From Phytohabitans houttuyneae (lineage in GTDB: Bacteria > Actinomycetota > Actinomycetes > Mycobacteriales > Micromonosporaceae), in NCBI RefSeq assembly GCF_011764425.1, contig NZ_BLPF01000002.1:248001-312000 (forward strand): a stretch of 64,000 nucleotides of DNA. Direction: 5' to 3'. Shown here one piece after another: positions 1 through 64,000 of this stretch. Within the stretch, counting starts at the first letter, position 1; each line of letters begins with the position of its first letter. A program made the translations under genes and the position numbers. The notes beneath the pieces are model-generated. The model worked only from the letters and a program-made list of their open reading frames with translations, was not told the origin of the DNA and did not search any database.

Positions 1-669
1 GAGCGTCCGCGCGGGGTTCACGTCGTACAACGCCATCCGCTGCACCGGCACATTCGGATATTTTTCCGTCCAGCCGGCCAGTGTCTCGGCCAGCAAACGG
101 TCGGCGGTCGTGCGTGCCTGGCAGAGGTTGTACGCGAACGGGTTGATGTCGCTGAGGGCGGTGCCGGGGATACCGGACCAGACATGGACGGCCACGAGCG
201 GTACGCCCCGGAGCGCGGCCTGCTCGAAGGCGAACCCGATCGCCTGTTCGTCGTATGGGGACATGTCGACGCCCAGCAGCACCGGGCCTCCCGCAGTCTG
301 GCCCACCGCCGCGGGCACCACCATGGCAGGGCAGAACGTGTGCGCCGCCACCTGATAGTGCCGTCCGTTGGCCGCGTCTCGGCCGACGACCACCAGCGTG
401 GCCCACCGAGACTCGTCGATCAACCGCTCGGTGATGTCGCCGTCGAGCACGCGAGTGGTTATGGCGACCTCGGGCCAACGGGCGCTCAGCCGGCCGACGA
501 CGGCGGTCAGATAAGGGCCAAGGCCTCCCGACATCTCGCTGGCAGCGCTGATCAGCTGCAGCGGACGGTGTCGCAGGCGCGCCTCCTCGGCGGCAAGGCT
601 GGCCGTCGCCCAGCTTGCGGCGGAGCCGTCCACGGCGACGACGACCCGCTGCCCTAGTGTGTCTCGCAT
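1..669 (-). CDS. Universal stress protein, two UspA domains (3' end beyond window)
   Basis: The reverse strand reads from an ATG at 669 without a stop to base 1 (223 codons). It begins MRDTLGQRVVVAVDGS, the usual UspA opening with an acidic residue that contacts nucleotide. A second domain starts near residue 125 with GGPVLLGVDMSPYDEQA. The first domain ends in a degenerate nucleotide loop and CPAMVVPA. AAGGAGG lies six bases before the ATG, which fixes the start. The gene diverges from the P-type ATPase gene, with a DosR-like palindrome between them. UspA proteins bind ATP or AMP and act in cytoplasmic stress and dormancy responses; the exact role here is unknown. Confidence 0.85.
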   Translation of the reverse strand, partial: MRDTLGQRVVVAVDGSAASWATASLAAEEARLRHRPLQLISAASEMSGGLGPYLTAVVGRLSARWPEVAITTRVLDGDITERLIDESRWATLVVVGRDAANGRHYQVAAHTFCPAMVVPAAVGQTAGGPVLLGVDMSPYDEQAIGFAFEQAALRGVPLVAVHVWSGIPGTALSDINPFAYNLCQARTTADRLLAETLAGWTEKYPNVPVQRMALYDVNPARTL

Positions 670-813
670 GGCCCACCTCCTTACCTCGTAGCCTGCGTCG
701 ACGCGCGGGCGACGGGCAGGGGCGGTCGGCCCTTGGTGGTGGCCGATGAGCCTGCTGACCGCGCGGACCCCCGGCCGTCCGCGCGTCATGGCGTGACGGA
801 TGTCCCTGTGGCG

Positions 814-827
814 GGGTCTTTGGACCC
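814..827. promoter_or_regulatory. DosR-like box upstream of the P-type ATPase gene
   Basis: GGGTCTTTGGACCC is a palindrome with five-base arms and a four-base centre, resembling DosR boxes (GGGAC-N4-GTCCC). It lies 36 bases before the ATG at 863, between divergent genes. Its place inside a longer possible reading frame argues for the 863 start. Confidence 0.5.
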
Positions 828-862
828 TGGCGAGGGCGGCTGGACCGGCACAGCCTGGCGGT

Positions 863-3658
863 ATGGCATCGGTGACCACCCCGCTCCCGGTCGGTCAGGA
901 GTTGCCAGCCGGTGGTATTTCCGTACAGGCGCTGGCGACGCCGGACGTGTACGGGGCGACGGGCTCAGCACCGCACGGCCTGTCCTCCGCCGAGGTGGCC
1001 CAGCGCCAGGTGACCGCCGGCGCCAACGAACTGCCTCATCCGGGGCGCCGCCGGCTCTGGCGCCGTTTCGCCCGCCAGTTCACCGACCTTTTCGCGGTCG
1101 TTCTCGAGGTGGCGGCCGGGATCACCTTCCTGGCATACATCCTGGGGGAGCCGCGAGACAGAGGCACCTTCCAACTGGCCGTGGCAATCCTCGGCGTGGT
1201 GGTCCTGAACGCGATCATCGGGTTCACACAGGAGTACTCGGCGGAGCGTACCGCGGAGGCGCTCCGCGCGATGGTGCCGCACACCTGCCGGGTCTTGCGC
1301 GACGGCGTCCGCCGCGAGATAGCGGTACGCGACGTGGTGTTCGGCGATGTCGTCCTGCTGGAGGCCGGTGACGCGGTGCCAGCCGACTGTCGCCTGGTCG
1401 AGGCGCGCGATCTCGCTGTGGACAACTCCGCACTGACCGGCGAGAGCCGGCCTGTCCCGCGTACGGCGCAACCAGTGCCGGAGAGAACACCGGCACTGGA
1501 GGCCGCCAACCGATTGTTCATGGGTACCTCCATCGCCGCGGGAAACGGGCGCGGGGTGGTGCTGGCAATCGGCGCGGCGACCGAGTTCGGCCGAATCTTC
1601 AGGCTCACCTCGGCGGCCCCGTACGCCACCAGCCCGCTGCAACGCCAGATCGCCACCATGGCTCGTTGGGTCTCACTGGTCGCCCTGGTCGTCGGCGCCT
1701 CGATGTTTGTGGTCCGGCTACCGTCGGGCCAGCCCACGGTGGCCTCGTTCGTGTTCGCGCTCGGCGTGATGGTGGCGCTCGTGCCGGAAGGGCTGCCGGC
1801 GACGCTGTCGGTGTCGCTCGCGATCGCAGTTCGGCGGATGGCCCACCGGCAGGCCCTGGTAAAACGGCTGCTCGCCGTCGAAACCCTAGGTTCGACCACG
1901 GTGATCTGCACGGACAAGACCGGCACCCTCACCAAAGCGGAGATGACTGTCACCCGGCTGTGGGCGGGTGGCCAGACGCACGCCGTCTCCGGTGTCGGCT
2001 ACGCGCCGACCGGGACTGTGACCGACCCAACCCCAGTGCGCGAGATGTTGCGGGTGGCGGCGTTGTGCTGCGATGCGCGGCTGGTGCCTCCGGCAGGCCC
2101 GGTGGGCTGGCGGGTGCTCGGCGATACCACCGAGGGCGCGTTGCTCGCCGCGGCGGCCAAGGGCGGTCTCGACCTGGAGGCGGCGGAGGCCGCGACCCCT
2201 CGGGTGAGTGAGTTCCCCTTCGACTCGACCCGCAAGCTGATGTCCACAGTGCACCGCGTGGGCGGCGGGTACGCCGCCTACGTCAAGGGGGCGCCGGGCG
2301 AGGTACTCGGGCGCTGCACCCATGTGGACTGGCGGGGAGAACGGCAGCCTCTCACCGGCGCGCTCCGGCGGGCGGTCGCCGACGCGGGGGATGCGATGGC
2401 CGCCGACGGCTCCCGGGTACTGGCCGTCGCCGAGCGTACTCTCGACGACCCACGCCCGTCCCGGGACGTCGCCGAGTCCGAACTGACGCTGCTGGGTCTG
2501 ACCGCCATGACTGACCCGCCACGTCCCGATGTCGCCGGTGCCGTGGCCGACTGCAGACGGGCCGGCATCCGCATCGTCATGGTCAGCGGTGACCACCCGC
2601 TGACCGCAGAGGCGATCGCGCGGCGGGTCGGGATCGTGCGTGGCGGTGTACCGACGGTGGTGACGGGGGCGCGGCTGGACAGGATGGACGAGACGGCGTT
2701 GGACGCGTTACTGGCCGTCTCGGGTGACCTGCTTTTTTGCCGCGTCAATCCCGAACACAAGATGCGGGTGGTCAACGGGCTGCAGCGCCGAGGCGAGGTC
2801 GTGGCGGTCACCGGCGACGGCGCCAACGACGCGCCCGCGCTCAAGCATGCCGACATCGGCGTCGCGATGGGCGCCTCCGGTACCGACGTCGCCCGCGAGG
2901 CGGCGGTCATGGTGCTGCTGGACGACTCGTTCGCGTCGATCGCCGCCGCGGTGCGGTTGGGCCGGTCGGTGTACCACAACATTCGCAAGTTCCTTGTGTA
3001 CGTCTTCAGCAGTAACGTCGGCGAACTGGTTCCGCTGCTTGTCGTCACGTTCGCCGGCTTCCCACTGGTGCCGCTGCTCGCGGTTCAGGTCCTCGCCATC
3101 GACCTCGGCTCGGACGTCCTGCCGGCGCTCGCACTCGGTGCCGAGCCCCCGGAGCCGGACGTGATGGACCAGCCACCCCGCTCCCGCAGAGAGCGGCTGA
3201 TGTCACTCGCGGTCGCGCGCCGGATCCTCTTCCTTGGCGGCATCCAAGCGGCCGGCGTCACGTTCGCGTTCTTCTGGCACATACACAACTCGGGTGTTCC
3301 CTTCGACGCCCTCAGCGAGGACCACCCGGTCTACCGTGAGGCGCTCACCATTACGCAGGCAGGCATCGTGCTCAGCCAGTTTTTCGTCGCGCTCGCCGTG
3401 CGCACGGACCGGCAGAGCGTGCTCCGTGTCGGTCTGCTGTCCAACCCGGGCCTGCTGGCTGCCGGAGGGCTCGGGCTGGCGTTGATGGCCGGGATCAGCT
3501 ACCTCCCGCCGCTACAGAGCATCTTCCACACCGCTGCGCTGGACGCCGCGGACTGGGCGCTCGCGGCCGCGTTCGGCCTGTTGTTACTGGTGCTGGAGGA
3601 GTTGCGGAAGTGGTGGCTGCGCCGCCGGCAAAGCAGAAAGGAGGCGAGGACGTCATGA
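863..3658 (+). CDS. P-type cation-transporting ATPase (P2 type, Ca2+/monovalent-cation-like)
   Basis: This 931-residue membrane protein uses ATP to move a cation. Order of parts: N-terminal cation-ATPase domain (residues about 15-90), helix pair, actuator domain with TGESRPVPR, the M4 motif PEGLPATLS (about 307), phosphorylation motif DKTGTLT (Asp near 351), nucleotide-binding domain, hinge TGDGANDAPALK (about 650) and six C-terminal helices. PEGLP in M4 points to the P2 group, as in Ca2+ or Na+/K+ pumps, and away from heavy-metal pumps, which carry CPC. An in-frame ATG at 800 exists, but 863 is preferred because a DosR-like box would otherwise be coding. The stop overlaps the next ATG (ATGA). 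CtpF of the mycobacterial DosR regulon is a comparable gene. Confidence 0.9.
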   Translation: MASVTTPLPVGQELPAGGISVQALATPDVYGATGSAPHGLSSAEVAQRQVTAGANELPHPGRRRLWRRFARQFTDLFAVVLEVAAGITFLAYILGEPRDRGTFQLAVAILGVVVLNAIIGFTQEYSAERTAEALRAMVPHTCRVLRDGVRREIAVRDVVFGDVVLLEAGDAVPADCRLVEARDLAVDNSALTGESRPVPRTAQPVPERTPALEAANRLFMGTSIAAGNGRGVVLAIGAATEFGRIFRLTSAAPYATSPLQRQIATMARWVSLVALVVGASMFVVRLPSGQPTVASFVFALGVMVALVPEGLPATLSVSLAIAVRRMAHRQALVKRLLAVETLGSTTVICTDKTGTLTKAEMTVTRLWAGGQTHAVSGVGYAPTGTVTDPTPVREMLRVAALCCDARLVPPAGPVGWRVLGDTTEGALLAAAAKGGLDLEAAEAATPRVSEFPFDSTRKLMSTVHRVGGGYAAYVKGAPGEVLGRCTHVDWRGERQPLTGALRRAVADAGDAMAADGSRVLAVAERTLDDPRPSRDVAESELTLLGLTAMTDPPRPDVAGAVADCRRAGIRIVMVSGDHPLTAEAIARRVGIVRGGVPTVVTGARLDRMDETALDALLAVSGDLLFCRVNPEHKMRVVNGLQRRGEVVAVTGDGANDAPALKHADIGVAMGASGTDVAREAAVMVLLDDSFASIAAAVRLGRSVYHNIRKFLVYVFSSNVGELVPLLVVTFAGFPLVPLLAVQVLAIDLGSDVLPALALGAEPPEPDVMDQPPRSRRERLMSLAVARRILFLGGIQAAGVTFAFFWHIHNSGVPFDALSEDHPVYREALTITQAGIVLSQFFVALAVRTDRQSVLRVGLLSNPGLLAAGGLGLALMAGISYLPPLQSIFHTAALDAADWALAAAFGLLLLVLEELRKWWLRRRQSRKEARTS

Positions 3659-4314
3659 AGGTGATCGTCGTAGGATGCGGCCGCGTGGGCGCCGCATTGG
3701 CTACGTGGCTGCGGGTCGAGGGCCACGACGTCCACGTCGTGGACCGCGAGCCCAAGGCCCGGCGGCTGCTGCCAGCCAACTTCTCCGGCGAGTTCCGCAC
3801 CGGCAATGGTTACAGCCGGGCGGTGCTGTGTGCGGCGGGCATCGAGCACGCGGACGCGTTCATCGCGGTGACCTCCGGCGACAACAGCAATATCGTCGCG
3901 GCCCGCACCGCCAAGGAGTACTACCGCGTGCCGATCGTCATCGCCCGCATCTACGACCCGCGCCGGGCGGACATCTATCGCGACCTGGGCATCCCCACCG
4001 TGGCCAGCGTGCGGTGGACAGTCCAGCGCATCCACCGGATGTTGGCGCACCGCGACCTGAGCCCGGAACTGACCTTCGGCAGCGGGGAAACGATGTTGGT
4101 CCGCTCCGAACTGCCGGCCTGGTTCGCCGGCCGGCAACTCACCGAGCTCGAGGTCGATGGGGAGGTTCGCCTCGTCGAGGTCACCCGGGGCAGCCGGTCG
4201 TTCATTCCCACGGCCGTCGAACCGGCGAACCCCGGCGACCGGATCTCCTTCATCGCGTCCGCGGCCGGGATGCGGCGGCTGCAGGCGCTGCTGGACAAGG
4301 AGTGGTCCCGATGA
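3655..4314 (+). CDS. TrkA-type NAD-binding potassium channel/transporter regulator
   Basis: A 219-residue cytoplasmic KTN (RCK) protein. The N terminus MKVIVVGCGRVGAALA carries the Rossmann GxGxxG motif. The acidic end of strand two (HVVDREP) binds the ribose of NAD. A TrkA-C-like domain follows from about residue 130. GGAGG lies about ten bases upstream and the start overlaps the ATPase stop (ATGA). The next gene is a second KTN protein, again overlapping by ATGA, so both are probably translated together, as with paired ceoB/ceoC-type regulators. No Trk/Ktr pore protein is present in the window, so the partner is either elsewhere or the upstream ATPase. Confidence 0.85.
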   Translation: MKVIVVGCGRVGAALATWLRVEGHDVHVVDREPKARRLLPANFSGEFRTGNGYSRAVLCAAGIEHADAFIAVTSGDNSNIVAARTAKEYYRVPIVIARIYDPRRADIYRDLGIPTVASVRWTVQRIHRMLAHRDLSPELTFGSGETMLVRSELPAWFAGRQLTELEVDGEVRLVEVTRGSRSFIPTAVEPANPGDRISFIASAAGMRRLQALLDKEWSR

Positions 4315-5567
4315 GAGCGCTAATCGCGGGAGCCGGCCGGCTGGGCCTCCAGATCGCCGACGCGCTCGGCGGCAGCGGTTACGAACTGACCATTGTGGAG
4401 CGGGACGACGAGCGGATCGCCGAGTTGGAGCGCCGGCTCCCCGGCCGTCTGGTATCCGGCGACGCCTGCGAGCCCGCGGTGTTGGAGGACGCAGGAGCGC
4501 GGGTCACAGACCTCCTCGTCGCCACGACCGGCGAGGACGAGGACAACCTGGTCATCAGCCTGCTCGCCAAGCGGCAGTTCGGTGTGTCGCGGGTCGCCGC
4601 CCGGGTCAATGACCCGGACAACGCGTGGCTGTTCGACGATCGCTGGGGGGTCGATATCGCCATGCCCGTCGCGGCGCCGCTCATTTCACTCATCGAGGCC
4701 AGTGGCACCGCTGAGGGCCGGATGCGTCCGGCGGCTGCGGCCCAACAGGGCCAAAGGCCCGTCCGGGAGACGCCGTTGGACCCGTGCGGTAGCGTCCGGG
4801 CGGCCCTTGGGGGCGGAAGCCAGGCGGCGCAGGCTGGTGGTGACAGATCCGCCGAACCGGGAGGCCGCCATGAGACTCCAGACCACGCCAGAACCGCGGC
4901 GGGTGGCCACGCTGACCCTCGAACGGCCTGCCATGCCGTATGGGGACCAGCCAACCGCACCAGCATGTCGTCCGGCGGCCGCGCCGCGGCACCAGCGTGC
5001 GTCCCGCCACCCGGCTTGGCGCCTGCGCTGCGTGAAGCGATGAGCGCACCGGTTGGCGGCCAACTGGCCTTGCGGGTGCTGGTGACCGCGGCCAGTAAGC
5101 ACGGCGCCACCGCGGAGATCGCCGAGCGCATTGCCGCCGCACTCCGCTCCGCGCTGCCCGCCGCCGAGGTGGACGTCCAGGTCCCCAGCAAGGTCACCAC
5201 CCTGGAGCGGTACGACGCGGTCGTGCTGGGCAGCGCCGTGTACGCGGGACGATGGCTGGACTCCGCCCGCAACCTCGCGGTCAAGCACAGCGCCGAATTG
5301 GCGCGCGTACCAGTGTGGCTGTTCTCCAGCGGGCCAGTCGGCGACCCGCCCAAACCCGACGAGGATCCGGTCGACGCGGCGCCGCTCGTCGTGGCTACCG
5401 GCGCCCGCCAACACGCCGTGTTCGCCGGGAAGCTGGAACGGCATCATCTGCGCTTCGCCGAACGCGTGGTCGCGACGGCGTTGCGGGCACCGAGCGGGGA
5501 CTTCCGCGACTGGGCCGCCATCGACGCCTGGGCTAGCCGTATCGTCCAGGAACTACAGAAGGTGTGA
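4311..5567 (+). CDS. TrkA-N domain protein continuing in frame into a flavodoxin-like domain
   Basis: The open frame codes for 418 residues. Residues 1-140 form a TrkA-N Rossmann domain (MRALIAGAGRLGLQIADAL). Residues about 145-243 are low-complexity, rich in Ala, Pro, Gly and Arg, and do not look like a folded domain. Residues from 244 (ATG at 5040) form a flavodoxin-like domain, LRVLVTAASKHGATAEIAERI, similar to the HemG-type menaquinone-dependent oxidoreductase family. The product may be a true fusion. Alternatively these are two genes whose separation was lost by a missed base, since the next start at 5040 overlaps, by ATGA, the stop of a small frame with its own ribosome site. The domain calls are firmer than the fusion. 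Confidence 0.6.
   Translation: MRALIAGAGRLGLQIADALGGSGYELTIVERDDERIAELERRLPGRLVSGDACEPAVLEDAGARVTDLLVATTGEDEDNLVISLLAKRQFGVSRVAARVNDPDNAWLFDDRWGVDIAMPVAAPLISLIEASGTAEGRMRPAAAAQQGQRPVRETPLDPCGSVRAALGGGSQAAQAGGDRSAEPGGRHETPDHARTAAGGHADPRTACHAVWGPANRTSMSSGGRAAAPACVPPPGLAPALREAMSAPVGGQLALRVLVTAASKHGATAEIAERIAAALRSALPAAEVDVQVPSKVTTLERYDAVVLGSAVYAGRWLDSARNLAVKHSAELARVPVWLFSSGPVGDPPKPDEDPVDAAPLVVATGARQHAVFAGKLERHHLRFAERVVATALRAPSGDFRDWAAIDAWASRIVQELQKV
5040..5567 (+). other. Possible separate start for the flavodoxin-domain protein
   Basis: An ATG at 5040 opens MSAPVGGQLALRVLVTAAS and gives a 175-residue protein of normal length for a single-domain flavodoxin/HemG-like enzyme, which would bind FMN at the TAASKHGATAE loop. 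The ATG overlaps (ATGA) the stop of a 57-codon frame at 4870-5043 that has GGGAGG upstream, which would couple translation. It is an alternative to the fusion with the TrkA-N domain. Confidence 0.45.
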
Positions 5568-5572
5568 CGCTG

Positions 5573-5827
5573 ATGTACTGGTATGACCACGGCATGGATG
5601 GCTGGGGATACGCAGCCATGGCCCTCAACATGGTGCTCTTCTGGGGCGTTCTGATTGCTGGCGGCGTCCTGCTGTACCGCTGGCTGCACCGCGATCAGCC
5701 GGTTGGCGAAAGCCAGCCGCGCCTCGTCACGTTCACCGCCCGGCGCCTGCTGGCCGAGCGGTACGCCCGCGGCGAGATCGACGATGAGGAGTACCGCCGA
5801 CGCCTGACCACACTCGGCAGCCACTGA
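5573..5827 (+). CDS. Small membrane protein with C-terminal SHOCT domain
   Basis: An 84-residue protein. It begins MYWYDHGMDGWGYAAM, followed by one hydrophobic helix (about residues 13-36) and a cytoplasmic tail ending in a SHOCT motif, ARRLLAERYARGEIDDEEYRRRLTTL. SHOCT is a short oligomerization helix pair common at protein termini. GAAGG lies about ten bases before the ATG; a GTG at 5564 is a less likely start. The gene follows the flavodoxin frame by five bases and its TGA overlaps the next ATG by one base, so it is in an operon with the copper-protein gene. The function of this family is not known. Confidence 0.75.
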   Translation: MYWYDHGMDGWGYAAMALNMVLFWGVLIAGGVLLYRWLHRDQPVGESQPRLVTFTARRLLAERYARGEIDDEEYRRRLTTLGSH

Positions 5828-6417
5828 TGAAGGCCATGCGAGGCGTCATCATCATCGCCGCCGCTGCGGCGCTGGCCGTCGCCGGATGCTCGGCCACCTC
5901 GCCACACGAGTCGGAACCGCTCCCAAGCAGCGACAAGATTCTGGCCGCGCACGGCTTGGACGGCCTCGACGCACGCCAGGTGATCGACCGGCTCGACCGT
6001 ACGCCGGTCGACGCGCGTCCACAGGATCTGCGGGCCTCTGTACGTCCGGGGCAGCTTCTGCTATCCGACTCCGGCTCCGGCGCGTCGATGGCGCTGGACC
6101 TGCCCGCAGGTCAGTTCTACCTGTCGCTGGCTCCCTACCTCAGCACCACCCACGATTGCTTCTTCCACAGCCTCACCACCTGCCGAGGTGAGCTCGCGCG
6201 GAAACAGGTTCACGTGTCGATCAGCAACCGAACCACGGGGCGGCTCCTGGTCGATGAGAGCACGACGACATTCGACAACGGCTTCGTCGGCTTCTGGCTG
6301 CCCAGCGGCATCGACGTCACCGTGCGGGTCGACTTCGAGGGGCGGACCGCCGCCGCCGACGTGTCGACCGGACCCGGCGAACCCACCTGCGTCACAACGC
6401 TCCACCTGACCGCGTAG
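5827..6417 (+). CDS. CueP-family metal-binding lipoprotein
   Basis: A 196-residue lipoprotein. The signal peptide ends at a lipobox, LAVAGCSA (Cys near 22), so the protein is anchored outside the membrane. The core THDCFFHSLTTCRGEL and the C-terminal CVTTLHL with the FDNGFVGFWLP stretch match the CueP family, in which conserved cysteines and histidines bind copper. CueP of Salmonella is a periplasmic copper protein that supplies Cu to superoxide dismutase. Here the gene closes an operon beginning with the cation ATPase, which suggests metal or redox homeostasis. Family assignment is from remembered sequence features. Confidence 0.8.
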   Translation: MKAMRGVIIIAAAAALAVAGCSATSPHESEPLPSSDKILAAHGLDGLDARQVIDRLDRTPVDARPQDLRASVRPGQLLLSDSGSGASMALDLPAGQFYLSLAPYLSTTHDCFFHSLTTCRGELARKQVHVSISNRTTGRLLVDESTTTFDNGFVGFWLPSGIDVTVRVDFEGRTAAADVSTGPGEPTCVTTLHLTA

Positions 6418-6507
6418 AGCGTCCGGCACAGGGTATTGGCTACGGTGTCGGTCACCGCGGGCGCGCCGTGAGCCGCGCGGGCGCGGGGACCGGCGAAAGG
6501 TGGTTAC

Positions 6508-6521
6508 GGGACCTTCGGGCG
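6508..6521. promoter_or_regulatory. DosR-like half-palindrome upstream of a universal stress gene
   Basis: TTACGGGACCTTCGGGC has a perfect left half (GGGAC) and a weak right half. It lies about 105 bases before the stress-protein ATG at 6626, and its TTAC flank matches the strong box at 25888. Confidence 0.35.
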
Positions 6522-6625
6522 CCGCGACGGACGGTCGTCCCTCGCCCGTGGGCCCTCCGCCTCTGTGACCGGCTCTGGCTCTCGAAATAGCGTCGAGACG
6601 CGGTCACCACATGAAGGAGGATGCC

Positions 6626-7141
6626 ATGCCTCGCCAGATCGCCGGCCGGGTCGTCGTCGGAGTCGATCTCTCGCTCGCCGGCTTGCGGGCGCTGCGCCTC
6701 GCGGTCGCGGAGGCCGGCCGCCGCGGCGTCGCGGTGCACGCGGTTCGGGTGTGGAACTGCGACTCCTCCTGGCAGGACGACGCCGCCGGCTGCACTGAGG
6801 AGATCGGCGAGCAAGCGCGGGCTGAGGCGGTGGCCGCGTTCGATGCCGCCATGGGCGGCATCCCACACGACGTGCGAGTGGTCATCACGCCCGTCGTCGG
6901 GCGACCGTGGAGTGCACTGGTCGACTACGCCTACCGCGACAACGACCTGCTGTACGTCGGCACGTCCCAGCGGCACTGGTGGCGGCGGCTGTTCCGGCCG
7001 TCGACCGCACGGTACTGCGCCGCCCACGCGTCCTGCCCCGTCGTCGTTGTTCCGGCCGAGTCCTTCGTACGCAGCGCCGCCGGCCGCCGGCAGACCCGGG
7101 CCATCATCCGCGAGCTCTCATCGCGGTCGATGACCACCTGA
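6626..7141 (+). CDS. Universal stress protein, single UspA domain
   Basis: A 171-residue UspA protein beginning MPRQIAGRVVVGVDLSLAG. It ends its fold with CPVVVVPAESF and has a basic tail. The nucleotide-binding glycine loop is replaced by VGTSQRHWWRRLFRPST, so ATP binding is doubtful. AAGGAGG sits five bases before ATG 6626, which is preferred to the ATG at 6611. The gene stands alone between the CueP operon and the dosR homologue, with a DosR-like half box upstream. UspA proteins are typical DosR-regulon members; this one probably acts in the cytoplasm under low oxygen or stasis. Confidence 0.8.
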   Translation: MPRQIAGRVVVGVDLSLAGLRALRLAVAEAGRRGVAVHAVRVWNCDSSWQDDAAGCTEEIGEQARAEAVAAFDAAMGGIPHDVRVVITPVVGRPWSALVDYAYRDNDLLYVGTSQRHWWRRLFRPSTARYCAAHASCPVVVVPAESFVRSAAGRRQTRAIIRELSSRSMTT

Positions 7142-7209
7142 CATACGAGTTGGATGACACGGATCTGTCCAGCTCTCAGTGGCACCGGTCGCACCCGTTC
7201 AGCACCCAC

Positions 7210-7223
7210 GGGACCCTAGGCCT
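7210..7223. promoter_or_regulatory. DosR-like box upstream of the dosR homologue
   Basis: GGGACCCTAGGCCT has the GGGAC-N4-GGCC pattern seen in natural DosR sites. It lies 58 bases before the GTG at 7281, as expected for autoregulation. Confidence 0.45.
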
Positions 7224-7280
7224 GGGACCCCACCGGCCCGGCTCTGTGACAACGGGTCCAAGAATGGGTACAAAGGTGGG

Positions 7281-7924
7281 GTGATTAAGGTCTTCCTCCT
7301 CGACGACCATGAGGTCGTCCGCCGTGGTCTGGCTGATCTGTTGCAGGCTGAGGGCGATATCGAGGTGGTGGGGAGTCCGGGTCGGCGCAGGAGGCCGCTC
7401 GGCGTATTCCGGCGTTGCGGCCGGATGTGGCGATTCTCGACGGTCGGTTGCCGGATGGTAGTGGCATTGATGTGTGCCGGGATGTGCGGGCGGTGGACTC
7501 GTCGATCAAGGGTTTGATTCTGACGTCGTACGAGGACGACGAGGCGTTGTTCGCGGCGATCATGGCGGGTGCGGCCGGGTATGTGTTGAAGCAGATTCGT
7601 GGCACGGATCTGGTGGATGCGGTGCGGCGGGTGGCGGCGGGGCAGTCGTTGTTGGATCCGGCGGTGACGGCGCGGGTGCTGGAGCGGATCCGGCATGGTG
7701 TGGAGGAGCCGCGTGAGCTGAAGTCGTTGACGGAGCAGGAGCGGCGGATTTTGGAGTACATCGCGGAGGGTCTGACCAACCGCGAGATCGCGGCGAGGAT
7801 GTTCCTGGCCGAGAAGACGGTCAAAAATTACGTCTCCAGCCTGCTGGCCAAGCTCGGCCTGGAGCGCCGCACCCAGGCCGCGGTGCTGGCCACCCGCCTG
7901 CTCGGCGAGCACAAGCCACAGTGA
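7281..7924 (+). pseudogene. dosR: DosR/DevR-type NarL-family response regulator, interrupted by a one-base frameshift
   Basis: Frame one gives [21 protein letters not shown] up to about 7370. The rest, from [15 protein letters not shown] to the end, is in the next frame. Adding one G to the GGGG run at 7370-7373 restores a continuous protein of about 214 residues. It then has the phosphoacceptor Asp at 54 and a C-terminal LuxR-type helix-turn-helix, LTEQERRILEYIAEGLTNRE, followed by FLAEKTVKNYVSSLLAKLG, almost as in mycobacterial DosR. DosR activates hypoxia and dormancy genes when phosphorylated by DosS/DosT; no such kinase is in the window. A sequencing undercall is the likely cause of the break, and the gene is probably intact in the cell. 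Confidence 0.8.
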
Positions 7925-8412
7925 ACGACTGCGGGCCAGGAGGTCGCTGAAACCGCCGACACCACGGTCGCGCCGACTGGGATCGGTTCGCTGCCTGGCG
8001 ACAGGACTTGCTGTTGTCGGCGATGAGTGACGCCGTCGAGACAGCAGCTCCGTGCGGAGCAGGCCGAGCTTGAGGTCTGCCGTGGCTTGGGCCGGGACCT
8101 GGATTGGCGCGGGCGCCGTCCTGCCAGGCGCTCCCGCCACCCGTGGGCCGGCCCTGGCCCTCGGCGAGGCGCTGGGCGCTCCAAGGGTCGGAGGTCACTC
8201 GAGACGTGGGCCGATGGTCTCTACCGCGCCCGCGTGCAGGGACATGAACTGGTAAGGCGGACCCGAGCGAGGGAGGGCGGAGTGATGTCACATACGCCGG
8301 ACGCCTCCGTGCACGCCAGCGGCTGCCGGTTGCCACACACGCGGTGCATAACGACGAGGGCGGCCACCGGTCTATCAGGCGCGACCTTTTCCAACCTGGG
8401 CGGGTGAACGGC
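7925..8412. other. Intergenic stretch without a convincing gene
   Basis: No frame here has a ribosome site, good start and recognisable protein together. Fragments on both strands are short and Arg/Pro-rich, as expected for shadows in GC-rich DNA. It probably contains the promoter of the STAS gene. Confidence 0.4.
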
Positions 8413-8670
8413 ATGACTCCAGAGGACCTCACAGTGGGCTACACGATCCACGGAAACACGACCGTTGTGACCGTGCAGGGCCAGCTGGACAGCGAGGCCT
8501 GCAGGCTGCTCGCCGACAGCCTGGAGGCGGCACAGTCGGTGCGCGGGCGCGGGCCGATCGTCGTCGACCTGAGCGGTGCCGGTCGCCTCGCGCCAGCGGC
8601 GATGGTCTACGTGGCCCAAGCCGCGCGAGACGCCGCCCACGCCGGACGGGATCTGACAGTCCGGTTCTAG
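8413..8670 (+). CDS. STAS-domain protein (anti-sigma-factor-antagonist-like)
   Basis: An 85-residue single STAS domain: strand VGYTIHGNTTVVTVQGQLD, then helix, then IVVDLSGAGRLAPAAMVYV. In SpoIIAA-like antagonists a Ser or Thr in the D-[ST]-S motif is phosphorylated by an anti-sigma kinase. Here the equivalent loop reads DLSGAGRLAP, so the phosphosite is unclear. The ATG at 8413 is chosen from the start of the fold; the ribosome site is weak. No sigma factor or kinase is adjacent. It converges on the minus-strand redox operon. Likely role: partner switching in general stress control (inference). Confidence 0.65.
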   Translation: MTPEDLTVGYTIHGNTTVVTVQGQLDSEACRLLADSLEAAQSVRGRGPIVVDLSGAGRLAPAAMVYVAQAARDAAHAGRDLTVRF

Positions 8671-8686
8671 ACGGGCACCGAACAGG

Positions 8687-8908
8687 TCACGGAATACCGC
8701 CGTCCCTGCCATGGTCGTCGAGCAGTTCGCGGGCCGCGTGTTCGGCGAGTACCGGCACGTAGGTCTGTATCCGGGCGCCGGCGAACCGGGCGTACACCTC
8801 GTCGACGACCTCTCTGACCCGTTCCGGGCTGCGTATGCCCGCGTACCTTGCGGTCAAGCGGGCGAGCAGACGCTCCCGCTCCTGGCTCATCAGAAGCGCC
8901 GCTGGCAT
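8687..8908 (-). CDS. Small three-helix-bundle protein
   Basis: A 73-residue protein. SPERVREVVDEVYARFAGAR and IQTYVPVLAEHAARELLDD form the helices seen at the N terminus of some actinobacterial arsenate-reductase-like low-molecular-weight phosphatases, a domain of unknown role. A GAAAGGA ribosome site precedes the ATG. It follows the GltD-like gene by 15 bases and is the last gene of the minus-strand operon. No phosphatase domain follows, so the protein stands alone. Function unknown. Confidence 0.6.
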   Translation of the reverse strand: MPAALLMSQERERLLARLTARYAGIRSPERVREVVDEVYARFAGARIQTYVPVLAEHAARELLDDHGRDGGIP

Positions 8909-8923
8909 GGCCGATCCTTTCGC

Positions 8924-10549
8924 TCAGGTATCCTCCGGGACCAGGTCGATGGCGCCGCACGGGCATTCGGTGACGCAGATGCCGCAGCCCTTACAGAAGT
9001 CGAGGTCGATGGCGTAGCGCTCGCCCGGTCCCAGCTTCACCACCGCGTTGTCGGGGCAGACGCCGAAGCAGTTGTCACATTCAAAACAATTGCCACAGGA
9101 CAGGCAGCGTCGGGCCTCGAACAGCGCGGAGCCCTCGTCCAGGCCGCCGACAACCTCGTCGAAAGTGGAGACGCGTCGGGCCGCATCCAGTGTGGGGCGC
9201 ACCGTGGCCGGTGCGTCGCTGTAGTACCAGGTGTTGAGGCGGTCGAACGTGGCCAGCGGCTGGCCGGAAGGCGGTGCGTACGGCTGCCCCCGCAGCCAGC
9301 CGTCGATGTGCCGTGCCGCCCGCCTACCGTGCCCGACCGCGGCCGTGACGGTGCGTGGAGACGGCACCATGTCGCCACCGGCGAAAATGCCAGGCTGCCC
9401 GGTCATCATGTCGTCGCCGACCTGCACCACGCCGTCGGCGACACAGACTCCGGGGAGGCTGGCAACCACCGCGCGGTCCACGTCCTGCCCGATGGCCAGC
9501 ACGACGGAATCCGCAGCGAGCTCTTCGAACTCGCCGGTAGGCTGTGGGAAACCGGTCTCGTCGAGCCGCATTTTCTCCACGATGACGGTCCCGCCGCCTG
9601 CCGCGGCGATTGTGGACAGCCAGCGCATACGCACGCCCTCCTGCTCGGCCTCAGTCACCTCGAAAGGCTGCGCGGGCATCCGCTCGCGGGTGCGCCGGTA
9701 GACGACGACCGCGTCGGTGGCGCCGAGCCGGCGGGCGGTGCGGGCCACGTCCATCGCGGTGTTGCCGCCGCCGTACACGACCACCCGCCGGCCGAGCAGT
9801 GGCGGGTCGCCCTCGGCGACGTCGCGCAGCACGCGCAGCGCGTCGAGGATCCGGGCCGAGTCGCCGGCCGGAATCTCGGTACGCCGGCTCAGCTGCGCAC
9901 CGACGGCGAGAAAGACGGCGTCGAAGCCGCCGTTTCGCATGGCCGCGGCGGCGTCTGGCACCGGACAGGACAACTCCATGGTGACGCCCATCGCGGCGAT
10001 CCGATCGACCTCGGCGTCCAGTACGTCCCGAGCAAGCCGGTACGCGGGTATGCCGTATCGCATCATTCCGCCCGCATGGGGTGCCGCGTCGCGGACGGTT
10101 ACGGCGTGCCCAAGCAGCCGCAGGTGATAGGCGGCGGCGAGCCCGGACGGGCCGGCACCGACGACGAGCACCCGCTTGCCGGATGGCGGCGCGGCGACCG
10201 GTACGGTCCAGCCGCGGCGGATGGCTTCGTCGCCGAGGAACCGTTCGACCGCGTTGATCCCCACCGGCTCGTCCAGTTGCCCGCGGTTGCATGCGGTCTG
10301 GCAGGGGTGGTAGCAGACGCGGCCCATGATGGCCGGGAACGGGTTGTCCCGCATCAGCGTGCGCCAGGCGGTTTCGTAGTCGCCGGACTCGGCGTGGTAG
10401 AGCCAGCCCTGCACGTTCTCGCCCGCGGGGCAGGCGTCATTACATGGCGGGAGCCGGTCCACGTACACCGGGCGTTCGGTTCGCCAGGCCCCGGTCTTGT
10501 TGGCCAGGCTGCTGCCGACCTGCAGCGTGATAGCAAACGGTGGCTTCAT
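8924..10549 (-). CDS. GltD-like FAD/NAD(P)-dependent oxidoreductase with C-terminal 2[4Fe-4S] ferredoxin
   Basis: About 541 residues. The N-terminal cysteine-rich segment CNDACPAGENVQ and CYHPCQTACNR form the Fe-S region of the GltD/DPYD family. An FAD Rossmann motif follows (VLVVGAGPSGLAAAYHLRLLG), then an NAD(P) motif (VVVYGGGNTAMDVARTARRLG). The C terminus adds CLSCGNCFECDNCFGVCP and CKGCGICVTECPCGAI, two 4Fe-4S clusters. It begins at ATG 10549 with GGGGAGGAG upstream. Next to porGAB it probably passes electrons between ferredoxin and NAD(P)H and supplies the ferredoxin part that a separate PorD would give. No glutamate synthase large subunit is nearby, so it is not ordinary GltD. Confidence 0.85.
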   Translation of the reverse strand: MKPPFAITLQVGSSLANKTGAWRTERPVYVDRLPPCNDACPAGENVQGWLYHAESGDYETAWRTLMRDNPFPAIMGRVCYHPCQTACNRGQLDEPVGINAVERFLGDEAIRRGWTVPVAAPPSGKRVLVVGAGPSGLAAAYHLRLLGHAVTVRDAAPHAGGMMRYGIPAYRLARDVLDAEVDRIAAMGVTMELSCPVPDAAAAMRNGGFDAVFLAVGAQLSRRTEIPAGDSARILDALRVLRDVAEGDPPLLGRRVVVYGGGNTAMDVARTARRLGATDAVVVYRRTRERMPAQPFEVTEAEQEGVRMRWLSTIAAAGGGTVIVEKMRLDETGFPQPTGEFEELAADSVVLAIGQDVDRAVVASLPGVCVADGVVQVGDDMMTGQPGIFAGGDMVPSPRTVTAAVGHGRRAARHIDGWLRGQPYAPPSGQPLATFDRLNTWYYSDAPATVRPTLDAARRVSTFDEVVGGLDEGSALFEARRCLSCGNCFECDNCFGVCPDNAVVKLGPGERYAIDLDFCKGCGICVTECPCGAIDLVPEDT

Positions 10550-11543
10550 GTCTCCTCCCCGGTAGCAGCCCGAAGCGGCGGATGTTGCGGTCGGCGATGG
10601 CCTGCAGGCCATCGATGACGTCAGCGCGGCGGGTCGGCTCGAACAGGTGCCGGAAGCGGATCTGCGGCCGCAGGTACTCCTCGACGTGTACCCGGTGCCG
10701 GATCGGCGACACGGCTGTCACGTTGCCCCGCTCGGCCTCGAAGACCGGAAACAGTCCACTTTGTACAGCCAGCCGAGCGACACGGATGGTCTGCGCGGCC
10801 TCGCTGCCCCAGCCCAGCGGACAGGGCACAAGTACATGCAGATAGCGTGCCCCGTGTAGCCCCATAGCACGCTCTACTTTGGACTCAAGGTCGTGCAGGT
10901 CGGCGATGGTTGCCGTGGCAACGTAGGGAATCTCGTGCGCCATGGCGATGAGCGGGGCGCTCTTGCCTTGCCCGAAGACGTTGCCCGGCGCCGATCCCAC
11001 CGCCTGAGTCGTCGATGTCCGGGCGGCCGGCGGGGTCGCACCGGACCGTTGCACTCCGGTGTTCATGTATCCCTGGTTGTCGTAGCAGACGAAAAGCACG
11101 TCGTCGCCGCGTTCGAACATACCGGATAGTGCGCCGAAGCCGATGTCGACCGTGCCGCCGTCGCCGCCCTGCCCCAGCACCCGGATGTCGCCGCGGTCGC
11201 GCACCTTCAACGCGGCGGCGACGCCGCTGGCGACCGCCGGCGCGTTGCCGAAGAGTGAATGCAGCCAGGGCACCCGCCACGACGTCTCGGGATACGGGGT
11301 GGAGAACACCTCCAGACACCCGGTGGCGTTGACCGTGACCAGCCGGCCGCCGGTCGCACGCATGGCCGCGTCCAGTACATATCGGGCCCCGAGCGCCTCG
11401 CCGCAGCCCCGGCACGCCCGGTGCCCGGAAGTGAGCGAGTTGCTGCGGGTGGGATCGGACTGCACCGTGCGGGCTTGGATAGGCAGCAGCCGGTTGCCGA
11501 CCGCGAAGCTGCCGGTCTGGTAGAACCGCACATGCTGGCTCAC
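10440..11543 (-). CDS. porB: 2-oxoacid (pyruvate):ferredoxin oxidoreductase beta subunit
   Basis: The beta subunit binds thiamine diphosphate and a 4Fe-4S cluster. It shows HRACRGCGEALGARYVLDA (cluster cysteines) and GQGGDGGTVDIGFGALSG (ThDP/Mg motif), and later YDNQGYMNTGVQRSG. It starts at GTG 11543, overlapping the porA stop (GTGA). As read, it runs 367 residues and overlaps the next gene by 110 bases. Adding one base to the four-base run at 10557-10560 would end it as LPGEET at a TGA overlapping the next ATG, so the true protein is probably about 332 residues ending near 10546. It oxidises pyruvate or a related 2-oxoacid with PorA and PorG. Confidence 0.85.
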   Translation of the reverse strand: MSQHVRFYQTGSFAVGNRLLPIQARTVQSDPTRSNSLTSGHRACRGCGEALGARYVLDAAMRATGGRLVTVNATGCLEVFSTPYPETSWRVPWLHSLFGNAPAVASGVAAALKVRDRGDIRVLGQGGDGGTVDIGFGALSGMFERGDDVLFVCYDNQGYMNTGVQRSGATPPAARTSTTQAVGSAPGNVFGQGKSAPLIAMAHEIPYVATATIADLHDLESKVERAMGLHGARYLHVLVPCPLGWGSEAAQTIRVARLAVQSGLFPVFEAERGNVTAVSPIRHRVHVEEYLRPQIRFRHLFEPTRRADVIDGLQAIADRNIRRFGLLPGRRHEATVCYHAAGRQQPGQQDRGLANRTPGVRGPAPAM

Positions 11544-12718
11544 GATCGCACCTCCTCGGCGCGTAGGAGTCGCTCGTCCAGGTCGAGAAATGTCAGCGGA
11601 GCCAGCCGGCCGCTGAACGCCGCCGCGAGCATCTCGCGCAGTGAGTCACGCGTGACCGGGCGGCCGCCGAGCCCGGCGACGACCGTGTACATCTCCCGCT
11701 CCCCAGCGGGCAGAACGCCGGCCAGATCGGCGGAGACGATGCCACCGACACCGGCGGCGAAGGCGCGCTCCAGCACCACAATCCGCTTGGCGGGACCGAC
11801 CGCCGTGCGGATCGCCGCGACGGGGAACGGCCGGAACATGGTCAGCCCGAGAACGCCGACCGGCATGCCGTCGGCACGCAGGCCGTCCACCGTGTCTTTG
11901 AGCGTTCCGAGCACCGACCCCAGCGCCACCACAACGGTGTCCGCGTCGTCGCACCGGTACGGCGACACCAGGACGTCAATGTCCCGGTCGAATGTCGTGG
12001 CGAACTGGTGGGCGAGTTCTGGCATGCGGTCCAGTACGCGTAGCTGGTTGGCATGCGCCAGGTAGCGGACTTCGGTGAACGCCTCCGGTCCGACCATCGC
12101 GCCGATGGTGACCGGCGCGTCCGGGTCGAGGACCTGGCGTGGCTGGTACGCCGGCAGGAACCGGTCGACCGTCGTCTGGTCGGGCACGTCGACTGCCTCG
12201 ACCGCGTGGGTGAGCACGAAGCCGTCCATGCACACCATGACCGGCGTGGACAGCTCTTCGGCCAGCCGGAAGCCGATTACATGCAGGTCGGCCGCGGCCT
12301 GGTTGTCCTCGGCGTAGAGCTGGATCCAGCCGCAGTCGCGCTGGCTCATCGCGTCGCTGTGGTCGTTCCAGATGTTGATCGGCGCGCCGATGGCCCGGTT
12401 GGCCACGGTCATCACGATGGGCAGTCCGAGTCCGGCTGCGTTGTAGAGCGCCTCGGCCATGTACAGCAGGCCCTGGCTGGCGGTCGCCGTGTATGCTCGC
12501 GCGCCGGTCGCGCTCGCGCCGATGGCGACGGACATCGCGGCGAACTCGCTTTCCACGTTGACGAACTCGCACGGTGCGAGTCGTCCGGACTTCACCAGAG
12601 CGGACAGGTTTTCGACGATGTGTGTCTGCGGGGAGATCGGGTACGCGCAGACCACCTGCGGCCGGCACCGTGCGACCGTCTCGGCGACCGCCCGCGAACC
12701 TTCGATGGGGCTAAGCAC
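11540..12718 (-). CDS. porA: 2-oxoacid (pyruvate):ferredoxin oxidoreductase alpha subunit
   Basis: A 392-residue alpha subunit. It has the pyrimidine-side ThDP domain (PISPQTHIVENLSALVKSG, VESEFAAMSVAIGASATGAR, YTATASQGLLYMAEAL) and the transketolase C-terminal domain (VALGSVLGTLKDTVDGLRADG). These match PorA of heterotetrameric pyruvate:ferredoxin oxidoreductases. It overlaps porG by eight bases upstream and porB by four downstream. The enzyme is cytoplasmic and oxygen-sensitive in most species, in keeping with an anaerobic or hypoxic role here. The substrate could be another 2-oxoacid. Confidence 0.9.
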   Translation of the reverse strand: MLSPIEGSRAVAETVARCRPQVVCAYPISPQTHIVENLSALVKSGRLAPCEFVNVESEFAAMSVAIGASATGARAYTATASQGLLYMAEALYNAAGLGLPIVMTVANRAIGAPINIWNDHSDAMSQRDCGWIQLYAEDNQAAADLHVIGFRLAEELSTPVMVCMDGFVLTHAVEAVDVPDQTTVDRFLPAYQPRQVLDPDAPVTIGAMVGPEAFTEVRYLAHANQLRVLDRMPELAHQFATTFDRDIDVLVSPYRCDDADTVVVALGSVLGTLKDTVDGLRADGMPVGVLGLTMFRPFPVAAIRTAVGPAKRIVVLERAFAAGVGGIVSADLAGVLPAGEREMYTVVAGLGGRPVTRDSLREMLAAAFSGRLAPLTFLDLDERLLRAEEVRS

Positions 12719-13277
12719 GGGTCGGCTCCTTCCGCTGCGCGTGGACGAGGTCGTATGCGGCCGTGGCCGCGGCGGCGTTAGCCTCGCCCAGCCGCCCGGC
12801 GAACCGTGCCCGGATCGCGGCGGTGACCGCCTCGAGCCGGATCAGGCCGCAGAGCGCGGCGAAGCCACCCAGCAGCGCCGCGTTGGGCAGCGGGCGGCCA
12901 AGATGTTCGCGGGCCAGGCGGGACGCTGGGACCACCACGACCCGGCCGCCGCGGCCGGGCAGCCCGAGCTCGGTAAGCTGCCGGGTCGAGTTGACCAGCA
13001 CGAGTCCGTCGTCGGCCAGCCCGGCCAGGACGTCGGTCTGGCGCAGGAGAGTGGCGTCCTGCACGATCAGCGCGTCCGGCCGCAGGATCGGCTCGCGTAG
13101 CCGGATCGGCCGCTCGGCGATCCGGCAGAACGCGACGACGGGTGCGCCGGTCCGCTCGGAGCCGAAGCTGGGAAACGCCTGCGCCCTGCGGCCGTCGGCG
13201 AAGGCGGCGGCGGCCAGCAGTTCCGCCGCGGTGACCACGCCTTGGCCGCCGCGGCCGTGAATACGCACCTCGAACAT
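12711..13277 (-). CDS. porG: 2-oxoacid (pyruvate):ferredoxin oxidoreductase gamma subunit
   Basis: A 188-residue gamma subunit beginning MFEVRIHGRGGQGVVTAAELLA, the family hallmark RGGQG, followed by FPSFGSERTGAPVVAFCRI. It is the first of the three por genes and starts 12 bases after the transhydrogenase beta gene. AAAGGGAG precedes the ATG. The gamma subunit completes the catalytic assembly with PorA and PorB. The delta (ferredoxin) subunit is missing as a separate gene and seems to be replaced by the ferredoxin tail of the GltD-like protein. Confidence 0.9.
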   Translation of the reverse strand: MFEVRIHGRGGQGVVTAAELLAAAAFADGRRAQAFPSFGSERTGAPVVAFCRIAERPIRLREPILRPDALIVQDATLLRQTDVLAGLADDGLVLVNSTRQLTELGLPGRGGRVVVVPASRLAREHLGRPLPNAALLGGFAALCGLIRLEAVTAAIRARFAGRLGEANAAAATAAYDLVHAQRKEPTRA

Positions 13278-13289
13278 GGCGACTCCCTT

Positions 13290-14690
13290 TCAGCCGACCA
13301 GCGTCTTGACGGCGGCGGTGAGCGCGGCGAGCCCGGCTCGGGCATCGGCGAAGAGCATGCCGGTCTTCGGGTCGGTGTACAGCTCGTTGTCGATGCCGGC
13401 GTAGCCGTGGCCCATCGACCGTTTGACGACGATGACGGCTGCGGCGCGGTCCACGTCGAGGATCGGCATGCCGGAGATGGCGTTCCCGGGCCGCCGGGCG
13501 GCCGGGTTCGTCACGTCGTTGGCACCCACTACGAGCGCCACGTCGGCCAGCGGCAGTGCGGCGTTGGCGGCGTCCAGCTCCTGCATGTCGGAGTACGGTA
13601 TGTTCGCCTCTGCCAGCAGCACGTTCATGTGCCCTGGCATGCGCCCGGCGACCGGATGTATCGCATAGGTCACCTCTGTGCCTCGTGCGGACAGCACGGT
13701 GGCCAACTCGTGTAGCGCGTGCTGGGCCTGCGCGGCGGCCAGTCCGTAGCCGGGCACTACCACGACCCGGCGGGCGTAGGCGAGCTGGATCGCAGCGTCG
13801 TCCGCGGTCACCGCCCGGACCGGTGCCCCGCCCGATCCCGACGGCCCGCTGGCGCCGTCGCCGGTGCCGTACCCGCCGAGCAGGATCGCGGCCAGCGACC
13901 GGTTCATCGCCGCGGCCATGAGCGCGGTCAGGATCGCACCCGACGCGCCGACGAGTGCGCCGGCCACCACGAGGACGCTGTTGTCGGTCACGAACCCGGC
14001 CATCGCGACGGCGGTGCCCGTGCAGGCGTTGAGCAGGGATATCACCACGGGCATGTCGGCGCCGCCGATCGGCAGCACCAGCGCGACGCCCAGGGCGAGT
14101 GCCGCCGCCGCCAGGACCGCTACGGCCGCTCCGCCGCCGTACCCGCGGACCAGAACACCGGCGGCCACCGCGCCGATCACCGCCAGAGCGCCGCCGACCA
14201 CGCGGGCGCCGGGGAAGAGCACCGGACGGCCTGGCACGAGCCCCTGAAGCTTGCCGGCCGCCACCAGCGAGCCGGCGAACGTGAGGGCGCCGATGACGAC
14301 GTCCAGGGCGGCCGGCACCCGCACCGATGCCGCGTCCGCGGGCGGTGCCAGCTCCGGTATCGCGACCAGCGCGGCCGCGCCGCCGCCGACAGCGTTGAAC
14401 AGGCTGACCAGCTGCGGCATCGCGGTCATCGGGACAGCCCGCGCGGCCCACAGCCCGGCCACCGAGCCGACGACCGCGCCGGCGGCCAGAACGATCCATC
14501 CGGCCGGGCTGGTGTCGCCGGAGTCGACGAGCAGCACGAGCGTCGCCGCGACCGCGAGCAGCATGCCGGCGATTGACAGCCGGTTGCCGCGCCGGGCGGT
14601 CGCCGGGGTGTTCATCAGGTGCAGGCCGAGCACGAAGCAGGTCGCGGCGGCCAGGTACGCCAGCCGGACGACGGTCTCGACCGTGCTCAT
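13290..14690 (-). CDS. pntB: Proton-translocating NAD(P) transhydrogenase beta subunit
   Basis: A 466-residue membrane protein. The first 275 residues contain about nine hydrophobic helices with conserved polar residues (HLMNTP, LFNAVGGGAA, LLNACTGTAVAM). From about residue 290 there is the NADP(H)-binding domain III, VVVPGYGLAAAQAQHALHEL, then GRMPGHMNVLLAEANIPY and VGANDVTNPAA. It uses the proton gradient to transfer hydride from NADH to NADP+, or the reverse. The ATG at 14690 overlaps the stop of pntA2 (ATGA). Together with the por genes it links NADPH, NADH and ferredoxin pools. Confidence 0.92.
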   Translation of the reverse strand: MSTVETVVRLAYLAAATCFVLGLHLMNTPATARRGNRLSIAGMLLAVAATLVLLVDSGDTSPAGWIVLAAGAVVGSVAGLWAARAVPMTAMPQLVSLFNAVGGGAAALVAIPELAPPADAASVRVPAALDVVIGALTFAGSLVAAGKLQGLVPGRPVLFPGARVVGGALAVIGAVAAGVLVRGYGGGAAVAVLAAAALALGVALVLPIGGADMPVVISLLNACTGTAVAMAGFVTDNSVLVVAGALVGASGAILTALMAAAMNRSLAAILLGGYGTGDGASGPSGSGGAPVRAVTADDAAIQLAYARRVVVVPGYGLAAAQAQHALHELATVLSARGTEVTYAIHPVAGRMPGHMNVLLAEANIPYSDMQELDAANAALPLADVALVVGANDVTNPAARRPGNAISGMPILDVDRAAAVIVVKRSMGHGYAGIDNELYTDPKTGMLFADARAGLAALTAAVKTLVG

Positions 14691-14980
14691 CGCGAAGCCT
14701 CCGGCGCCCGGAACATGCCCAGCATGCGGTCGGTGACGACGTAGCCGCCCACCACGTTCATCGCCGCGAACGCCGTCACCACGAAGCCGAGCGCGTAGTC
14801 GGCCGTCGTCTCGGCGACGGAGGCGACGAGCATCGCACCGACCAGGATGACGCCGTGGATGGCGTTGGTGGCGGACATCAGCGGGGTATGCAGGGTGGCC
14901 GGCACCTTGCCGATCACCTCGAAGCCGACCAGCAGGGCCAGCAGGAAGATGCTCAAGGTGGCGAGCAGTTCGGCGCTCAC
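14687..14980 (-). CDS. pntAB: NAD(P) transhydrogenase alpha subunit part 2 (membrane)
   Basis: A 97-residue protein with three hydrophobic helices (LLATLSIFLLALLVGFEVIG, GVILVGAMLVA, ALGFVVTAFAAMNVVGGYVV). The motif VPATLHTPLMSATNAIHG is the signature of the membrane part of the transhydrogenase alpha chain. In many bacteria this is split from the soluble NAD(H)-binding part, as here. It overlaps pntA1 and pntB by four bases on each side. Confidence 0.9.
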   Translation of the reverse strand: MSAELLATLSIFLLALLVGFEVIGKVPATLHTPLMSATNAIHGVILVGAMLVASVAETTADYALGFVVTAFAAMNVVGGYVVTDRMLGMFRAPEASR

Positions 14981-16095
14981 GACGACACTCCTTCGTGGAT
15001 GACGCGGCCGCCATGGGTCAGCACCACTCCGGCCTGGATCTCATCGGTCAGGTCGATGGCCAGCGCGCCGTCGCGGCTCAGATACCGAAGCAAGGCGGTG
15101 GCGTTGCGTGAATAGGCCATCGACGCCGCCGTAGGCACGGTCGCGGCGAGGTTTCCCGCGCCGATGACGGTGACACCCTCGTCGGTGACCAGCGTGGTGT
15201 CCGGGCGGGCGACCGACACGTTGCCGCCGAGCGGGCCACAGGCCGCGTCGACGACGACCGAGCCCGGCACCATTGCCTTGACCGACTCCTCGTCGATCAG
15301 CACCGGCGGCCGGTGCCCGGGCACCAGGGCGGTCGTAATGACCGCGTCGTGCCGCCCCAGATGTACTGCGAGGGCGGTCCGTTCCGCGTGTTCCTCGCCG
15401 CCTGCCAGAGCTCGGGCGTAGCCGCCCTCGCCCGCACCGGACGGCGATGCCACGTCCAGGAACACGGCGCCGACTGACGCGACCTCGTCACGTGACTCGG
15501 GCCGGATGTCGTACGCCGACACCACGGCGCCCAGCCGGCGCGCGGTCGCCATCGCCTGCAGGCCGGCGACCCCGGCACCGAGAACGAGGACCCGGGCCGG
15601 CCGCACCGTACCGGCCGCCGTGACGAGCATCGGAAAGTAGCCGCCGTAGGCGTTGGCCGCCACCAGAACGCTCTTGTAGCCGGCCACGTTCGCCTGCGAC
15701 GTGAGCGCGTCCATCGGCTGGGCCCGGCTCAGCCGCCTCGGCAGCCCTTCGAACGAGACGGCGGTGACGCCAAGCTCAGCGAGCCTCCGCAGGTACGGTG
15801 GGTCGCCGACCGCGCTCAGCATGCCGAGTATCGCCTGCCCACTGTGGAACTGGCCGCTAGGCCGCCCGACCGTGACCACGATCTCCGCCCGGCCGTACAC
15901 CTCGGCAGCGCCAACGATCTCCGCGCCAGCCGCCGCGTAGGCGTCGTCGGTGAAGAAGGCTGCGGCGCCCGCTCCCGATTCCACCAGTACCGCGAAGCCG
16001 GCGGCCCGAAGTTCGCGGATGCCGTCGGGGACCAGCGCCACCCGGCGCTCGCCCGCCGCCGCCTCGCGCGGAACCGCCACGGTCAGGCAGCCCAT
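14977..16095 (-). CDS. pntAA: NAD(P) transhydrogenase alpha subunit part 1 (NAD(H)-binding)
   Basis: About 372 residues, homologous to alanine dehydrogenase/PntA. It begins MGCLTVAVPREAAAGERRVALVP. The motif SQANVAGYKSVLVAA and the Rossmann stretch VLVLGAGVAGLQAMATARRLGA bind NAD(H), and YDIRPESRDEVASVGA ends the fingerprint. AAGGAGG lies six bases before the ATG at 16095, which is better spaced than the ATG at 16101. It is the first gene of the eight-gene minus-strand redox operon; the palindrome at 16199 lies about 105 bases upstream. Confidence 0.9.
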   Translation of the reverse strand: MGCLTVAVPREAAAGERRVALVPDGIRELRAAGFAVLVESGAGAAAFFTDDAYAAAGAEIVGAAEVYGRAEIVVTVGRPSGQFHSGQAILGMLSAVGDPPYLRRLAELGVTAVSFEGLPRRLSRAQPMDALTSQANVAGYKSVLVAANAYGGYFPMLVTAAGTVRPARVLVLGAGVAGLQAMATARRLGAVVSAYDIRPESRDEVASVGAVFLDVASPSGAGEGGYARALAGGEEHAERTALAVHLGRHDAVITTALVPGHRPPVLIDEESVKAMVPGSVVVDAACGPLGGNVSVARPDTTLVTDEGVTVIGAGNLAATVPTAASMAYSRNATALLRYLSRDGALAIDLTDEIQAGVVLTHGGRVIHEGVSS

Positions 16096-16198
16096 CGCCA
16101 TCCTCCTTCGTCGGGGGTGCATCGATCGGCGACGCCCGCCGGGCCCTGCGTTGAGGCCCGTCGACACCGGATGTTCCGTCTTGGCGACGGTGGGTCTT

Positions 16199-16214
16199 GT
16201 GGTTCAGGAACCAC
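16199..16214. promoter_or_regulatory. Perfect palindrome upstream of the transhydrogenase-POR operon
   Basis: GTGGTTCAGGAACCAC is a perfect 16-base inverted repeat about 105 bases upstream of pntAA. It overlaps a weak DosR-like string, GGGTCTTGTGGTTC (16192-16205). It is probably an operator for the redox operon; the regulator is not known. Confidence 0.4.
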
Positions 16215-16378
16215 GGCGTGCCGCTCCGGTGCCGGCGGAGCCGCCCCCTTTCCGGCGGGCGTCACACCTTCACGCTGCTCCGCGCGGCCGCCAGCCGGCA
16301 GGGTCCTGTGCAATGTGTCGGCGGGACGTTCGGCCCTGGGTCACCCAAGCGTCGACAGGCGGGACGCGCTGTCCGACC

Positions 16379-16590
16379 TCATCGCCGCCTGCTGGAACGA
16401 CCCAGCAGCGCGGCGTCGATCGCGGTCTGCGTGTCGTGCGACCGGCTGGCGTCCAGCAGCCGAGCCAGCAGGTCACGGTGCAGTCCGTCCATCGCGTTGT
16501 CATCCTTGTCCAGTTCGACGGCTCGGTGCACGTCCGGCTCGGACAGCACTCGCGCCATCTTCGCGGCCATCTGCGATCCGGGGATCTCGT
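16379..16590 (-). pseudogene. Remnant of a PhoU-domain protein
   Basis: The reverse strand codes for MAAKMARVLSEPDVHRAVEL, then DKDDNAMDGLHRDLLARLLD and TAIDAALLGR. This resembles the middle of PhoU, where D-x-x-D-x-x-x-D motifs bind metal clusters and helices pair. The expected N-terminal domain and the last helix (YYERFADHA in typical PhoU) are absent, and the frame runs on into unrelated sequence. No start or ribosome site is convincing. PhoU controls phosphate uptake and is linked to persistence. This copy looks dead. Confidence 0.5.
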
Positions 16591-16681
16591 CGGTAGGCGG
16601 CGGGACCATTGGCCATACCGCTGACGCGCCGCCGGACATGTCATTGAGGGAGGGAACGGATCCAGCGAGAATGGGGGAGTT

Positions 16682-17125
16682 ATGCGGCGGGTAAAGGCGC
16701 CCAGGTTGACGTTGGCCGGCCCTGGCGACACCCAGCGGATGGACGTGAGGTTTGTCGCCGGCGAGTCCTATGAGGTGATGGTGCGGGAGCACCGGGTGGT
16801 CGTTGACCAGCCGGTCGACGTCGGTGGCCAGGACGCGGCGCCGACGCCCACCGAACTGTTCGTCGTGTCATTGGCGACCTGTGTCGCCTTCTACGCCGGC
16901 CGGTACTTGTCGCGGCACGGGTTTGTCCGCGACGGCTTGGGCGTGTCGGCGGAGTACCAGATGGCGACGGACCGGCCTGCCCGCGTCGCGGCGGTGCATC
17001 TGGCGTTGCGTGTACCGGCCGACCTTCCACCGGAGCGGCGGGAGGCGTTGGTCGCGGTGGCGTCGCATTGCACGGTGCACAACACCCTTGTCAGCCCGCC
17101 GTCGGTCACCATCGACGTGCGGTGA
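16682..17125 (+). CDS. OsmC-family peroxiredoxin-like protein
   Basis: A 147-residue OsmC/Ohr-fold protein. The two redox cysteines are visible in SLATCVAFYAGRYLSRHG and VASHCTVHNTL, and APTPTELFVVSLATC is the family core. These enzymes reduce organic hydroperoxides with thiols or lipoamide in the cytoplasm. GGGGGAG precedes ATG 16682; an ATG at 16739 is an alternative. The gene stands alone between the redox operon and the sulfur module. Stress role is from family knowledge, substrate unknown. Confidence 0.85.
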   Translation: MRRVKAPRLTLAGPGDTQRMDVRFVAGESYEVMVREHRVVVDQPVDVGGQDAAPTPTELFVVSLATCVAFYAGRYLSRHGFVRDGLGVSAEYQMATDRPARVAAVHLALRVPADLPPERREALVAVASHCTVHNTLVSPPSVTIDVR

Positions 17126-17232
17126 GCCAGCCCTGATGGACCTCGTCAGAGGTGTCCGCGCGCCCGGTCGTAGAGCGGGCGGGGGATGCGGCCGTCCATG
17201 CGGTCAGTACCGTGGCGAACCGGTCTGGCGTC

Positions 17233-18981
17233 TCAGAGCACCTCGTTGCTGGCGAGTTGGCGTTCTGACGGCGGATGGTCGTTGGCCTCCGCGGTGACCG
17301 CCGACGTGACGTCGCGGTGGATCCGGCCGGCATCGCGCATTGGTTGCCAGGCGCCGGCGCGGTCGAGCAGGTCGCGGACGGGTCCGCGGACGGTGGCCAG
17401 GTGGAGGGCGATGTTCTGGTCAGTGAGGCGGTGGTGTAGTTCGGTGAGAGTGTGCGCGCCGTCGGCGTCGGTGTCGCTGATGGCGCCGGCGTCGATGACG
17501 ATGGCATGCAGGCCCTCGCGGGTTTGGGCGAGGGCGATCAGCCGGTCTTCGAGCTGTTGGGCGTTGGCGAAGTAGAGGGGTCCGTCGACCCGGACGATGG
17601 CGACCGTGGGATCGGTGACCAGGCCGGTGTAGCGGGCGAGGTTGCGGTAGGTGTCGGTGCCGGGCACTTGGCCGAGCTCGGCGATGTGCGGGCGGGCTGA
17701 GCGCCACAGGAAGACGCCGAGGCTGAACGCGACGCCGGCGGCCAAGCCGGGCTCAACGCCGAACAACAGGGTCACGGTAAAGGTCAGTGCGACGGTGAGG
17801 CCGTCGGAGCGGCGGGCGCGCCAGGCGGCCACGGCTGCGCGGCGGTCGATCAGGCCGACGACGGCGACGACGACGATCCCGGCCAGCACGGCCTTGGGCA
17901 GGTGGTAGAAGGCTGGGGTGAGCGCGAGTGCGGTGAGCGCGACAACTGTGGCGGTGATGAGGGTTGCGATCGGTGTGCGGGCGCCGGCGGTGAAGTTGAC
18001 GGCGCTGCGGGAGAAGCCACCAGCGACCGGGAAGGCCTGGAACAGGCCGGCGGAGACGTTGGCGGTGCCGACCGCGACCAGTTCGGTGTTTGGGTTCACG
18101 CGCTGGCGGGACTTGGCGGCCAGGGCCTTGGCGACGGCGATGCCCTCCATGTAGGAGACCAAGGCGATCGCGGTGGCCGCCGGTGCCAGGGCGGTGAGGT
18201 CCGAGATGGACAGTGTGGGCAGGGCGGGCGTCGGCAGGCCGCCGGGTACCTCGGTGAGGATGCTCACGCCGTGGTTTCCGAAGCCCAGGAAGGCGCTCGT
18301 CACAGTGATGCCCGCTACGACCAGCAGGGGGCCTGGCAGCTTTGGGGTGCAGCGGCGCAGCGCGAGCAGCCCGGCGACGCTGACGGCCGAGACGAGGATG
18401 GTCAGGCCATGCGCGGTGGCCGCCGCGTGCCACACCGACCGGGCGATCTCGGGGAAGGTCTCGGCGCGCTCGGCCCTGAGTCCGAAGAGATCTTTGATCT
18501 GGCTGGCGGCGATGACGATGGCGGCGGCCGAGGTGAACCCGGTCAGCACCGAGTGGGACATGAAGTTGACAAGGACTCCGAGGCGCAGCACGCCCATGAG
18601 GGCCTGGATGACGCCGACGAACAGGGCCAGTAGCCCGGCGAGGGCGGCGTAGCGGGCCGGGTCCCCGCCAGCGAGCGGGGCGAGTGCCGCGCTGGTCATG
18701 AGCGCGGTGATGGCGACCGGACCGACGGCGAGGGAGCCTGATGTGCCCAGCAGTGCGTACACGACCAGCGGGACGATCGCAGCGTACAGACCGGTGACCG
18801 GCGGCATGCCGGCGAGGGCGGCGTATGCCATGCTCTGCGGGACCAGCATGACCGCGACGGTCAGCCCGGCGACGAGGTCGTGGCGCAGTGTCTGGCGCCG
18901 GTATCCGGGCAGCCAGCCCAGCAGCGGGAGAATCCGTGCCGGCCCCGTGCGGCGCTGCTGGGGGTAGGCGCTGATGCTCAT
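17233..18981 (-). CDS. SulP-family anion transporter with C-terminal STAS domain
   Basis: A 582-residue inner-membrane protein. The SulP signature MLVPQSMAYAALAGMPPVTG is near residue 50, followed by many hydrophobic helices. The STAS domain begins near 450 (VRVDGPLYFANAQQLEDRL, VIDAGAISDTDADGAHTL). SulP proteins carry sulfate, bicarbonate or other anions. The ATG overlaps the stop of the rhodanese gene (ATGA), and the gene is the last of a three-gene operon with an MBL/rhodanese protein under a CsoR-type operator. Sulfate or sulfite export or uptake is therefore likely, by context. Confidence 0.88.
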   Translation of the reverse strand: MSISAYPQQRRTGPARILPLLGWLPGYRRQTLRHDLVAGLTVAVMLVPQSMAYAALAGMPPVTGLYAAIVPLVVYALLGTSGSLAVGPVAITALMTSAALAPLAGGDPARYAALAGLLALFVGVIQALMGVLRLGVLVNFMSHSVLTGFTSAAAIVIAASQIKDLFGLRAERAETFPEIARSVWHAAATAHGLTILVSAVSVAGLLALRRCTPKLPGPLLVVAGITVTSAFLGFGNHGVSILTEVPGGLPTPALPTLSISDLTALAPAATAIALVSYMEGIAVAKALAAKSRQRVNPNTELVAVGTANVSAGLFQAFPVAGGFSRSAVNFTAGARTPIATLITATVVALTALALTPAFYHLPKAVLAGIVVVAVVGLIDRRAAVAAWRARRSDGLTVALTFTVTLLFGVEPGLAAGVAFSLGVFLWRSARPHIAELGQVPGTDTYRNLARYTGLVTDPTVAIVRVDGPLYFANAQQLEDRLIALAQTREGLHAIVIDAGAISDTDADGAHTLTELHHRLTDQNIALHLATVRGPVRDLLDRAGAWQPMRDAGRIHRDVTSAVTAEANDHPPSERQLASNEVL

Positions 18982-19580
18982 GCCGGGGCGCCTTCACGGC
19001 GGAGTCGGGCGATGGCGGCGTCGACGTCGCAGCCGCCGCTCCGGTTGTAGGGCAGGCGGGCCAGCAACATCCCCATCGCACAGGTGTTCGTCACGGCGGC
19101 GAGCGTGAGCCCGGCGCCGATCGCGCCGGCCAGGTACTGGGCGCCGGGCAGCCAGATGGCGGCCAGGACGGCAAGCAGGACCATCAGGCCCGTGACGAGG
19201 CGGACCTGACGTTCCAGGCTCCACCGCTGCCGGCCGTGCTCGACCGGCGCCCCTGCGGCATTCCAAGCGCCCATGCCGCCGGTCATCACGGCGGCGTCGG
19301 TGAGGCCCGCACCGACCAGCTTTGTGCAGGCCTGGGTGGCGCGATTGCCCGACTGGCAGACCAGCAGAAGGCGGCCGCCTGCGTCCGCGACGATGCGCGA
19401 GAGGTGGGCGTCGACCTGGTCCAGGGGCAGGTTGATGGCGCCGGCGATATGGGCGGTCTCGAACTCGGCCGGCGTGCGGACGTCGACGATGAGGGTGTCG
19501 GGGTTGTCAGCGATCAGGGCCCGCGCGGTGGGAACGTCGAGGCTCGCGGAGTCGTTGGCGGACACGTCGATGCTCTCCAA
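18978..19580 (-). CDS. Rhodanese-domain membrane protein with DUF2892 tail
   Basis: A 200-residue protein. The rhodanese domain (residues 14-115) has VDVRTPAEFETAHIAGAINLP and the catalytic loop CQSGNRA (Cys near 76), which carries a persulfide. The tail (about 130-190) is a DUF2892 membrane unit with two hydrophobic helices and TCAMGMLLARLPYN. It is second in the sulfur operon, 57 bases after the MBL gene, and overlaps SulP by ATGA. Rhodaneses move sulfane sulfur to thiols or sulfite; the membrane tail places this activity at the inner membrane. Confidence 0.88.
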   Translation of the reverse strand: MESIDVSANDSASLDVPTARALIADNPDTLIVDVRTPAEFETAHIAGAINLPLDQVDAHLSRIVADAGGRLLLVCQSGNRATQACTKLVGAGLTDAAVMTGGMGAWNAAGAPVEHGRQRWSLERQVRLVTGLMVLLAVLAAIWLPGAQYLAGAIGAGLTLAAVTNTCAMGMLLARLPYNRSGGCDVDAAIARLRREGAPA

Positions 19581-19637
19581 TGTTGACTAGAAGGGCTCGG
19601 CGGGGCCGGGGGCGACCTCGCCGGGCGCTGGGGTGGT

Positions 19638-20969
19638 TCAGGAACGTGTGGCGGCAAGCTCGGCGATGCCAGCGCCGGTGAGAATCGCGCTTTGGTAGCC
19701 ATCGCGGGCCAGCAAAGTGGCGGCGACCGCGGCGCGGCGGCCGCTGCCGCACGCGATGAGCACAGGGCGTTCCGGGTCGAGGTCGGTCGGCACGCCGTGG
19801 GTGACCAGATCGGGCAGGAACCGTTCCACCGCGCCTGGCAGCCGGACCGTGTCGCGCTCGTGCGGCATGCGCACGTCCAGGACCTGGACTGTGGGGTCAG
19901 CAAGCCGTAGACGGAACGCGGCCAGGTCGAGCAGCCCGAACGTGGCAGTGGCGGCACCGTCGAGGTCGCGAATCACGCCGCGGACAGTGTCGATACCGAT
20001 TTGCGCCAGCTGGGTTACAGCCTCGATCACGTCCTGCGAGGATTCGGCGACCAGCACGATGGGTGCCTGGTACGGCAGGAGCCAGCCGGCCCAGCTGCCG
20101 AAGTCGTCGCCGAGCTCGACGCCGACTGAGCCCGGCAGCAGGCCACGGGCCTGTACGGCTCGCGGTCGTATGTCGAGCACCTGCGTGCCTTCCGGCTGGT
20201 CAGCCAGATCGGCTACGGTCAGGTCCGGCGCGGCGAGGGGCGGCATCGGCGGCACGCCGAGCGTGTTGGCCGGCCCCATGTACTGGTAAAACGCCGGGAT
20301 CGGCATCGGCGCGGCGAGCAGCCGGTCGGCGAACTCCTCCACGTCACCAGCGGCGAGCAGCGGGTTGGTGTCCACCTCGTCGCCGATCGTAGAGACGAAC
20401 CGGCCGGCGCCGGTAGCGGTGCAGAACGACCCCTCCCCATGCGTCGGGTACAGCGCCACGTCGCGGGGCAGCCCGGCCAGCCGGTGCAGCGAGCCGTACT
20501 GCAGCCGTGCGAGGGTGCGCGCACGAGCGGTGCCGAGCAGGTCGGGTCGGCCAGCGGAGGCGACCAGCAGGCTGCCGCCGGAGAAGACCGCGACCGGTTC
20601 CTCGTCTACCAGCACGAGGTAGCTGGTGTGCTCCGGCGTGTGGCCAGGGGTGTGGATCGGGCGCAGGACCAACCCGTCGGCCTTGATGTCTTCCAGGTGG
20701 AATGCTGGCGTGTGCCGGTACGCCACCGCGGCCGCGGCAGGCAGGACGAGCTCGGCGCCGGTGCGTAACGCCGCTTGCTCACCGCCGGAGACGTAGTCGT
20801 TGTGCAGATGGGTCTCCAGCACGAAACGTAGCTCCACGTCCCGCTCAGCGGCCGCGGCCAGAAACCGCTCGATGTCCCGCTGGGGGTCGACCAGGATGCC
20901 CCGGCCCTCGTGGACGAACAGGTAGGTCTGGTCGCCGAGACCTGGCGTACGAAATGACAAGAGATCCAT
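19638..20969 (-). CDS. MBL-fold persulfide-dioxygenase-like protein with two rhodanese domains
   Basis: A 443-residue protein. The metallo-beta-lactamase domain (1-240) has ETHLHNDYVSGGEQAAL, HTPGHTPEHTSYLV and YPTHGEGSFC, as in ETHE1/CstB-type persulfide dioxygenases that oxidise glutathione or coenzyme persulfide to sulfite. The first rhodanese-like domain (about 255-340) has no catalytic Cys (VAESSQDV). The second (about 350-443) ends with an active-looking CGSGRRA. AAGGAGG lies about 11 bases before the ATG, and a CsoR-type palindrome at 20999-21013 lies 30 bases upstream. It resembles staphylococcal CstB in domain content, though the order and redundancy differ. Confidence 0.87.
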   Translation of the reverse strand: MDLLSFRTPGLGDQTYLFVHEGRGILVDPQRDIERFLAAAAERDVELRFVLETHLHNDYVSGGEQAALRTGAELVLPAAAAVAYRHTPAFHLEDIKADGLVLRPIHTPGHTPEHTSYLVLVDEEPVAVFSGGSLLVASAGRPDLLGTARARTLARLQYGSLHRLAGLPRDVALYPTHGEGSFCTATGAGRFVSTIGDEVDTNPLLAAGDVEEFADRLLAAPMPIPAFYQYMGPANTLGVPPMPPLAAPDLTVADLADQPEGTQVLDIRPRAVQARGLLPGSVGVELGDDFGSWAGWLLPYQAPIVLVAESSQDVIEAVTQLAQIGIDTVRGVIRDLDGAATATFGLLDLAAFRLRLADPTVQVLDVRMPHERDTVRLPGAVERFLPDLVTHGVPTDLDPERPVLIACGSGRRAAVAATLLARDGYQSAILTGAGIAELAATRS

Positions 20970-20998
20970 GTTGTGGTGGTCCTCCTTACTCCCCAAGG

Positions 20999-21013
20999 AT
21001 ACCCCCGGGGTAT
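20999..21013. promoter_or_regulatory. CsoR/CstR-type operator for the sulfur operon
   Basis: ATACCCCCGGGGTAT is a near-perfect GC-cored palindrome of the form recognised by CsoR-family repressors. It lies 30 bases upstream of the MBL gene start, where the promoter should be. A related site stands before the CsoR-family gene at 23597-23613. Confidence 0.75.
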
Positions 21014-21144
21014 AACGCAAGTATGTGCAGATGACCGTACATCTGCAAATCACCAGCTCACGGGCCAGGTTGGACGCACGAGGGTTCTGCGGCCGCCAGT
21101 CAGGAGGGGGACCCGGCGGAGTCCGAGGGTGTCGGGCCGCCGTT

Positions 21145-22521
21145 CTATCTGACGGTTCGGCCCGCGTGGCCGTCCCCATCCGCGAGTGGAAGCCGGATGG
21201 TGAACACCGCGCCGCGGCCGGGCGTTGACTTCGCTGCGACGGTGCCGCCGTGTGCCGTGACGAGTTCGCGGACAACGGCGAGCCCGATCCCGGAGCCGGT
21301 GACCGATCGGCTCTGCGGGCCGCGCCACAGCCTCTCGAAGACGTGTGGCAGCGATTCGGGGTCGATGCCCGGCCCGGTGTCGGCAACCTGGATCATCGCC
21401 CCTTCGCCGGTGGCAGCCACCAGCACGGTCACCTGGTCGCCCGGGCGGCAGTAGCGGGCGGTGTTCGCCAGCAGGTTTCCCGCCGCTTGGTGGAGGCGGT
21501 CGGCGTCGCCGCGCACCGGGACCGGTCCGTGGATCTCCCGGATCACCTCGAGTCCGGCGGCGCGCAGCGACGGTTCCTGAGCGTCGACCGCCGCGGTGAC
21601 CACCCGCGCGACGTCCACATCGGAGTGCCGCAGGGAAAGCGTGGCGGCCTCGGCGGCGGACAGCTCGGCCATGTCCTGCACCACCCGGCCCAGCCGTAAG
21701 GCCTGGTCGTGCAGGCTCGCCAGCCGGGCCGGGTCGGGCTCGCTCAGGCCGTCGCGCAGCTCCTCCAGCCCTGCCTGCAGGGCGCCCAGTGGAGTACGCA
21801 GCTCGTGCGCGACGTCGGCCGCGAGCCGCCGGCGGGTCTGCTCGGCGTGGACCACCTGATCGGCCATGCCGTCAAACGCGCGGGCCAGTTCCCCGAGTTC
21901 ACCCGGTGCTCGGATTCCGGCACGGGCAGTTCGGTCGCCACCGGCGAAGGCCCGCGCCGAGCCAGCGAGCCGGACCAGCGGAGCGGTCAGGCGGCGCGAG
22001 ACGTACCAGCTGACCGCCACCGCGACCAGCAACGCGCCGGCTGCGGCGCCGGCGACCCACCACCAGGCGACCGTTCGCCCAGCGGTGCCGGCGGCGGCGA
22101 AACTGAGCTGGACGGTGCCGGCGCTTGCGCCATTCACCGTCACGGCTGCCCGGGCGACCTGTGCCCCGGCTGCGGCGTGCATCCCTTGGCCCCCTGGGCC
22201 CATACCCCTTCCCGGCCATACCATGGCGCCCGCGGCATCGTGGACCACCAGATGCGCGCTGGCACCGTCGGCGACAGCCTGCGCCGCGACGAGGTCCGCG
22301 CCGGCCCAGCCGCCAGCGTCCGCGTACGCCTGCGCCGCCACCCGGGCCACCCGGTCCGCCACCCGCTGCCGGTCGTCCTGCTTCGCGGCATCCAGCCCGC
22401 GGTCGGTGCCGATCAGCGCGGCCGCGGTGAGCACCACGACCGACGAGAGGGCGACCAGGACGAATGCGGCCAGCAGCCGCCTGCCCAGCGGCCCGATGCC
22501 CTGGCGGGCGGCGCCGGTCAC
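21145..22521 (-). CDS. Sensor histidine kinase (HAMP/HisKA/HATPase)
   Basis: A 458-residue kinase. The first helix is at about 15-37, the extracytoplasmic part at 40-150 and the second helix at about 152-172. HAMP follows, then HisKA with VAHELRTPLGALQAGLEEL (His near 245) and HATPase motifs NLLANTARYC (N box), DTGPGIDPE (G1) and GSGIGLAVVRELV (G2). The sensor segment contains a Gly/Met-rich stretch (GRGMGPGGQGMH), which could bind metal but is only a hint. The GTG start overlaps the regulator stop (GTGA). Confidence 0.9.
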   Translation of the reverse strand: MTGAARQGIGPLGRRLLAAFVLVALSSVVVLTAAALIGTDRGLDAAKQDDRQRVADRVARVAAQAYADAGGWAGADLVAAQAVADGASAHLVVHDAAGAMVWPGRGMGPGGQGMHAAAGAQVARAAVTVNGASAGTVQLSFAAAGTAGRTVAWWWVAGAAAGALLVAVAVSWYVSRRLTAPLVRLAGSARAFAGGDRTARAGIRAPGELGELARAFDGMADQVVHAEQTRRRLAADVAHELRTPLGALQAGLEELRDGLSEPDPARLASLHDQALRLGRVVQDMAELSAAEAATLSLRHSDVDVARVVTAAVDAQEPSLRAAGLEVIREIHGPVPVRGDADRLHQAAGNLLANTARYCRPGDQVTVLVAATGEGAMIQVADTGPGIDPESLPHVFERLWRGPQSRSVTGSGIGLAVVRELVTAHGGTVAAKSTPGRGAVFTIRLPLADGDGHAGRTVR

Positions 22522-23252
22522 CGGACTGTCCTCCGTCCGGAGTCCTGGTCGGGACGCAGCGCCATCCGGTAGCCAACTCCGAGCACTGTCTGGATCATCT
22601 CGCCGGAGCTGTCGCTGAGCTTGCGGCGCAGGTTCTTCACATGCGAGTCGATCGTCCGCTCGTAACCGGCGAACTCATAACCACGGACCCGGTTGACAAG
22701 CTCATATCGCGAGAACACCCGACCCGCAGTGGTGGACATCGCGATCAACAGGCCCCACTCCGTCGGTGTGAGGTCCACCACCCGCCCGCCGACTCGCGCC
22801 TCGTGCCGGGCCTCATCGATACACAGCCGGCCACCGCCGTAGCAGCGGGCACCGGACTCGCCCGCCCCGCCGGACACGCGATCGAGCACCGCCCGCACCC
22901 GCAGCACCAACTCGGTGGGGCTGAACGGCTTGGTTACATAGTCGTCGGCGCCGCGCTGCAGGCCGCGGATGCGGTCCTCCACACCGGCCCGCGCGGTCAG
23001 CACCACCACCGGCACCCCAGAGTGCCGGCCCGCCGGGTCGTCTCGCCGCGCGGCCGCCAGCACCTCGAAGCCACCCACGTCCGGCAGCCCCAGGTCGAGC
23101 ACCACCAGGTCGACACCGCCGTCGCCCAGCAGCCGCAACGCCTGCGCGCCAGAAGACGTCGTACGGACGATGTAGCCGTCCCGCTCAAGGTAACGGCGTA
23201 GCAACTCACGGATCTCACGGTCGTCCTCGACGACCAGAACGGTGCCGGTCAC
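22518..23252 (-). CDS. OmpR-family response regulator
   Basis: A 244-residue regulator. The receiver domain opens VTGTVLVVEDDREIRELL, with phosphoacceptor Asp in VVLDLGLPDVGG (near 52) and the Lys of YVTKPFSPTEL. The winged helix contains LTPTEWGLLIAMSTTAGRVFS, and GYERTIDSHVKNLRRKLSD is the recognition helix. It is co-transcribed with the kinase that overlaps its stop. It lies between the CstR-like gene and the sulfur operon on the same strand, but no direct link to sulfur is visible. Confidence 0.92.
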   Translation of the reverse strand: MTGTVLVVEDDREIRELLRRYLERDGYIVRTTSSGAQALRLLGDGGVDLVVLDLGLPDVGGFEVLAAARRDDPAGRHSGVPVVVLTARAGVEDRIRGLQRGADDYVTKPFSPTELVLRVRAVLDRVSGGAGESGARCYGGGRLCIDEARHEARVGGRVVDLTPTEWGLLIAMSTTAGRVFSRYELVNRVRGYEFAGYERTIDSHVKNLRRKLSDSSGEMIQTVLGVGYRMALRPDQDSGRRTVR

Positions 23253-23316
23253 ACCTACAGCTGTACGGGGCCGTCCCGCTCACCATCCAGAGGCGAACGA
23301 CCCGAGTTTGGAGTCT

Positions 23317-23586
23317 TCAGGCAAGGGAAAGGAAGAGCTTCTCCATCTGGTCGAGGCTGACCTTGCGCTCCTCACCGTCCGGATCAGCGGCCAAGCACTG
23401 CTGCAGCCCACTGGCTACGATCTTGAAGCCGGCGCGGTCGAGGGCTTTGGACACCGCGGCGAGCTGAGTCACCACCTCGGCGCAGTCGCGGCCGTCCTCG
23501 AGCATCGCGATGACGCCACGAATCTGGCCCTCGGCACGCCGCAGCCGCTTGACCACGTCCGCCGTGGCATCCTGCTCGATCCGCAT
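23317..23586 (-). CDS. cstR: CsoR-family repressor, CstR-like (persulfide-sensing type)
   Basis: An 89-residue DUF156 protein with three helices: VKRLRRAEGQIRGVIAML is the conserved first helix. Cysteines occur in GRDCAEVV and GLQQCLAA. The histidine that copper-sensing CsoR places four residues before the second Cys is Gly here, so Cu(I) sensing is unlikely and a two-cysteine CstR-type persulfide sensor fits better. An operator-like palindrome lies just upstream and another before the MBL/rhodanese/SulP operon. ATG 23586 is used; a GTG at 23601 inside the operator would add five residues. The sulfur-sensing role is inferred from the residues and neighbours. Confidence 0.8.
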   Translation of the reverse strand: MRIEQDATADVVKRLRRAEGQIRGVIAMLEDGRDCAEVVTQLAAVSKALDRAGFKIVASGLQQCLAADPDGEERKVSLDQMEKLFLSLA

Positions 23587-23596
23587 GATCCGAGGG

Positions 23597-23613
23597 TACA
23601 CCCCGGGGGGTAT
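23597..23613. promoter_or_regulatory. CsoR/CstR-type operator before its own gene
   Basis: TACACCCCGGGGGGTAT resembles the palindrome at 20999-21013. It sits 11-27 bases before the repressor ATG and next to the stop of the GntR gene. Autoregulation is likely. Confidence 0.6.
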
Positions 23614-24411
23614 CTAGGGCTGGGCTGGCGAACCAGCGGCGACCTGCATCTGGTACGCCTGGTGCGGTGCCCAGGTGGCAACCACGCTGAACCGGTCGCC
23701 GCGCACCAGGGTTTTGCGCCATTCGACAGGATCGGCGCCGGCGGTGCCGATGCGCTCGATGGCCAGGAGTGCCACTCCCCGGGGCAGCCGCAATTGGGTG
23801 CGTTGGGCGGTGGTCGGGGTAACCGCGTGGATGCGTTCGTGCCCGCCGGTGATCCGTACGCCACTTCTGGCCAGCTCGGCGTAGACGCCGGTGGCGCTCA
23901 GATCCGCCTTGAGTAGGGATCGGGCCAAGGATGCGGGCAGCCAGGTGCGGTCCAAGGCGAGCGGCTCGTCGTCGGCATACCGGATCCGCTCCAGCCAAAC
24001 CAGATCGGTGTCCGGATCGAGACCGAGCCGCGCGGCTACCGCCGGATCCCGCCGCAGGCCGCGGTCGAGCACCTCACTGCGCTGCTGCATGCCGCGGGCC
24101 TGCACCTCGCTGAACAGCGAGTAGAGCGCGCCCAGCGGCTGCTCGATCCGGGCCCGACGGACGGCTGTACGCCGGCCACGGGCCGATTCGAGCACACCGG
24201 CCTGGCGCAGGCGGCGCAGTGCCTCCCGGACGGTGTGGCGGCTCACCTGGTACTCGTCGGTCAGCTGATGCTCCCCGGGAAACTCCTCGCCGAAGGCGCC
24301 GCCTTCCAGACGCCGGACCAGGTCGTTGTAAAGCTGCGCCCACAGTGGAAGAGGGCTTGCGCGATCCACGCCGCGCGCCGCTGTCCGGTCAACCGCCGCC
24401 CGTTTGGCCAC
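23614..24411 (-). CDS. GntR-family transcription regulator with UTRA domain
   Basis: About 265 residues. The winged helix runs over about 20-90 (PLPLWAQLYNDLVRRLEGG, GEHQLTDEYQVSRHTVREAL, RRLRQAGVLESARGR). The UTRA effector domain follows (GVYAELARSGVRITGGHERI, RLPRGVALLAIERIG). This is the HutC/FarR group, where UTRA binds a small metabolite. The start is uncertain: GTG at 24411 has GGAG nearby, and GTG at 24426 is also possible. The gene lies upstream of the cstR gene on the same strand; its ligand cannot be told. Confidence 0.8.
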   Translation of the reverse strand: MAKRAAVDRTAARGVDRASPLPLWAQLYNDLVRRLEGGAFGEEFPGEHQLTDEYQVSRHTVREALRRLRQAGVLESARGRRTAVRRARIEQPLGALYSLFSEVQARGMQQRSEVLDRGLRRDPAVAARLGLDPDTDLVWLERIRYADDEPLALDRTWLPASLARSLLKADLSATGVYAELARSGVRITGGHERIHAVTPTTAQRTQLRLPRGVALLAIERIGTAGADPVEWRKTLVRGDRFSVVATWAPHQAYQMQVAAGSPAQP

Positions 24412-24633
24412 ACTTGCTCCAGTCACCTGGTCCGAGTTGTTCGATTGTCCGTACAAGCATATCGGTGGGACCGCGGCATGGGGGTGGGCGCGGCAGCTGG
24501 GCGGGCGGCATGGGGTGCCCACTCTGACAGGCCGAAGACCCATCGTCTCCATGCGGTCTCCACACCAACACCACGGCGTCTGCATCCGGGGGAGGAACCC
24601 TAAAGGTGAACATCTTCAATGGAGGAGACGGCC

Positions 24634-25323
24634 ATGAAGAAGATCACGTACGCAGCTACCGCAGCGCTGGCCGCTGGTGTACTCGGCGCCGGCGCGTTGT
24701 CAACGCTGTCGCCGGTGTGGGCCGCCCCCGGGCCGGCTGGTGCCGCCGTGACCACTCCCACCCCCGGATATGGACCGGGCGGCCCGGGCGCCGGTATGGG
24801 TCCCGGGTGGGACGGCAACGGCCCTGGAGCCGGCATGCGGGCGGGTATGGGTGCCGGTGGCGGTGCTTGCCCGCTCGGGGCCGACGTTGCGTCCGGCACG
24901 CTCACCGCGGCGCAGAGAACCACACTGGCGGCAATGGCCGAGGAGGAGAAGCTCGCCCACGATCTGTATCAGGTCTTCGCAGACCAGTACGACGCGGTGG
25001 TTTTCGAGCGGATCGCCGCCGCCGAGACCCGGCACCTGGCCACCGTGCGAATGTTGCTCGACCGGTACGGCATCAACGACCCCACCGTCGGCCTGGCACT
25101 GGGCCAGTTTGCCGCCGCAGACGTCCAGGCCACCTACGAGGCCTACCTCCGTGACGGCAACGCGTCGCTCAGCGCAGCGCTCGGCGTCGGGGAGAAGGTG
25201 GAACGCGCTGACATCGCCGCTCTGGAGAAGGCCCAGGATGGGCTCGCCGCGGCGGATGTGGAACTGGTGTACCAGCACTTGCTGATGGCCTCCCAGCATC
25301 ACTTGGCCGCGTTCACCCGGTGA
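24634..25323 (+). CDS. Secreted DUF2202 (ferritin-like) protein
   Basis: A 229-residue exported protein. The signal peptide is residues 1-30 (KKITYAATAALAAGVLGAGA, cleavage near VWA-AP). A Gly/Pro/Met-rich linker follows (GPGGPGAGMGPGW). From about 90 the DUF2202 domain is a four-helix ferritin-like fold with AMAEEEKLAHDLYQVFADQY, ERIAAAETRHLATVRMLLD and QHLLMASQHHLAAF, which carry Glu and His residues as in di-iron or metal sites. GGAGGAG precedes the ATG by about six bases. Function is not established for this family; metal binding outside the cell is plausible. Confidence 0.85.
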   Translation: MKKITYAATAALAAGVLGAGALSTLSPVWAAPGPAGAAVTTPTPGYGPGGPGAGMGPGWDGNGPGAGMRAGMGAGGGACPLGADVASGTLTAAQRTTLAAMAEEEKLAHDLYQVFADQYDAVVFERIAAAETRHLATVRMLLDRYGINDPTVGLALGQFAAADVQATYEAYLRDGNASLSAALGVGEKVERADIAALEKAQDGLAAADVELVYQHLLMASQHHLAAFTR

Positions 25324-25402
25324 CCACCAGCACTGGTAGCCAGAAGCACCCTGGTGAAGCTGCCGTCGACTGCATCTGGTACACGCGTTCATCTGGCCCC
25401 TG

Positions 25403-25753
25403 ATGCGTGTGCCGCTCGGTCCTGACCCGCTCGGCCCACCGGAGGGCGGGCTTGCCAACGAGGCCGAACGTCTGGCCGTGGCGGCGGCCGGCGTGGCCGA
25501 GGAGGCCGCGCCGGGTCTGACGGTGACATCCGAGGTCGTGGTCGGTGCGCCCGCAGCGGTAATGCTGCGCGAGGCGCGTGACGCGCACCTGATTGTGCTG
25601 GGTGATCGAGGGCTCGGTGGCTTCGGTGCTCTGGTCCTGGGGTCGGTCGTCGGGGCCCGCGGGCGTGGTGGATTCACCGGCCTGCTGCTCGGCTCGGTCA
25701 GTCACGCGGTGCTCCACCATGGCCGCTGCCCGGTCGCGATAGTCCACCGCTGA
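25403..25753 (+). pseudogene. Rearranged fragment of a two-domain universal stress protein
   Basis: The frame encodes the second half of UspA domain one ([18 protein letters not shown] to [18 protein letters not shown]). It is joined directly to the end of domain two ([20 protein letters not shown], then CPVAIVHR). The first ~55 residues of domain one and the first ~100 of domain two are missing. The join lies where both domains share the nucleotide loop G-x-GG-x-x-x-x-L-GSV, so recombination between the two loops, or an assembly collapse, explains it. No ribosome site precedes the ATG. The intact relative is at 37625-38494. Confidence 0.6.
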
Positions 25754-25887
25754 GCTCAACTGCCCGTCATGCTCGGAGGCCGTGGACCCGGGTGCGGCCA
25801 CACCGGGCGGCGACCGAAGTTGGCATATGCGCCGGGCACCATGGGCTGGAGAAGCCTGGTGGCGATGGCCACGGGTCGGCCTTTTAC

Positions 25888-25901
25888 GGGACTTTGGTCC
25901 C
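25888..25901. promoter_or_regulatory. Strong DosR-like box upstream of doxX
   Basis: GGGACTTTGGTCCC matches the GGGAC-N4-GTCCC core of the DosR box in all ten arm positions. It lies 98 bases before the DoxX ATG at 25999, the best match in the window. Confidence 0.65.
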
Positions 25902-25998
25902 GTCGAGGTCGGGAGCTACGCCTCGGGTGTGAGCGGCCGGCGCCCGCGAGGCTGTGGGTGTCAAAGAAAAAGTGAGACTTCCACTCCCGGAGGCAACG

Positions 25999-26592
25999 AT
26001 GACCACCAACACCGGCCAGGTCAAGGTCCCGGCGCACGCGCTGGAGAAGGCCGAGGCTCCCGGCCACATGCTTACTACTGCTGCCGCCCGGGCTTTGGCG
26101 GTGTTGCGGATCAGCACCGGCATCGTGTTCCTGTGGGCGTTCCTGGACAAGACGTTCGGATTCGGCTTCGCCACGCCGGACGAGCGGGCGTGGATCAACG
26201 GTGGCTCCCCCACGAAGGGCTTCTTGTCCCGCGTGGAGGTCGGCCCGTTCCAGTCGATCTCCCACGACATGGCCGGTCTGTGGTGGGTCGACGCCCTGTT
26301 CATGATCGGTATGGGTGCTGTCGGTCTGGCCCTGATCGCCGGTGTGGGCCTGCGCGTCGCGGCGGCCGCCGGTTCCTTGATCATGGTGATGATGTGGGCG
26401 GCGGAGTTCCCGCCGGACCGGTTCACCGCTGCTGGTGAGGCGTCGGGCTCGACCAACCCGTTCATGGACTACCACCTGATCTACGCGATCGTCCTGGTGG
26501 TGCTGGCGCTCACCTACGCCGGGCACACCTGGGGCCTGGGCCGGCTCTGGGCCCGCCTGCCCTTCGTCCAGAAGAACCGCTGGATGATCTGA
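25999..26592 (+). CDS. DoxX-family membrane protein
   Basis: A 197-residue membrane protein. Four hydrophobic helices lie near 40-55, 95-115, 120-140 and 160-178, with LRISTGIVFLWAFLDKTFG, WWVDALFMIGMGAVGLALI and MDYHLIYAIVLVVLALTY. This layout is typical of the DoxX/DoxD-like group, named after a thiosulfate:quinone oxidoreductase subunit. CGGAGG lies before ATG 25999. A strong DosR-like box lies upstream and a hairpin terminator at 26610 follows, so it is a single-gene unit in the dormancy island. Its substrate is unknown. Confidence 0.85.
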   Translation: MTTNTGQVKVPAHALEKAEAPGHMLTTAAARALAVLRISTGIVFLWAFLDKTFGFGFATPDERAWINGGSPTKGFLSRVEVGPFQSISHDMAGLWWVDALFMIGMGAVGLALIAGVGLRVAAAAGSLIMVMMWAAEFPPDRFTAAGEASGSTNPFMDYHLIYAIVLVVLALTYAGHTWGLGRLWARLPFVQKNRWMI

Positions 26593-26609
26593 CTCCCCTC
26601 CGGGAGGCC

Positions 26610-26638
26610 GTGCCGGGTCGCCGCAGGCGGCCCGGCAC
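26610..26638 (+). terminator. Hairpin terminator after doxX
   Basis: GTGCCGGGTCGCC and GGCGGCCCGGCAC form a 13-pair stem with one G-U pair and a three-base loop. It begins 18 bases after the DoxX stop. No U-run follows, as is common in actinobacteria. Confidence 0.6.
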
Positions 26639-26850
26639 ACGTGTCGGGGCTTTCTCCGGTGACGCCGAAGGGGTTCAGAGCGGCATCGGGTTCGTGCCTC
26701 GGTGGTGCTCGCGCGGCTCGTGCTTCGCGGGAGACACCACTCAGCGGTGATTCAGCCGGAGGGCCGCACCGGCACTCGTTTTGCCTGTGGAGTAAGGAAA
26801 GCTCCGTAGGATCAGGAATTTGGTGCACTCGTGCGGGAGGAGGCTCGGTC

Positions 26851-29277
26851 GTGAGCACGTCGGTGAAGGCCCGGCAGGCCGGTGGCGCGGAGGGGTCGGC
26901 AGGATTGGCGGAGCCGTCCGAAGAGGAGATCGCGCATCTCGATGCGTGGTGGCGGGCGAACAACTACCTGACGGTGGGGCAGATCTACCTGCAGGGCAAT
27001 CCGTTGCTGCGTGAGCCGTTGCGGCCGGAGCACATCAAGCCGCGGCTGCTGGGGCATTGGGGTACCAGCCCGGGTCTGTCGTTGATCTACGCGCACGTGT
27101 CGCGGCTGATCCGCATGACCGGACAGCAGGCGATCTACCTGGCCGGGCCAGGGCATGGCGGGCCGGCATTGGTCGCGGCGGGATATCTGGAGGGCACGTA
27201 CAGCGAGATCTACCCGGAGGTGTCGCAGGACGAGGCGGGGATGCTGCGGTTGTTTCGGCAGTTCTCGAGTCCGGGTGGAATCCCGAGCCACGTATCAGTG
27301 ACCACCCCGGGCTCGATCCACGAAGGCGGCGAGCTGGGGTATGTGCTGGTGCACGCGTTCGGCGCGGTGATGGACAACCCGGACCTGCTCGCGGTGGCGG
27401 TCGTCGGAGACGGTGAAGCGGAGACGGCGCCGCTGGAAGGTTCATGGAAGGGCGTGTCGTTCCTCAACCCGGCCCGGGACGGGGCGGTGCTGCCGATCCT
27501 GCACCTGAACGGTGCGAAGATCGCCGGGCCGACGGTGTTGGCCCGCAAGGATCCGGCTGAGGTACGAGCGCTGCTGGAGGGACACGGGTACGAGATCCTC
27601 GAGGTCGAGGGGGCTGACCTGCCCGGCATGCACTACCGCTTCGCGGCCGTCCTGGCGCAGGCGTGGGCGCGGATCCGGGCGATCCAGCAGGCGGCCCGCG
27701 GCGGCGAGTGGGACGGCAGCCGGCCGCGGTGGCCGCTGATCGTGCTGCGCTCGCCGAAAGGGTGGACCGGTCCGGAGGAAGTCGACGGGATCAAGGTCAC
27801 CGGCACGTGGCGCTCGCATCAGGTGCCGCTGTCCGGGGTGCGGGACAACCCCGACCATCTCGCGATCTTGGAGCAGTGGCTGCGGTCCTACCGGCCGCAG
27901 GAACTGTTCGACGACACCGGCGCGCCGGCAGCGTCTGTCCGAGGGCTTACGCCGGATGGACAGTTGCGAATGAGCGCGAGCCCGCACGCCAACGGCGGTC
28001 TACTTACCGAAGACCTCGACCTGCCCGACTTCCGCGACTACGCGGTGGACGTGCCGGCGCCGGCGCAGCTGCGGGCAGAGTCGACCCGCCGGCTGGGGGA
28101 GATGTTGCGGGACGTCTACAGCAGCAACCCCGATCGGTTCCGGCTGTTCTGCCCGGACGAGACGAACAGCAACCGGCTCGGCGCGGTGTTCGAGGTCTCC
28201 GACCGCGCGTTCATGGAGGCGGTCACTCCGGACGATGTGGCGATCGGCCGGGATGGGCGGGTGATGGAGGTGCTGTCCGAGCACAACTGTCACGGCTGGC
28301 TGGAGGGGTACACACTGACCGGTCGGCACGGCATGTTCGCCACCTACGAGGCGTTCGCGATGGTCAGCGCCTCCCAGACCGTGCAGCACGGCAAGTGGCT
28401 GCAAGAGGCAACCCGGCTGCCGTGGCGGGCAAAGGTGCCCAGCCTCAATGTGCTGCTGACCTCGACCGCGTGGCGCAACGACCACAACGGCTTCTCGCAC
28501 CAGGGCCCCGGCCTGATCCAGGTGGTGCTCACCCAACGTGGCGACATCGCGCGGGTCTACCTGCCTCCGGACGCCAACTGTCTGCTGTCGGTCGCCGATC
28601 ACTGCCTGCGCTCCCGCTCGTACATCAACCTGATTGTGATTGACAAGCAGCCGCAGCTGCAGTGGCTGACCATGGACGAAGCCATCGAGCACAGCGCCCG
28701 AGGGGCGGGGATCTGGGAGTGGGCCGGCACCGACGACGGCACCACAGACCCGGACATCGTGCTGGCCTGCGCTGGCGACGTCGTCACGATGGAGACCGTC
28801 GCCGCCGCGCAGATCCTCCGCGAGCGGCTGCCCGGTATGCGGGTCCGCGTGGTGAACGTCGTCGACCTGATGACGCTGCCCCGGCCGAAGGACCATCCGC
28901 ACGGCATGAGCTCGACCATGTTCACCGAGCTGTTCACCGACACCGTCGATGTGGTGTTCGCGTTCCATGGCTACCCGGGCGCGATTCACCAGCTCGTGCA
29001 CGGCAGGCCCGACGCCGACCGGTTCCGCGTGCGGGGGTTCGTCGAGGAAGGCACGACCACAACGCCTTTCGACATGACCGTACGCAACCGGGCGTCCCGC
29101 TACCACCTGGTCATGGATGCCATCAACAACGCCAGGCGGCTGCCCCGCGGGGCCACCGAGCTCCTGGCGTGGTGCGAGCAGAAACTCGCCGAGCACGCCG
29201 CGTACGTCGTAGAGCACCTCGAAGACATGCCCGACGTCCGCGACTGGTCATTGGGCGACTGGGCCAAACGCGGCTGA
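26851..29277 (+). CDS. xfp: Phosphoketolase (xylulose-5-phosphate/fructose-6-phosphate)
   Basis: An 808-residue ThDP enzyme, normal length for the family. It cleaves xylulose 5-phosphate or fructose 6-phosphate with phosphate to acetyl phosphate plus glyceraldehyde 3-phosphate or erythrose 4-phosphate. Visible family motifs are NYLTVGQIYLQGNPLLREP, HVKPR-like HIKPRLLGHWGTSPGLSLIY, GPGHGGPALVAAGYLEGTYSE, the ThDP motif VVGDGEAETAPLEGSWK (near 186) and SHQVPLSGVRDNP. GTG 26851 with GGGAGGAGG upstream is taken as the start. It gives acetyl phosphate for ATP without oxygen, which fits the hypoxia island. Acetate kinase is not in the window. Confidence 0.93.
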   Translation: MSTSVKARQAGGAEGSAGLAEPSEEEIAHLDAWWRANNYLTVGQIYLQGNPLLREPLRPEHIKPRLLGHWGTSPGLSLIYAHVSRLIRMTGQQAIYLAGPGHGGPALVAAGYLEGTYSEIYPEVSQDEAGMLRLFRQFSSPGGIPSHVSVTTPGSIHEGGELGYVLVHAFGAVMDNPDLLAVAVVGDGEAETAPLEGSWKGVSFLNPARDGAVLPILHLNGAKIAGPTVLARKDPAEVRALLEGHGYEILEVEGADLPGMHYRFAAVLAQAWARIRAIQQAARGGEWDGSRPRWPLIVLRSPKGWTGPEEVDGIKVTGTWRSHQVPLSGVRDNPDHLAILEQWLRSYRPQELFDDTGAPAASVRGLTPDGQLRMSASPHANGGLLTEDLDLPDFRDYAVDVPAPAQLRAESTRRLGEMLRDVYSSNPDRFRLFCPDETNSNRLGAVFEVSDRAFMEAVTPDDVAIGRDGRVMEVLSEHNCHGWLEGYTLTGRHGMFATYEAFAMVSASQTVQHGKWLQEATRLPWRAKVPSLNVLLTSTAWRNDHNGFSHQGPGLIQVVLTQRGDIARVYLPPDANCLLSVADHCLRSRSYINLIVIDKQPQLQWLTMDEAIEHSARGAGIWEWAGTDDGTTDPDIVLACAGDVVTMETVAAAQILRERLPGMRVRVVNVVDLMTLPRPKDHPHGMSSTMFTELFTDTVDVVFAFHGYPGAIHQLVHGRPDADRFRVRGFVEEGTTTTPFDMTVRNRASRYHLVMDAINNARRLPRGATELLAWCEQKLAEHAAYVVEHLEDMPDVRDWSLGDWAKRG

Positions 29278-29577
29278 GTCGCGCTTGTGATGGACGGCGC
29301 GTAGTCCGCGGCTGCGGCCGCCTCGGCCAGGACGGCCGCGGGCGGCCGCTCGCATCGGGGTGCTTGGCCGCCTGGGCGCGTTGCTGTGGCCGGTCGTGGT
29401 CTTGTCGCGGATGAACGGACGGCACTGACCGGTCGGACCGCCGTGTGGAAAGAAGGCCACTGCGTACGCGGCGGCGCCGGGCCAGGTTCCGGCGGTGGCC
29501 AGAGAGGGGAACCCTGGCCTTCCGACGGCACTGGGCACCGACGCCACCTACAGTCGTGCCACTCCGCGCGACGCCGG
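29278..29577. other. Intergenic stretch between convergent genes, no gene seen
   Basis: Reading frames here are short, Arg/Pro-rich and without ribosome sites. Several GGCCGC-rich repeats could form hairpins that end transcription of the phosphoketolase gene from the left and the hypothetical gene from the right. Confidence 0.4.
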
Positions 29578-29970
29578 TCAGACGACCAGGTACGTCTCGC
29601 TGCGCGCCACCGAGTGATCGACGTGGATCCCGGCCGTGATCTTCAGGGTCGCGAAGATCTCGATGACGTCACCTTCCACGGCGGCCGGCAAGCCGGACGG
29701 GAAGTCCAGTCGGATCTCCTTCTGGAACGGCGCGTCCGTCGGCTTGAGCAGATCTCCGTGCTGTTTCCTGATCTCCGTGGTGGACTGGCTGAGGTTACGG
29801 ATGACGATCCACAGATCGTAGCGGTCGGCGACCGCCATGAGCGCCTTCCCGACTTCGACACCCGCGACGACGTCGAAGGCACTCTGCGGGCTCAGCGTGT
29901 CGACGGTGTAGTCCGTGCCCGGATCGACCGCACGTATGAGCTTGATGATCGCGTCATAGTTGCCGGCCAT
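29578..29970 (-). CDS. Conserved-looking hypothetical protein
   Basis: A 130-residue protein that I do not recognise. It begins MAGNYDAIIKLIRAVDPGTD and has an acidic, mixed alpha/beta composition without signal peptide, membrane helix or cysteine. The second half, IEIFATLKITAGIHVDHSVARSETYLVV, is strand-rich. GAGGAGG lies about 11 bases before the ATG. A DosR-like site (30311-30324) lies 340 bases upstream. The context, between phosphoketolase and an ABC ATPase in the dormancy island, suggests a stress-linked role but no biochemical function can be assigned. Confidence 0.6.
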   Translation of the reverse strand: MAGNYDAIIKLIRAVDPGTDYTVDTLSPQSAFDVVAGVEVGKALMAVADRYDLWIVIRNLSQSTTEIRKQHGDLLKPTDAPFQKEIRLDFPSGLPAAVEGDVIEIFATLKITAGIHVDHSVARSETYLVV

Positions 29971-30310
29971 TGTTCCTCAACCTCCTCCCGTCCGGACACA
30001 CGCTGCCGACGTATTGACACCACATACGGCGAAGTGACAAATCGTCGCGACGGTCGTGGCCCGGCGGACATGTGGGATGTGACGGCTGTCGGCGGCGCCG
30101 GAAACGACAGCCAATGGGGCTCGCTGCAGCGGCCACCAAAAATGCTTCCACCTCACCAATGTCAAGTCCAGGATTGAGCGGATAATGCTTGGTTGACGAC
30201 TGTCGACGGGGGCAATAATCGACAAAGATAGGATTTTGTAGTCGAGCCGACATTCATTCGGTAGCGTGGTTGCGGGACTGCGAAGATAGGGCCATCGGAC
30301 CGTTCTTCCG

Positions 30311-30324
30311 GAGACCTTAGGCCC
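30311..30324. promoter_or_regulatory. DosR-like box in the region upstream of 29970
   Basis: GAGACCTTAGGCCC fits the GGGAC-N4-GGCCC pattern with one change. It lies between the ABC ATPase stop and the hypothetical gene, 340 bases from the latter's start. The distance is longer than for the other sites. Confidence 0.3.
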
Positions 30325-30346
30325 ATATGTCGCCGTCGATGGACGC

Positions 30347-31534
30347 TCAGTTCGCGGCGACCAGGAGGGCAGTCGCGTCGGTGACCGCAAGCGCCTCAGT
30401 GCTGTCCGGATCGAAGAAGTGGGCCCGGCTCAGATCCACCGACACCGTCACGGTATCGCCGGCCCGCACGGGGGCTAGAGCGGGAAGTCGTGCTGTCCAC
30501 AAGGTGGGTGAACCGTCGTCCTCGGCTACCGCCGTGGGCACCTGTCGGTCGACGGCCGGCGGCACGAAGAGCAGGTTCTTCTCGCCGCCCAGCGACTCGA
30601 CGGTCACGGCTGTCACGCGCACCCGGGGAGCGGTGCCGTCGGACTCGGCGAGCCCGATCGCGCTGGGGCGGAGCCCGAGTACGATCTCGCGTCCCGCGTA
30701 CGAGCGCAGGCTGGGACGCAGCGCGAGCTGGTTCTCCGGTACCGGCCACCGGTGCTCGCCAAGCTGTAGGGAAATCCCGCCGTCGCCGTCCTCGATGCGG
30801 CAGGCCGCGAGGTTCATTGCCGGCGAGCCGATGAAGCCCGCCACGAAGACGTTGCGCGGCGCGGCGTACAACTCGTCGGGCGGGCCAACCTGCTGTAACT
30901 TGCCGTGGTCCAGGACGGCGATGCGGTTGCCCAGGGTCATCGCCTCGACCTGGTCGTGTGTGACGTAGATCGTCGTGGTGCCGTACTGCTGGTGCAGCCG
31001 GCTCAGCTCGCCGCGCATCGCCACGCGCAGTTTGGCGTCCAGGTTGGACAGCGGCTCATCCATCAAGAAGACCTGTGGACGCCGGACGATTGCCCGCCCC
31101 ATGGCCACTCGCTGGCGCTGCCCACCGGAGAGGGCGGCGGGCTTGCGATCCAGCAGTGTGGTCAGCCCGAGCACGCGCGCCGTCTCGCCGACCTGTTCCT
31201 CGATCTGCGGCTTGCGGGTACCGCGGATGCGTAGGCTGAAACCCAGGTTTTGGGACACCGTCATGTGCGGGTAGAGCGCGTAGTTTTGGAAGACCATCGC
31301 GATGTCGCGTTCCTTTGGCGGTAGATCGTTGACGATGCGGCCACCGATCGCGATGGTGCCCTCGGTCATGTCCTCCAGACCGGCGACCATTCGCAGCAGC
31401 GTGGACTTTCCGCAGCCGGACGGCCCGACCAGCACGATGAACTCACCGTCCGCGACGCTCAGATCTACGTGGTCGACCGCGACGGTGCCCCCGGGAAAGA
31501 CCTTCGTCACTCCGGTCATGATCACTTCAGCCAT
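30347..31534 (-). CDS. ABC transporter ATP-binding protein, MalK/UgpC-like
   Basis: A 395-residue sugar-type ATPase. Walker A is GPSGCGKSTLLRMVAGLE, the Q loop VFQNYALYPHM, the signature LSGGQRQRVAMGRAI, Walker B VFLMDEPLSNLD and the switch His in VTHDQVEAMTL. From about 235 there is the TOBE/OB regulatory domain of MalK-type proteins. These ATPases energise uptake of disaccharides or glycerol phosphate and may serve several permeases. No permease or binding protein is nearby. A GH65 phosphorylase gene 2.4 kb away suggests disaccharide use. A DosR-like box lies about 105 bases upstream. Confidence 0.9.
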   Translation of the reverse strand: MAEVIMTGVTKVFPGGTVAVDHVDLSVADGEFIVLVGPSGCGKSTLLRMVAGLEDMTEGTIAIGGRIVNDLPPKERDIAMVFQNYALYPHMTVSQNLGFSLRIRGTRKPQIEEQVGETARVLGLTTLLDRKPAALSGGQRQRVAMGRAIVRRPQVFLMDEPLSNLDAKLRVAMRGELSRLHQQYGTTTIYVTHDQVEAMTLGNRIAVLDHGKLQQVGPPDELYAAPRNVFVAGFIGSPAMNLAACRIEDGDGGISLQLGEHRWPVPENQLALRPSLRSYAGREIVLGLRPSAIGLAESDGTAPRVRVTAVTVESLGGEKNLLFVPPAVDRQVPTAVAEDDGSPTLWTARLPALAPVRAGDTVTVSVDLSRAHFFDPDSTEALAVTDATALLVAAN

Positions 31535-31637
31535 TTGGGGTGCCTCTTCTCTTTCCTCCCCGCGAGCCGGACGTCACCATGCCTCCAGCGTGTTGGCGCG
31601 GTCGCTGGGCGGACAGGGCCGGCGTGCTGGTCGGTCC

Positions 31638-31651
31638 GGGACCTTGGACCC
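31638..31651. promoter_or_regulatory. DosR-like box upstream of the ABC ATPase gene
   Basis: GGGACCTTGGACCC is a palindrome-like site with arms GGGAC and GACCC, 104 bases before the ATG at 31534 on the minus strand. Confidence 0.45.
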
Positions 31652-32090
31652 GTACGGGGCGACCAAGACCTCGTCCAATGGTCGCCGGCCTGACGCCGCG
31701 CGCGTGGGTCAGCATGATCGCCGAGGCCGGCGGCCGGTCCGACGGTCACCCTGTCGACGTGTGTGACTTCCAGGACGAGGCGCCATCGCCGACGTCGTGG
31801 TGTTCGCCGGAGGTCCCAAGCCCCGCGGCAGGAGGCCTTGGAGCGACGGTACGGCAGAGAGCGGGACTGCTCGGTTAACGCCGCCGCGGTCGCCGATAGT
31901 CGAATGTCCACACCGGACACATTGTCTGTGCGACCACCGTGACCGGAGCCGTCGCTGTGCCAGGGCTGCCGGTCCCGTCCAAACCGGTCCTTGGTCCCGC
32001 GAAGCGCGGCAGATCGGCACTGACGCCCGTGCGGGACCCGGCCATACAGTCGAGGCGAGACAGAGCAACGGCCGGAAAGCGAGGCGGACG
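31652..32090. other. Divergent intergenic region between ABC ATPase and CBS genes
   Basis: No convincing gene. The frames present are Arg/Pro-rich without ribosome sites. The region holds the promoters of both divergent genes, including a DosR-like site at 31985-31998 before the CBS gene. Confidence 0.4.
31985..31998. promoter_or_regulatory. DosR-like box upstream of the CBS-BON gene
   Basis: CGGTCCTTGGTCCC has a perfect right arm (GTCCC) and a changed left arm. It lies 93 bases before ATG 32091, like the strong site before doxX. Confidence 0.4.
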
Positions 32091-32771
32091 ATGAAGCTGT
32101 GGACGGTGGCCGACGTCATGACCACGAACGTCGCCACGGTGAGCGAAGAGACGCCCTACCGGGAGATCGTCGACATTCTGAACACTCGGCAGATCAGCGC
32201 CGTACCAGTGATCGATGGGTTCGACCGCGTACTCGGCGTGGTGTCGGAGGCGGACCTCCTACACAAGATCGAAACTGAAGGACACCCGGAGACCCGCCGG
32301 GTGTTCGAGGGCCGTCGGCGCCGTACCCGCCGGACCAAGGCCACCGCCGTGACGGCCGGGGAACTGATGACCGTTCCCGCGGTCACGACCATGCCGCACA
32401 CCTTGATCCCAGCTGCGGCCCGGCTGATGGACGCCGAGCACGTCAAGCGGCTGCCGGTCACCGACGACCTGGGCCGCCTGGTCGGCATCGTCACCCGCAG
32501 CGACCTGCTCAAGGTCCACCTGCGTCCGGACGCCGACATCCGCCGCGACGTCGTCGAAGGCGTCCTACACCGGGTGCTCGCCATCCGCGACGGAATCGTG
32601 CGGGTGAAGGTGCACGACGGTGTGGTCACGCTGATCGGCGAACTCGACCGGCACAGCGCCGTCATCACCGCCTCACGCCTGGCCCAATCCGTGGCAGGCG
32701 TGGTCGCCGTGGAGGACCGGCTGACCTTCCTCTACGACGACGCCGCCGTGCCGATCGTTGGGGTCTCCTGA
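32091..32771 (+). CDS. CBS-domain pair plus BON domain protein (hypoxic-response type)
   Basis: A 226-residue protein. Two CBS motifs form a nucleotide-binding pair: VADVMTTNVATVSEETPYRE with SAVPVIDGFDRVLGVVSEAD, then AGELMTVPAVTTMPHTLIPA with KRLPVTDDLGRLVGIVTRSD. The BON domain (about 148-215) reads VKVHDGVVTLIGELDRHSAV. CBS pairs bind AMP, ATP or similar and BON may bind membranes. A mycobacterial DosR-regulon protein, Hrp1, is a CBS pair. GAGGCGG lies before the ATG, and a DosR-like site lies upstream. Probably a cytoplasmic energy-state sensor. Confidence 0.88.
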   Translation: MKLWTVADVMTTNVATVSEETPYREIVDILNTRQISAVPVIDGFDRVLGVVSEADLLHKIETEGHPETRRVFEGRRRRTRRTKATAVTAGELMTVPAVTTMPHTLIPAAARLMDAEHVKRLPVTDDLGRLVGIVTRSDLLKVHLRPDADIRRDVVEGVLHRVLAIRDGIVRVKVHDGVVTLIGELDRHSAVITASRLAQSVAGVVAVEDRLTFLYDDAAVPIVGVS

Positions 32772-32902
32772 CCGCTCGATCGGGCGCGGGTGGGAGTCGA
32801 GCGCCGCGGGCTGGCACCGATCCGCACCAGATCTCGGCTCATCACATCCGGGTGATCGCGGTTCCTGGGGTGCTGTAGTTGCACCACCGCTATCCGAAGG
32901 CC

Positions 32903-33910
32903 TTAAGGTCGCGATCCGGACTTGATGTCGATCAGGCTGCCCGCGGAAAGTCGTGGGCTCGCCGGCGGGCGGCGTTGCTGCATGTCCAGGCCGAACCGCA
33001 GTACCAGTTGGGGGTATCCGCGCCGGGGCAGCAGAGCGGCCAGGAGGGCACGGGCACCGGGCACCTCGACGACGTCGCTCATCGCCGAACCGGCCAGGTC
33101 GCGAGACGTGGCGGCGAGCCAGACCGCGCTGACCGCCTCGCCGGCGCGCAGCCAGTCGACCCGCTGATCGCCGTCGGTGGCGACGATGAGGTACTCGGCG
33201 TACCGGTCGTCGCCGTACCCGGGGTCCAGCAGGGACTCGCCGTCCAGCGTGAAGTCGCGTAGCGGCACCCGCCGCTCCGCGGGCGACACCACGGTCTCCG
33301 GGGGTACGCCTTCGCCGCTGCCGTGGCTACGTCGGGTCCAGGCGTGCAGATCCGTCCAGTACCTCTCGTCCCGGTCCTGGATACTCGCCGCGCTCTCTTC
33401 GGCGGTCGCCAGGAAGCCGACTTGCTCCGGGGCGATCCGGTGCAGCCACGCGTGTTCGGCCGCAGCGGCCGAGTGTAGCGCCATGAGCGTCTCCGCGGGC
33501 ACGGGCTCGGTGGCCGGGAACGGGCGCCGGTCCGACCGCCGCCGGCCGATGCTGCGCTCGTTGGTGGCGTCCTCCCGCCGCACCTCGTGCGGTCCGGCCA
33601 CCCGCACGCGCGCGAGCAGGTCGGCGCCGCCGTGGTCGGGACACCTGGTCACCGCCGGCTCGTATCCTGCCGCGGCGAGCACGACGCGCGCGTGATGCAG
33701 GGCGGCGCCGCAGCTCAGCGTCATAAGCCGGCCGTCCGGGTCGATCGACGTGATCCGTCGCGACCGGTCGGCGTACAGGTCCAGCACGTCGCCATGGATC
33801 CGCCACCGCCATGGCTGGCTGTTGAGAATCGACGGCGCACGCCCAGCCTCCGCGGCGGCCGCCCGGAGCGCTGTGGCGCCATCCGGTACCGCACCGGGAC
33901 CGTCTGGCAT
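32903..33910 (-). CDS. Acg-type nitroreductase-family protein
   Basis: A 335-residue protein of the Acg family, with two half nitroreductase folds in one chain. It shows RAAAAEAGRAPSILNSQPWRW (FMN-binding N terminus), GRLMTLSCGAALHHARVVLA, NERSIGRRRSDRRPFPATEP, and WLRAGEAVSAVWLAATSRDLAG with PQLVLRFG near the end. Acg (Rv2032) and its relatives belong to the mycobacterial DosR regulon and appear to store flavin rather than to reduce drugs. ATG 33910 starts the family alignment, although its ribosome site is weak. It diverges from the GH65 gene with 57 bases between them. Confidence 0.85.
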   Translation of the reverse strand: MPDGPGAVPDGATALRAAAAEAGRAPSILNSQPWRWRIHGDVLDLYADRSRRITSIDPDGRLMTLSCGAALHHARVVLAAAGYEPAVTRCPDHGGADLLARVRVAGPHEVRREDATNERSIGRRRSDRRPFPATEPVPAETLMALHSAAAAEHAWLHRIAPEQVGFLATAEESAASIQDRDERYWTDLHAWTRRSHGSGEGVPPETVVSPAERRVPLRDFTLDGESLLDPGYGDDRYAEYLIVATDGDQRVDWLRAGEAVSAVWLAATSRDLAGSAMSDVVEVPGARALLAALLPRRGYPQLVLRFGLDMQQRRPPASPRLSAGSLIDIKSGSRP

Positions 33911-33967
33911 AGCGCCAACGTACCGGCAGCGATTGTCTGTAGCGGCGAAACCCGAGAAAAGGCGGTG

Positions 33968-36403
33968 GTGAGCAGTACGCGGGCGCGTGATGATGAGGGT
34001 GTGCGGACCGTGAACGCCTGGACATTGTCCTATGACGGCTTCGATCCCGCCGAGGAGGGGCTGCGGGAGGCGCTGTGCACCTTGGGCAACGGCTATCTCG
34101 CCACCCGCGGCTCGGCCCCGGAGTCGAGGGCCGATGGCGTCCACTATCCTGGAACGTACGCGGCCGGCGTCTACAACCGGCTGGCCGACACGGTTGACGG
34201 CCGGACGGTCGAGAACGAGAGCCTCGTGAACCTGCCGGACTGGCTGCCGCTCACATTCGCGGCCGTCGGCGGCGAATGGTGCGCGGATGCCGAAGGCCTG
34301 GATCAGTGGCTGGAACTCGATCTGCGACGCGGGGTGCTGACCCGGCGGTGGCGGGTGCGGGACGCGGCGGGCCGCACGACCACCGTGACCCAGCGCCGTT
34401 TTGTCCACATGCGACACGAGCACCTCTGTGGCCTGCAAACCACGTTCACTCCGGAAAACTGGTCCGGCCGGTTGCGGGTGCGGTCGTCGCTGGACATCAC
34501 GGCCCGAAACCTCGGCGTGGTCCGCTATCGCGGTCTGGCCGACGCGCACTTGCGGTCGCTGTCCGCGGAGCCCGTGGACGCACAGCGCCTCCTGGTCGTC
34601 GTCGCGACCACCCAGTCGCACATCCGGATGGCCGAGGCCCTGCGCACCAGTGTGTTGCGCTCGGGCGCGCAGCTCGACGTCCCGCGCGAGGTGGTGCGGG
34701 AGGCGGGGCGGCTGGGACACGAGCTTATCGTCGACGTGACGGCCGGCGAGCCGGTTACGGTCGAGAAGCTGGTGGCGGTGTACACGTCCCGCGACCGTGC
34801 CATCTCCGATCCGGCGACGGCAGCGCTGGACCGGTTGGCCTGGGCGGGTGACTTCGACGACTTGCTGGCCGAGCATGTGCTGGCCTGGCGCCAGCTGTGG
34901 CGCCGGTTCCGGGTATCGCTGCGGGGCACCGACCACGGCGCGCTGGGCACTGTCCGCCTGCACCTTTTTCACCTGCTGCAGACGATGTCACCGCACAGCG
35001 CCGATCTCGATGCCGGCGTGCCGGCCCGCGGCCTGCACGGTGAGGCGTACCGAGGGCATGTGCTGTGGGACGAGCTGTTCGTGTTCCCCATCCTCAACCT
35101 GCGCACGCCCCACCTCAGCCGGGCGTTGCTGAGATACCGCTACCGGCGCCTGCCGGAGGCCCGGCGTGCGGCACGGGAGGCCGGTTACGCGGGCGCGATG
35201 TACCCGTGGCAGTCGGGCAGCGACGGCCGGGAGGAAAGCCAGCGGCTGCATCTCAACCCGATGTCCGGCCGATGGGTCGCCGACCCCACGCATCTGCAGC
35301 GCCACGTCGGGCTCGCCGTGGCGTACAACGTCTGGCAGTACTACCAGGTGACCGGTGACCGCGTGTTTCTCGACGAGTACGGGGCAGAAATGATCATCGA
35401 GGTCGCCCGGTTCTTCGCCGACCTGGCGACGTTCGACCGTGTCAAGGACCGGTACATCATCCGGGGCGTGATGGGTCCCGACGAGTTTCACACCGGCTAC
35501 CCGGACGCGCCGGACCGGGGTGTCGACAACAACGCCTACACGAACGTATTGACCGCCTGGGTGATGCGGCGCGCGCTCGACACGTTGCAGCTGCTGCCCG
35601 ACGGGCGGCGCATCGAGCTCGCCGAGTCGCTCGGGTTGCGCACCGAGGAACCGGAGCGGTGGGAGGAGATCTCCCGCCGGATGTACGTGCCCATGCACGA
35701 CTCGGTCATCAGCCAGTTCGAGGGGTACGAGCGCTTGGCCGAGTTCGACTGGGATGGCTACCGGAGCAGATACAGCGACATCCGGCGGCTGGACCGAATC
35801 CTGGAGTCCGAAGGGGACAGCCCAAACCGCTACCAGTTGTCCAAGCAGGCGGATGTCCTGATGCTGCTCTACCTCTTTTCGGCGGACGAGCTCGCCGAGC
35901 TGTTCGCGCGGCTCGGCTACCGGCTCGAACCGCACACCATCGACCGGACGGTCGAGTACTACGTGCGCCGGACGACGCACGGCTCCACGCTTAGCGCCGT
36001 CGTGCACGCCTGGGTGCTGGCCCGTAACCACCGCGAGCAGGCGCTGAAGTACTTCCTCGAGGCGTTGCGCAGCGACGTCGCCGATGTCCAGGGCGGCACC
36101 ACCGCCGAAGGGGTGCACCTGGCCGCAATGGCCGGCTCGGTAGACGTGCTGCAGCGCTGCTTCGCGGGTATCGAGACCCGCGACGACGCGCTGTGGCTCA
36201 ACCCGTACTGGCCACCGACGTTGGGCACGTTCGACTTCGACATGCGCTACCGCGAGCATCCGCTGACGCTGCGGATCAGTGGTGCCGGCATCCAGGTCAC
36301 GGCCGGCGCCGGACAGCAGCCACCGGTGCGGGTGTGCTGCCGCGGCCAATCGGTGCTGCTTCATCCCGGGCAGGCGGTCGAGTTCCCGGAGCCAGCGCTC
36401 TGA
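33968..36403 (+). CDS. Glycoside hydrolase family 65 phosphorylase (trehalose/kojibiose/maltose type)
   Basis: An 811-residue enzyme. Domains are the N-terminal beta-sandwich (FDPAEEGLREALCTLGNGYLATRG, to about 270), helical linker, (alpha/alpha)6 barrel (about 300-690) and a small C-terminal sheet. The general acid is the Glu in GVMGPDEFHTGYPDAPD (near 506), and HLHGEAYRGHVLWDELFVFP and LSKQADVLMLLYLFS are family motifs. GH65 enzymes split alpha-linked disaccharides with phosphate, conserving energy as beta-glucose 1-phosphate. GTG 33968 with AAAAGGCGG upstream is taken; GTGs at 34001 and 34010 are possible. The exact disaccharide cannot be told from sequence. Confidence 0.88.
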   Translation: MSSTRARDDEGVRTVNAWTLSYDGFDPAEEGLREALCTLGNGYLATRGSAPESRADGVHYPGTYAAGVYNRLADTVDGRTVENESLVNLPDWLPLTFAAVGGEWCADAEGLDQWLELDLRRGVLTRRWRVRDAAGRTTTVTQRRFVHMRHEHLCGLQTTFTPENWSGRLRVRSSLDITARNLGVVRYRGLADAHLRSLSAEPVDAQRLLVVVATTQSHIRMAEALRTSVLRSGAQLDVPREVVREAGRLGHELIVDVTAGEPVTVEKLVAVYTSRDRAISDPATAALDRLAWAGDFDDLLAEHVLAWRQLWRRFRVSLRGTDHGALGTVRLHLFHLLQTMSPHSADLDAGVPARGLHGEAYRGHVLWDELFVFPILNLRTPHLSRALLRYRYRRLPEARRAAREAGYAGAMYPWQSGSDGREESQRLHLNPMSGRWVADPTHLQRHVGLAVAYNVWQYYQVTGDRVFLDEYGAEMIIEVARFFADLATFDRVKDRYIIRGVMGPDEFHTGYPDAPDRGVDNNAYTNVLTAWVMRRALDTLQLLPDGRRIELAESLGLRTEEPERWEEISRRMYVPMHDSVISQFEGYERLAEFDWDGYRSRYSDIRRLDRILESEGDSPNRYQLSKQADVLMLLYLFSADELAELFARLGYRLEPHTIDRTVEYYVRRTTHGSTLSAVVHAWVLARNHREQALKYFLEALRSDVADVQGGTTAEGVHLAAMAGSVDVLQRCFAGIETRDDALWLNPYWPPTLGTFDFDMRYREHPLTLRISGAGIQVTAGAGQQPPVRVCCRGQSVLLHPGQAVEFPEPAL

Positions 36404-36520
36404 CCGAGGTCGCCGCCGTTGGCGTGGTCTCGGACCGCCAGCTGTGTTTCGGTTCCAACCACCTTGAGGGCTGTCTCCCCGACCCGAGGGCGGCGGTCAG
36501 GAAAGCGTTGCCTGCGCTGG

Positions 36521-36856
36521 TTACCCGGCGGCGACGTACAGGCCGGCGGCCAGGGCGACCAGGGTGGTCAGCAGGACGCACCCGGCGGCGAGTCTGGCGT
36601 CAGGCAGTGCACGATCGGTACGCAGGGCACGGCGTCCAGTGCGGTAGCGGGCGCGGGCAGCGGCAACCACCGCGACCACTACGGGGACAGCCACCACCGC
36701 GAGCGCGACGCCGGCCACCGGATGCGTGGGCAACAGCTGCCGGACCAGCACACCCAGCAGGGTGGCGCCGGCCAGCGCGGTACGCGACCAGGCAAGTGCA
36801 GTGCGCTCCGGTTGAGCTCCAAAGCTCCACAACTGGGCGTGCGATCGGCGATTCAC
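36521..36856 (-). CDS. DUF202 small membrane protein
   Basis: A 111-residue membrane protein with the DUF202 motif PERTALAWSRTALAGATLLG and three hydrophobic helices (about 28-45, 55-75, 88-108). The family, which includes YidH-like proteins, has no proven function. GTG 36856 overlaps the stop of the preceding DUF202 gene (GTGA), so the two are translated together and could pair in the membrane. Confidence 0.75.
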   Translation of the reverse strand: MNRRSHAQLWSFGAQPERTALAWSRTALAGATLLGVLVRQLLPTHPVAGVALAVVAVPVVVAVVAAARARYRTGRRALRTDRALPDARLAAGCVLLTTLVALAAGLYVAAG

Positions 36857-37239
36857 GTGATGACCGCCACGAGTAGAACCACACCGGCCACGGTCAGCCC
36901 AACCGCGATCGCCGGACCGAAGACCATCGCCGGCAAGGGCCGGCCGGACCGTAGCGCCCGCTCGCTGACCGCCCACCGCAGGAACGCATACGTCGGTACG
37001 AGCGCTCCCAAGGCGACCAGAACCGTTGCCGCCAGCTGTGCCAGCCCACCGTCCAGCAGGGCCTTGACCGCCACCCCCGCGGCGACCAGGCCGAGCGCGG
37101 TGCGGATCCAAGCCAGAAAGGTCCGCTCGTTGGCCAGCGTGAACCGCGCATCCGGCTCCTGCCCGGACCGGTACACCCAGGACGGCCACCGGCGCCGGCC
37201 ACGCTGAACGCCGGCCTCTGGCGTATCGCGCGACACCAC
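36853..37239 (-). CDS. DUF202/YidH-family membrane protein
   Basis: A 128-residue protein. It has FTLANERTFLAWIRTALGLV, the DUF202 signature, and three hydrophobic helices (about 44-62, 70-88, 105-125). The basic N terminus is cytoplasmic. It overlaps the next DUF202 gene by GTGA. The role of the pair in this stress island is unknown. A start at another ATG is not evident. Confidence 0.78.
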   Translation of the reverse strand: MVSRDTPEAGVQRGRRRWPSWVYRSGQEPDARFTLANERTFLAWIRTALGLVAAGVAVKALLDGGLAQLAATVLVALGALVPTYAFLRWAVSERALRSGRPLPAMVFGPAIAVGLTVAGVVLLVAVIT

Positions 37240-37624
37240 TGGGATACCAAACCCTTTCGGTCAGCAGCCAGACCGCGCACGTCCCGGACCTCATCGCGTG
37301 CGCTACGTCCGGGTGGCGGCCGCACCGACATCGCCCCACCTGCGCGGGCGGGCAGATGCCGGCGATCGACCCAGCCTACGCCCCGCCGGGCTGCACACCC
37401 TGCGGCTGGTGCAAGCACGAAGCTAACCTGCCGGCCCAAATACGGGATAGGGCCGCAGTGCCCGGGAAACTCAGGACCAAGTCCCCGCCATCGTGAGGCT
37501 GTGCACCCGATGTGGCTGCAGGTTCGCGAGTGCAACGGTGAGGTGGTCGTCGAGCGCCACGGACGGTGCGACGCGGGCATCGAGGCGGTGCACCGGAATG
37601 TTTGAGGAGGCCGAGGAGGACATC
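37240..37624. other. Intergenic region between divergent genes; promoter region of the stress-protein gene
   Basis: No gene is visible. It holds a weak DosR-like site, AGGACCAAGTCCCC (37473-37486), with a three-base rather than four-base centre, about 140 bases before ATG 37625. A GAGGAGG ribosome site stands just before that ATG. Confidence 0.4.
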
Positions 37625-38494
37625 ATGGCCACACACCCCATCGTCGTCGGATACGACGCGTCCAAGGGTGCCCATGCCGCGTTCGAGTGGGCACTGGACG
37701 AGGGAGGGCGCACTGGCGCACCCGTCTCCCTGATCTACGCCTTCGAATGGCCGGCGGCGGGCGGTCCGATCCACCTGGCCGAGTCGAGCTGGGTCAACGA
37801 CGGCGCCCGGCAGGACGCGCAGCAGATGATGGCCGCCGCGGTTGCCCGGGCCGGAGAGACGCACCCGGCCGTGCCGGTCACCGGCACGGTCATCGGCGGC
37901 GCCGCCACCGTGGTGCTCATGGACCAGTCCCGGCAGGCCTGCCTGGTGGTCCTTGGCAGCCGGGGGCACGGCGGCTTCACCGGCCTGATGATCGGGTCGA
38001 CCAGCCTGACCGTTTCGGCGCACGCGCACTGCCCAGTCGTTGTCGTCCGCGAAGCCGAGCCCGCCAGCGACGCGTCCGTCGTGGTTGGTGTCGACGGCTC
38101 GCAGTGCGCCATGCTCGCCGCCGAGTTCGCCTTCGCCGAGGCCGTCACCCGCGGGGCCGGCGTTCGCGTCGTCCGCGCCTGGACACCACCGGCACCACGG
38201 TGGAGCCCGCCAGACCTCGACCCGGAGGAACTGGCTGTCGCCGAGCAGACGGAAGCTCAGGAGACGATCGTGACACTGCGGGAGAAGTATCCCCAGGTCT
38301 CGTCGAGCATCCACGTGATCGCGGGGCACGCCGGCCGCGTACTGGTCGAGGCGAGTCATACCGCCCAGCTCGTCGTGGTGGGCACCCGGGGACGTGGCGG
38401 CCTGCGCGGGATGCTGCTGGGCTCGGTCAGCCAGCAACTGCTGCACCACGCCCACTGCCCGGTCGCCGTCGTCCGGGAGCTGCCGTCGCCGTGA
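37625..38494 (+). CDS. Universal stress protein, two UspA domains
   Basis: A 289-residue tandem UspA protein. Domain one opens HPIVVGYDASKGAHAAFEWA and contains GSRGHGGFTGLMIGSTS before CPVVVVR. Domain two opens SVVVGVDGSQCAMLAAEFAF and contains GTRGRGGLRGMLLGSVSQQL before CPVAVVREL. Both G-x-GG-x9-GS loops are intact, so ATP binding is likely. GAGGAGG lies about eight bases before the ATG. It is the intact relative of the broken gene at 25403. Tandem UspA proteins of this type are frequent in the mycobacterial DosR regulon. Confidence 0.92.
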   Translation: MATHPIVVGYDASKGAHAAFEWALDEGGRTGAPVSLIYAFEWPAAGGPIHLAESSWVNDGARQDAQQMMAAAVARAGETHPAVPVTGTVIGGAATVVLMDQSRQACLVVLGSRGHGGFTGLMIGSTSLTVSAHAHCPVVVVREAEPASDASVVVGVDGSQCAMLAAEFAFAEAVTRGAGVRVVRAWTPPAPRWSPPDLDPEELAVAEQTEAQETIVTLREKYPQVSSSIHVIAGHAGRVLVEASHTAQLVVVGTRGRGGLRGMLLGSVSQQLLHHAHCPVAVVRELPSP

Positions 38495-38680
38495 GGGATG
38501 GCAAATAGCGCATTCAGCCAGCCAGAGCCCGGTCCTGGATCGGTCCTGCCTTGGCCCGTCACCCCGGTCCGTCGCACCGCGCGCTTGCACCTTTCTGATC
38601 TGTTCACGTGCTGGCCCCGGGCGGGCTGCGCCTTGTGGCGCTCCCGGTGTCCCAGGGCCAGCAACAACGGAGATGGTTTC

Positions 38681-41600
38681 TTATGGGGTTGTCACGGTGA
38701 TCACGTTGGACCAGTCGGACGAGCCGCCCGCGTTCATCGCGCGGACGCGGTAGTAGAAGGTCCGGTTGCGGAGCACGCCGGTCTGTTCCCAGGTGGGTGT
38801 GTTCGCCGGCACGTTGAATGTGACTGCGGTGGCGAACGTAGGCGTGGCGCTGCGTTGGATGGTGAACCTGAACTCGTTGGTCGAGTTGTCCGTCCACGTG
38901 AGACTGACAGTCGCGGTGCCATTGGCGGCGGTCGCGCTGCCTGCGAGGTTGCCGGGTGCGGCAGGCGGCGGTGGCACGCTCACCGAGACCGGGCCGGTGT
39001 AGGCGGAGCTCCCGCCGCCGTTGACCGCCTTGACGCGGTACTGGTAGGTGGTGGCGGCTCGGACGGCGGTGTCGAGGTAGACGACGTTGCCGCCCGTCGC
39101 TTGCGCCGCGGGGGTGGCGATCGGCGTGAAGTCGCCGGTGCCGGTGGCCCGTTCGACGACGAAGCCGGTCTCTGTAGTGGAATTGTCACGCCATACCAGC
39201 CGGACGCCGGTGGTGAGCGTTGCGGCGAGGCCGGTCGGTGCTGTTGGCGCCGCGGTGCCGGCCGGTCCGGTCAGGATGGGTGTGGAGGTGGAGCCGCCGG
39301 CTGCGTTGAATGCGATGACCCGGTAGCTGTACTGCGTCGTGGCACCCGCTTCCCGGTCGGTGAACGTGGTGGCGTTGGCCAGTGCTGTACCGATCTGGGT
39401 GTAGGCACCGACTGTGCCGGCCAGGTCGACGGGTGCGCGTTCGATGCGGTAGCCCACCTCGTTGGCGGGATCACCCCAGCTCGCACCCACGTCGGGGGTG
39501 ACCGGTGTGCCATCCGTCCAGGTCAACACCGTCCCGCCATTTCTGGTGTAGGTGACGACGGGTGGTTGCGGCAGCGCCTTGGACACGCTGACGGTCATTG
39601 GCCGCATCATGTCCATTTCCTCGTGGCTGAGGATGTGGCAGTGCCAGACGTACTCCCAGCCGAAGCTGACCATCTGGTTGGTGATCGGCGGAGTGATCGG
39701 GTTGCCGTTGGCGTCCACGCTGTTGAACCCGATCGGTGAGCCGATCGGCGTGGCAGGGTTGAGCGGGCGGACGCTCTCCTCGATACCGAAGGGAGTCTTC
39801 GGGATGATCGGACGGATCGCCACGATGGTGTCCTCGAGAGGGCTGATCCGCAGGGTGTCCTTCCAGCCGAGCTCGGTCGGATCGGGTTTGCGGATGATGC
39901 CGTCCCAGCCGACCCGGTTGACGAGCTGAACGTGGAACAGGTGGAAGTGGATAGGGTGGGTGTCCACGCCGTTGTGGGTGATCTTCCATAGCTGGGTGCC
40001 GTCGTCGGCTTGGGCGATTGGCGTCACCGAGGCGCCGGGTGGCAGCTCGACTCCTTTGAGGTTTTCACTGGACGGGTTGACGAACGGATAGAGGATGAGG
40101 TTCTGCTGGCCGGCTTGGGCGTTGGGCGCTTCCAGACCGAGGTTTCCGCTCATCCGGCCGTATTCGGGGTCGAATGCCTCGCCCATCTCATCCTGGATCG
40201 CCTTGGGTTGTAGGGGAATCGCCATCGTCTGGCCGGCGCCCTGCCCGAGCAGCGTGTTGAAGGTCAGGGACGTGTCGGTGATCCGGACGAACCCGTCGCG
40301 GGGTGCCGTGTTGCGGAAGGTGCTGCCGTAGGCGGAGTTGTACGCGCCCTGGCCGACGATGATCGGATCCTGGGACGACTCGAACACGCCGGTGCCGTTG
40401 GCGTTGTGTGCGAACGCGGCCTGCAGCCGCGCCAGATCGTATACGGGTGCGGCAGGCTTGTCGGCTACCTTGATCTGCATGATGGTGCGGGTGTTGGGCC
40501 CGTAGCCAGGCAGGGTCGACGGCGCACCGCCGGTGTCGACCAAGCTGGGGCCGCCGGTGTAGTAGTCGTAGCGGGGGTCCCGCGCCGGGAAGGCGGCGGG
40601 TGCGTCGTTGTACAGGATCAGCGTCTTGCCGGCGTACTGCGAGAAGTCGACCACAGTGTCGGCCCGTTCGGCGGGTGCCAGCAGCAGCGAGTGCTTGTCG
40701 ACGTTGCCGGCGTTGAAAACCGTCGGATCGGTCACCCAGGTGATGGGCTGGTTGGGCACCACCACGGGCGCGGGCAGGAAGCCGCCTTCAGTGCCGATCT
40801 GGATCCAGTCCGGGCCGGCCGGGCTGCGGCTCAGGTCCGGCGTCGGGAACACGGTGGGATCGGTCTGGGCGGCCTCTACCTCGGCCGGTTTCAAGGCGAC
40901 CTCGGTACCAGTCGCGTCGGCCTGGTAGAACTGCAGGTTCCAGAACCTGTCGTTGGCCGCGTTGAGTACACGCAGCCGGTACGCCTTCGGATCGATCGTC
41001 ACTGTCGGGTAGGCGGTGCCGTTGACCAGCGGCGTGTCGTTGAACGACTCCATACCCATCGAGACGTTTGGGGTGCCAGGGATCAGCGGTGGCTCGCACC
41101 ACGCGCCGGTATCGGTGTCGCAGTTCGGGTCGAAGTACGGGTTGGGAGCCGGCCCGTGTTTGACACCGCCAGTGGGTGGCCAGAACCACGGCCCGTACGC
41201 CCATCTGCCGAACTGGTTGATCCCGGAGGTGTCGCCGGGGTTCTGAGCCGGCATGTAGACGTGCGGCACCCAGAGGCTGCCCTCACCGCCCCAGCGGGCG
41301 GTATCCCACGTCGGGTCCTGCCCGGCGAGTTGGGTGGGGTTGGGTACGAAGGTCTTGTCCTGGATGATCAGCGGCAGCGTCTCCGCCGCGCCGGGAAGGA
41401 TGCCGGCCTCCACAAGTGCTTGCTCGGCCCGGTCCGCGATGACGTACCCCGCGGCCTCGCCGGCGTAGACGTTCAGCCGGGTGATGCCCCAGGCGTGGTC
41501 GTGGTAGAACATCATCCGCGCGGACTGCTGGTTGGTGTAGAAGAAGGTCTGCGCGCCGGGCCCGGGGTCCGGCATGTCGGGCACGTTCCGCACGCTGACG

Positions 41601-43138
41601 CCTTTGGGGTACGGCGTGTTCTCGCCGGCCGGGGTGATCCACTGGTGTGGCGTGCCGTCGCTGATCCACGGTGTGACGCCGCCGTGCAGGTGGAGCGTCC
41701 CGCGGTTTTCGGGGAAGCACCCGGCCGGTTTGGGCGTCTGGCCGCACATCGGGTTCTGCGGATCCGGTTCTTCCATGCCGCCCATTTCCGGGCCCATGCC
41801 CGACCCCATCACCGTGGTGTCCACCGGGATGAACAGGTTGCCGCCCGCACCGGTCGGCAGCAGGTTACGGAACTTGATCCGCACCGGCCGATCCTTCGTG
41901 GCCGAGATCAGCGGTCCCAGCTGATGCGGCCGGTCCACCGCGTAGACCGGCCCCTTCTCATCGGTGACCGGTGTCGAGGATCCGTCGAGGTTCGCAGTCG
42001 CCAGCGCCACGCGGGCGCCCGGAACGACCTCTGTGGACAGCTGGACATAACCGCGCAGCAGCGTCGGCGGTAGGTCCGAGTGGAGCCGCTCCCGGTACTG
42101 GACCAGCCCGATCTCGTAGTAGTCCGAGCCTGGGTAGGTCGTCGTGTCCGGAACGCCGACCGGGATGTACTGGCCGAGGTTGTTGGCACCGGCCGCGCCG
42201 AGCGAAGGCAAGCCGTCGACGAATTTGCGGATGCCGCCGGTGACGACCGGGTTGTTACCGGACAGGTCCACCACGCTGGTTGCGAACGAATACGTCCGAG
42301 CCTGCGGATGGATCGGATAGCCGGCGCTGCCCAGCGTGATCGTGGTGTCGGCAAGCGGCGCGTTCGGCGCGGGGTAGCTGAGCGTGTCGGCTCCCGTGCC
42401 AGTGTCAAGCGGGACGCCCTCCCCGTAGAAGGCGGCGACATCACCGGCCTGTACCGCAACTGGCGGGACGGGGAAGGTCTCCACCTCGCCGGCGGGGTCG
42501 GTCGCGGCCGGCACGGTCAGGGCGCCGCTGTCGAATATCACGCGGTACTCGTCGGCGGTACCGGTAGGACGCAGCACGTACGCGTGGAATACGTTGCCGG
42601 CCGACGGGTTTGGGCTCGCGCCGGATGCGGCCTGGTTGAAGGTCTGGAATGCCTGCACCAGCCCATCGGGCAGGGCCTTGGGCACCACCACCAGCACCGG
42701 CGCCTGTTCGCCCGGTGGGGTGGCGTAGTCGGTGGCGTACGCCCGCTCGACCAACGGATTGCCGACCGAGATCAGTGCACCGGTCACCGTCGGCAGCGGA
42801 CTGTTGGCGTAGTTGGGGTACGGCCCGTAGTAGTGCGGGACGGTTCCCGCCGCGCTCAGCCCAGGCCGGACAGCCGACGGTGCCGGCAACGACGAGCCGC
42901 GCTTGGCCGCACGAGCGGCTGCCGCCTCCCGCTCAGCCTGCGTGACGCGCTTCTTACGGTCCTTGCCGGGCTTCGTTCCCGGGTCAGGTGGATCCGGCTT
43001 GGACCAAGCCGCGCTCACCACGTCGGCGGGCGGCACCTGTGCGGCCGCCGCCATCTCGGCGGACCCGGCCACATTCAGCCCGGCGACCGCCGGAATCAAT
43101 GCGAGCAACGACCACAACGCCCTGGTACGTCTGTTCAT
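38681..43138 (-). CDS. Secreted multicopper oxidase with three C-terminal fibronectin type III domains
   Basis: A very long (1485-residue) exported enzyme. The signal peptide is residues 1-33 (RALWSLLALIPAVAGLNVAG). The copper sites are all visible: TLHLHGGVTPWISDG (near 483), MMFYHDHAWGITRLN (near 546), THPIHFHLFHVQLV (near 1063) and YVWHCHILSHEEMDMM (near 1169), which give type 1, 2 and 3 copper ligands. Fibronectin III repeats follow at about 1190-1280, 1290-1380 and 1390-1485. Such enzymes oxidise phenols, metals or other donors with O2 at the cell surface; the repeats probably bind polymer or wall. Two DosR-like sites stand upstream. Confidence 0.92.
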   Translation of the reverse strand: MNRRTRALWSLLALIPAVAGLNVAGSAEMAAAAQVPPADVVSAAWSKPDPPDPGTKPGKDRKKRVTQAEREAAAARAAKRGSSLPAPSAVRPGLSAAGTVPHYYGPYPNYANSPLPTVTGALISVGNPLVERAYATDYATPPGEQAPVLVVVPKALPDGLVQAFQTFNQAASGASPNPSAGNVFHAYVLRPTGTADEYRVIFDSGALTVPAATDPAGEVETFPVPPVAVQAGDVAAFYGEGVPLDTGTGADTLSYPAPNAPLADTTITLGSAGYPIHPQARTYSFATSVVDLSGNNPVVTGGIRKFVDGLPSLGAAGANNLGQYIPVGVPDTTTYPGSDYYEIGLVQYRERLHSDLPPTLLRGYVQLSTEVVPGARVALATANLDGSSTPVTDEKGPVYAVDRPHQLGPLISATKDRPVRIKFRNLLPTGAGGNLFIPVDTTVMGSGMGPEMGGMEEPDPQNPMCGQTPKPAGCFPENRGTLHLHGGVTPWISDGTPHQWITPAGENTPYPKGVSVRNVPDMPDPGPGAQTFFYTNQQSARMMFYHDHAWGITRLNVYAGEAAGYVIADRAEQALVEAGILPGAAETLPLIIQDKTFVPNPTQLAGQDPTWDTARWGGEGSLWVPHVYMPAQNPGDTSGINQFGRWAYGPWFWPPTGGVKHGPAPNPYFDPNCDTDTGAWCEPPLIPGTPNVSMGMESFNDTPLVNGTAYPTVTIDPKAYRLRVLNAANDRFWNLQFYQADATGTEVALKPAEVEAAQTDPTVFPTPDLSRSPAGPDWIQIGTEGGFLPAPVVVPNQPITWVTDPTVFNAGNVDKHSLLLAPAERADTVVDFSQYAGKTLILYNDAPAAFPARDPRYDYYTGGPSLVDTGGAPSTLPGYGPNTRTIMQIKVADKPAAPVYDLARLQAAFAHNANGTGVFESSQDPIIVGQGAYNSAYGSTFRNTAPRDGFVRITDTSLTFNTLLGQGAGQTMAIPLQPKAIQDEMGEAFDPEYGRMSGNLGLEAPNAQAGQQNLILYPFVNPSSENLKGVELPPGASVTPIAQADDGTQLWKITHNGVDTHPIHFHLFHVQLVNRVGWDGIIRKPDPTELGWKDTLRISPLEDTIVAIRPIIPKTPFGIEESVRPLNPATPIGSPIGFNSVDANGNPITPPITNQMVSFGWEYVWHCHILSHEEMDMMRPMTVSVSKALPQPPVVTYTRNGGTVLTWTDGTPVTPDVGASWGDPANEVGYRIERAPVDLAGTVGAYTQIGTALANATTFTDREAGATTQYSYRVIAFNAAGGSTSTPILTGPAGTAAPTAPTGLAATLTTGVRLVWRDNSTTETGFVVERATGTGDFTPIATPAAQATGGNVVYLDTAVRAATTYQYRVKAVNGGGSSAYTGPVSVSVPPPPAAPGNLAGSATAANGTATVSLTWTDNSTNEFRFTIQRSATPTFATAVTFNVPANTPTWEQTGVLRNRTFYYRVRAMNAGGSSDWSNVITVTTP

Positions 43139-43242
43139 CGCATTCCCCCTCGTCTCTTTGTCCGACACCCTTCGGGCGTCGGAAGCTCGGGATTCTTGCT
43201 CCCCAGTACGCCGAGCGGGACATCGAAGTGACAGAGACGTCC

Positions 43243-43270
43243 GGTCCCGTTAACGCGGGACCAAAGACCT
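43243..43270. promoter_or_regulatory. Overlapping palindrome and DosR-like box upstream of the multicopper oxidase gene
   Basis: GGTCCCG and CGGGACC face each other across TTAACG (43243-43262). The right arm is also the left arm of a DosR-like site, GGGACCAAAGACCT (43257-43270). The site lies about 105-130 bases before the oxidase ATG on the minus strand. Confidence 0.5.
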
Positions 43271-43464
43271 GCTGGGGATGAATGGTGCCCGCCTTGCGGC
43301 GAAATGGCTGCCAGGACGTTTCGTCGACTTGAGCGGTGTATTTTGTTTCTTCCTTAATGCGACATTGCGCAGATCCGCCGGTCGGGTTCAGGCCGGTATC
43401 GAACTGATCGCCCGGGATACGACGCGCGGCGCAACCAGTAGCGCGTTGAATCTTGTGGACGATT

Positions 43465-43478
43465 GGGTCTTTCGGCCC
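43465..43478. promoter_or_regulatory. DosR-like box upstream of the lipoprotein gene
   Basis: GGGTCTTTCGGCCC fits the GGGNC-N4-GGCCC pattern of natural DosR sites and lies 120 bases before ATG 43599. Confidence 0.45.
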
Positions 43479-43598
43479 TGTCTAGTCGCCCCGGCCCGAC
43501 GTCTTGTTGGGATCAGAGACACGAGGGAACTGCGCTCCCAACGGGCGTGCGCGATCTCTTTTCGGCAATGACAGCCATCAAATGCTAAGGAGCTTGCC

Positions 43599-44131
43599 AT
43601 GTATACCACTTCGCGGCGTAGCGCCGTGTTTGTGCTGGCTTGGGCGCTGCTGGCGGGCGCTTGTGGTTCCGGGTCGGGGTCGAGTTCGGCCGACTCGACA
43701 CCCCGTCCTATCCCGACCACATCGGCACCGGCCGCCACGACGAGCCCAACACCAGCACCGACCTAGGCACCCACTTCGGCACCGACCAGCACCACGACGA
43801 CCGGCGGCGGGTGCGTCGCGGTCCGGCCCAAATTCGGCTTCTACGAGGCCGGCCGGGTCGGTACGAAAGAGCTGACAACCCCGCGCTCCAACTGCACGAC
43901 GATCAGCGTCTCGGACATTCGCGATCCGGCCAACCCCCGAGGCAATGCATCTCCTTCCTGGTCGGCCTCTGGCCGTTGGTCAACGGCTCCCTGACCTATA
44001 CCGACCCAGTTGAAGCGTGTGCCGGACGCCGGACAGTGCTGGCGCGCAACATTCCAGACAACGCCCGTTACATCGTGCTTTACGACAGTGGTCCGGGTGC
44101 ACCACACGTGGAATTCAAGGTGTGGCATTAG
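43599..44131 (+). pseudogene. Secreted lipoprotein gene, interrupted by a stop and a frameshift
   Basis: ATG 43599 opens MYTTSRRSAVFVLAWALLAG with a lipobox LLAGACGS and a Ser/Thr/Pro linker. TAG at 43764 then stops it. The same frame continues with GGGCVAVRPKFGFYEAGRVG and TISVSDIRDPANP. At the C run 43934-43938 it must gain one base to continue as QCISFLVGLWPLVNGSLTY down to the TAG at 44131. The joined protein would be about 177 residues with four cysteines in the mature domain. AAGGAG lies before the ATG. No function is recognised. The frameshift looks like the other single-base losses in the window; the stop needs a second change. Confidence 0.6.
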
Positions 44132-44460
44132 CGTGGAACGTTCCTCCGGTGATGGCCCGGGTGCCACGCTGGAGACGAGGCAGGCCCCGGGCGCGGACCG
44201 GCGAGATGTGATCTCGTTGGCGTTCAGACATGTGGCAGGCCGAAGGTCCCGGCACTTTGTGACTTTGGGATCCACCTTTGGTGGTGCCCTGCTCGGGAGT
44301 GTGGCTGTGTGCCGCGACAACGCGGCCACCGGGAATGCCGGTGGCCGGCGGCGATCAACGGACGCGTTGAGTGACCCACGAAATCCGGGGTCGTAGCCGC
44401 GCGCGGCACCGGGCCGTGGCGAAGCCACGACCGGGACAGCGTCTGAAGGAGGTTTGGGCA
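44132..44460. other. Intergenic region with an inverted repeat before the M64 peptidase gene
   Basis: No gene is seen. GGGATCCACC and GGTGGTGCCC face each other across TTT (44268-44290), eight of ten pairs matching, and CCACC/GGTGG is perfect. It may be an operator or terminator. AAGGAGG stands just before ATG 44461. Confidence 0.4.
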
Positions 44461-46583
44461 ATGCCCGATTCCGCCACCACCGTTCTCTGGTCCGGGACGT
44501 CCGGACCGAAGGTGACCGTCGCCGTACTCGGCGACGGGTTCACCGAGGCCGACCAGAAGATCTACAACGACGCCGTCGACGCTCTCCTGCTGCACGGGGT
44601 GTTCGGCCACGACTGTTTCGCCGAGGATGCCAGCGCGTTCCGCGTCGTCCGGGTCAATCTCATGTCCGGGAGTCCGGCGTGAGCGAAAGGGTTTACGACG
44701 AGCACGGCACGTACGAGGACGCCAGCGACGACACCATCGTCAGCACGACGTTGCGCGACACCGCGCTGGGATACATCTTCAACGGCTCGTGGGCGCACTG
44801 CTGGCTCGAGGCGGGAGAGGACAGCTGGACGCGGATCTACGCCGCACTCGATCGCTGGGTACCGGACTACCAGCTTGTGGTGATCATCCTCAACAACCCG
44901 AACTACGGCGGATGCGGCGGGGGCGGTTGCCAGATCGTCCCGCTGGGCGTCGACTGGCCGGTGATGGCCCACGAGTTCGGCCACGGCGCGGGTGGCCTCG
45001 ACGACGAGTACGCCGCGTGCGGCACGTGGACCTCCGGTGAGCCGTCCTGGTCGGTCAACATCACCACGAACACGGACCGGAACACGTTGAAGTGGGGCCG
45101 GTTCGTCGCGCCGAGCACGCCGATACCGACCGGTGTCAACCCGTCGCCGGGCAACGGCTGGTGCACCGAATGGACCGAGGGACCGCGACCGGCGGACTGG
45201 AGCTCGTGCGAGGACGCGGGCCTGTTCGAAGGTGCCGGCTACCGCGACACGGGCGTGTACCGCCCGGTCGAGAACTGCCGCATGCGCGGCAACCAGCCGC
45301 CGTTCTGCCCGGTGTGCTACACGCATGTCAAGGGCCGGTACGACCCGTACACCGAGCGCGCCTTCCACAAGGTGGTTCTCGCTGACGTCACCGGTGACGG
45401 GCGTGACGACCTCGTCGTGCACAACCCGGGGTCGCTGACCCTCTACGAGGCCACCGGCTTTGTCGGATGCGGCACCGGGGCCCGCTTCCTCTCGCACGCC
45501 GTTGGTGCCGTGCCGGACGCCGCGGGGCTCGGCGTCTGGCCCATCGCCGACATGGACCGCTACCTGCCCGTGGACCTCGACGGCGACGGTCTCGACGAGC
45601 TCGTCGCAGTGAATGCCAGCGCCGAACCCGTGCCGCGGCTAGGCGTGCTGCACACCGACTCCGGCGGGCGGCTGCGGGTCGACCGGCGATATGACGGCGA
45701 CCTCCCCGGCTGGCGGTGCCGGCCACACGACCAGTGGCTGACCGGTGACGTCAGCGGCGACGGCCACGGCGATCTGGTCGTGTTCAACGCCGAGGACTGG
45801 GCCGTTCCCTGCCTCGGCGTGTTCCGCTGGGAGGGAGCAGCCGGCACCAGCGGAGAGCTGGCGTTGGTCGCCCGGTACGACGGCACGTTGCCGGGCTGGA
45901 CGATGCGCCGGCACGACACGTTCATCCTGGGCGACGTCGACAAGGACGGGCGCACCGACCTGATCGCTTTCAACGCCGTGGACGGGACCACGCCGCGGCT
46001 GAGCCTGCTCCGGTCGACCGGCACGGGCTTCACCCGCCTCGCCGGGTACGAGAAGTCCGTGTCCGGCTGGACTTTGCGCCCCAAGGACCAGTTGCTGATG
46101 GCCGACTTCGACGGCGACGGCCGGTCCGACCTGTACATCTTCAACGGCACCGACTGGCCTGTGCCCAGGCTCGGGATGCTCCGGTCCACCGGATCCGGCC
46201 TGCAACAGGTGCATCGTTACGAAGGGACGGTGCCCGGCTGGACGCTGCGGCCGAACGACCGGTTCAGTGTCGCGCACGTCCAGGCGGACGCGCGGGCGGG
46301 TCTGCTCGTCCACAACTGGAGCGACACGGAAACCCAGTACCTCGGTTCGCTGGCCTCGACCGGAACCGCGCTCAGTGGCTACCAGGTGCAGGGTTGGCTC
46401 GGTGAATGGGACCTCGGCGCCGAAGACCTCGTGGTCGTGGGCGACCTGGAAGGCGACGGCTTCCCCAGGACCTTCGTGCTTCACAACGCCGACTGGCTTG
46501 GCATCGGCCGCACCACGCCGATGGGGCTGGACCGGTTGTACTACCGCTGGATCCACGACTACCACCACGGACGGAACTGGTGA
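44461..46583 (+). pseudogene. M64 (IgA-peptidase-like) metallopeptidase with FG-GAP repeats, one-base frameshift
   Basis: ATG 44461 gives MPDSATTVLWSGTSGPKVTV up to NLMS, then a stop. Adding one C at 44666-44667 continues as RESGVSERVYDEHGTYEDAS and on to 46583, about 707 residues in all. The zinc site is MAHEFGHGAGGLDDEY (near 170), the HExxH-type helix of M64 peptidases. From about 300 there are five or more FG-GAP/VCBS repeats with calcium loops such as DVTGDGRDDLVVHN, DLDGDGLDELVAVN and DFDGDGRSDLYIFN. No signal peptide is seen, although the repeats suggest a surface or secreted protein. GAAGGAGG lies before the start. Confidence 0.75.
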
Positions 46584-46593
46584 GAGGACAGAA

Positions 46594-47250
46594 ATGATGC
46601 CTGACAAGCAATCCGGCGACCGGATGCCACGGCCCGAGGAGCTCACCGGGACCCAGGCTCCGACAGGCGACGTCCGCGAGGTCCAGCCGCGCCCGCCGGC
46701 ACCCGGTGCCGGCTTCCTGCGGGTCCGGATGGGTGTCGAGGACGGCACGCTGATCGTGCACTCGGCGCGCTTCGTGGACACCGGCCAGGTGGTCGCGGAG
46801 CCCTTGCGTCCTGGCTATGCCTACGAGTTTTCCGCACAGGGACACCGAATCTGGTCGGCGAACCTGGCCGACTTCGGCGTGCGCCGCTCGTTCCCCAACC
46901 CGCAAGGCCTGCCGGCACAGCAGACTCACCACGTGATCCAGGACCCGAATCCCCGGTTCGAAGCACGTGTACCGGCCAGCGCCTTCAGCACAACGGACAT
47001 CTCGCAGGTCGAAGTGGCGCTGTACCGACTGACCAGACTGCCCGCGGAGGCGGCGGCGGGCGCCGCCGTTCCGGGCCGCCCTACCCCGGACGTCCTGCCA
47101 ACCCGCGAGCCAGGCCCATCCACCCCAGCTGTGACGCTGTCCGCACTTCCGCGCGAGGACGGCGAGCTGGTGGCCCGTGCCGGAGCGGGTATCCTCGCCG
47201 GCCTCCCCGCCGAGTACGACACTGAGGTACGCCGGGCGCTGAGTTCCTGA
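46594..47250 (+). CDS. Hypothetical protein downstream of the M64 peptidase
   Basis: A 218-residue protein I do not recognise. The first 45 residues are polar and Pro-rich. A central domain (about 45-150) is strand-rich, GFLRVRMGVEDGTLIVHSARF and YAYEFSAQGHRIWSANLADF. The tail is Pro/Ala-rich and ends in GELVARAGAGILAGLPAEYD. No signal peptide, membrane helix or cysteine is present. It begins ten bases after the peptidase stop with GAGAGGAC upstream, so it is probably co-expressed and may be an inhibitor, target or accessory of the peptidase (inference only). Confidence 0.65.
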   Translation: MMPDKQSGDRMPRPEELTGTQAPTGDVREVQPRPPAPGAGFLRVRMGVEDGTLIVHSARFVDTGQVVAEPLRPGYAYEFSAQGHRIWSANLADFGVRRSFPNPQGLPAQQTHHVIQDPNPRFEARVPASAFSTTDISQVEVALYRLTRLPAEAAAGAAVPGRPTPDVLPTREPGPSTPAVTLSALPREDGELVARAGAGILAGLPAEYDTEVRRALSS

Positions 47251-47265
47251 TCCGATTTCGACTAG

Positions 47266-47297
47266 CCGGCCGGGTCCCCGGGGGCCCGACCGGCCGG
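47266..47297 (+). terminator. Hairpin terminator after the peptidase operon
   Basis: CCGGCCGG and CCGGCCGG close an eight-pair stem around a GC-rich loop, beginning 15 bases after the stop at 47250. Confidence 0.45.
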
Positions 47298-47416
47298 GTC
47301 TGAAGCCACTCCCGACCCGGACGATCGAGAGGTAGCGGTCGATGGAGTTAGGCTGCGGAGCCGGCCCGCCATCGTGGCTTGCGCTGCCGGTAGTCCGGTG
47401 CTGGGGAGGAGTAGAG

Positions 47417-47731
47417 ATGATCGCGCGGGTATGGCGAGGATGGGCGGTGGCGGGGAGGGACGAGGAGTACCAGCGCCACTACGAAACCGATGTCGCCGAG
47501 CACTTGCGGCAGGTGCCTGGTTTCCGCGGTGCCCGGCTGCTGCGCCGTGATGACGGTGGCGAAGTGCTGTTCACCTCGATCACCTACTTCGCCAGCATGG
47601 ACGATCTGCGCGCCTTCGCCGGCGATGATCCCGAGCTCGCGGTGGTGGAAGAAGCGGCCCGACGCGCGTTGACGCGTTGGGATGAGCGAGTCGTTCACCA
47701 CGAGGTCGCTGTCGACGTGGCGTGGCCATAG
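47417..47731 (+). CDS. Antibiotic-biosynthesis-monooxygenase (ABM) fold protein
   Basis: A 104-residue protein of the dimeric alpha+beta barrel type. ARVWRGWAVAGRDEEYQRHY opens strand one and helix one, VPGFRGARLLRRDDGGEVLF gives strands two and three, and ITYFASMDDLRAFAGDDPE is the conserved helix. Such proteins act on small aromatic or quinone substrates or are simple stress proteins. GGGGAGGAG precedes the ATG. It stands alone, followed by a terminator hairpin. The substrate is unknown. Confidence 0.75.
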   Translation: MIARVWRGWAVAGRDEEYQRHYETDVAEHLRQVPGFRGARLLRRDDGGEVLFTSITYFASMDDLRAFAGDDPELAVVEEAARRALTRWDERVVHHEVAVDVAWP

Positions 47732-47755
47732 GCCCGTCGACAAGACCGGCGCGGA

Positions 47756-47788
47756 GGCGTCCGCCGCCCCGTGGGAGCGGCGGACGCC
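47756..47788. terminator. Bidirectional hairpin terminator
   Basis: GGCGTCCGCCG and CGGCGGACGCC form a perfect 11-pair stem with an 11-base loop between two convergent genes (stops at 47731 and 47808). Confidence 0.65.
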
Positions 47789-47807
47789 GGCCGGTCGCGC
47801 GTGCGGG

Positions 47808-48152
47808 TCAGGGACAGCTCAGGTTCCTTCGGCCGGTCCAACCGCCGATCAGGTACCACTCCTTGTTCCAGTAGCAGTCGCCGACGTAGGTGAGGCTGCC
47901 GCCGGTCGGCGCCACCCAGTGCCGGCCCCGGTAGTGACAGGTCACGTGGTACTGCCCGCCGTCCGTGGTCCCAGTCAGCGTCCCGGTGTTCACGCCCTCG
48001 GCACCGGCCTGACTCGCGCCGATGAGAAAGCCGGAATCGGTGGCCGGGCAGGCGGGTGCCGCCTGTGCCGGCGACGCCGAAAGCGCGAGTGCGCCGGCCG
48101 TTGCCAGCATCAATGACGCTCCAGCGAGGGCCATACGCCGAACCATTTTCAT
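47808..48152 (-). CDS. Small secreted cysteine-containing protein
   Basis: A 114-residue exported protein. The signal peptide is residues 1-31 (VRRMALAGASLMLATAGALA, cleavage after AQA-A). The mature part has four cysteines (ACPATD, TCHYRG, DCYWNK, LSCP), probably two disulfides, and several Trp and Tyr residues. ATG 48152 follows GGGGAAG; an ATG at 48167 would add five residues. It matches no family I can name. Small secreted Cys/Trp-rich domains of this sort occur in actinobacterial surface or lectin-like proteins. Confidence 0.7.
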   Translation of the reverse strand: MKMVRRMALAGASLMLATAGALALSASPAQAAPACPATDSGFLIGASQAGAEGVNTGTLTGTTDGGQYHVTCHYRGRHWVAPTGGSLTYVGDCYWNKEWYLIGGWTGRRNLSCP

Positions 48153-48285
48153 AGGTCTTCCCCTCATCGTTCCGCCGGCCCCGTTAGGACCAGCGCCGGA
48201 ATCCAGTGCTGGTCATTGTGGAGACGAAACCGCCGGCGAACGGCGTGGGTTAGACAGCGCTGGACAGCGCCAGACAGCGAGCGCC

Positions 48286-49767
48286 TCAGCCGCGGATGAG
48301 CGCGTCGTACACCTCGGCGAACCGCGTGCGCCGCTGCGCGTAGTGCTCGACGTGCCCGGGGTGGGGTTCGTAGGTCGCACCGGTGGTCCGGAGCGCGCGC
48401 GGGATGTCGGGTGCCAGCACGTCGAGCGCGAGCAGCGCTGTGCCGTGCTGCGTGGTGCGCCGCCGCGTCACGTGGGTGACGGGGCGCCCGAGCACGTCGG
48501 CGAGGACCTGGAGCCACTCGGGCTGGTCGTTGCTGACCCGGCCGGACGCCGCGACCTGTACGACCTGCGAGGCTGCCGGGTGCAGCTCGTCGGCGACGCG
48601 CGCGTAGGTCATGGCCACGCCCTCGACGATCCCGCGGAACAGGGTGTCGGCGTCCGTGGCCGCCGACACTCCGCCGAATATGGCGCGTGCCCCGCCGACC
48701 CAGCCCGGCGCGCGTTCACCGGTGAGGTACGGCAGCACGAGCGGTGTGGCGTCGCTCGGCGGCGCGGTGAGGACGGGCGCGAGCTCCGGGCTGAGGCTCA
48801 GCGTGCTCTGCGCCCAGCTGACGGCGCGGCCGACATCGTTGATCGCCCCGCCGAGCAGCGTGCGTCGCGCGTCGACCCGGTAGTTCCAGAGCCCGAACGG
48901 TAGGGGGTCGGCCGCGCCGTCGAGCAGGACCCGCAGCGCACCGCTGGTGGCTGTCGACGCGGCGAGGACCGTGGCGTCGGTCGCTCCGGACCCGACGTTG
49001 CTGGCGAAGCCGTCGGTGATGACCGGGAACCACGCGGCTCGGGCGAGGGCGCGCCACCGCGACGGGGCCGCCGAGGATGCCGGCTCCGTCCCGTCCTGTG
49101 CGGGGGAGAACTGTTCGGGGGCAGCGCCCGCGGCGGCCAGCAGCTCGGCGTCGAGGTGGCCGGTGCGACGGTCGAGCAGGCCGGTCCACGCCACCGTGGA
49201 CGTCCCGGCGAGTGGCTGGCCGACCAGCCGAGCCAGGATGTACTCGCCCAGGGACCACCAGTGCGCGGCGCCGTCGAAGACGCGCGGCTGCGCGGCCGCG
49301 AGCCAGCGCAGGCGCGGTGCGTGGTAGCTGGTGTGCAGGCGCGTGCCGGTGCGCTGCTGCACCGCGTGCTCGTCGAGCTGCTCGCGCAGCGCCTTGAGTG
49401 CGTCGGCGCTGCGGGAGTCGGCGTACGTCAGGCATGGGGTCAGCGCGCGTCCGGCCGCGTCGACCGCGATCAGCGAGGCGGCGAAGGTGTCCATCGCGAC
49501 GCCGGTGATACGGGTGCCCAGCCGCCGTTCGCCGGTCACCGCGTCGATGACCTGCTCGACCTCCGCGGTCACCTGCTCGGGGTCGATGACCGAGGTGCCG
49601 TCGGGCGCCACGGTGAAGGCGTGCGGCACCTTGTGCTGCAGGCCGTGGACCTGCCGGCCGGCCGCGTCGTGCACGCCGCCGCGGGTCGCCGTGGACCCGA
49701 TGTCCAGTGCGAGGACCAGCGGGTCCAGCGCCGCGCGGAGGGCGACCTCGTCGTCGGTCCGGGTCAT
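48286..49767 (-). CDS. FGGY-family carbohydrate kinase (gluconokinase-like)
   Basis: A 493-residue sugar kinase. The N-terminal phosphate loop is LVLALDIGSTATRGGVHDAA, then the linker SRSADALKALREQL, substrate-domain HTSYHAPRLRWLA and the second-domain adenosine motif VVQVAASGRVSNDQPEWLQV. FGGY kinases phosphorylate sugars or polyols such as gluconate, xylulose or glycerol. The single-domain order and ALDIGST opening fit gluconokinase-like members, but the substrate is not certain. ATG 49767 has GAGGAC upstream. It stands alone on the minus strand. Confidence 0.82.
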   Translation of the reverse strand: MTRTDDEVALRAALDPLVLALDIGSTATRGGVHDAAGRQVHGLQHKVPHAFTVAPDGTSVIDPEQVTAEVEQVIDAVTGERRLGTRITGVAMDTFAASLIAVDAAGRALTPCLTYADSRSADALKALREQLDEHAVQQRTGTRLHTSYHAPRLRWLAAAQPRVFDGAAHWWSLGEYILARLVGQPLAGTSTVAWTGLLDRRTGHLDAELLAAAGAAPEQFSPAQDGTEPASSAAPSRWRALARAAWFPVITDGFASNVGSGATDATVLAASTATSGALRVLLDGAADPLPFGLWNYRVDARRTLLGGAINDVGRAVSWAQSTLSLSPELAPVLTAPPSDATPLVLPYLTGERAPGWVGGARAIFGGVSAATDADTLFRGIVEGVAMTYARVADELHPAASQVVQVAASGRVSNDQPEWLQVLADVLGRPVTHVTRRRTTQHGTALLALDVLAPDIPRALRTTGATYEPHPGHVEHYAQRRTRFAEVYDALIRG

Positions 49768-49858
49768 CGCAGTCCTCGTCGTCGGCGGCGCGGCTCTCTC
49801 GCCGACCCTAACCCAATCCCGACCTCCGGGCGTCCGCCTTGCCCGGCACCGACCTCGA

Positions 49859-50029
49859 TGGCGGGCCGACCAGACGGTCAGGCTGTGGGACATCACCACG
49901 CGCAAACAAATTGGTCAAGCATTCGAGGGCCACGCCGGGGTGGTGAGAAGCGTCGCGTTCAGCCCGGACGGGAAGACCCTCGCAAGTGGAAGCGCCGACT
50001 CGACCGTGCGGTTGTGGCAGCTGGACTAG
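49859..50029 (+). pseudogene. 3' remnant of a WD40-repeat gene
   Basis: The frame ends with ADQTVRLWDITTRKQIGQAF, then GHAGVVRSVAFSPDGKTLAS and GSADSTVRLWQLD before TAG at 50027-50029. That is just over one WD40 repeat, with the GH and WD marks. Nothing upstream belongs to such a protein, which normally has seven or more repeats and often a kinase or NACHT domain. It is a leftover tail from a deleted gene, abutting the stop of the TIGR03086 gene. Confidence 0.6.
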
Positions 50030-50608
50030 TTAGCGACTCCAGTGTGGATCGCGGCCGAGGTAACGCAGCAGCGCTGCCGCCGGGTCGTCGGCCGCCTCGC
50101 CGGGCAGCGCCGGGCCGTAGGCGAACCCGCGCAGTGGCTCGGCGGTCGCGCGGGCGGCCGGCATCAGCTGCTCGGCCAGGTCACCGGTCAGCGGCGAACC
50201 CTGGCCGGTGGCGACGGCGACATCCCAGGCGTGCACCGCGGCGTCCAGGGCGCAGGCGGCCGCCGCCAGCGACGGTGCCAGCGTCGGTACCGGAGGCAGC
50301 GGGGTGCGCACCGACTCGGCCGCTGGATCGACCTTCTCCCACGCGGCGGTGGCCGCCTCGACCGCCTCGGTGACGACCTCGACAACCCCGCGGTCGAGCC
50401 TGCGCGGCGGTGCGAACGGGTCGTAGGTCGGCAGCGCGCCAGATCCCACCAGCGATGCCCACCCGTGCTGGTCGCCAGCGGCGTGGTAGAGCACCTGCGC
50501 CACCGTCCACACCGAGCATGGCGTCGGGTCGTCAAGCCGCTCGTCCGGAACAGCGCCTGCGGTGCGGCGCAACATCTCGAGCGCGGTGTCGAGGACGGCG
50601 AAGGCCAC
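50030..50608 (-). CDS. TIGR03086-type DinB/maleylpyruvate-isomerase-like protein
   Basis: A 192-residue protein of the actinobacterial TIGR03086 group, related to mycothiol-dependent maleylpyruvate isomerases and the DinB fold. It shows DDPTPCSVWTVAQVLYHAAGD, with the metal-ligand His, and later ACALDAAVHAWDVAVATGQG with a second His. These proteins bind a divalent metal and probably act on mycothiol conjugates or small toxins. ATG 50608 follows GGAAGGAAG-like sequence. Its substrate is unknown. It stands alone. Confidence 0.8.
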   Translation of the reverse strand: MAFAVLDTALEMLRRTAGAVPDERLDDPTPCSVWTVAQVLYHAAGDQHGWASLVGSGALPTYDPFAPPRRLDRGVVEVVTEAVEAATAAWEKVDPAAESVRTPLPPVPTLAPSLAAAACALDAAVHAWDVAVATGQGSPLTGDLAEQLMPAARATAEPLRGFAYGPALPGEAADDPAAALLRYLGRDPHWSR

Positions 50609-50711
50609 TGTCGGCTTCCTTCCAGCGGATGCTCGTGACGGTCTGTCCCGGCCAGCGTAGCGGCGGCGTCCGGGCTCGCCAGAGCGGTCTTACCCGAGAC
50701 GGGTACCCGTT

Positions 50712-50747
50712 GCCGGCCCAGGTGGCGCGTGCGTCGCCTGGGCCGGC
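50712..50747 (-). terminator. Hairpin terminator after the secreted-protein gene
   Basis: GCCGGCCCAGG and CCTGGGCCGGC form a perfect 11-pair stem around a 14-base loop, starting 20 bases past the minus-strand stop at 50768. Confidence 0.6.
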
Positions 50748-50767
50748 TCTGGACGAGACCTACGGGG

Positions 50768-51427
50768 TCAGCCTCGTGCCGGTGGCGCCGTCAGCCCGGC
50801 GGCGGCCTTCTCGAACTCGGCCATGCCCTCCTTGATCCACGGCAGCGGCGCGCGTTCGGTCAGCGCCCTCTGCATCAGGCCCAGCCCGTCGGCGATGTCC
50901 ACGCCCGCGGCCTCCAACCATGGATACGGCATTGGCTCGACCCGGTTGTTCTGGCGGTCGGCGATGCCGACCTGGCGCAGCGTCACCTTCGCGTCGCCGA
51001 GCACGCGCGCTGCCGCCAGGAACGACTCCTGCGCCTGGGCCCGCAGCGCCGCCGCCGTCCGGGGATCCGCCCCGGCTGCCTGTACGAGCAGGCTGATCCC
51101 GCGGCCGGTCTGCTCCAGGTAGCCGTGCTGGAGATCCTCGGGCAGTGCCGGGTTGACGGCGAAGTCGATCGCGAAGTCCGTGAGGCAGCAGGGGTTCGGG
51201 TCGTACTCGACCGGGATGTCCATGCAGTACCACTTGACGATGTACCAGCCGCCCCACACGTGGTGGTAGATCGGGAAGCAGAACGTGAGCGAGGTGCTGC
51301 TGGCTTGCGCGGGGCTCGGTGCGGCGACGGTGACCGAGCCGAGGCAGGCCACGAGGGCCGCCAGCAGCAGCGCCATCCGGCGCCGCCAGTCGAGGCGTCG
51401 TGTTGCGGTGGCCGTGGTCGGTTCCAT
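50768..51427 (-). CDS. Secreted protein of unknown function
   Basis: A 219-residue exported protein. The signal peptide is residues 1-43 (RRMALLLAALVACLGSVTVA, cleavage after AQA-S). The mature N terminus is aromatic and Cys-rich: TFCFPIYHHVWGGWYIVKWY then CMDIPVEYDPNPCCL. From about 80 it is helical, with AAGADPRTAAALRAQAQESF and EGMAEFEKAAAGL. AGGAAGGGA lies before the ATG. I recognise no family. It faces away from the large regulator gene, and the two share a 145-base promoter region. Confidence 0.7.
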   Translation of the reverse strand: MEPTTATATRRLDWRRRMALLLAALVACLGSVTVAAPSPAQASSTSLTFCFPIYHHVWGGWYIVKWYCMDIPVEYDPNPCCLTDFAIDFAVNPALPEDLQHGYLEQTGRGISLLVQAAGADPRTAAALRAQAQESFLAAARVLGDAKVTLRQVGIADRQNNRVEPMPYPWLEAAGVDIADGLGLMQRALTERAPLPWIKEGMAEFEKAAAGLTAPPARG

Positions 51428-51572
51428 TGATGTCCCTTCCTAGTGGCGGCGGCCAGACGGCCGGGTGCCCCTAGGCTCCGGATCGGGATTCGGCAGGCGT
51501 CAAACCCGGATCAAAATTGAACTGTCACGATGTCGACGGTCCGATTCCCGGGGCCCCGGGCTCTGCCTGAAT

Positions 51573-54554
51573 ATGCGCATGGCTCTAGCGACCCCTCCGG
51601 TGTTGGGCGAGCGCCGCCGCCTGTTCGTGGCGGCCGCGCCGGGTTTCGGAAAGTCCTGGCTTGTCCGGTCCTGGCTCGCCGACCAGCGGGTGACCTGGGC
51701 CGGAGCGGGGTTCGACCCCGAGGCGGTCGAGGACTGGCTCGTGGTCGACGACCTGCCGGCCCTCGACGTCGCGGCCGCGCGGACGCTGGCCGGCCGGATC
51801 GACGCGCTCCCACCGGCGGTACGGGTGATCCTGGTTTCCCGGGCGCCGTGGCCGGGGCGGCTGCCGGCCGACAGCGCGGCGCTCGACGCGCACGACCTGG
51901 CGCTGACCGAGCCCGCGGTGCTCCGGCTGCTGTCGGCCGAGTACGGGGTGGACGATCCCGACGTGGCCGGCGCTGTGCACCGGCTCACCGCCGGCTGGCC
52001 GTCGCTGGTCCACCTCGCCGGCCGGCACCTGCGCGGGGGTGACCTGGCCAGCCTGTGTGCCCCCGGTACCGCGCTGGACGCGTTCGTCGCCGAGCAGGTG
52101 GTCGAGCATCTGCCGGTGCCGTCGCGGCGGCTTCTGCGCCGGCTCGCCGAGCTCGGTACCGCCTGTGAGGATCTCGCCGGCCCGCGCGCCCACCGCACGC
52201 TGCGGCTGCTGGCGCACACCGGCGTGGTGGTGCCGGCCGCCGCGCCGGCTGGCACCTACGGGATGGCGCCGATGCCGCACTGGCTGCGCCCTGTGCCGGC
52301 CCTCGCCGCGGTGGTCACCCGCCGGGAGCCGCTGTCCGAGCCGACCCACCTGCGGCTCCACACCGACACCGCACATTGGTACACCGAAAGGCGGGCCTGG
52401 GGTCCGGCGGCGCGGTCACGATGGTCGGCGGGCGACCGGGCGGGCACCTCGGCCCTGCTGCGCGAACACGGCACCGCGATCGTCGCCGCCGGCGGCGCGG
52501 AGCAGGTCATCGAGGCGTACACCGGCCTGGCGGACACCGACCGCGAGCTGAGGCTGCTGTGCGGCGAAGCGCTCGCGGTCACCGGGCGCCTCGACGAGGC
52601 GCTGGCCGAGCTGACCCCGCTCCTGGCCGGCAGGTCCACAGTGGAAGCGGGACTGGCCTGGCGCCTGGGCATGGTCTACTACGCGCGCGCGGAGCACCGC
52701 GCCGCCTTCGAGGCCCTGGAACGCGGGCGGATCGACGGTGCCGATACGGCCGACGAGGCGTTCCTGCTGGCCTGGACCGCCACCGTGCACTGGAGCGTAG
52801 GCAACGGCGAGGCCTGCCAGGAGCACGCGCACCGCGCGCTGCACGCCGCGTCCGCGGCCGGGGACCCCCGCGCGCTGGCCGCCGCGCACGTCGCGCTCGC
52901 GCTGCGCGCCGCACTCGCCGGTGACCGCGCCGGGAACGTCGAGCAGTACACCAAGGCGCTCGCGCACGCCGAGGCGGCCCGGGACGCGGTACAGGCCGCG
53001 CGGATCCGCGCCAACCTGGTCTCCCAGCTGCTGGAGGAGGCGCGCTACCCGGAGGCTCTGGCCGGGTCCGCCGAGGCGGTGGCCGCGGCCGAGGCTGCCG
53101 GCAACGCCACCGCCCTGTCCGTCGCACTCGTCAACCGCGCCGAGGCGCTGGCCCGGCTGGGCCGGCTCGACGAGGCCGAGCGCTGCGGCGAGCGGGCACT
53201 CGCCATCAGCCAGCGCGCCGGCTCGGGCAAGGCGGCGTACGCGCTCACTGTCCTGGGCGACGTCCGCGCCCGCAGGGGGCAGCGCAGCATGGCACGCGCC
53301 GCGTACGAGGAAGCGGTGCGGGCCGCCGACGCGGACGGGGTGCGGCAGTGCTTCGTACCGGCGCTGGCGGGGCTGGCCCGCCTCGTCGCGGCCGACGACC
53401 CGGCCGCCGCACGCGTCCATGCCGAGAAGGCGGTCTCACATGGCAGCGGTCCGCTGGCCACCCGCGCGCTGCTGGCGGTCGGGTGGGTCGCCGTGGCCGC
53501 CGGCGACCGCGCCGCCGCCACCGAGGCCGCCGACCGGGCCGAGCACTCCGCCCGGCTGCACCGCGACCGCGCCGGCCTCGCCGAGGCGTTGGAACTGCGC
53601 GCGGGCGCCACCGATCGGCCGTCCGCCAGGCGGAGTGCGCTCGTCGAGGCGGCCCGCACGTGGCGTACGACAGGTGCCCGGCTGGACGCCGACCGCGTGG
53701 CGCACCAGCTCGGCCTGCTGCCCGGCGCGAGCGCGGAGGAACGGCTCGCCGCGCGCGTGGCCCGCGGTGCGCTGGAGGCCGCCGGCGTGGCGCTCGGGAC
53801 GGGGGATGTCGCGGTGCCGCCGGCGAACCTGGCGATCCGGGTACTCGGGCGGTTCGAGGTGATCCTCAACGAGGTGCCGGTGCCGTCCTCGGCGTGGCGG
53901 TCGCGCAAGGCCCGGGACCTGCTGCGGATCCTTGTCGCGCGGCGCGGTCGCCGGGTGGCGCGCGAGGAGCTGGCCGCGCTGCTGTGGCCCGATGACGACG
54001 ACGACCTGCGCGTCGCCCACCGGCTGTCGGTGGCACTGTCCACATTGCGCTCCGTACTCGACCCGGAGCGGCACCTCCCCGCTGACCACTATGTGTTCGC
54101 CGCGCCGGCTGCGCTCGCCGCCGACACCGCACACCTGGACATCGACCTCGACACCTTCCTCGGCGAGGCCGAGGTGGGGCACCGGCTGCACGAGCAGGGC
54201 CAGCCGGCCGAGGCACGCGAGGTGCTGGCGGCGGCCGAGCGGCGGTACGCGGGCGACGTCTTCGAGGACGAGCCGTACGACGACTGGGCCGTGCCGGTGC
54301 GGGAGGAGGCGCGAGCCACGTACCTGCGGGTGACCCGCATGCTGGCCCGCCTGGCCGCCGAGCGCAACGCCACCGACGAGGCCCTCGGCTACCTGCTGAA
54401 GATCCTGGCCCGCGACCCGTACGACGAGTCCTGCCACCGTGAGGTGACCGAGCTGCTCGAGCTGGCGGGCCGCCACGGCGAGGCAAAGCGCGCCAGGGCA
54501 CGGTACGAGGCGGCGATGCGCGAACTGGGCCGCCCCGCCGTAGCGGCCGGCTGA
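51573..54554 (+). CDS. Large ATPase/TPR regulator with C-terminal OmpR-type winged helix and BTAD domain
   Basis: About 993 residues. An N-terminal MalT-like P-loop domain (Walker A APGFGKSWLVR; WLVVDDLPALD as Walker B) runs to about 330. TPR-like helical repeats follow (about 350-740), for example NGEACQEHAHRALHAASAAG. The OmpR/SARP winged helix is at about 750-850 (IRVLGRFEVILNEVPVPSSA, WRSRKARDLLRILVARRGRR) and the BTAD is at the end (RVTRMLARLAAERNATDEAL). In classic SARPs the DNA-binding part comes first; here the order is reversed. It is probably a pathway-level activator. ATGs at 51573 and 51579 are the best starts, and the ribosome site is weak. Confidence 0.82.
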   Translation: MRMALATPPVLGERRRLFVAAAPGFGKSWLVRSWLADQRVTWAGAGFDPEAVEDWLVVDDLPALDVAAARTLAGRIDALPPAVRVILVSRAPWPGRLPADSAALDAHDLALTEPAVLRLLSAEYGVDDPDVAGAVHRLTAGWPSLVHLAGRHLRGGDLASLCAPGTALDAFVAEQVVEHLPVPSRRLLRRLAELGTACEDLAGPRAHRTLRLLAHTGVVVPAAAPAGTYGMAPMPHWLRPVPALAAVVTRREPLSEPTHLRLHTDTAHWYTERRAWGPAARSRWSAGDRAGTSALLREHGTAIVAAGGAEQVIEAYTGLADTDRELRLLCGEALAVTGRLDEALAELTPLLAGRSTVEAGLAWRLGMVYYARAEHRAAFEALERGRIDGADTADEAFLLAWTATVHWSVGNGEACQEHAHRALHAASAAGDPRALAAAHVALALRAALAGDRAGNVEQYTKALAHAEAARDAVQAARIRANLVSQLLEEARYPEALAGSAEAVAAAEAAGNATALSVALVNRAEALARLGRLDEAERCGERALAISQRAGSGKAAYALTVLGDVRARRGQRSMARAAYEEAVRAADADGVRQCFVPALAGLARLVAADDPAAARVHAEKAVSHGSGPLATRALLAVGWVAVAAGDRAAATEAADRAEHSARLHRDRAGLAEALELRAGATDRPSARRSALVEAARTWRTTGARLDADRVAHQLGLLPGASAEERLAARVARGALEAAGVALGTGDVAVPPANLAIRVLGRFEVILNEVPVPSSAWRSRKARDLLRILVARRGRRVAREELAALLWPDDDDDLRVAHRLSVALSTLRSVLDPERHLPADHYVFAAPAALAADTAHLDIDLDTFLGEAEVGHRLHEQGQPAEAREVLAAAERRYAGDVFEDEPYDDWAVPVREEARATYLRVTRMLARLAAERNATDEALGYLLKILARDPYDESCHREVTELLELAGRHGEAKRARARYEAAMRELGRPAVAAG

Positions 54555-54603
54555 AGGTTCCTGGTGGCGCGCCGCTGATTCCAGACTGTGGACGATAAAC
54601 CCG

Positions 54604-54633
54604 TTGACCCTCGTGTATTGCCGGGCTTACCGT
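54604..54633 (+). promoter_or_regulatory. Candidate promoter upstream of the tRNA array
   Basis: TTGACC and TACCGT are separated by 18 bases, a fair match to vegetative actinobacterial promoters. It lies about 345 bases before the first tRNA, and no convincing coding gene lies between. Confidence 0.35.
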
Positions 54634-54946
54634 TGATCTCAACGCCGACACCGACTCCGGGGAGCGAACGACATGTTGTGGCACGCCTCATCCAAACCGC
54701 AGCGCCAGCCGCTGTGCGGTTTCGTGGGCATGCCCTATGTCGGGCGACCCGTGGAGACGACCGCCAGCAAGCCGGCCCACCCGGGCCAGAGGTGGCGACC
54801 GTAACGCTTACGACAGCGTCTACGCCGCCCACCCAGACCAGGGACCGGGCGGCGTTTCCGTTGTTGCGCCACTTCAGCCCCGGCTTCGGCCGGTTGGCTT
54901 CGACTGTTGAAAACTCCACAGTGGATGGCATGCGTGAACGCCCGGC

Positions 54947-54968
54947 CCGGCGGCGAAAAAGCCGCCGG
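54947..54968 (+). other. Perfect hairpin just before the first tRNA
   Basis: CCGGCGGC, GAAAAA and GCCGCCGG form an eight-pair stem with a six-base loop, ending ten bases before the first tRNA. It may shape the 5' leader or attenuate the array transcript. Confidence 0.45.
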
Positions 54969-54978
54969 CAGGGCGCTT

Positions 54979-55051
54979 CGGGAACGACCGGCACGGTGAC
55001 CGGACCTGATTTGGGATCAGGAAGCGCGGGGTTCGACTCCCCGGTTCCCGA
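54979..55051 (+). tRNA. tRNA-Pro(TGG)
   Basis: Acceptor CGGGAAC/GTTCCCG, anticodon stem CCTGA/TCAGG with loop TTTGGGA (anticodon TGG), T stem CGGGG/CCCCG around TTCGACT. The D stem is a short self-complementary CCGG/CCGG. CCA is not encoded. It is the first gene of the array. Confidence 0.85.
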
Positions 55052-55059
55052 CGACGCTT

Positions 55060-55134
55060 GGGCCGTCGGAGCAGCTGGTTACGCTCACCTCGCTCTCAAC
55101 GAGGAGATCACGGGTTCGAGTCCCGTACAGCCTA
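55060..55134 (+). tRNA. tRNA-Glu(CTC)
   Basis: Acceptor GGGCCGT/ACAGCCT with one mismatch, D stem GAGC/GCTC, anticodon stem CCTCG/CGAGG with loop CTCTCAA (CTC), T stem ACGGG/CCCGT around TTCGAGT. The discriminator A is followed by encoded CCA. The acceptor mismatch may affect charging. Confidence 0.75.
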
Positions 55135-55138
55135 CCAT

Positions 55139-55213
55139 GCCCCTGTAGCTCATCTGGAGAAGAGCGTCGGCCTACGAAGTCGAAGGTGGCAGGTTCGAGT
55201 CCTGCCAGGGGTA
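55139..55213 (+). tRNA. tRNA-Arg(ACG)
   Basis: Acceptor GCCCCTG/CAGGGGT, D stem GCTC/GAGC, anticodon stem TCGGC/GTCGA with loop CTACGAA (ACG), T stem GCAGG/CCTGC around TTCGAGT. It starts one base after the CCA of the previous tRNA. Confidence 0.88.
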
Positions 55214-55218
55214 CGCAT

Positions 55219-55292
55219 CGGGACGTGGCGTAGCTTGGTAGCGCACTGCACTGGGGGTGCAGGGGTCGTCGGTTCGAATCCGGCCGTCCCGA
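55219..55292 (+). tRNA. tRNA-Pro(GGG)
   Basis: Acceptor CGGGACG/CGTCCCG, anticodon stem CTGCA/TGCAG with loop CTGGGGG (GGG), T stem GTCGG/CCGGC around TTCGAAT. CCA is not encoded. The second proline tRNA of the array. Confidence 0.9.
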
Positions 55293-55296
55293 CTGT

Positions 55297-55380
55297 GGAA
55301 GGCAGCGCGGCGTGGGCTGCAGCCGGCCTCGAAAGCCGGAGCCCGGTGCGAGCCGGCGGGTTCGACTCCTGTGCCTTCCG
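55297..55380 (+). tRNA. tRNA-Ser(CGA)
   Basis: Acceptor GGAAGGC/GCCTTCC, anticodon stem CCGGC/GCCGG with loop CTCGAAA (CGA), a long variable arm as in serine tRNAs, T loop TTCGACT. The discriminator G is followed by encoded CCA. Confidence 0.85.
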
Positions 55381-55384
55381 CCAC

Positions 55385-55456
55385 GCCTCCGTAGCTCAGA
55401 GGAAGAGCAACCGCCTCTTAAGCGGTGGGTCGGGATTTCGACATTCCCCGGGGGCA
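55385..55456 (+). tRNA. tRNA-Lys(CTT)
   Basis: Acceptor GCCTCCG/CGGGGGC, D stem GCTC/GAGC, anticodon stem ACCGC/GCGGT with loop CTCTTAA (CTT), T stem GGGAT/TTCCC with one T-T mismatch around TTCGACA. CCA is not encoded. Confidence 0.83.
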
Positions 55457-55467
55457 CGAGAACCACT

Positions 55468-55541
55468 TCTCTCACTAGCTCAACGGATAGAGCGCCCGCG
55501 TCCTAAGCGGCGGATCCGGGTTCGACTCCTGGGTGGGAGAC
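55468..55541 (+). tRNA. tRNA-Arg(CCT)
   Basis: Acceptor TCTCTCA/TGGGAGA, D stem GCTC/GAGC, anticodon stem with four of five pairs around loop GTCCTAA (CCT), T stem CCGGG/CCTGG around TTCGACT. A second T-loop-like piece, GTTCGATTCCC, follows directly at 55542-55552 as a tRNA leftover. Confidence 0.75.
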
Positions 55542-55566
55542 GTTCGATTCCCGCGCGCGCGACCCT

Positions 55567-55650
55567 TCCCGTGTAGACCGTAAACGGAAGCGGGCCGGAC
55601 TGTTAATCCGGTGGCGGAAGCCTCTGCTGGTTCGAGTCCAGCCGCGGGAG
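55567..55650 (+). tRNA. tRNA with Asn anticodon (GTT) and a long variable arm
   Basis: Acceptor TCCCGTG/CGCGGGA, anticodon stem CCGGA/TCCGG with loop CTGTTAA (GTT), T stem GCTGG/CCAGC around TTCGAGT. The 14-base variable region folds as GGC-GGAA-GCC, as in class II tRNAs (Ser, Leu, Tyr), which is not normal for Asn. The D arm is poor. Decoding identity is uncertain. Confidence 0.65.
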
Positions 55651-55698
55651 CGTTGGTGGAGCCGGCCTGGCTGCGGAAGGGCCGGCGCGCCGCGCAAC

Positions 55699-55770
55699 GC
55701 CTGTGTAGCTCAACGGAAGAGCGCCGCTCTTACAAAGCGGAGGCCGGGGGTTCGACACCCTCCTCAGGCA
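55699..55770 (+). tRNA. tRNA-Val(TAC)
   Basis: Acceptor GCCTGTG/CTCAGGC with one mismatch, D stem GCTC/GAGC, anticodon stem CCGCT/AGCGG with loop CTTACAA (TAC), T stem GGGGG/CCCTC around TTCGACA. CCA is not encoded. Confidence 0.83.
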
Positions 55771-55771
55771 C

Positions 55772-55848
55772 GGTGACTGTGGTGTACCGGCAGTGCACGG
55801 CAGGCTGTGGCCCTGCAGGTCCCGGATCGTCCCCGGGCAGTCACCCCA
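55772..55848 (+). tRNA. tRNA-His(GTG)
   Basis: Position -1 G (55772) pairs with discriminator C, the identity mark of histidine tRNA. Acceptor GTGACTG/CAGTCAC, D stem GTGT/GCAC, anticodon stem GCAGG/CCTGC with loop CTGTGGC (GTG), T stem CCCGG/CCGGG, CCA encoded. The T loop is ATCGTCC instead of the usual TTCRANN, which is atypical. Confidence 0.75.
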
Positions 55849-55856
55849 CGCGAGGA

Positions 55857-55902
55857 CGCCACCGGTGGTGAGGTGGGCCGGCCGTAACCCGGTTGCCTTT
55901 GT
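55857..55902 (+). pseudogene. Partial tRNA-Tyr (D arm and anticodon arm only)
   Basis: This copy matches bases 57148-57194 of the complete tRNA-Tyr with two substitutions and one missing base, including the GTA anticodon loop (CCGTAAC). No T arm or acceptor partner follows. It cannot fold as a tRNA. It forms a direct repeat with the full gene on either side of a 1.25-kb segment. Confidence 0.7.
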
Positions 55903-56569
55903 CTTCAGCCTGGATCCACCGATCAATAGCGACCGGCTTGGTGTGTCCGAATAGGAGAGTACCCCTGACCTGGGAAGATCGTGCCGTTCGTTCAGGAGAG
56001 CGTCTTGTCGCTGGTCGACCACTTCGACCTGCCGGATGAAGCCTGGCGCGGCGCCGTGTGGCGCTAGAGACCTTTCGCGGTCAGGGTGAGCCTTCGCAGA
56101 GTCCGACCCGAGTTAGCTGTGAGCTGCCGCTGTGCCCGCGGGTACCGACTCACCCTCCGCGGTCGCCCAGCTCAACCCAGGAGCCCTGATCCGGCAGATC
56201 TTGGCAAGTTAGCGTCGAAATAACGCGCCAACTCACCAAGGTCTCGGCTGCGGCGCCGCTTGCGTGCGACGGATGGTTGCTGACGGTAGTAGAGCCCTCC
56301 AGGACGGCGCTGCATCGTGGGCGGACTCGGCGCCGCGGTCCGTGACTGTTGATTCGGAGCAGGCCCTCGGGGTTGAGCCTGGGGACCGCGCAGGGTGAGG
56401 CCGCGGGAACGCACCCCCGGGGAAACGTGGAGCGCAGCGGAGCGTTTCCCCGGGGGCCCCGCACAACGGTCCGGACCACCGCGGACATCGCGGCAGCTCA
56501 CATCTCGTTCGCTTTGAACTTTCCAGAAGGGCTCACCCTGACCGCGACAGGTCCTTAGACTCGCCGGCA
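55903..56569. other. Segment without a clear gene, within the tRNA-flanked insert
   Basis: A short frame, VPFVQESVLSLVDHFDLPDE, ends at TAG near 56069, without ribosome site or known relatives. The rest is GC-rich and non-coding in appearance, with a strong hairpin at 56414-56456. Promoter sequences for the 56570 gene should be here. Confidence 0.35.
56414..56456. repeat. Long perfect inverted repeat
   Basis: CCCCCGGGGAAACG and CGTTTCCCCGGGGG are a perfect 14-base inverted repeat with a 15-base loop. It may be a terminator for leftward or rightward transcripts, or an element end. It lies 114 bases before the reductase gene. Confidence 0.6.
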
Positions 56570-57127
56570 ATGGGAATCCTCACGTTCAGCATCAACGTCA
56601 CCCTGGATGGTTGCGTCGACCACCAGGAGGGGATTGCCGACGACGAGACACACGCGTTCTTCACCAGACTCCTGGACGAGCGCGGAGCGATGCTGTGGGG
56701 TCGTGTCACTTACGAGATGATGGAGGGCTACTGGCCGGCCGTCGCCCGGGGCGATGTGGAAGCGCCGCCGTCCTTGCGTGAGTGGGCGGTCAAGCTGGAG
56801 GCCAAACAGAAGTATGTGGTGTCGTCGACGCGCGAGGACTTTCCGTGGACCAACAGCCACCACATCGGCGGCGATCTGCGTGAGGGCGTGCAGAAGCTCA
56901 AGGACGCGACCCCGGCCGGGGTCCTGCTCGGAAGCGGCAAGCTCGCGACCGAGCTCGACCGGCTGGACCTGATCGACGAGTACAAACTGCTGGTCCATCC
57001 CAGGATTGCCGGCCATGGCCCGACGCTGTACCAGGACGGGCTGCCCAGCACGCGCCAGCTCGAGCTGCTCTCGGCGGAGCCGCTCAGCAACGGTGTGGTG
57101 TCCATGCACTACCGCCGCGCGCGCTGA
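56570..57127 (+). CDS. Dihydrofolate-reductase/RibD C-terminal-family protein
   Basis: A 185-residue protein of the RibD_C family, which shares the DHFR fold and usually binds NADPH. It begins MGILTFSINVTLDGCVDHQE and has AMLWGRVTYEMMEGYWPAV, KYVVSSTREDFPWTNSHHIG, GVLLGSGKLATELDRLDLID and YKLLVHPRIAGHGPTLY, the family core. Its substrate is usually unknown; most stand-alone members are not true DHFRs. No clear ribosome site precedes the ATG, so it may be leaderless. It lies inside the segment flanked by tRNA-Tyr sequences, 13 bases before the full tRNA-Tyr. Confidence 0.85.
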   Translation: MGILTFSINVTLDGCVDHQEGIADDETHAFFTRLLDERGAMLWGRVTYEMMEGYWPAVARGDVEAPPSLREWAVKLEAKQKYVVSSTREDFPWTNSHHIGGDLREGVQKLKDATPAGVLLGSGKLATELDRLDLIDEYKLLVHPRIAGHGPTLYQDGLPSTRQLELLSAEPLSNGVVSMHYRRAR

Positions 57128-57140
57128 GTCACACGTCCGA

Positions 57141-57224
57141 GCGGGCGCGCCACCGATGGTGAGGTGGGGCCGGCTGTAACCCGGTTGCCTTTGTGCTCAG
57201 GGAGTTCGAGTCTCTCCGCCCGCA
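57141..57224 (+). tRNA. tRNA-Tyr(GTA)
   Basis: Acceptor GCGGGCG/CGCCCGC, five-pair D stem CCACC/GGTGG, anticodon stem GCCGG/CCGGT with loop CTGTAAC (GTA), long variable region as in bacterial tRNA-Tyr, T stem GGGAG/CTCTC around TTCGAGT, discriminator A. CCA is not encoded. It ends 56 bases before the predicted Y RNA. Confidence 0.85.
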
Positions 57225-57280
57225 CGGTGCGAATGCCATCCACTGTGGACTGCCGTCCGGGGTTGGTTCTCGGAGGGGTG

Positions 57281-57457
57281 TGTACGGGCACGCTGGCGGC
57301 CAGCCTGTGTGAAGGACGGGGCTACTTCGACTCTGGATCGAGAGGGTGCGGGTTCGAGTCCCGCCGTCCCCACCAGCCTGGGGACGTAGCTCAAATGGAA
57401 GAGCGCTAACGTTCCTCGTCCGACTGGTTCTCGGCTGGCCTCCAGCGTGCCCGTGCA
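57281..57457 (+). ncRNA. yrlA: Predicted Y RNA of the YrlA type with a tRNA-like module
   Basis: The ends, 57281-57305 and 57433-57457, pair over 24 of 25 positions with one C-U mismatch. After an internal loop, a second helix joins 57314-57321 to 57414-57421. Inside is a tRNA-like module in permuted order: a small hairpin (57326-57342), T arm GCGGG-TTCGAGT-CCCGC, acceptor strand CGTCCCC, joining loop ACCAGCCT, the partner strand GGGGACG, TA, and D arm GCTC/GAGC. This is the architecture known for bacterial Y RNAs that bind Ro60. The gene directly before a Ro60 (TROVE) gene supports it. Ends are predicted from pairing alone. Confidence 0.78.
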
Positions 57458-57494
57458 AACGCCTCTCCCCAACGCATGAAGGGAAGAGGCGTTT
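57457..57494 (+). terminator. Hairpin after the Y RNA that also masks the Ro60 ribosome site
   Basis: AAACGCCTCTCCC pairs with GGGAAGAGGCGTTT through 13 pairs and one bulged A, followed by T and CC. It can end the Y RNA. The right arm contains GAGG (57486-57489), the ribosome site of the ATG at 57498, so the same hairpin would block translation of Ro60. Confidence 0.6.
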
Positions 57495-57497
57495 TCC

Positions 57498-59090
57498 ATG
57501 GCCAAGTTCAACACCACCAGGACGCGCGCTGCTGCGGGCAACGGCCCGCTGGCCGCCGAGAAGACGCCGAGCCTGCGCACGTACGAGGGTGCGCCGGGCT
57601 TCGCCCGGGACGTGAAGTCCGAGCTGTTCCTGCTGGCCGTCGCCAACTTCGTCGGCGAGGACACGTTCTACGAGAAGGCCGGTTCGCGGGACGGCCGGTT
57701 CGCCGGCCTGGTCCGGCAGGTGGCGTACGCCGACGTCGACTGGCTGACCGCCTTCCTGCGGTGGCTGCGCACGGACGCCAACCTGCGGTCCGCGCCGATC
57801 GTGGCTGCCGCGGAGGCCGTCAAGGCGCGGCTCGACGCCGGTGTGCACGGCGGCAACCGTCAGCTTGTCACCGCGGTCATGGCGCGTGCGGACGAGCCGG
57901 GCGAGTTCCTGGCGTACTGGCGTTCGCGGTTCGGCCGCACCGTTCCGCTGCCGGTCAAGAACGGCCTGCGCGACGCCGTCGTGCGGCTGTACTCGGAGCG
58001 GAGCCTGCTCAAGTACGACACCGGCGCGCGAGGCTACCGGTTCGCGGACCTGATCGACCTGTACCGGCCGGCGCCGAAGGACGAGCGCCAGTCGGCACTG
58101 TTCCGGCACGCGCTCGACCGGCGGCACCACCGCGCCGACGACGTTCCCGCGGTGCTGTCGATGCTGCGTACCCGCGGCGAGCTGGCGGCGCTGCCGGTGG
58201 GCGAGCGGCGCGCGGTCCTGGCCGACCCCGCGCGGCTGGCCCGAGCCGGCATGACGTGGGAGGCGCTGTCCGGGTGGCTGGACGGGCCGATGGACAAGGC
58301 GGCGTGGGAGGCGATGATTCCCTCGATGGGCATCATGGCGCTGGCGCGAAACCTGCGAAACTTCGACGAGGCGGGCGTCAGCGACCAGGTCGCCGCGACC
58401 GTGGCGGCGCGGTTCGCCGACCCGGCCGAGGTCGCCAAGTCCCGGATGTTCCCGTTCCGCTGGCTCGCGGCGTACGAGCAGGCGCCGTCGCCGCGGTGGG
58501 GCCACGCCCTGGACAAGGCGCTGCAGGCGTCCCTGTCGCACCTGCCGGCCATGCCGGGCCGCACCTTGGTGCTGGTGGACACCTCGGCGTCGATGTCCTC
58601 GGGCGGCTTCTCGAAGCACTCGAAGATGACGCCGGTGAAGGCGGCCGCCGTGTTCGGCGTCGCGCTGGCGGCGAAGGGGGAGCGCGTGGACCTGCACGGG
58701 TTCGCCGACGGTGTGTTCCGCCACCGGGTCGGCAAGGGCGCGTCGGTGATCAAGGAGGTGGCGGCGTTCTGCAAGCGGATCGGCGAGGTGGGCCACGGCA
58801 CCCAGGTCGCCCAGTCGATCCGGGCCACGTTTGCGGGCCACGACCGGGTGTTCGTCATCTCGGACATGCAGACGATGACCGGCCACCACGCCGGCGGCGT
58901 CATGCAGGCCGTGCCGCGGTCGGTGCCGCTGTACGGCGTCAACCTGGGCGGTTACCGGCCGGCGGCGTTCGATGCCGGCTCGCCGAACCGGATCGAGTTC
59001 GGTGGCCTCACCGACGCCATGTTCAGGATCGTCCCGCTGGTCGAGGCGGGCGGCGACGCTTCCTGGCCGTGGTTGGCGCCACAAGGGTGA
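57498..59090 (+). CDS. rsr: Ro60-family (TROVE domain) RNA-binding protein
   Basis: A 530-residue ring-shaped Ro60 homologue. Residues about 30-345 form the helical TROVE domain (GFARDVKSELFLLAVANFVG, GRFAGLVRQVAYADVDWLTA, VTAVMARADEPGEFLAYWRS). Residues 355-530 form a von Willebrand A domain with the metal site VLVDTSASMSSGG (Asp near 361) and RVFVISDMQTMTGHHAGG. Ro60 binds Y RNA and the ends of misfolded RNA. In Deinococcus and Salmonella it works with PNPase or the RtcB repair operon. GAGG lies eight bases before the ATG, within a hairpin. The tRNA array and Y RNA upstream form a likely single RNA-handling unit. Confidence 0.93.
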   Translation: MAKFNTTRTRAAAGNGPLAAEKTPSLRTYEGAPGFARDVKSELFLLAVANFVGEDTFYEKAGSRDGRFAGLVRQVAYADVDWLTAFLRWLRTDANLRSAPIVAAAEAVKARLDAGVHGGNRQLVTAVMARADEPGEFLAYWRSRFGRTVPLPVKNGLRDAVVRLYSERSLLKYDTGARGYRFADLIDLYRPAPKDERQSALFRHALDRRHHRADDVPAVLSMLRTRGELAALPVGERRAVLADPARLARAGMTWEALSGWLDGPMDKAAWEAMIPSMGIMALARNLRNFDEAGVSDQVAATVAARFADPAEVAKSRMFPFRWLAAYEQAPSPRWGHALDKALQASLSHLPAMPGRTLVLVDTSASMSSGGFSKHSKMTPVKAAAVFGVALAAKGERVDLHGFADGVFRHRVGKGASVIKEVAAFCKRIGEVGHGTQVAQSIRATFAGHDRVFVISDMQTMTGHHAGGVMQAVPRSVPLYGVNLGGYRPAAFDAGSPNRIEFGGLTDAMFRIVPLVEAGGDASWPWLAPQG

Positions 59091-59099
59091 CAGCCACCG

Positions 59100-59136
59100 G
59101 CCCGCCGCTCACGGGCGATTTCCGTGAGCGGCGGGC
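59100..59136. terminator. Strong bidirectional terminator
   Basis: GCCCGCCGCTCACGG and CCGTGAGCGGCGGGC form a perfect 15-pair stem with a seven-base loop, then TCTTCTC. It lies between the Ro60 stop and the converging ABC permease gene. Confidence 0.8.
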
Positions 59137-59144
59137 TCTTCTCG

Positions 59145-61523
59145 TCATTCGGTGCGCAGCGCCACCGCGACCCGTGTCTTTGCCGCCCACCCGGCCGGCA
59201 TCAGTGCGCCGACCACCGCGATGAGCAGTCCGGCGAGGCCGAATACAAGCAGCGCCACCGGGCTGTACACGTCGAGGACCGCGTCGGGCAGGCGGAAGCC
59301 GACGCTGCTGGCCATCTCGGTGATGACCGTGCGTTGCAGGAGCACGCCGAGCGCCGTACCGAGCGCGCCTCCGACGAGGCCGGTGACCACGACCGAGGCG
59401 ATGACCATCGCCGTGACCTGCCGCGGGCCCATCCCGAGCGCCTTGTGCACCCCGAGGTCGTGGACGCGTTCGCGGGTTTCCAGGACGACCGTGTTCATGA
59501 CGCCCAGGCCGGCGACGACCATCAGCATGAGGCTGAGCAGCCCGGTCAGCGTGTTGACGATAATGATCATTTCGTCGGGCTCGTGGCTGATGCGGTCGGC
59601 CTGCGCGCCGAGCGGCTCCAGCGCCGCCGACAGGCCCTGGACATACGCCCCGGTGTCGGTGCCGGACCGCACGCTGACGTAGTACGTCATCGGTGCCAGC
59701 TCCGGCTCGGCCTGGCGAAGCGTGGCGAGGTCGGTGACCACCTGCATGCCGTCGTTGTCGGTGTTGAACACCTCGCCCACGATCTTGACGGTGAGGTCGA
59801 CGCTGTTGACGGTCAGCACGATGCTGTCACCCACCTCCTTGCCGGCCGCGGTCAGGAACGGCGTCGATACGACGATCTGTCCCGGCCCGCTCAGCCACGA
59901 GCCGGAGACCATCCGGTAGTAGCGGGCCGAATCCGGTCCGGTGACGCCGACCGCGTCGAGGCTCCCGGTGACCCCCACAGCGGTGAGCTCGCTGCGCGCC
60001 GTGCCCATGTACCCACCGGTGCCCGTCTGGGCGGCGATCGCCTTCTCGATCGCCGCCGGGTCGTCGAGCGGCTGCGGTCCCCGCGGCCCCGGCTGCGGCC
60101 CTTCCGGACCCGGTGGCGGTCCACCTTGCCTGAACTCGCGCGCCATGCCGACCTCGACGTCGGCGATGTCCTCGACCTCCTGGACCCGGTTCAGCGAGGT
60201 ACCGAGTCCGACGGCGAACGTGACAGCCGCGGCGCCGAACGCGATCGCGGCGACGATGCTGACCGCTCGTACCGGCCGGGCGAAGGGGTGGGCGAGGCCG
60301 AGCGTCACCGGCCGGGGGATCGGCAACCGGCCGGTCAGCCGGGCCGCCCACTGGCCGCGGCCGGGTCGGGGGGTACGGCCGACGGCGAGCGCGTCGACGC
60401 TGCGCAGCCGGCCGGCCCGGATGGAGGCGGCGAAGGCGGTCACGGCGACCATGGCGAGCGCGCCGCCGACCACCACCGCGTCGACCCACGGCTCGACGCC
60501 GCTGTCGTTCGTGCCGTAGATGCGGTTGGTCTGCGCGAGGATCGGCACGGTGAGCAGGTTGCCGGCGACGACGCCGAGCGCCGCACCGACGGTGGCCGGG
60601 ATGAGTGCCTGGCTCATGTACGCCCGGACCACCTTCGCCGGGGTGAAACCGAGCGCCTTGAGGATGCCGATCCGGCGGGTGGCGGTCGAGACGGCGCCCG
60701 CCACCACGTTGCCGATGATCAGCACCGCCATGACCACGCCCAGCACTCCGAACGCGATCAGGAACGGCACCAGCAGGATGGTGTCGCCGGTCGCCTCGCG
60801 GCGGACGTCCAGCCATGACTGGGCGCTGGCGACCGCGCCGGCGGGCAGGGTCGCCTCCACGGCGGTCCGGCCGGTCTGTACCTGCGCGGCCGTGTCGGCC
60901 GTGGTGAAGCGGTAGAGCATCTGGTACGTGCGGGGACCCTCAGGTCCGGTCCAGGCGGCGAGCTGCGCCGGCGTGGTCCAGGCGTCGGCGGTCAGGCTGA
61001 CCGACCGGGCGATCCCGACGACGGTCACCGAAGGGCTGCCCGGCGCCTCGGTGACCGTCCACTGCCGGCCGGTGGCCTTCGGCGGCAACCGCAGGCCACC
61101 CCCCGTGGCCAGCACGATCTCCCCGGGGGCGGTCGCCCACCGGCCTTCGATGAGGTTGACCTGGTCGACCGTGCCGCCCGGGTCGGCCCGCCCGACGACG
61201 TTCAGCGGCGGGAGCCGGTTGCCCGCCTGGCTGGTCAGTGAAAACTGCGCGCTCGCGAACGGCCCCGCCGACGCGGCGACCCCCGCGGCGCTCGCGGAGT
61301 CGGCGAGCTGCGCCTCGGTGGCCGCATCCGCGTTGAACTGGGCGGTGAGGTGCGCACCCCGTTGCTGCTTGAACGCCCGGTCGAAGGGCCCGTGCGAGGC
61401 CACCATCAGCGAACCGCCCAGGACGGCCGAGGTCACCGCGATCATCACGACCAGGCCGATCACGACCGTCTGGACCCGCCGCCGGCCCACCCCGGACCGG
61501 ACCACCCGCGTCAGCGCACTCAT
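59145..61523 (-). CDS. ABC transporter permease, FtsX/MacB type
   Basis: A 792-residue membrane protein with two FtsX-like permease halves. The first helix is residues about 14-40 (VQTVVIGLVVMIAVTSAVLG). A large extracellular MacB-like domain follows, then helices near 255-280, 305-330 and 355-380. The second periplasmic domain (about 460-620) is followed by three C-terminal helices (LTGLLSLMLMVVAGLGVMNT). The ATG overlaps the stop of the ATPase gene (ATGA). Such pairs extrude lipids, peptides or antibiotics, or act mechanically on envelope proteins. Confidence 0.9.
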   Translation of the reverse strand: MSALTRVVRSGVGRRRVQTVVIGLVVMIAVTSAVLGGSLMVASHGPFDRAFKQQRGAHLTAQFNADAATEAQLADSASAAGVAASAGPFASAQFSLTSQAGNRLPPLNVVGRADPGGTVDQVNLIEGRWATAPGEIVLATGGGLRLPPKATGRQWTVTEAPGSPSVTVVGIARSVSLTADAWTTPAQLAAWTGPEGPRTYQMLYRFTTADTAAQVQTGRTAVEATLPAGAVASAQSWLDVRREATGDTILLVPFLIAFGVLGVVMAVLIIGNVVAGAVSTATRRIGILKALGFTPAKVVRAYMSQALIPATVGAALGVVAGNLLTVPILAQTNRIYGTNDSGVEPWVDAVVVGGALAMVAVTAFAASIRAGRLRSVDALAVGRTPRPGRGQWAARLTGRLPIPRPVTLGLAHPFARPVRAVSIVAAIAFGAAAVTFAVGLGTSLNRVQEVEDIADVEVGMAREFRQGGPPPGPEGPQPGPRGPQPLDDPAAIEKAIAAQTGTGGYMGTARSELTAVGVTGSLDAVGVTGPDSARYYRMVSGSWLSGPGQIVVSTPFLTAAGKEVGDSIVLTVNSVDLTVKIVGEVFNTDNDGMQVVTDLATLRQAEPELAPMTYYVSVRSGTDTGAYVQGLSAALEPLGAQADRISHEPDEMIIIVNTLTGLLSLMLMVVAGLGVMNTVVLETRERVHDLGVHKALGMGPRQVTAMVIASVVVTGLVGGALGTALGVLLQRTVITEMASSVGFRLPDAVLDVYSPVALLVFGLAGLLIAVVGALMPAGWAAKTRVAVALRTE

Positions 61524-62212
61524 CGGACCGGCTCCATCGCGGAGTCGGCGGCGATCCGCCCGTCGAGCAGCTGGACGGTCCGGGTGGCGCATCTTTCGGC
61601 GAGCACCAGGTCGTGGGTGACCAGGATGATGGTCTGGCCGTCGGCGTGCAGCTCGGACAGCAGCCGCATGACATCCTCGCCGGAGGCGGTGTCCAGGGCG
61701 CCGGTCGGCTCGTCGGCCAGCAGCAGCGCCGGCCGGTTCATCAGTGCGCGGGCGACCGCGACCCGCTGCCGTTCACCGCCGGAGAGCCTTCCCGGGTACG
61801 CGGAGGCGTGCCGGCCGACGCCGAGCCGGCCGAGCAGCTCGGTGGCCATGCGGTGGGCGGTGCCGCGGCTCGTCCCGGCCAGCTGCGCCGGGAGCATGAC
61901 GTTGTCGGCGACGGTCAGGTCGTCGAGCAGGTTGAAGAACTGGAACACCAGCCCGATGCGGGTGCTGCGGTACCGGGCCGAGGCCGCCTCGCCGAGCTTG
62001 TCGACCCGGATCCCGTCGACGGTGACCGTGCCGGTGCTCGGCCGGTCCAGCCCGGCCACCAGGTTGAGCAGCGTCGACTTGCCGCTGCCGGACGGGCCGA
62101 GGACCGCCACAGCCTCGCCGGGCGCGACGCTCAACGACACCTCACGGAGTGCCGGCGGTCCTTCGTCGTACTTGCGTGTCACCTCGTGCAGTTCGATCAG
62201 CGGTGCGGTCAT
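61520..62212 (-). CDS. ABC transporter ATPase, LolD/MacB type
   Basis: A 230-residue ATPase. Walker A GPSGSGKSTLLNLVAGLDRP, the Q loop GLVFQFFNLLDDLT, signature LSGGERQRVAVARALM, Walker B LLLADEPTGALD and the switch His in VTHDLVLAERC are all present. The ADEPTGALD form is typical for the FtsE/LolD/MacB group, which pairs with FtsX-type permeases like the overlapping gene. The two-component genes at 62418 onward diverge from it and probably control it, as in many actinobacterial exporter loci. Confidence 0.93.
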   Translation of the reverse strand: MTAPLIELHEVTRKYDEGPPALREVSLSVAPGEAVAVLGPSGSGKSTLLNLVAGLDRPSTGTVTVDGIRVDKLGEAASARYRSTRIGLVFQFFNLLDDLTVADNVMLPAQLAGTSRGTAHRMATELLGRLGVGRHASAYPGRLSGGERQRVAVARALMNRPALLLADEPTGALDTASGEDVMRLLSELHADGQTIILVTHDLVLAERCATRTVQLLDGRIAADSAMEPVR

Positions 62213-62417
62213 CTCCCCGTCTCCTCACTCGCTCGTGGTTCGGCGGCGCTGACGCTATGGCCGGGGACGAATCGCGCACATCGCCAGCGGGAGGCATATT
62301 CGGTACCCCATCGGGATGAGCGGTCGTGGCGTCATCCTTGCGATGTAGGCGTGCGATGTACGGCCGCCGCTCGCGCAGCGGATGCCGCCGGGCCGGCCCG
62401 GTGGAGAGAATGAGCAG

Positions 62418-63741
62418 ATGACGGGGCGTGCGGTGGCCATGCGGCTGCGGGCTGGCATCCGGTCGCTGACGCGTCCGGTCGGCCCGCTGCCGCCGTTGTC
62501 GCGGCGGGGCAGGCGTTCGACGTGCTCCTGGCGCTGGGGCTGGGTCTGCTCGCGATCCAGGCGGGCGACACCGGATCCGGCGACCGGCGGTCGATCACCC
62601 ACATGGAGATCCAGTCGGCGGAGCGCATGCGCCTGCTGCCGGAGCGTGCCGAGCCGGTGTGGCCGCCGTTCCTGCCGGTCGAAGACGACGGGAGTGGCTG
62701 GACGGCGGTGCTGCTGCTGTTGGTCGCGTTGCCGCTGGTGCTGCGCCGCCGGTACCCCTCGGTGTGCTCTGGTCCTTGCTGGCGATGGCCGTGATCGTCA
62801 GCGACAACCCGGCCGCGCTGCGGTTGTCGTTCTTCGCCTGTGTGATCGCCGGCTACAGTGCGGCCGTCTTCAGCCCGTACAAGGTGCCGGCCCTGGCCAG
62901 CCTGCCGCTGGCGGCGGTCATGCACGCCGGGCTGCAGTCGGATGCCAGCTCGGTGTCGGGCAGCGCCGTGCCGTTCCTGATCCTGCTGCCGATCGCGGTG
63001 GCGGCCGAGGGCCTGCGGCGGTGGAAACAGCACGCGGACGACGGCCGGGCGCGGATGTCGGCGATGGAACACGAGCAGATCGAGGCGCTGCGCCGGGCGA
63101 CCGAGCTGGAGCGTGCCCGGATCGCGCGGGAGCTGCACGACGTGGTGACCCACAACGTCAGCGTGATGGTGATCCAGGCCGGCGCCGCCCGGAAGGTCAT
63201 GGAGGCCACCCCCGAGGAGGCGCGGGCGGCGCTGCTCGCGGTCGAGGCCAGCGGCCGGGCGGCGATGACGGAGCTGCGGCAGGTGATGGGGCTGCTGACG
63301 ATGGACGGCGACGCCGGCCGGCGGGGCGAGGCCGACCTGGCGCCGCAGCCGACGCTCGACGGGCTGGACGCGCTGGTGGTGCGGATGCGCGACTCCGGGG
63401 TCGCGGTCGACTTCGAAATGCGCGGGCAGCGCGCGCCGCTGCCGTCCGGCGTCGAGCTGACCGTGTACCGGCTGGTGCAGGAGGCGCTGACGAACACCGT
63501 GAAACACGCGGCCGGCGCGTCCGTGCGCGTGCTCGTCGAGTACGCCGCGGACCACGTGCGGGTCGAGGTCACCGACACCGGCGGCCGGCCGGGCGCGACC
63601 GCCGGTACCGGCACCGGGCGGGGGCTGATCGGGCTGCGGGAGCGGCTGTCGGTCTACGGTGGCACTCTGCAGGCGGGCCCGCGGCTGACCGGTGGGTACC
63701 GTGTCCAGGCTCGGATTCCGGTGGAGGTGGGCACAGCGTGA
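62418..63741 (+). pseudogene. NarL-type sensor histidine kinase, reading frame broken by two single-base losses
   Basis: Three frames carry successive parts: MTGRAVAMRLRAGIRSLTRP (62418 on), LLALGLGLLAIQAGDTGS (about 62510-62757) and PLGVLWSLLAMAVIVSDNPA to the end (62758-63741). Restoring one G in the GGGG run at 62506-62509 and one C in the CCCC run at 62755-62758 gives one protein of about 441 residues. It has membrane helices to about 200, the HisKA_3 motif ERARIARELHDVVTHNVSVM and an ATPase domain, LTVYRLVQEALTNTVKHAAG and GRGLIGLRERLSVYGG. Its TGA overlaps the next GTG. An intact kinase in the cell is likely. Confidence 0.75.
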
Positions 63742-64000
63742 CCGCGGCGCTGCGGGTGGTGGTCGCCGACGACCAGGCGCTGGTCCGGGCCGGGTTCCGG
63801 ATGATCTTGACCGCCGACGGTATCGAGGTGGTCGCCGAGGCGACGACCGGGCTCGAGGCCGTGGACGCCGTGCAGCGGCACCGGCCCGACGTGGTGCTGA
63901 TGGACATCCGGATGCCCCAGATGGACGGCCTCGCGGCCACCCGACAGATCCTGACCGGCGCCGGCGAGGCACCCCGCATCATCATGCTCACGACCTTCGA
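63738..64000 (+). CDS. NarL-family response regulator (partial, 3' end beyond window)
   Basis: GTG 63738 opens VTAALRVVVADDQALVRAGF and continues with VVLMDIRMPQMDGLAATRQI (phosphoacceptor Asp near 55). It ends in IIMLTTF at the window edge. Only the receiver domain is visible; the LuxR-type helix-turn-helix should follow. The start overlaps the kinase stop (GTGA), forming a two-component pair beside a divergent ABC exporter. Confidence 0.88.
   Translation, partial: MTAALRVVVADDQALVRAGFRMILTADGIEVVAEATTGLEAVDAVQRHRPDVVLMDIRMPQMDGLAATRQILTGAGEAPRIIMLTTF

Follow-up and report, generated by a model that had tools for sequence, protein, structure and literature searches.

The window analysed here is a stretch of 64,000 nucleotides from the Phytohabitans houttuyneae genome (C2:248001-312000) that encodes, on its plus strand, a 530-amino-acid Ro60 (TROVE domain) protein at 57498..59090. 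We base this assignment on a Pfam TROVE match (1.4e-12, residues 267-326), on two solved TROVE-domain proteins that match at 2.3e-26 with both halves covered, and on an AlphaFold2 model (pLDDT 80.9) with a helical first part and alternating strands and helices toward the end. The protein is the single Ro60 match in the genome (11.3 Mb; completeness 95%). Directly upstream and on the same strand lies a candidate Y RNA gene (57281-57457), recognized from its fold and sequence; the Ro60 start codon, at 57498, stands 40 nt past its closing stem. Further upstream, ARAGORN calls an array of 10 tRNA genes within 870 nt (54979..55848, plus strand) and an 11th tRNA gene, for Tyr, at 57141-57225 (plus strand), and seven of these 11 calls also reach the Rfam tRNA threshold. 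A hairpin at 57457..57494 (plus strand; -20.2 kcal/mol, z -5.04), absent from the terminator scan list, has a 3' arm that ends in TTT(T) over the likely Ro60 ribosome-binding site. An extension of the outer stem of the Y RNA, visible as an inverted repeat, would compete with the 5' arm of this hairpin and could thereby couple Y RNA and Ro60 expression.

The Y RNA, all of whose elements are read on the plus strand, is closed by a terminal stem that would bind Ro60. Its 5' strand (57281..57305) and 3' strand (57433..57457) fold into 16 pairs (57281-57296 with 57442-57457) and 8 pairs (57298-57305 with 57433-57440) on either side of a single unpaired position, 57297/57441; the outer stem is also recovered from 41 relatives. 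An internal loop follows, with TGTGTGAA on its 5' side (57306..57313) and GACTGGTTCTC on its 3' side (57422..57432), which we take to be the Ro60 binding site, as in the Y RNA literature. In relatives the 5' side reads GTGCGCA or GTGCGAA and the 3' side takes forms such as GACTTTGATCTC; across the alignment of 41 Y RNAs, the GUG, G and AG columns of this putative site are invariant and its CUC and GG columns near-invariant. The inner helix then pairs GGACGGGG (57314..57321) with CCTCGTCC (57414..57421) over eight positions, in the fold as in the consensus of the 41 sequences. A sequence-only reading of this stretch had described both the pairing of the two ends over 24 of 25 positions and the eight-pair inner helix, and the fold and the sequence reproduce the two of them.

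Between the strands of the inner helix lies a tRNA-like module. It opens with a CTAC linker (57322..57325) that belongs to a UACUUC motif conserved in the 41 relatives, and continues with an anticodon arm (57326..57342) predicted by comparison, made of TTCGA (tRNA positions 27-31), the loop CTCTGGA (32-38, with the triplet CTG) and TCGAG (39-43). The variable region AGGGT (44-48; 57343..57347), assigned through the 15:48 covariation of relatives, leads into the T arm GCGGG-TTCGAGT-CCCGC (57348..57364). The acceptor stem CGTCCCC / GGGGACG (57365..57386) forms 7/7 pairs, its 3' strand (57365-57371) being joined to its 5' strand (57380-57386) by the loop ACCAGCCT (57372-57379). The last part (57387..57405) comprises positions 8-9, the D arm GCTC-AAATGGAA-GAGC (57389-57404) and position 26. 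The T arm, acceptor stem and D arm are seen in the fold and in relatives, and all stand in the permuted order that the sequence-only reading had given them. Along the chain, the order is Ro stem, inner helix, anticodon arm, variable region, T arm, 3' acceptor strand, short loop, 5' acceptor strand, D arm, inner helix and Ro stem.

That reading had, however, passed over the 26 nt between the inner helix and the T arm (57322-57347), which hold the anticodon arm and the variable region. Its statement that the Ro-binding stem stands in for the anticodon arm agrees with the Rfam YrlA consensus, while the RNA of the window and its near relatives keep the arm. As judged by comparison with these relatives, all four tRNA arms are present, and the Ro stem branches off the tRNA body between positions 26 and 27 rather than taking the place of the anticodon arm. 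We conclude that 57281-57457 is very probably a Y RNA of the YrlA kind with a complete, circularly permuted tRNA module broken at 26/27. The terminal stem, the permuted module and the position of the TROVE gene agree with the earlier placement of a YrlA-type Y RNA directly before Ro60.

Thermodynamic folding supports the RNA as a whole. The fold of 57276-57460 reaches -102.7 kcal/mol against a shuffled mean of -77.2 (z -5.42), with 0/200 shuffles as good, while the module alone (57324-57405) is only slightly better than its shuffles (z -1.68, 15/200 as good). The single-sequence minimum-energy fold prefers another 5-pair hairpin (GACUC/GAGGG) over the anticodon arm. The fold proposed as a check by the sequence-only reading thus bears out the RNA and leaves out this arm, which in the window's own sequence rests on comparison with relatives.

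We therefore turn to the comparison. From 61 Y RNAs with an arm-like spacing of 21-25 nt and locatable ends, a criterion of spacing and not of pairing, 41 were aligned with MAFFT. RNAalifold on this alignment predicted, unprompted, the anticodon arm together with the Ro stem, the inner helix, the T arm, the acceptor and the D arm. In the relatives, the arm stretch consists of five pairs and a 7-nt loop, followed by a variable region of 4-6 nt; in the consensus, pair 30:40 occurs as C-G, G-C, U-A and A-U, and pair 31:39 as four Watson-Crick types. Paired arm cells amount to 96.1% against a shuffled mean of 79.2%, covariation to 0.485 against 0.179, and arm cells changed on both sides to 27 against 6.1, and for each of these measures 0/500 shuffles were as high. 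The signal is lost when the alignment is slid by 1-3 columns. Counts of pairs changed on both sides (2 versus 1.9 in shuffles) and of further pair types (8 versus 7.0) show no excess in this arm alignment. The covariation signal comes from the two inner pairs, the outer three being nearly fixed with UUC on the 5' side. At the commonest spacing, 22, the 5/5 pairs with a 7-nt loop are formed by 27/32 distinct sequences, while other layouts reach at most 6.

The loops of these arms follow the rules of anticodon loops, and these rules, at U33, A38 and G36-G37, played no part in arm selection. U33 is found in 42/42 and A38 in 40/42 distinct full arms. G36 is accompanied by G37 in 8/8 of these arms, against 3/34 with another base at 36 (Fisher 1.4e-6); since related sequences are not independent, such p-values for arm-loop bases are only guides. 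Among the ordinary tRNAs of the viral stretches described below, G36 is accompanied by G37 in 74/114. The tertiary pair 15:48 is A:U or G:C in 99/102 bacterial and 77/77 viral Y RNAs, and it covaries; the window has the Levitt pair A15:U48. This count leaves out short forms without a variable region and rows without A14; from the viral set, it leaves out 26/112 without a loose acceptor and then 9/86 without a readable D arm and A14. Position 48 precedes position 15 in the permuted chain, yet the two covary, which points to a tRNA-like core and not to helices alone. Altogether, this comparison of sequences establishes the four arms, pair 15:48, the rules of the anticodon loop and the linkage to Ro60.

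To define the linkage, we used the long matches of a search that matched 63/200 genomes, which gave 60 Ro60 loci of the Micromonosporaceae (the family taken in its wide GTDB sense). A full-length match to our Y RNA covariance model stands upstream of Ro60 on the same strand at 50/60 of them, one unsearched locus being counted as a miss; the window itself scores 116.5 bits over the full length, as one of the 41 sequences in the model. Hairpins with five pairs and a 7-nt loop occur at 37/60 loci, two of which (L162, L178) are unlike anticodon arms. The anticodon arm is not universal, as 13/50 family loci with a model match lack the 5-pair/7-nt form. A separate scan for the module upstream of Ro60 found it in 68/80 named records (the best 80 of 190 relatives), 41/60 family loci and 5/8 phage or plasmid pieces, with a full anticodon arm in 49, 22 and 1 of them, respectively. 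All these loci were chosen for their Ro60 gene and their sequence was oriented to it; two control stretches per locus gave the module in 0/80 and 0/60. The scan misses some arms, for instance that of Gordonia phage VanLee (TTCGC-CTTCTAA-GCGGG). The sequence-only reading had named homologous loci without compensating changes in the closing stem as evidence against a Y RNA, and we found that relatives keep this stem by such changes.

The form of the arm varies outside the aligned set. In many Streptomyces Y RNAs close to Ro60, the stretch is shorter (spacing 18-20), or it is longer and goes with a Leu-like D arm. The Leu-like D arm (TGGCGGAA...GACGC) is seen about 150 nt before Ro60 in the Streptomyces loci L026, L028, L031 and others; these Y RNAs show no clear anticodon arm and look derived from a class II tRNA with a long variable arm. 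Model matches of about 80 nt near longer Y RNAs (L011 4616-4695, L045 4716-4796 and others) appear to be Ro-stem RNAs that lack a tRNA-like module. Y RNAs of a Caulobacter phage and a Xanthomonas phage carry the same anticodon arm as the relatives of the window. In the rtcR/rtcBA operon of Xanthomonas sacchari we found two Y RNAs (L277 3736-3864 and 3475-3604), of which one passes the YrlA threshold and the other falls short of it. Both carry a 13-nt insert that could form the shortened arms AGC-CUCUUAA-GCU and AGC-CUCCGAA-GCU and that Rfam treats as an insertion.

We further investigated the arm in viral contigs with a pattern that requires UACUUC, the three outer pairs of the arm, the loop frame (Y32, U33, A37, A38) and a portion of the T arm, and that leaves the two inner pairs (30:40, 31:39) and positions 34-36 free. 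The pattern gave at least 120 matches, 112 after removal of 8 duplicates, and this set is nearly, although not wholly, separate from the bacterial one (L293 has the same sequence as L022). Among these 112 distinct matches listed, 110 form 5/5 arm pairs though the inner two were free, and 90 also have a Ro60-like gene in the same stretch (tblastn E <= 1e-4); 11 of the 22 listed matches without such a gene have less than 1.2 kb of sequence downstream. A strict permuted acceptor, with a loop of 3-12 nt, at least 6/7 pairs and the D-arm start, is found in 71/112 listed matches, 56 of them with Ro60, against 4/112 when the acceptor strand is shuffled. We rejected a loose version of this count (86/112 listed matches, loops of 3-39 nt) as too weak, since 58/112 also pass once the acceptor strand is shuffled. 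A slightly modified pattern gave no match in the window's genome (93 tRNA matches); the Y RNA of the window has G37, which lies outside the pattern.

These viral sequences bear on whether the arm is a passive relic of tRNA ancestry, tolerated by the core fold of an RNA that functions like any YrlA, as an exonuclease tether. Consistent with such a relic, the G36-G37 and U36-A37 rules also hold for real tRNAs, the D arms of Y RNAs are of differing sequence types, and the arm is lost or shortened in many relatives. Against it, diverged viral sets retain the arm, with compensating changes: among the viral matches listed, both free pairs are standard in 58/60 distinct arms, compared with a shuffled mean of 14 and a maximum of 25. 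U36 is also commoner in these arms (52/60 distinct arms of the matches listed) than in ordinary tRNAs of the same stretches filtered alike (158/294; Fisher 1.1e-6). We regard a passive relic as quite possible, though doubtful.

A second alternative denies the arm itself: the RNA would be an ordinary YrlA in which the Ro stem replaces the anticodon arm, and 57322-57347 an unstructured linker or an unrelated hairpin. YrlA is described in the available excerpt of PMC8394870 as resembling the D, T and acceptor arms of tRNA, the Rfam consensus (RF02553) separates the stem from the T arm by only 4 unpaired nt, and the single-sequence fold lacks the anticodon arm. The consensus fold, the covariation, the 7-nt loop rules and the 15:48 pair of relatives, together with the viral set, make this alternative improbable. 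The Rfam YrlA covariance model, proposed as a test by the sequence-only reading, matches the window over model positions 24-84, at 34.1 bits and so below its gathering threshold of 69; the threshold is likewise reached in 0/10 and 0/11 further sources, the second set including the locus of the window. With the architecture of YrlA, a score below gathering and an anticodon arm, we consider the RNA to be of the YrlA kind without being a member of RF02553 as defined. Like YrlA (Salmonella YrlA, PDB 6CU1, as cited in the same excerpt of PMC8394870), it has a terminal Ro stem, a permuted T-acceptor-D order and a gene adjoining Ro60; unlike the YrlA consensus, it has an added anticodon arm and variable region. 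We found no description of an anticodon arm in any Y RNA in the open literature searched, a scope outside which the founding papers lie. The current Rfam model misses these Y RNAs at its curated threshold.

A third possibility is a permuted tRNA gene whose transcript is cut and rejoined into a functional tRNA-Gln(CUG). Circularly permuted tRNA genes of algae and archaea also carry the 3' half before the 5' half and, as far as the consulted part of PMC3978253 reports, are processed to working tRNAs, with breakpoints at 20/21, 37/38, 50/51 and 59/60 in Cyanidioschyzon merolae. Unlike these, the RNA of the window is broken at 26/27, its halves are joined to a long stem and its acceptor end is a closed short loop. 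ARAGORN does call the reordered module of the window a tRNA-Gln(ctg) of 76 nt, the acceptor loop begins with ACCA, and an RtcB ligase is encoded elsewhere in the genome, the Salmonella-like rtcBA context being absent at the window locus. However, ARAGORN is permissive on reordered modules: with 105 of 114 distinct rows, 94/105 were called as compared with 68/105 when the arm stretch was shuffled, and 0/105 in native order, so that we discarded this as a test of the arm. Anticodon triplets differ among relatives, ACCA begins only 6/89 distinct acceptor loops, and the loops of many relatives are short (TTCG or GCAA, for example), which would leave little room for end processing. A working permuted tRNA gene is accordingly very unlikely here.

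We give next to no credence to junk between two tRNA-like fragments of a decaying array that folds by chance: although partial model matches at 29-105 sit on tRNA genes like junctions and the adjoining array contains a duplicated tRNA piece, the fold (z -5.42), the full-length model score (with the window sequence in the model) and the presence of the same RNA upstream of Ro60 in relatives with and without arrays, and its absence from control stretches, already refute chance folding, unless these comparative data are wrong. We return to a Y RNA of the YrlA kind with a complete permuted tRNA module.

The module looks as though the 3' half of a tRNA had been joined to the 5' half of its successor. 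Partial matches to the model (29-105) are located in tRNA clusters and resemble junctions of neighboring genes; for this reason we rejected the phylum-wide model search (215/296 genomes matched) as a census, many of its matches covering only this part. Permuted tRNA genes have been proposed, in the part of PMC3978253 available, to originate from tandem tRNA copies that lose their outer halves. Acceptor loops that start with ACCA exceed their shuffled mean of 0.67 (maximum 6 in 5000 shuffles), as would be expected if tRNA genes are the ancestors. The sequence-only reading had taken the ACCA of the window as a trace of a real tRNA and had suggested that the Y RNA arose from members of the neighboring array. 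The first part finds modest and general support in this excess; the second does not, as neither half of the Y RNA closely copies any of the 11 tRNAs in the array, the best match to its T arm plus acceptor elsewhere in the genome shows 3 mismatches in 25, and fewer than 5 tRNA calls lie upstream at 39/50 family loci that have such a Y RNA. The window's Y RNA is no recent copy of its neighbors, so that an origin from the neighboring array is not supported.

The link between Ro60 and tRNA arrays, which that reading had noted at this locus, is nevertheless real in the family. At 11/60 family Ro60 loci, the window included, 6 to 36 tRNA calls lie within 6 kb upstream on the same strand; 6/60 loci have less than 6 kb of upstream sequence, and one of the six calls in L155 is the Y RNA itself. 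At least 5 tRNA calls downstream of Ro60 are found at 0/60 family loci. The order Asn-Val-His-Tyr recurs in 7/11 array loci. Ro60 also stands inside large tRNA clusters in the Streptomyces phages BRock and pSt2308 and in Arthrobacter phage Atuin, and at least 5 tRNA calls are present in 32/112 listed viral stretches with the arm pattern. TROVE proteins are counted among RNA-repair genes in the available portion of a jumbo-phage survey (PMC7824862). The genome of the window has a second, larger tRNA cluster (G000:C1:3840054-3843578) away from its one Ro60 match, which shows that the link is not obligatory.

What such an RNA might do can be approached from the Deinococcus system, in which Y RNA tethers Ro60 to PNPase (PMC8394870 and PMC7790460, each in excerpt). 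Like this Y RNA/Rsr/PNPase machine (RYPER), the locus combines a Ro60 protein with an adjoining Y RNA gene, and the machine offers a model of how a tether would work. Unlike it, the Ro60 of the window is a distant TROVE protein (NCBIfam Rsr 26 bits, cut-off 900), and PNPase binding would follow only by analogy. Ro60 would hold the terminal stem of the Y RNA, while the tRNA-shaped end would recruit a tRNA-recognizing partner, as PNPase is recruited by the Deinococcus Y RNA. Given an intact anticodon arm, the partners may include readers of the anticodon loop, such as modification enzymes, anticodon nucleases and repair ligases. We favor a Ro60 RNP that would present the closed tRNA end as a bait or sensor for tRNA damage; the acceptor, closed by a short loop, is presumably unchargeable, which suits either role. 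In some genomes, the adjoining arrays could supply spare tRNAs.

The Y RNA is perhaps a bait for anticodon-loop enzymes. Phage tRNAs are thought to counter anticodon-nuclease cuts (PMC10264068, in the part available), and AriB cuts three tRNAs that have U36-A-A-U in common close to the cleavage site, namely tRNA-Lys(UUU), Thr(UGU) and Asn(GUU) (PMC12409363, likewise in part). As with these anti-nuclease tRNAs, there are tRNA arrays beside Ro60 both in the window and in actinophages, and the loops of these Y RNAs commonly carry U36-A-A; unlike in that work, which concerns ordinary tRNAs in the passages available from both sources, the RNAs here are Y RNAs, and the loop of the window, CUCUGGA, is of the G36-G37 class and not U36-A-A. 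Salmonella YrlA was judged no substrate of the RecA-dependent anticodon nuclease, according to the excerpt of PMC7790460. The intact arm makes an interplay with anticodon-loop nucleases more plausible for the Y RNAs described here, although the G36-G37 class of the window loop must be kept in mind.

In its fullest form, our proposal is that the Ro60 RNPs of actinobacteria and of many phages carry a permuted, closed-ended decoy tRNA, with an arm selected to draw and occupy or to sense anticodon nucleases, and that, where arrays adjoin, array, decoy Y RNA and Ro60 form one counter-defense or tRNA-repair unit. We offer it tentatively and think it rather unlikely. Under the decoy reading, the common arm loop CUNNUAA would reproduce the U36-A37-A38 context of ANN-decoding tRNAs. 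Bacterial Y RNAs are described, in the literature consulted, as mimics of the D, T and acceptor arms, while the widespread form with an anticodon arm and a 15:48 pair would be a mimic of the whole tRNA, which widens the possible Y RNA partners to every enzyme that reads the anticodon loop. This gives a testable reason for Ro60, Y RNAs and tRNA arrays to stand together in bacteria and phages.

Several features surround the array of the window. The 5' part of the tRNA-Tyr gene is present twice (direct repeats D5 and D6, 55850-55908 and 57141-57200), about 1.29 kb apart, and a RibD-like gene (56570-57127) lies between the two copies, an arrangement that resembles an insertion or duplication splitting the end of the array. 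The interval from the array to the RibD-like gene holds nested inverted repeats (56064-56558; 74-90% complementary) that form one palindrome of about 0.5 kb. Inverted copies of GCCATCCACTGTGGA flank the array at 54915-54934 and 57230-57249; the genome contains 9 exact copies of this sequence, some of them close to further tRNA clusters, compared with none of a reversed control, and copies also occur in array-bearing stretches of relatives.

Y RNAs of this form can be annotated as tRNA genes. In Gordonia phage VanLee (NC_073474; L114 4701-4845), an annotated tRNA-Arg(tct) lies inside a full-length Y RNA match of 105.6 bits. In L155, ARAGORN calls a tRNA-Met inside the Y RNA, and at other loci of the family single tRNA calls stand equally far from Ro60.
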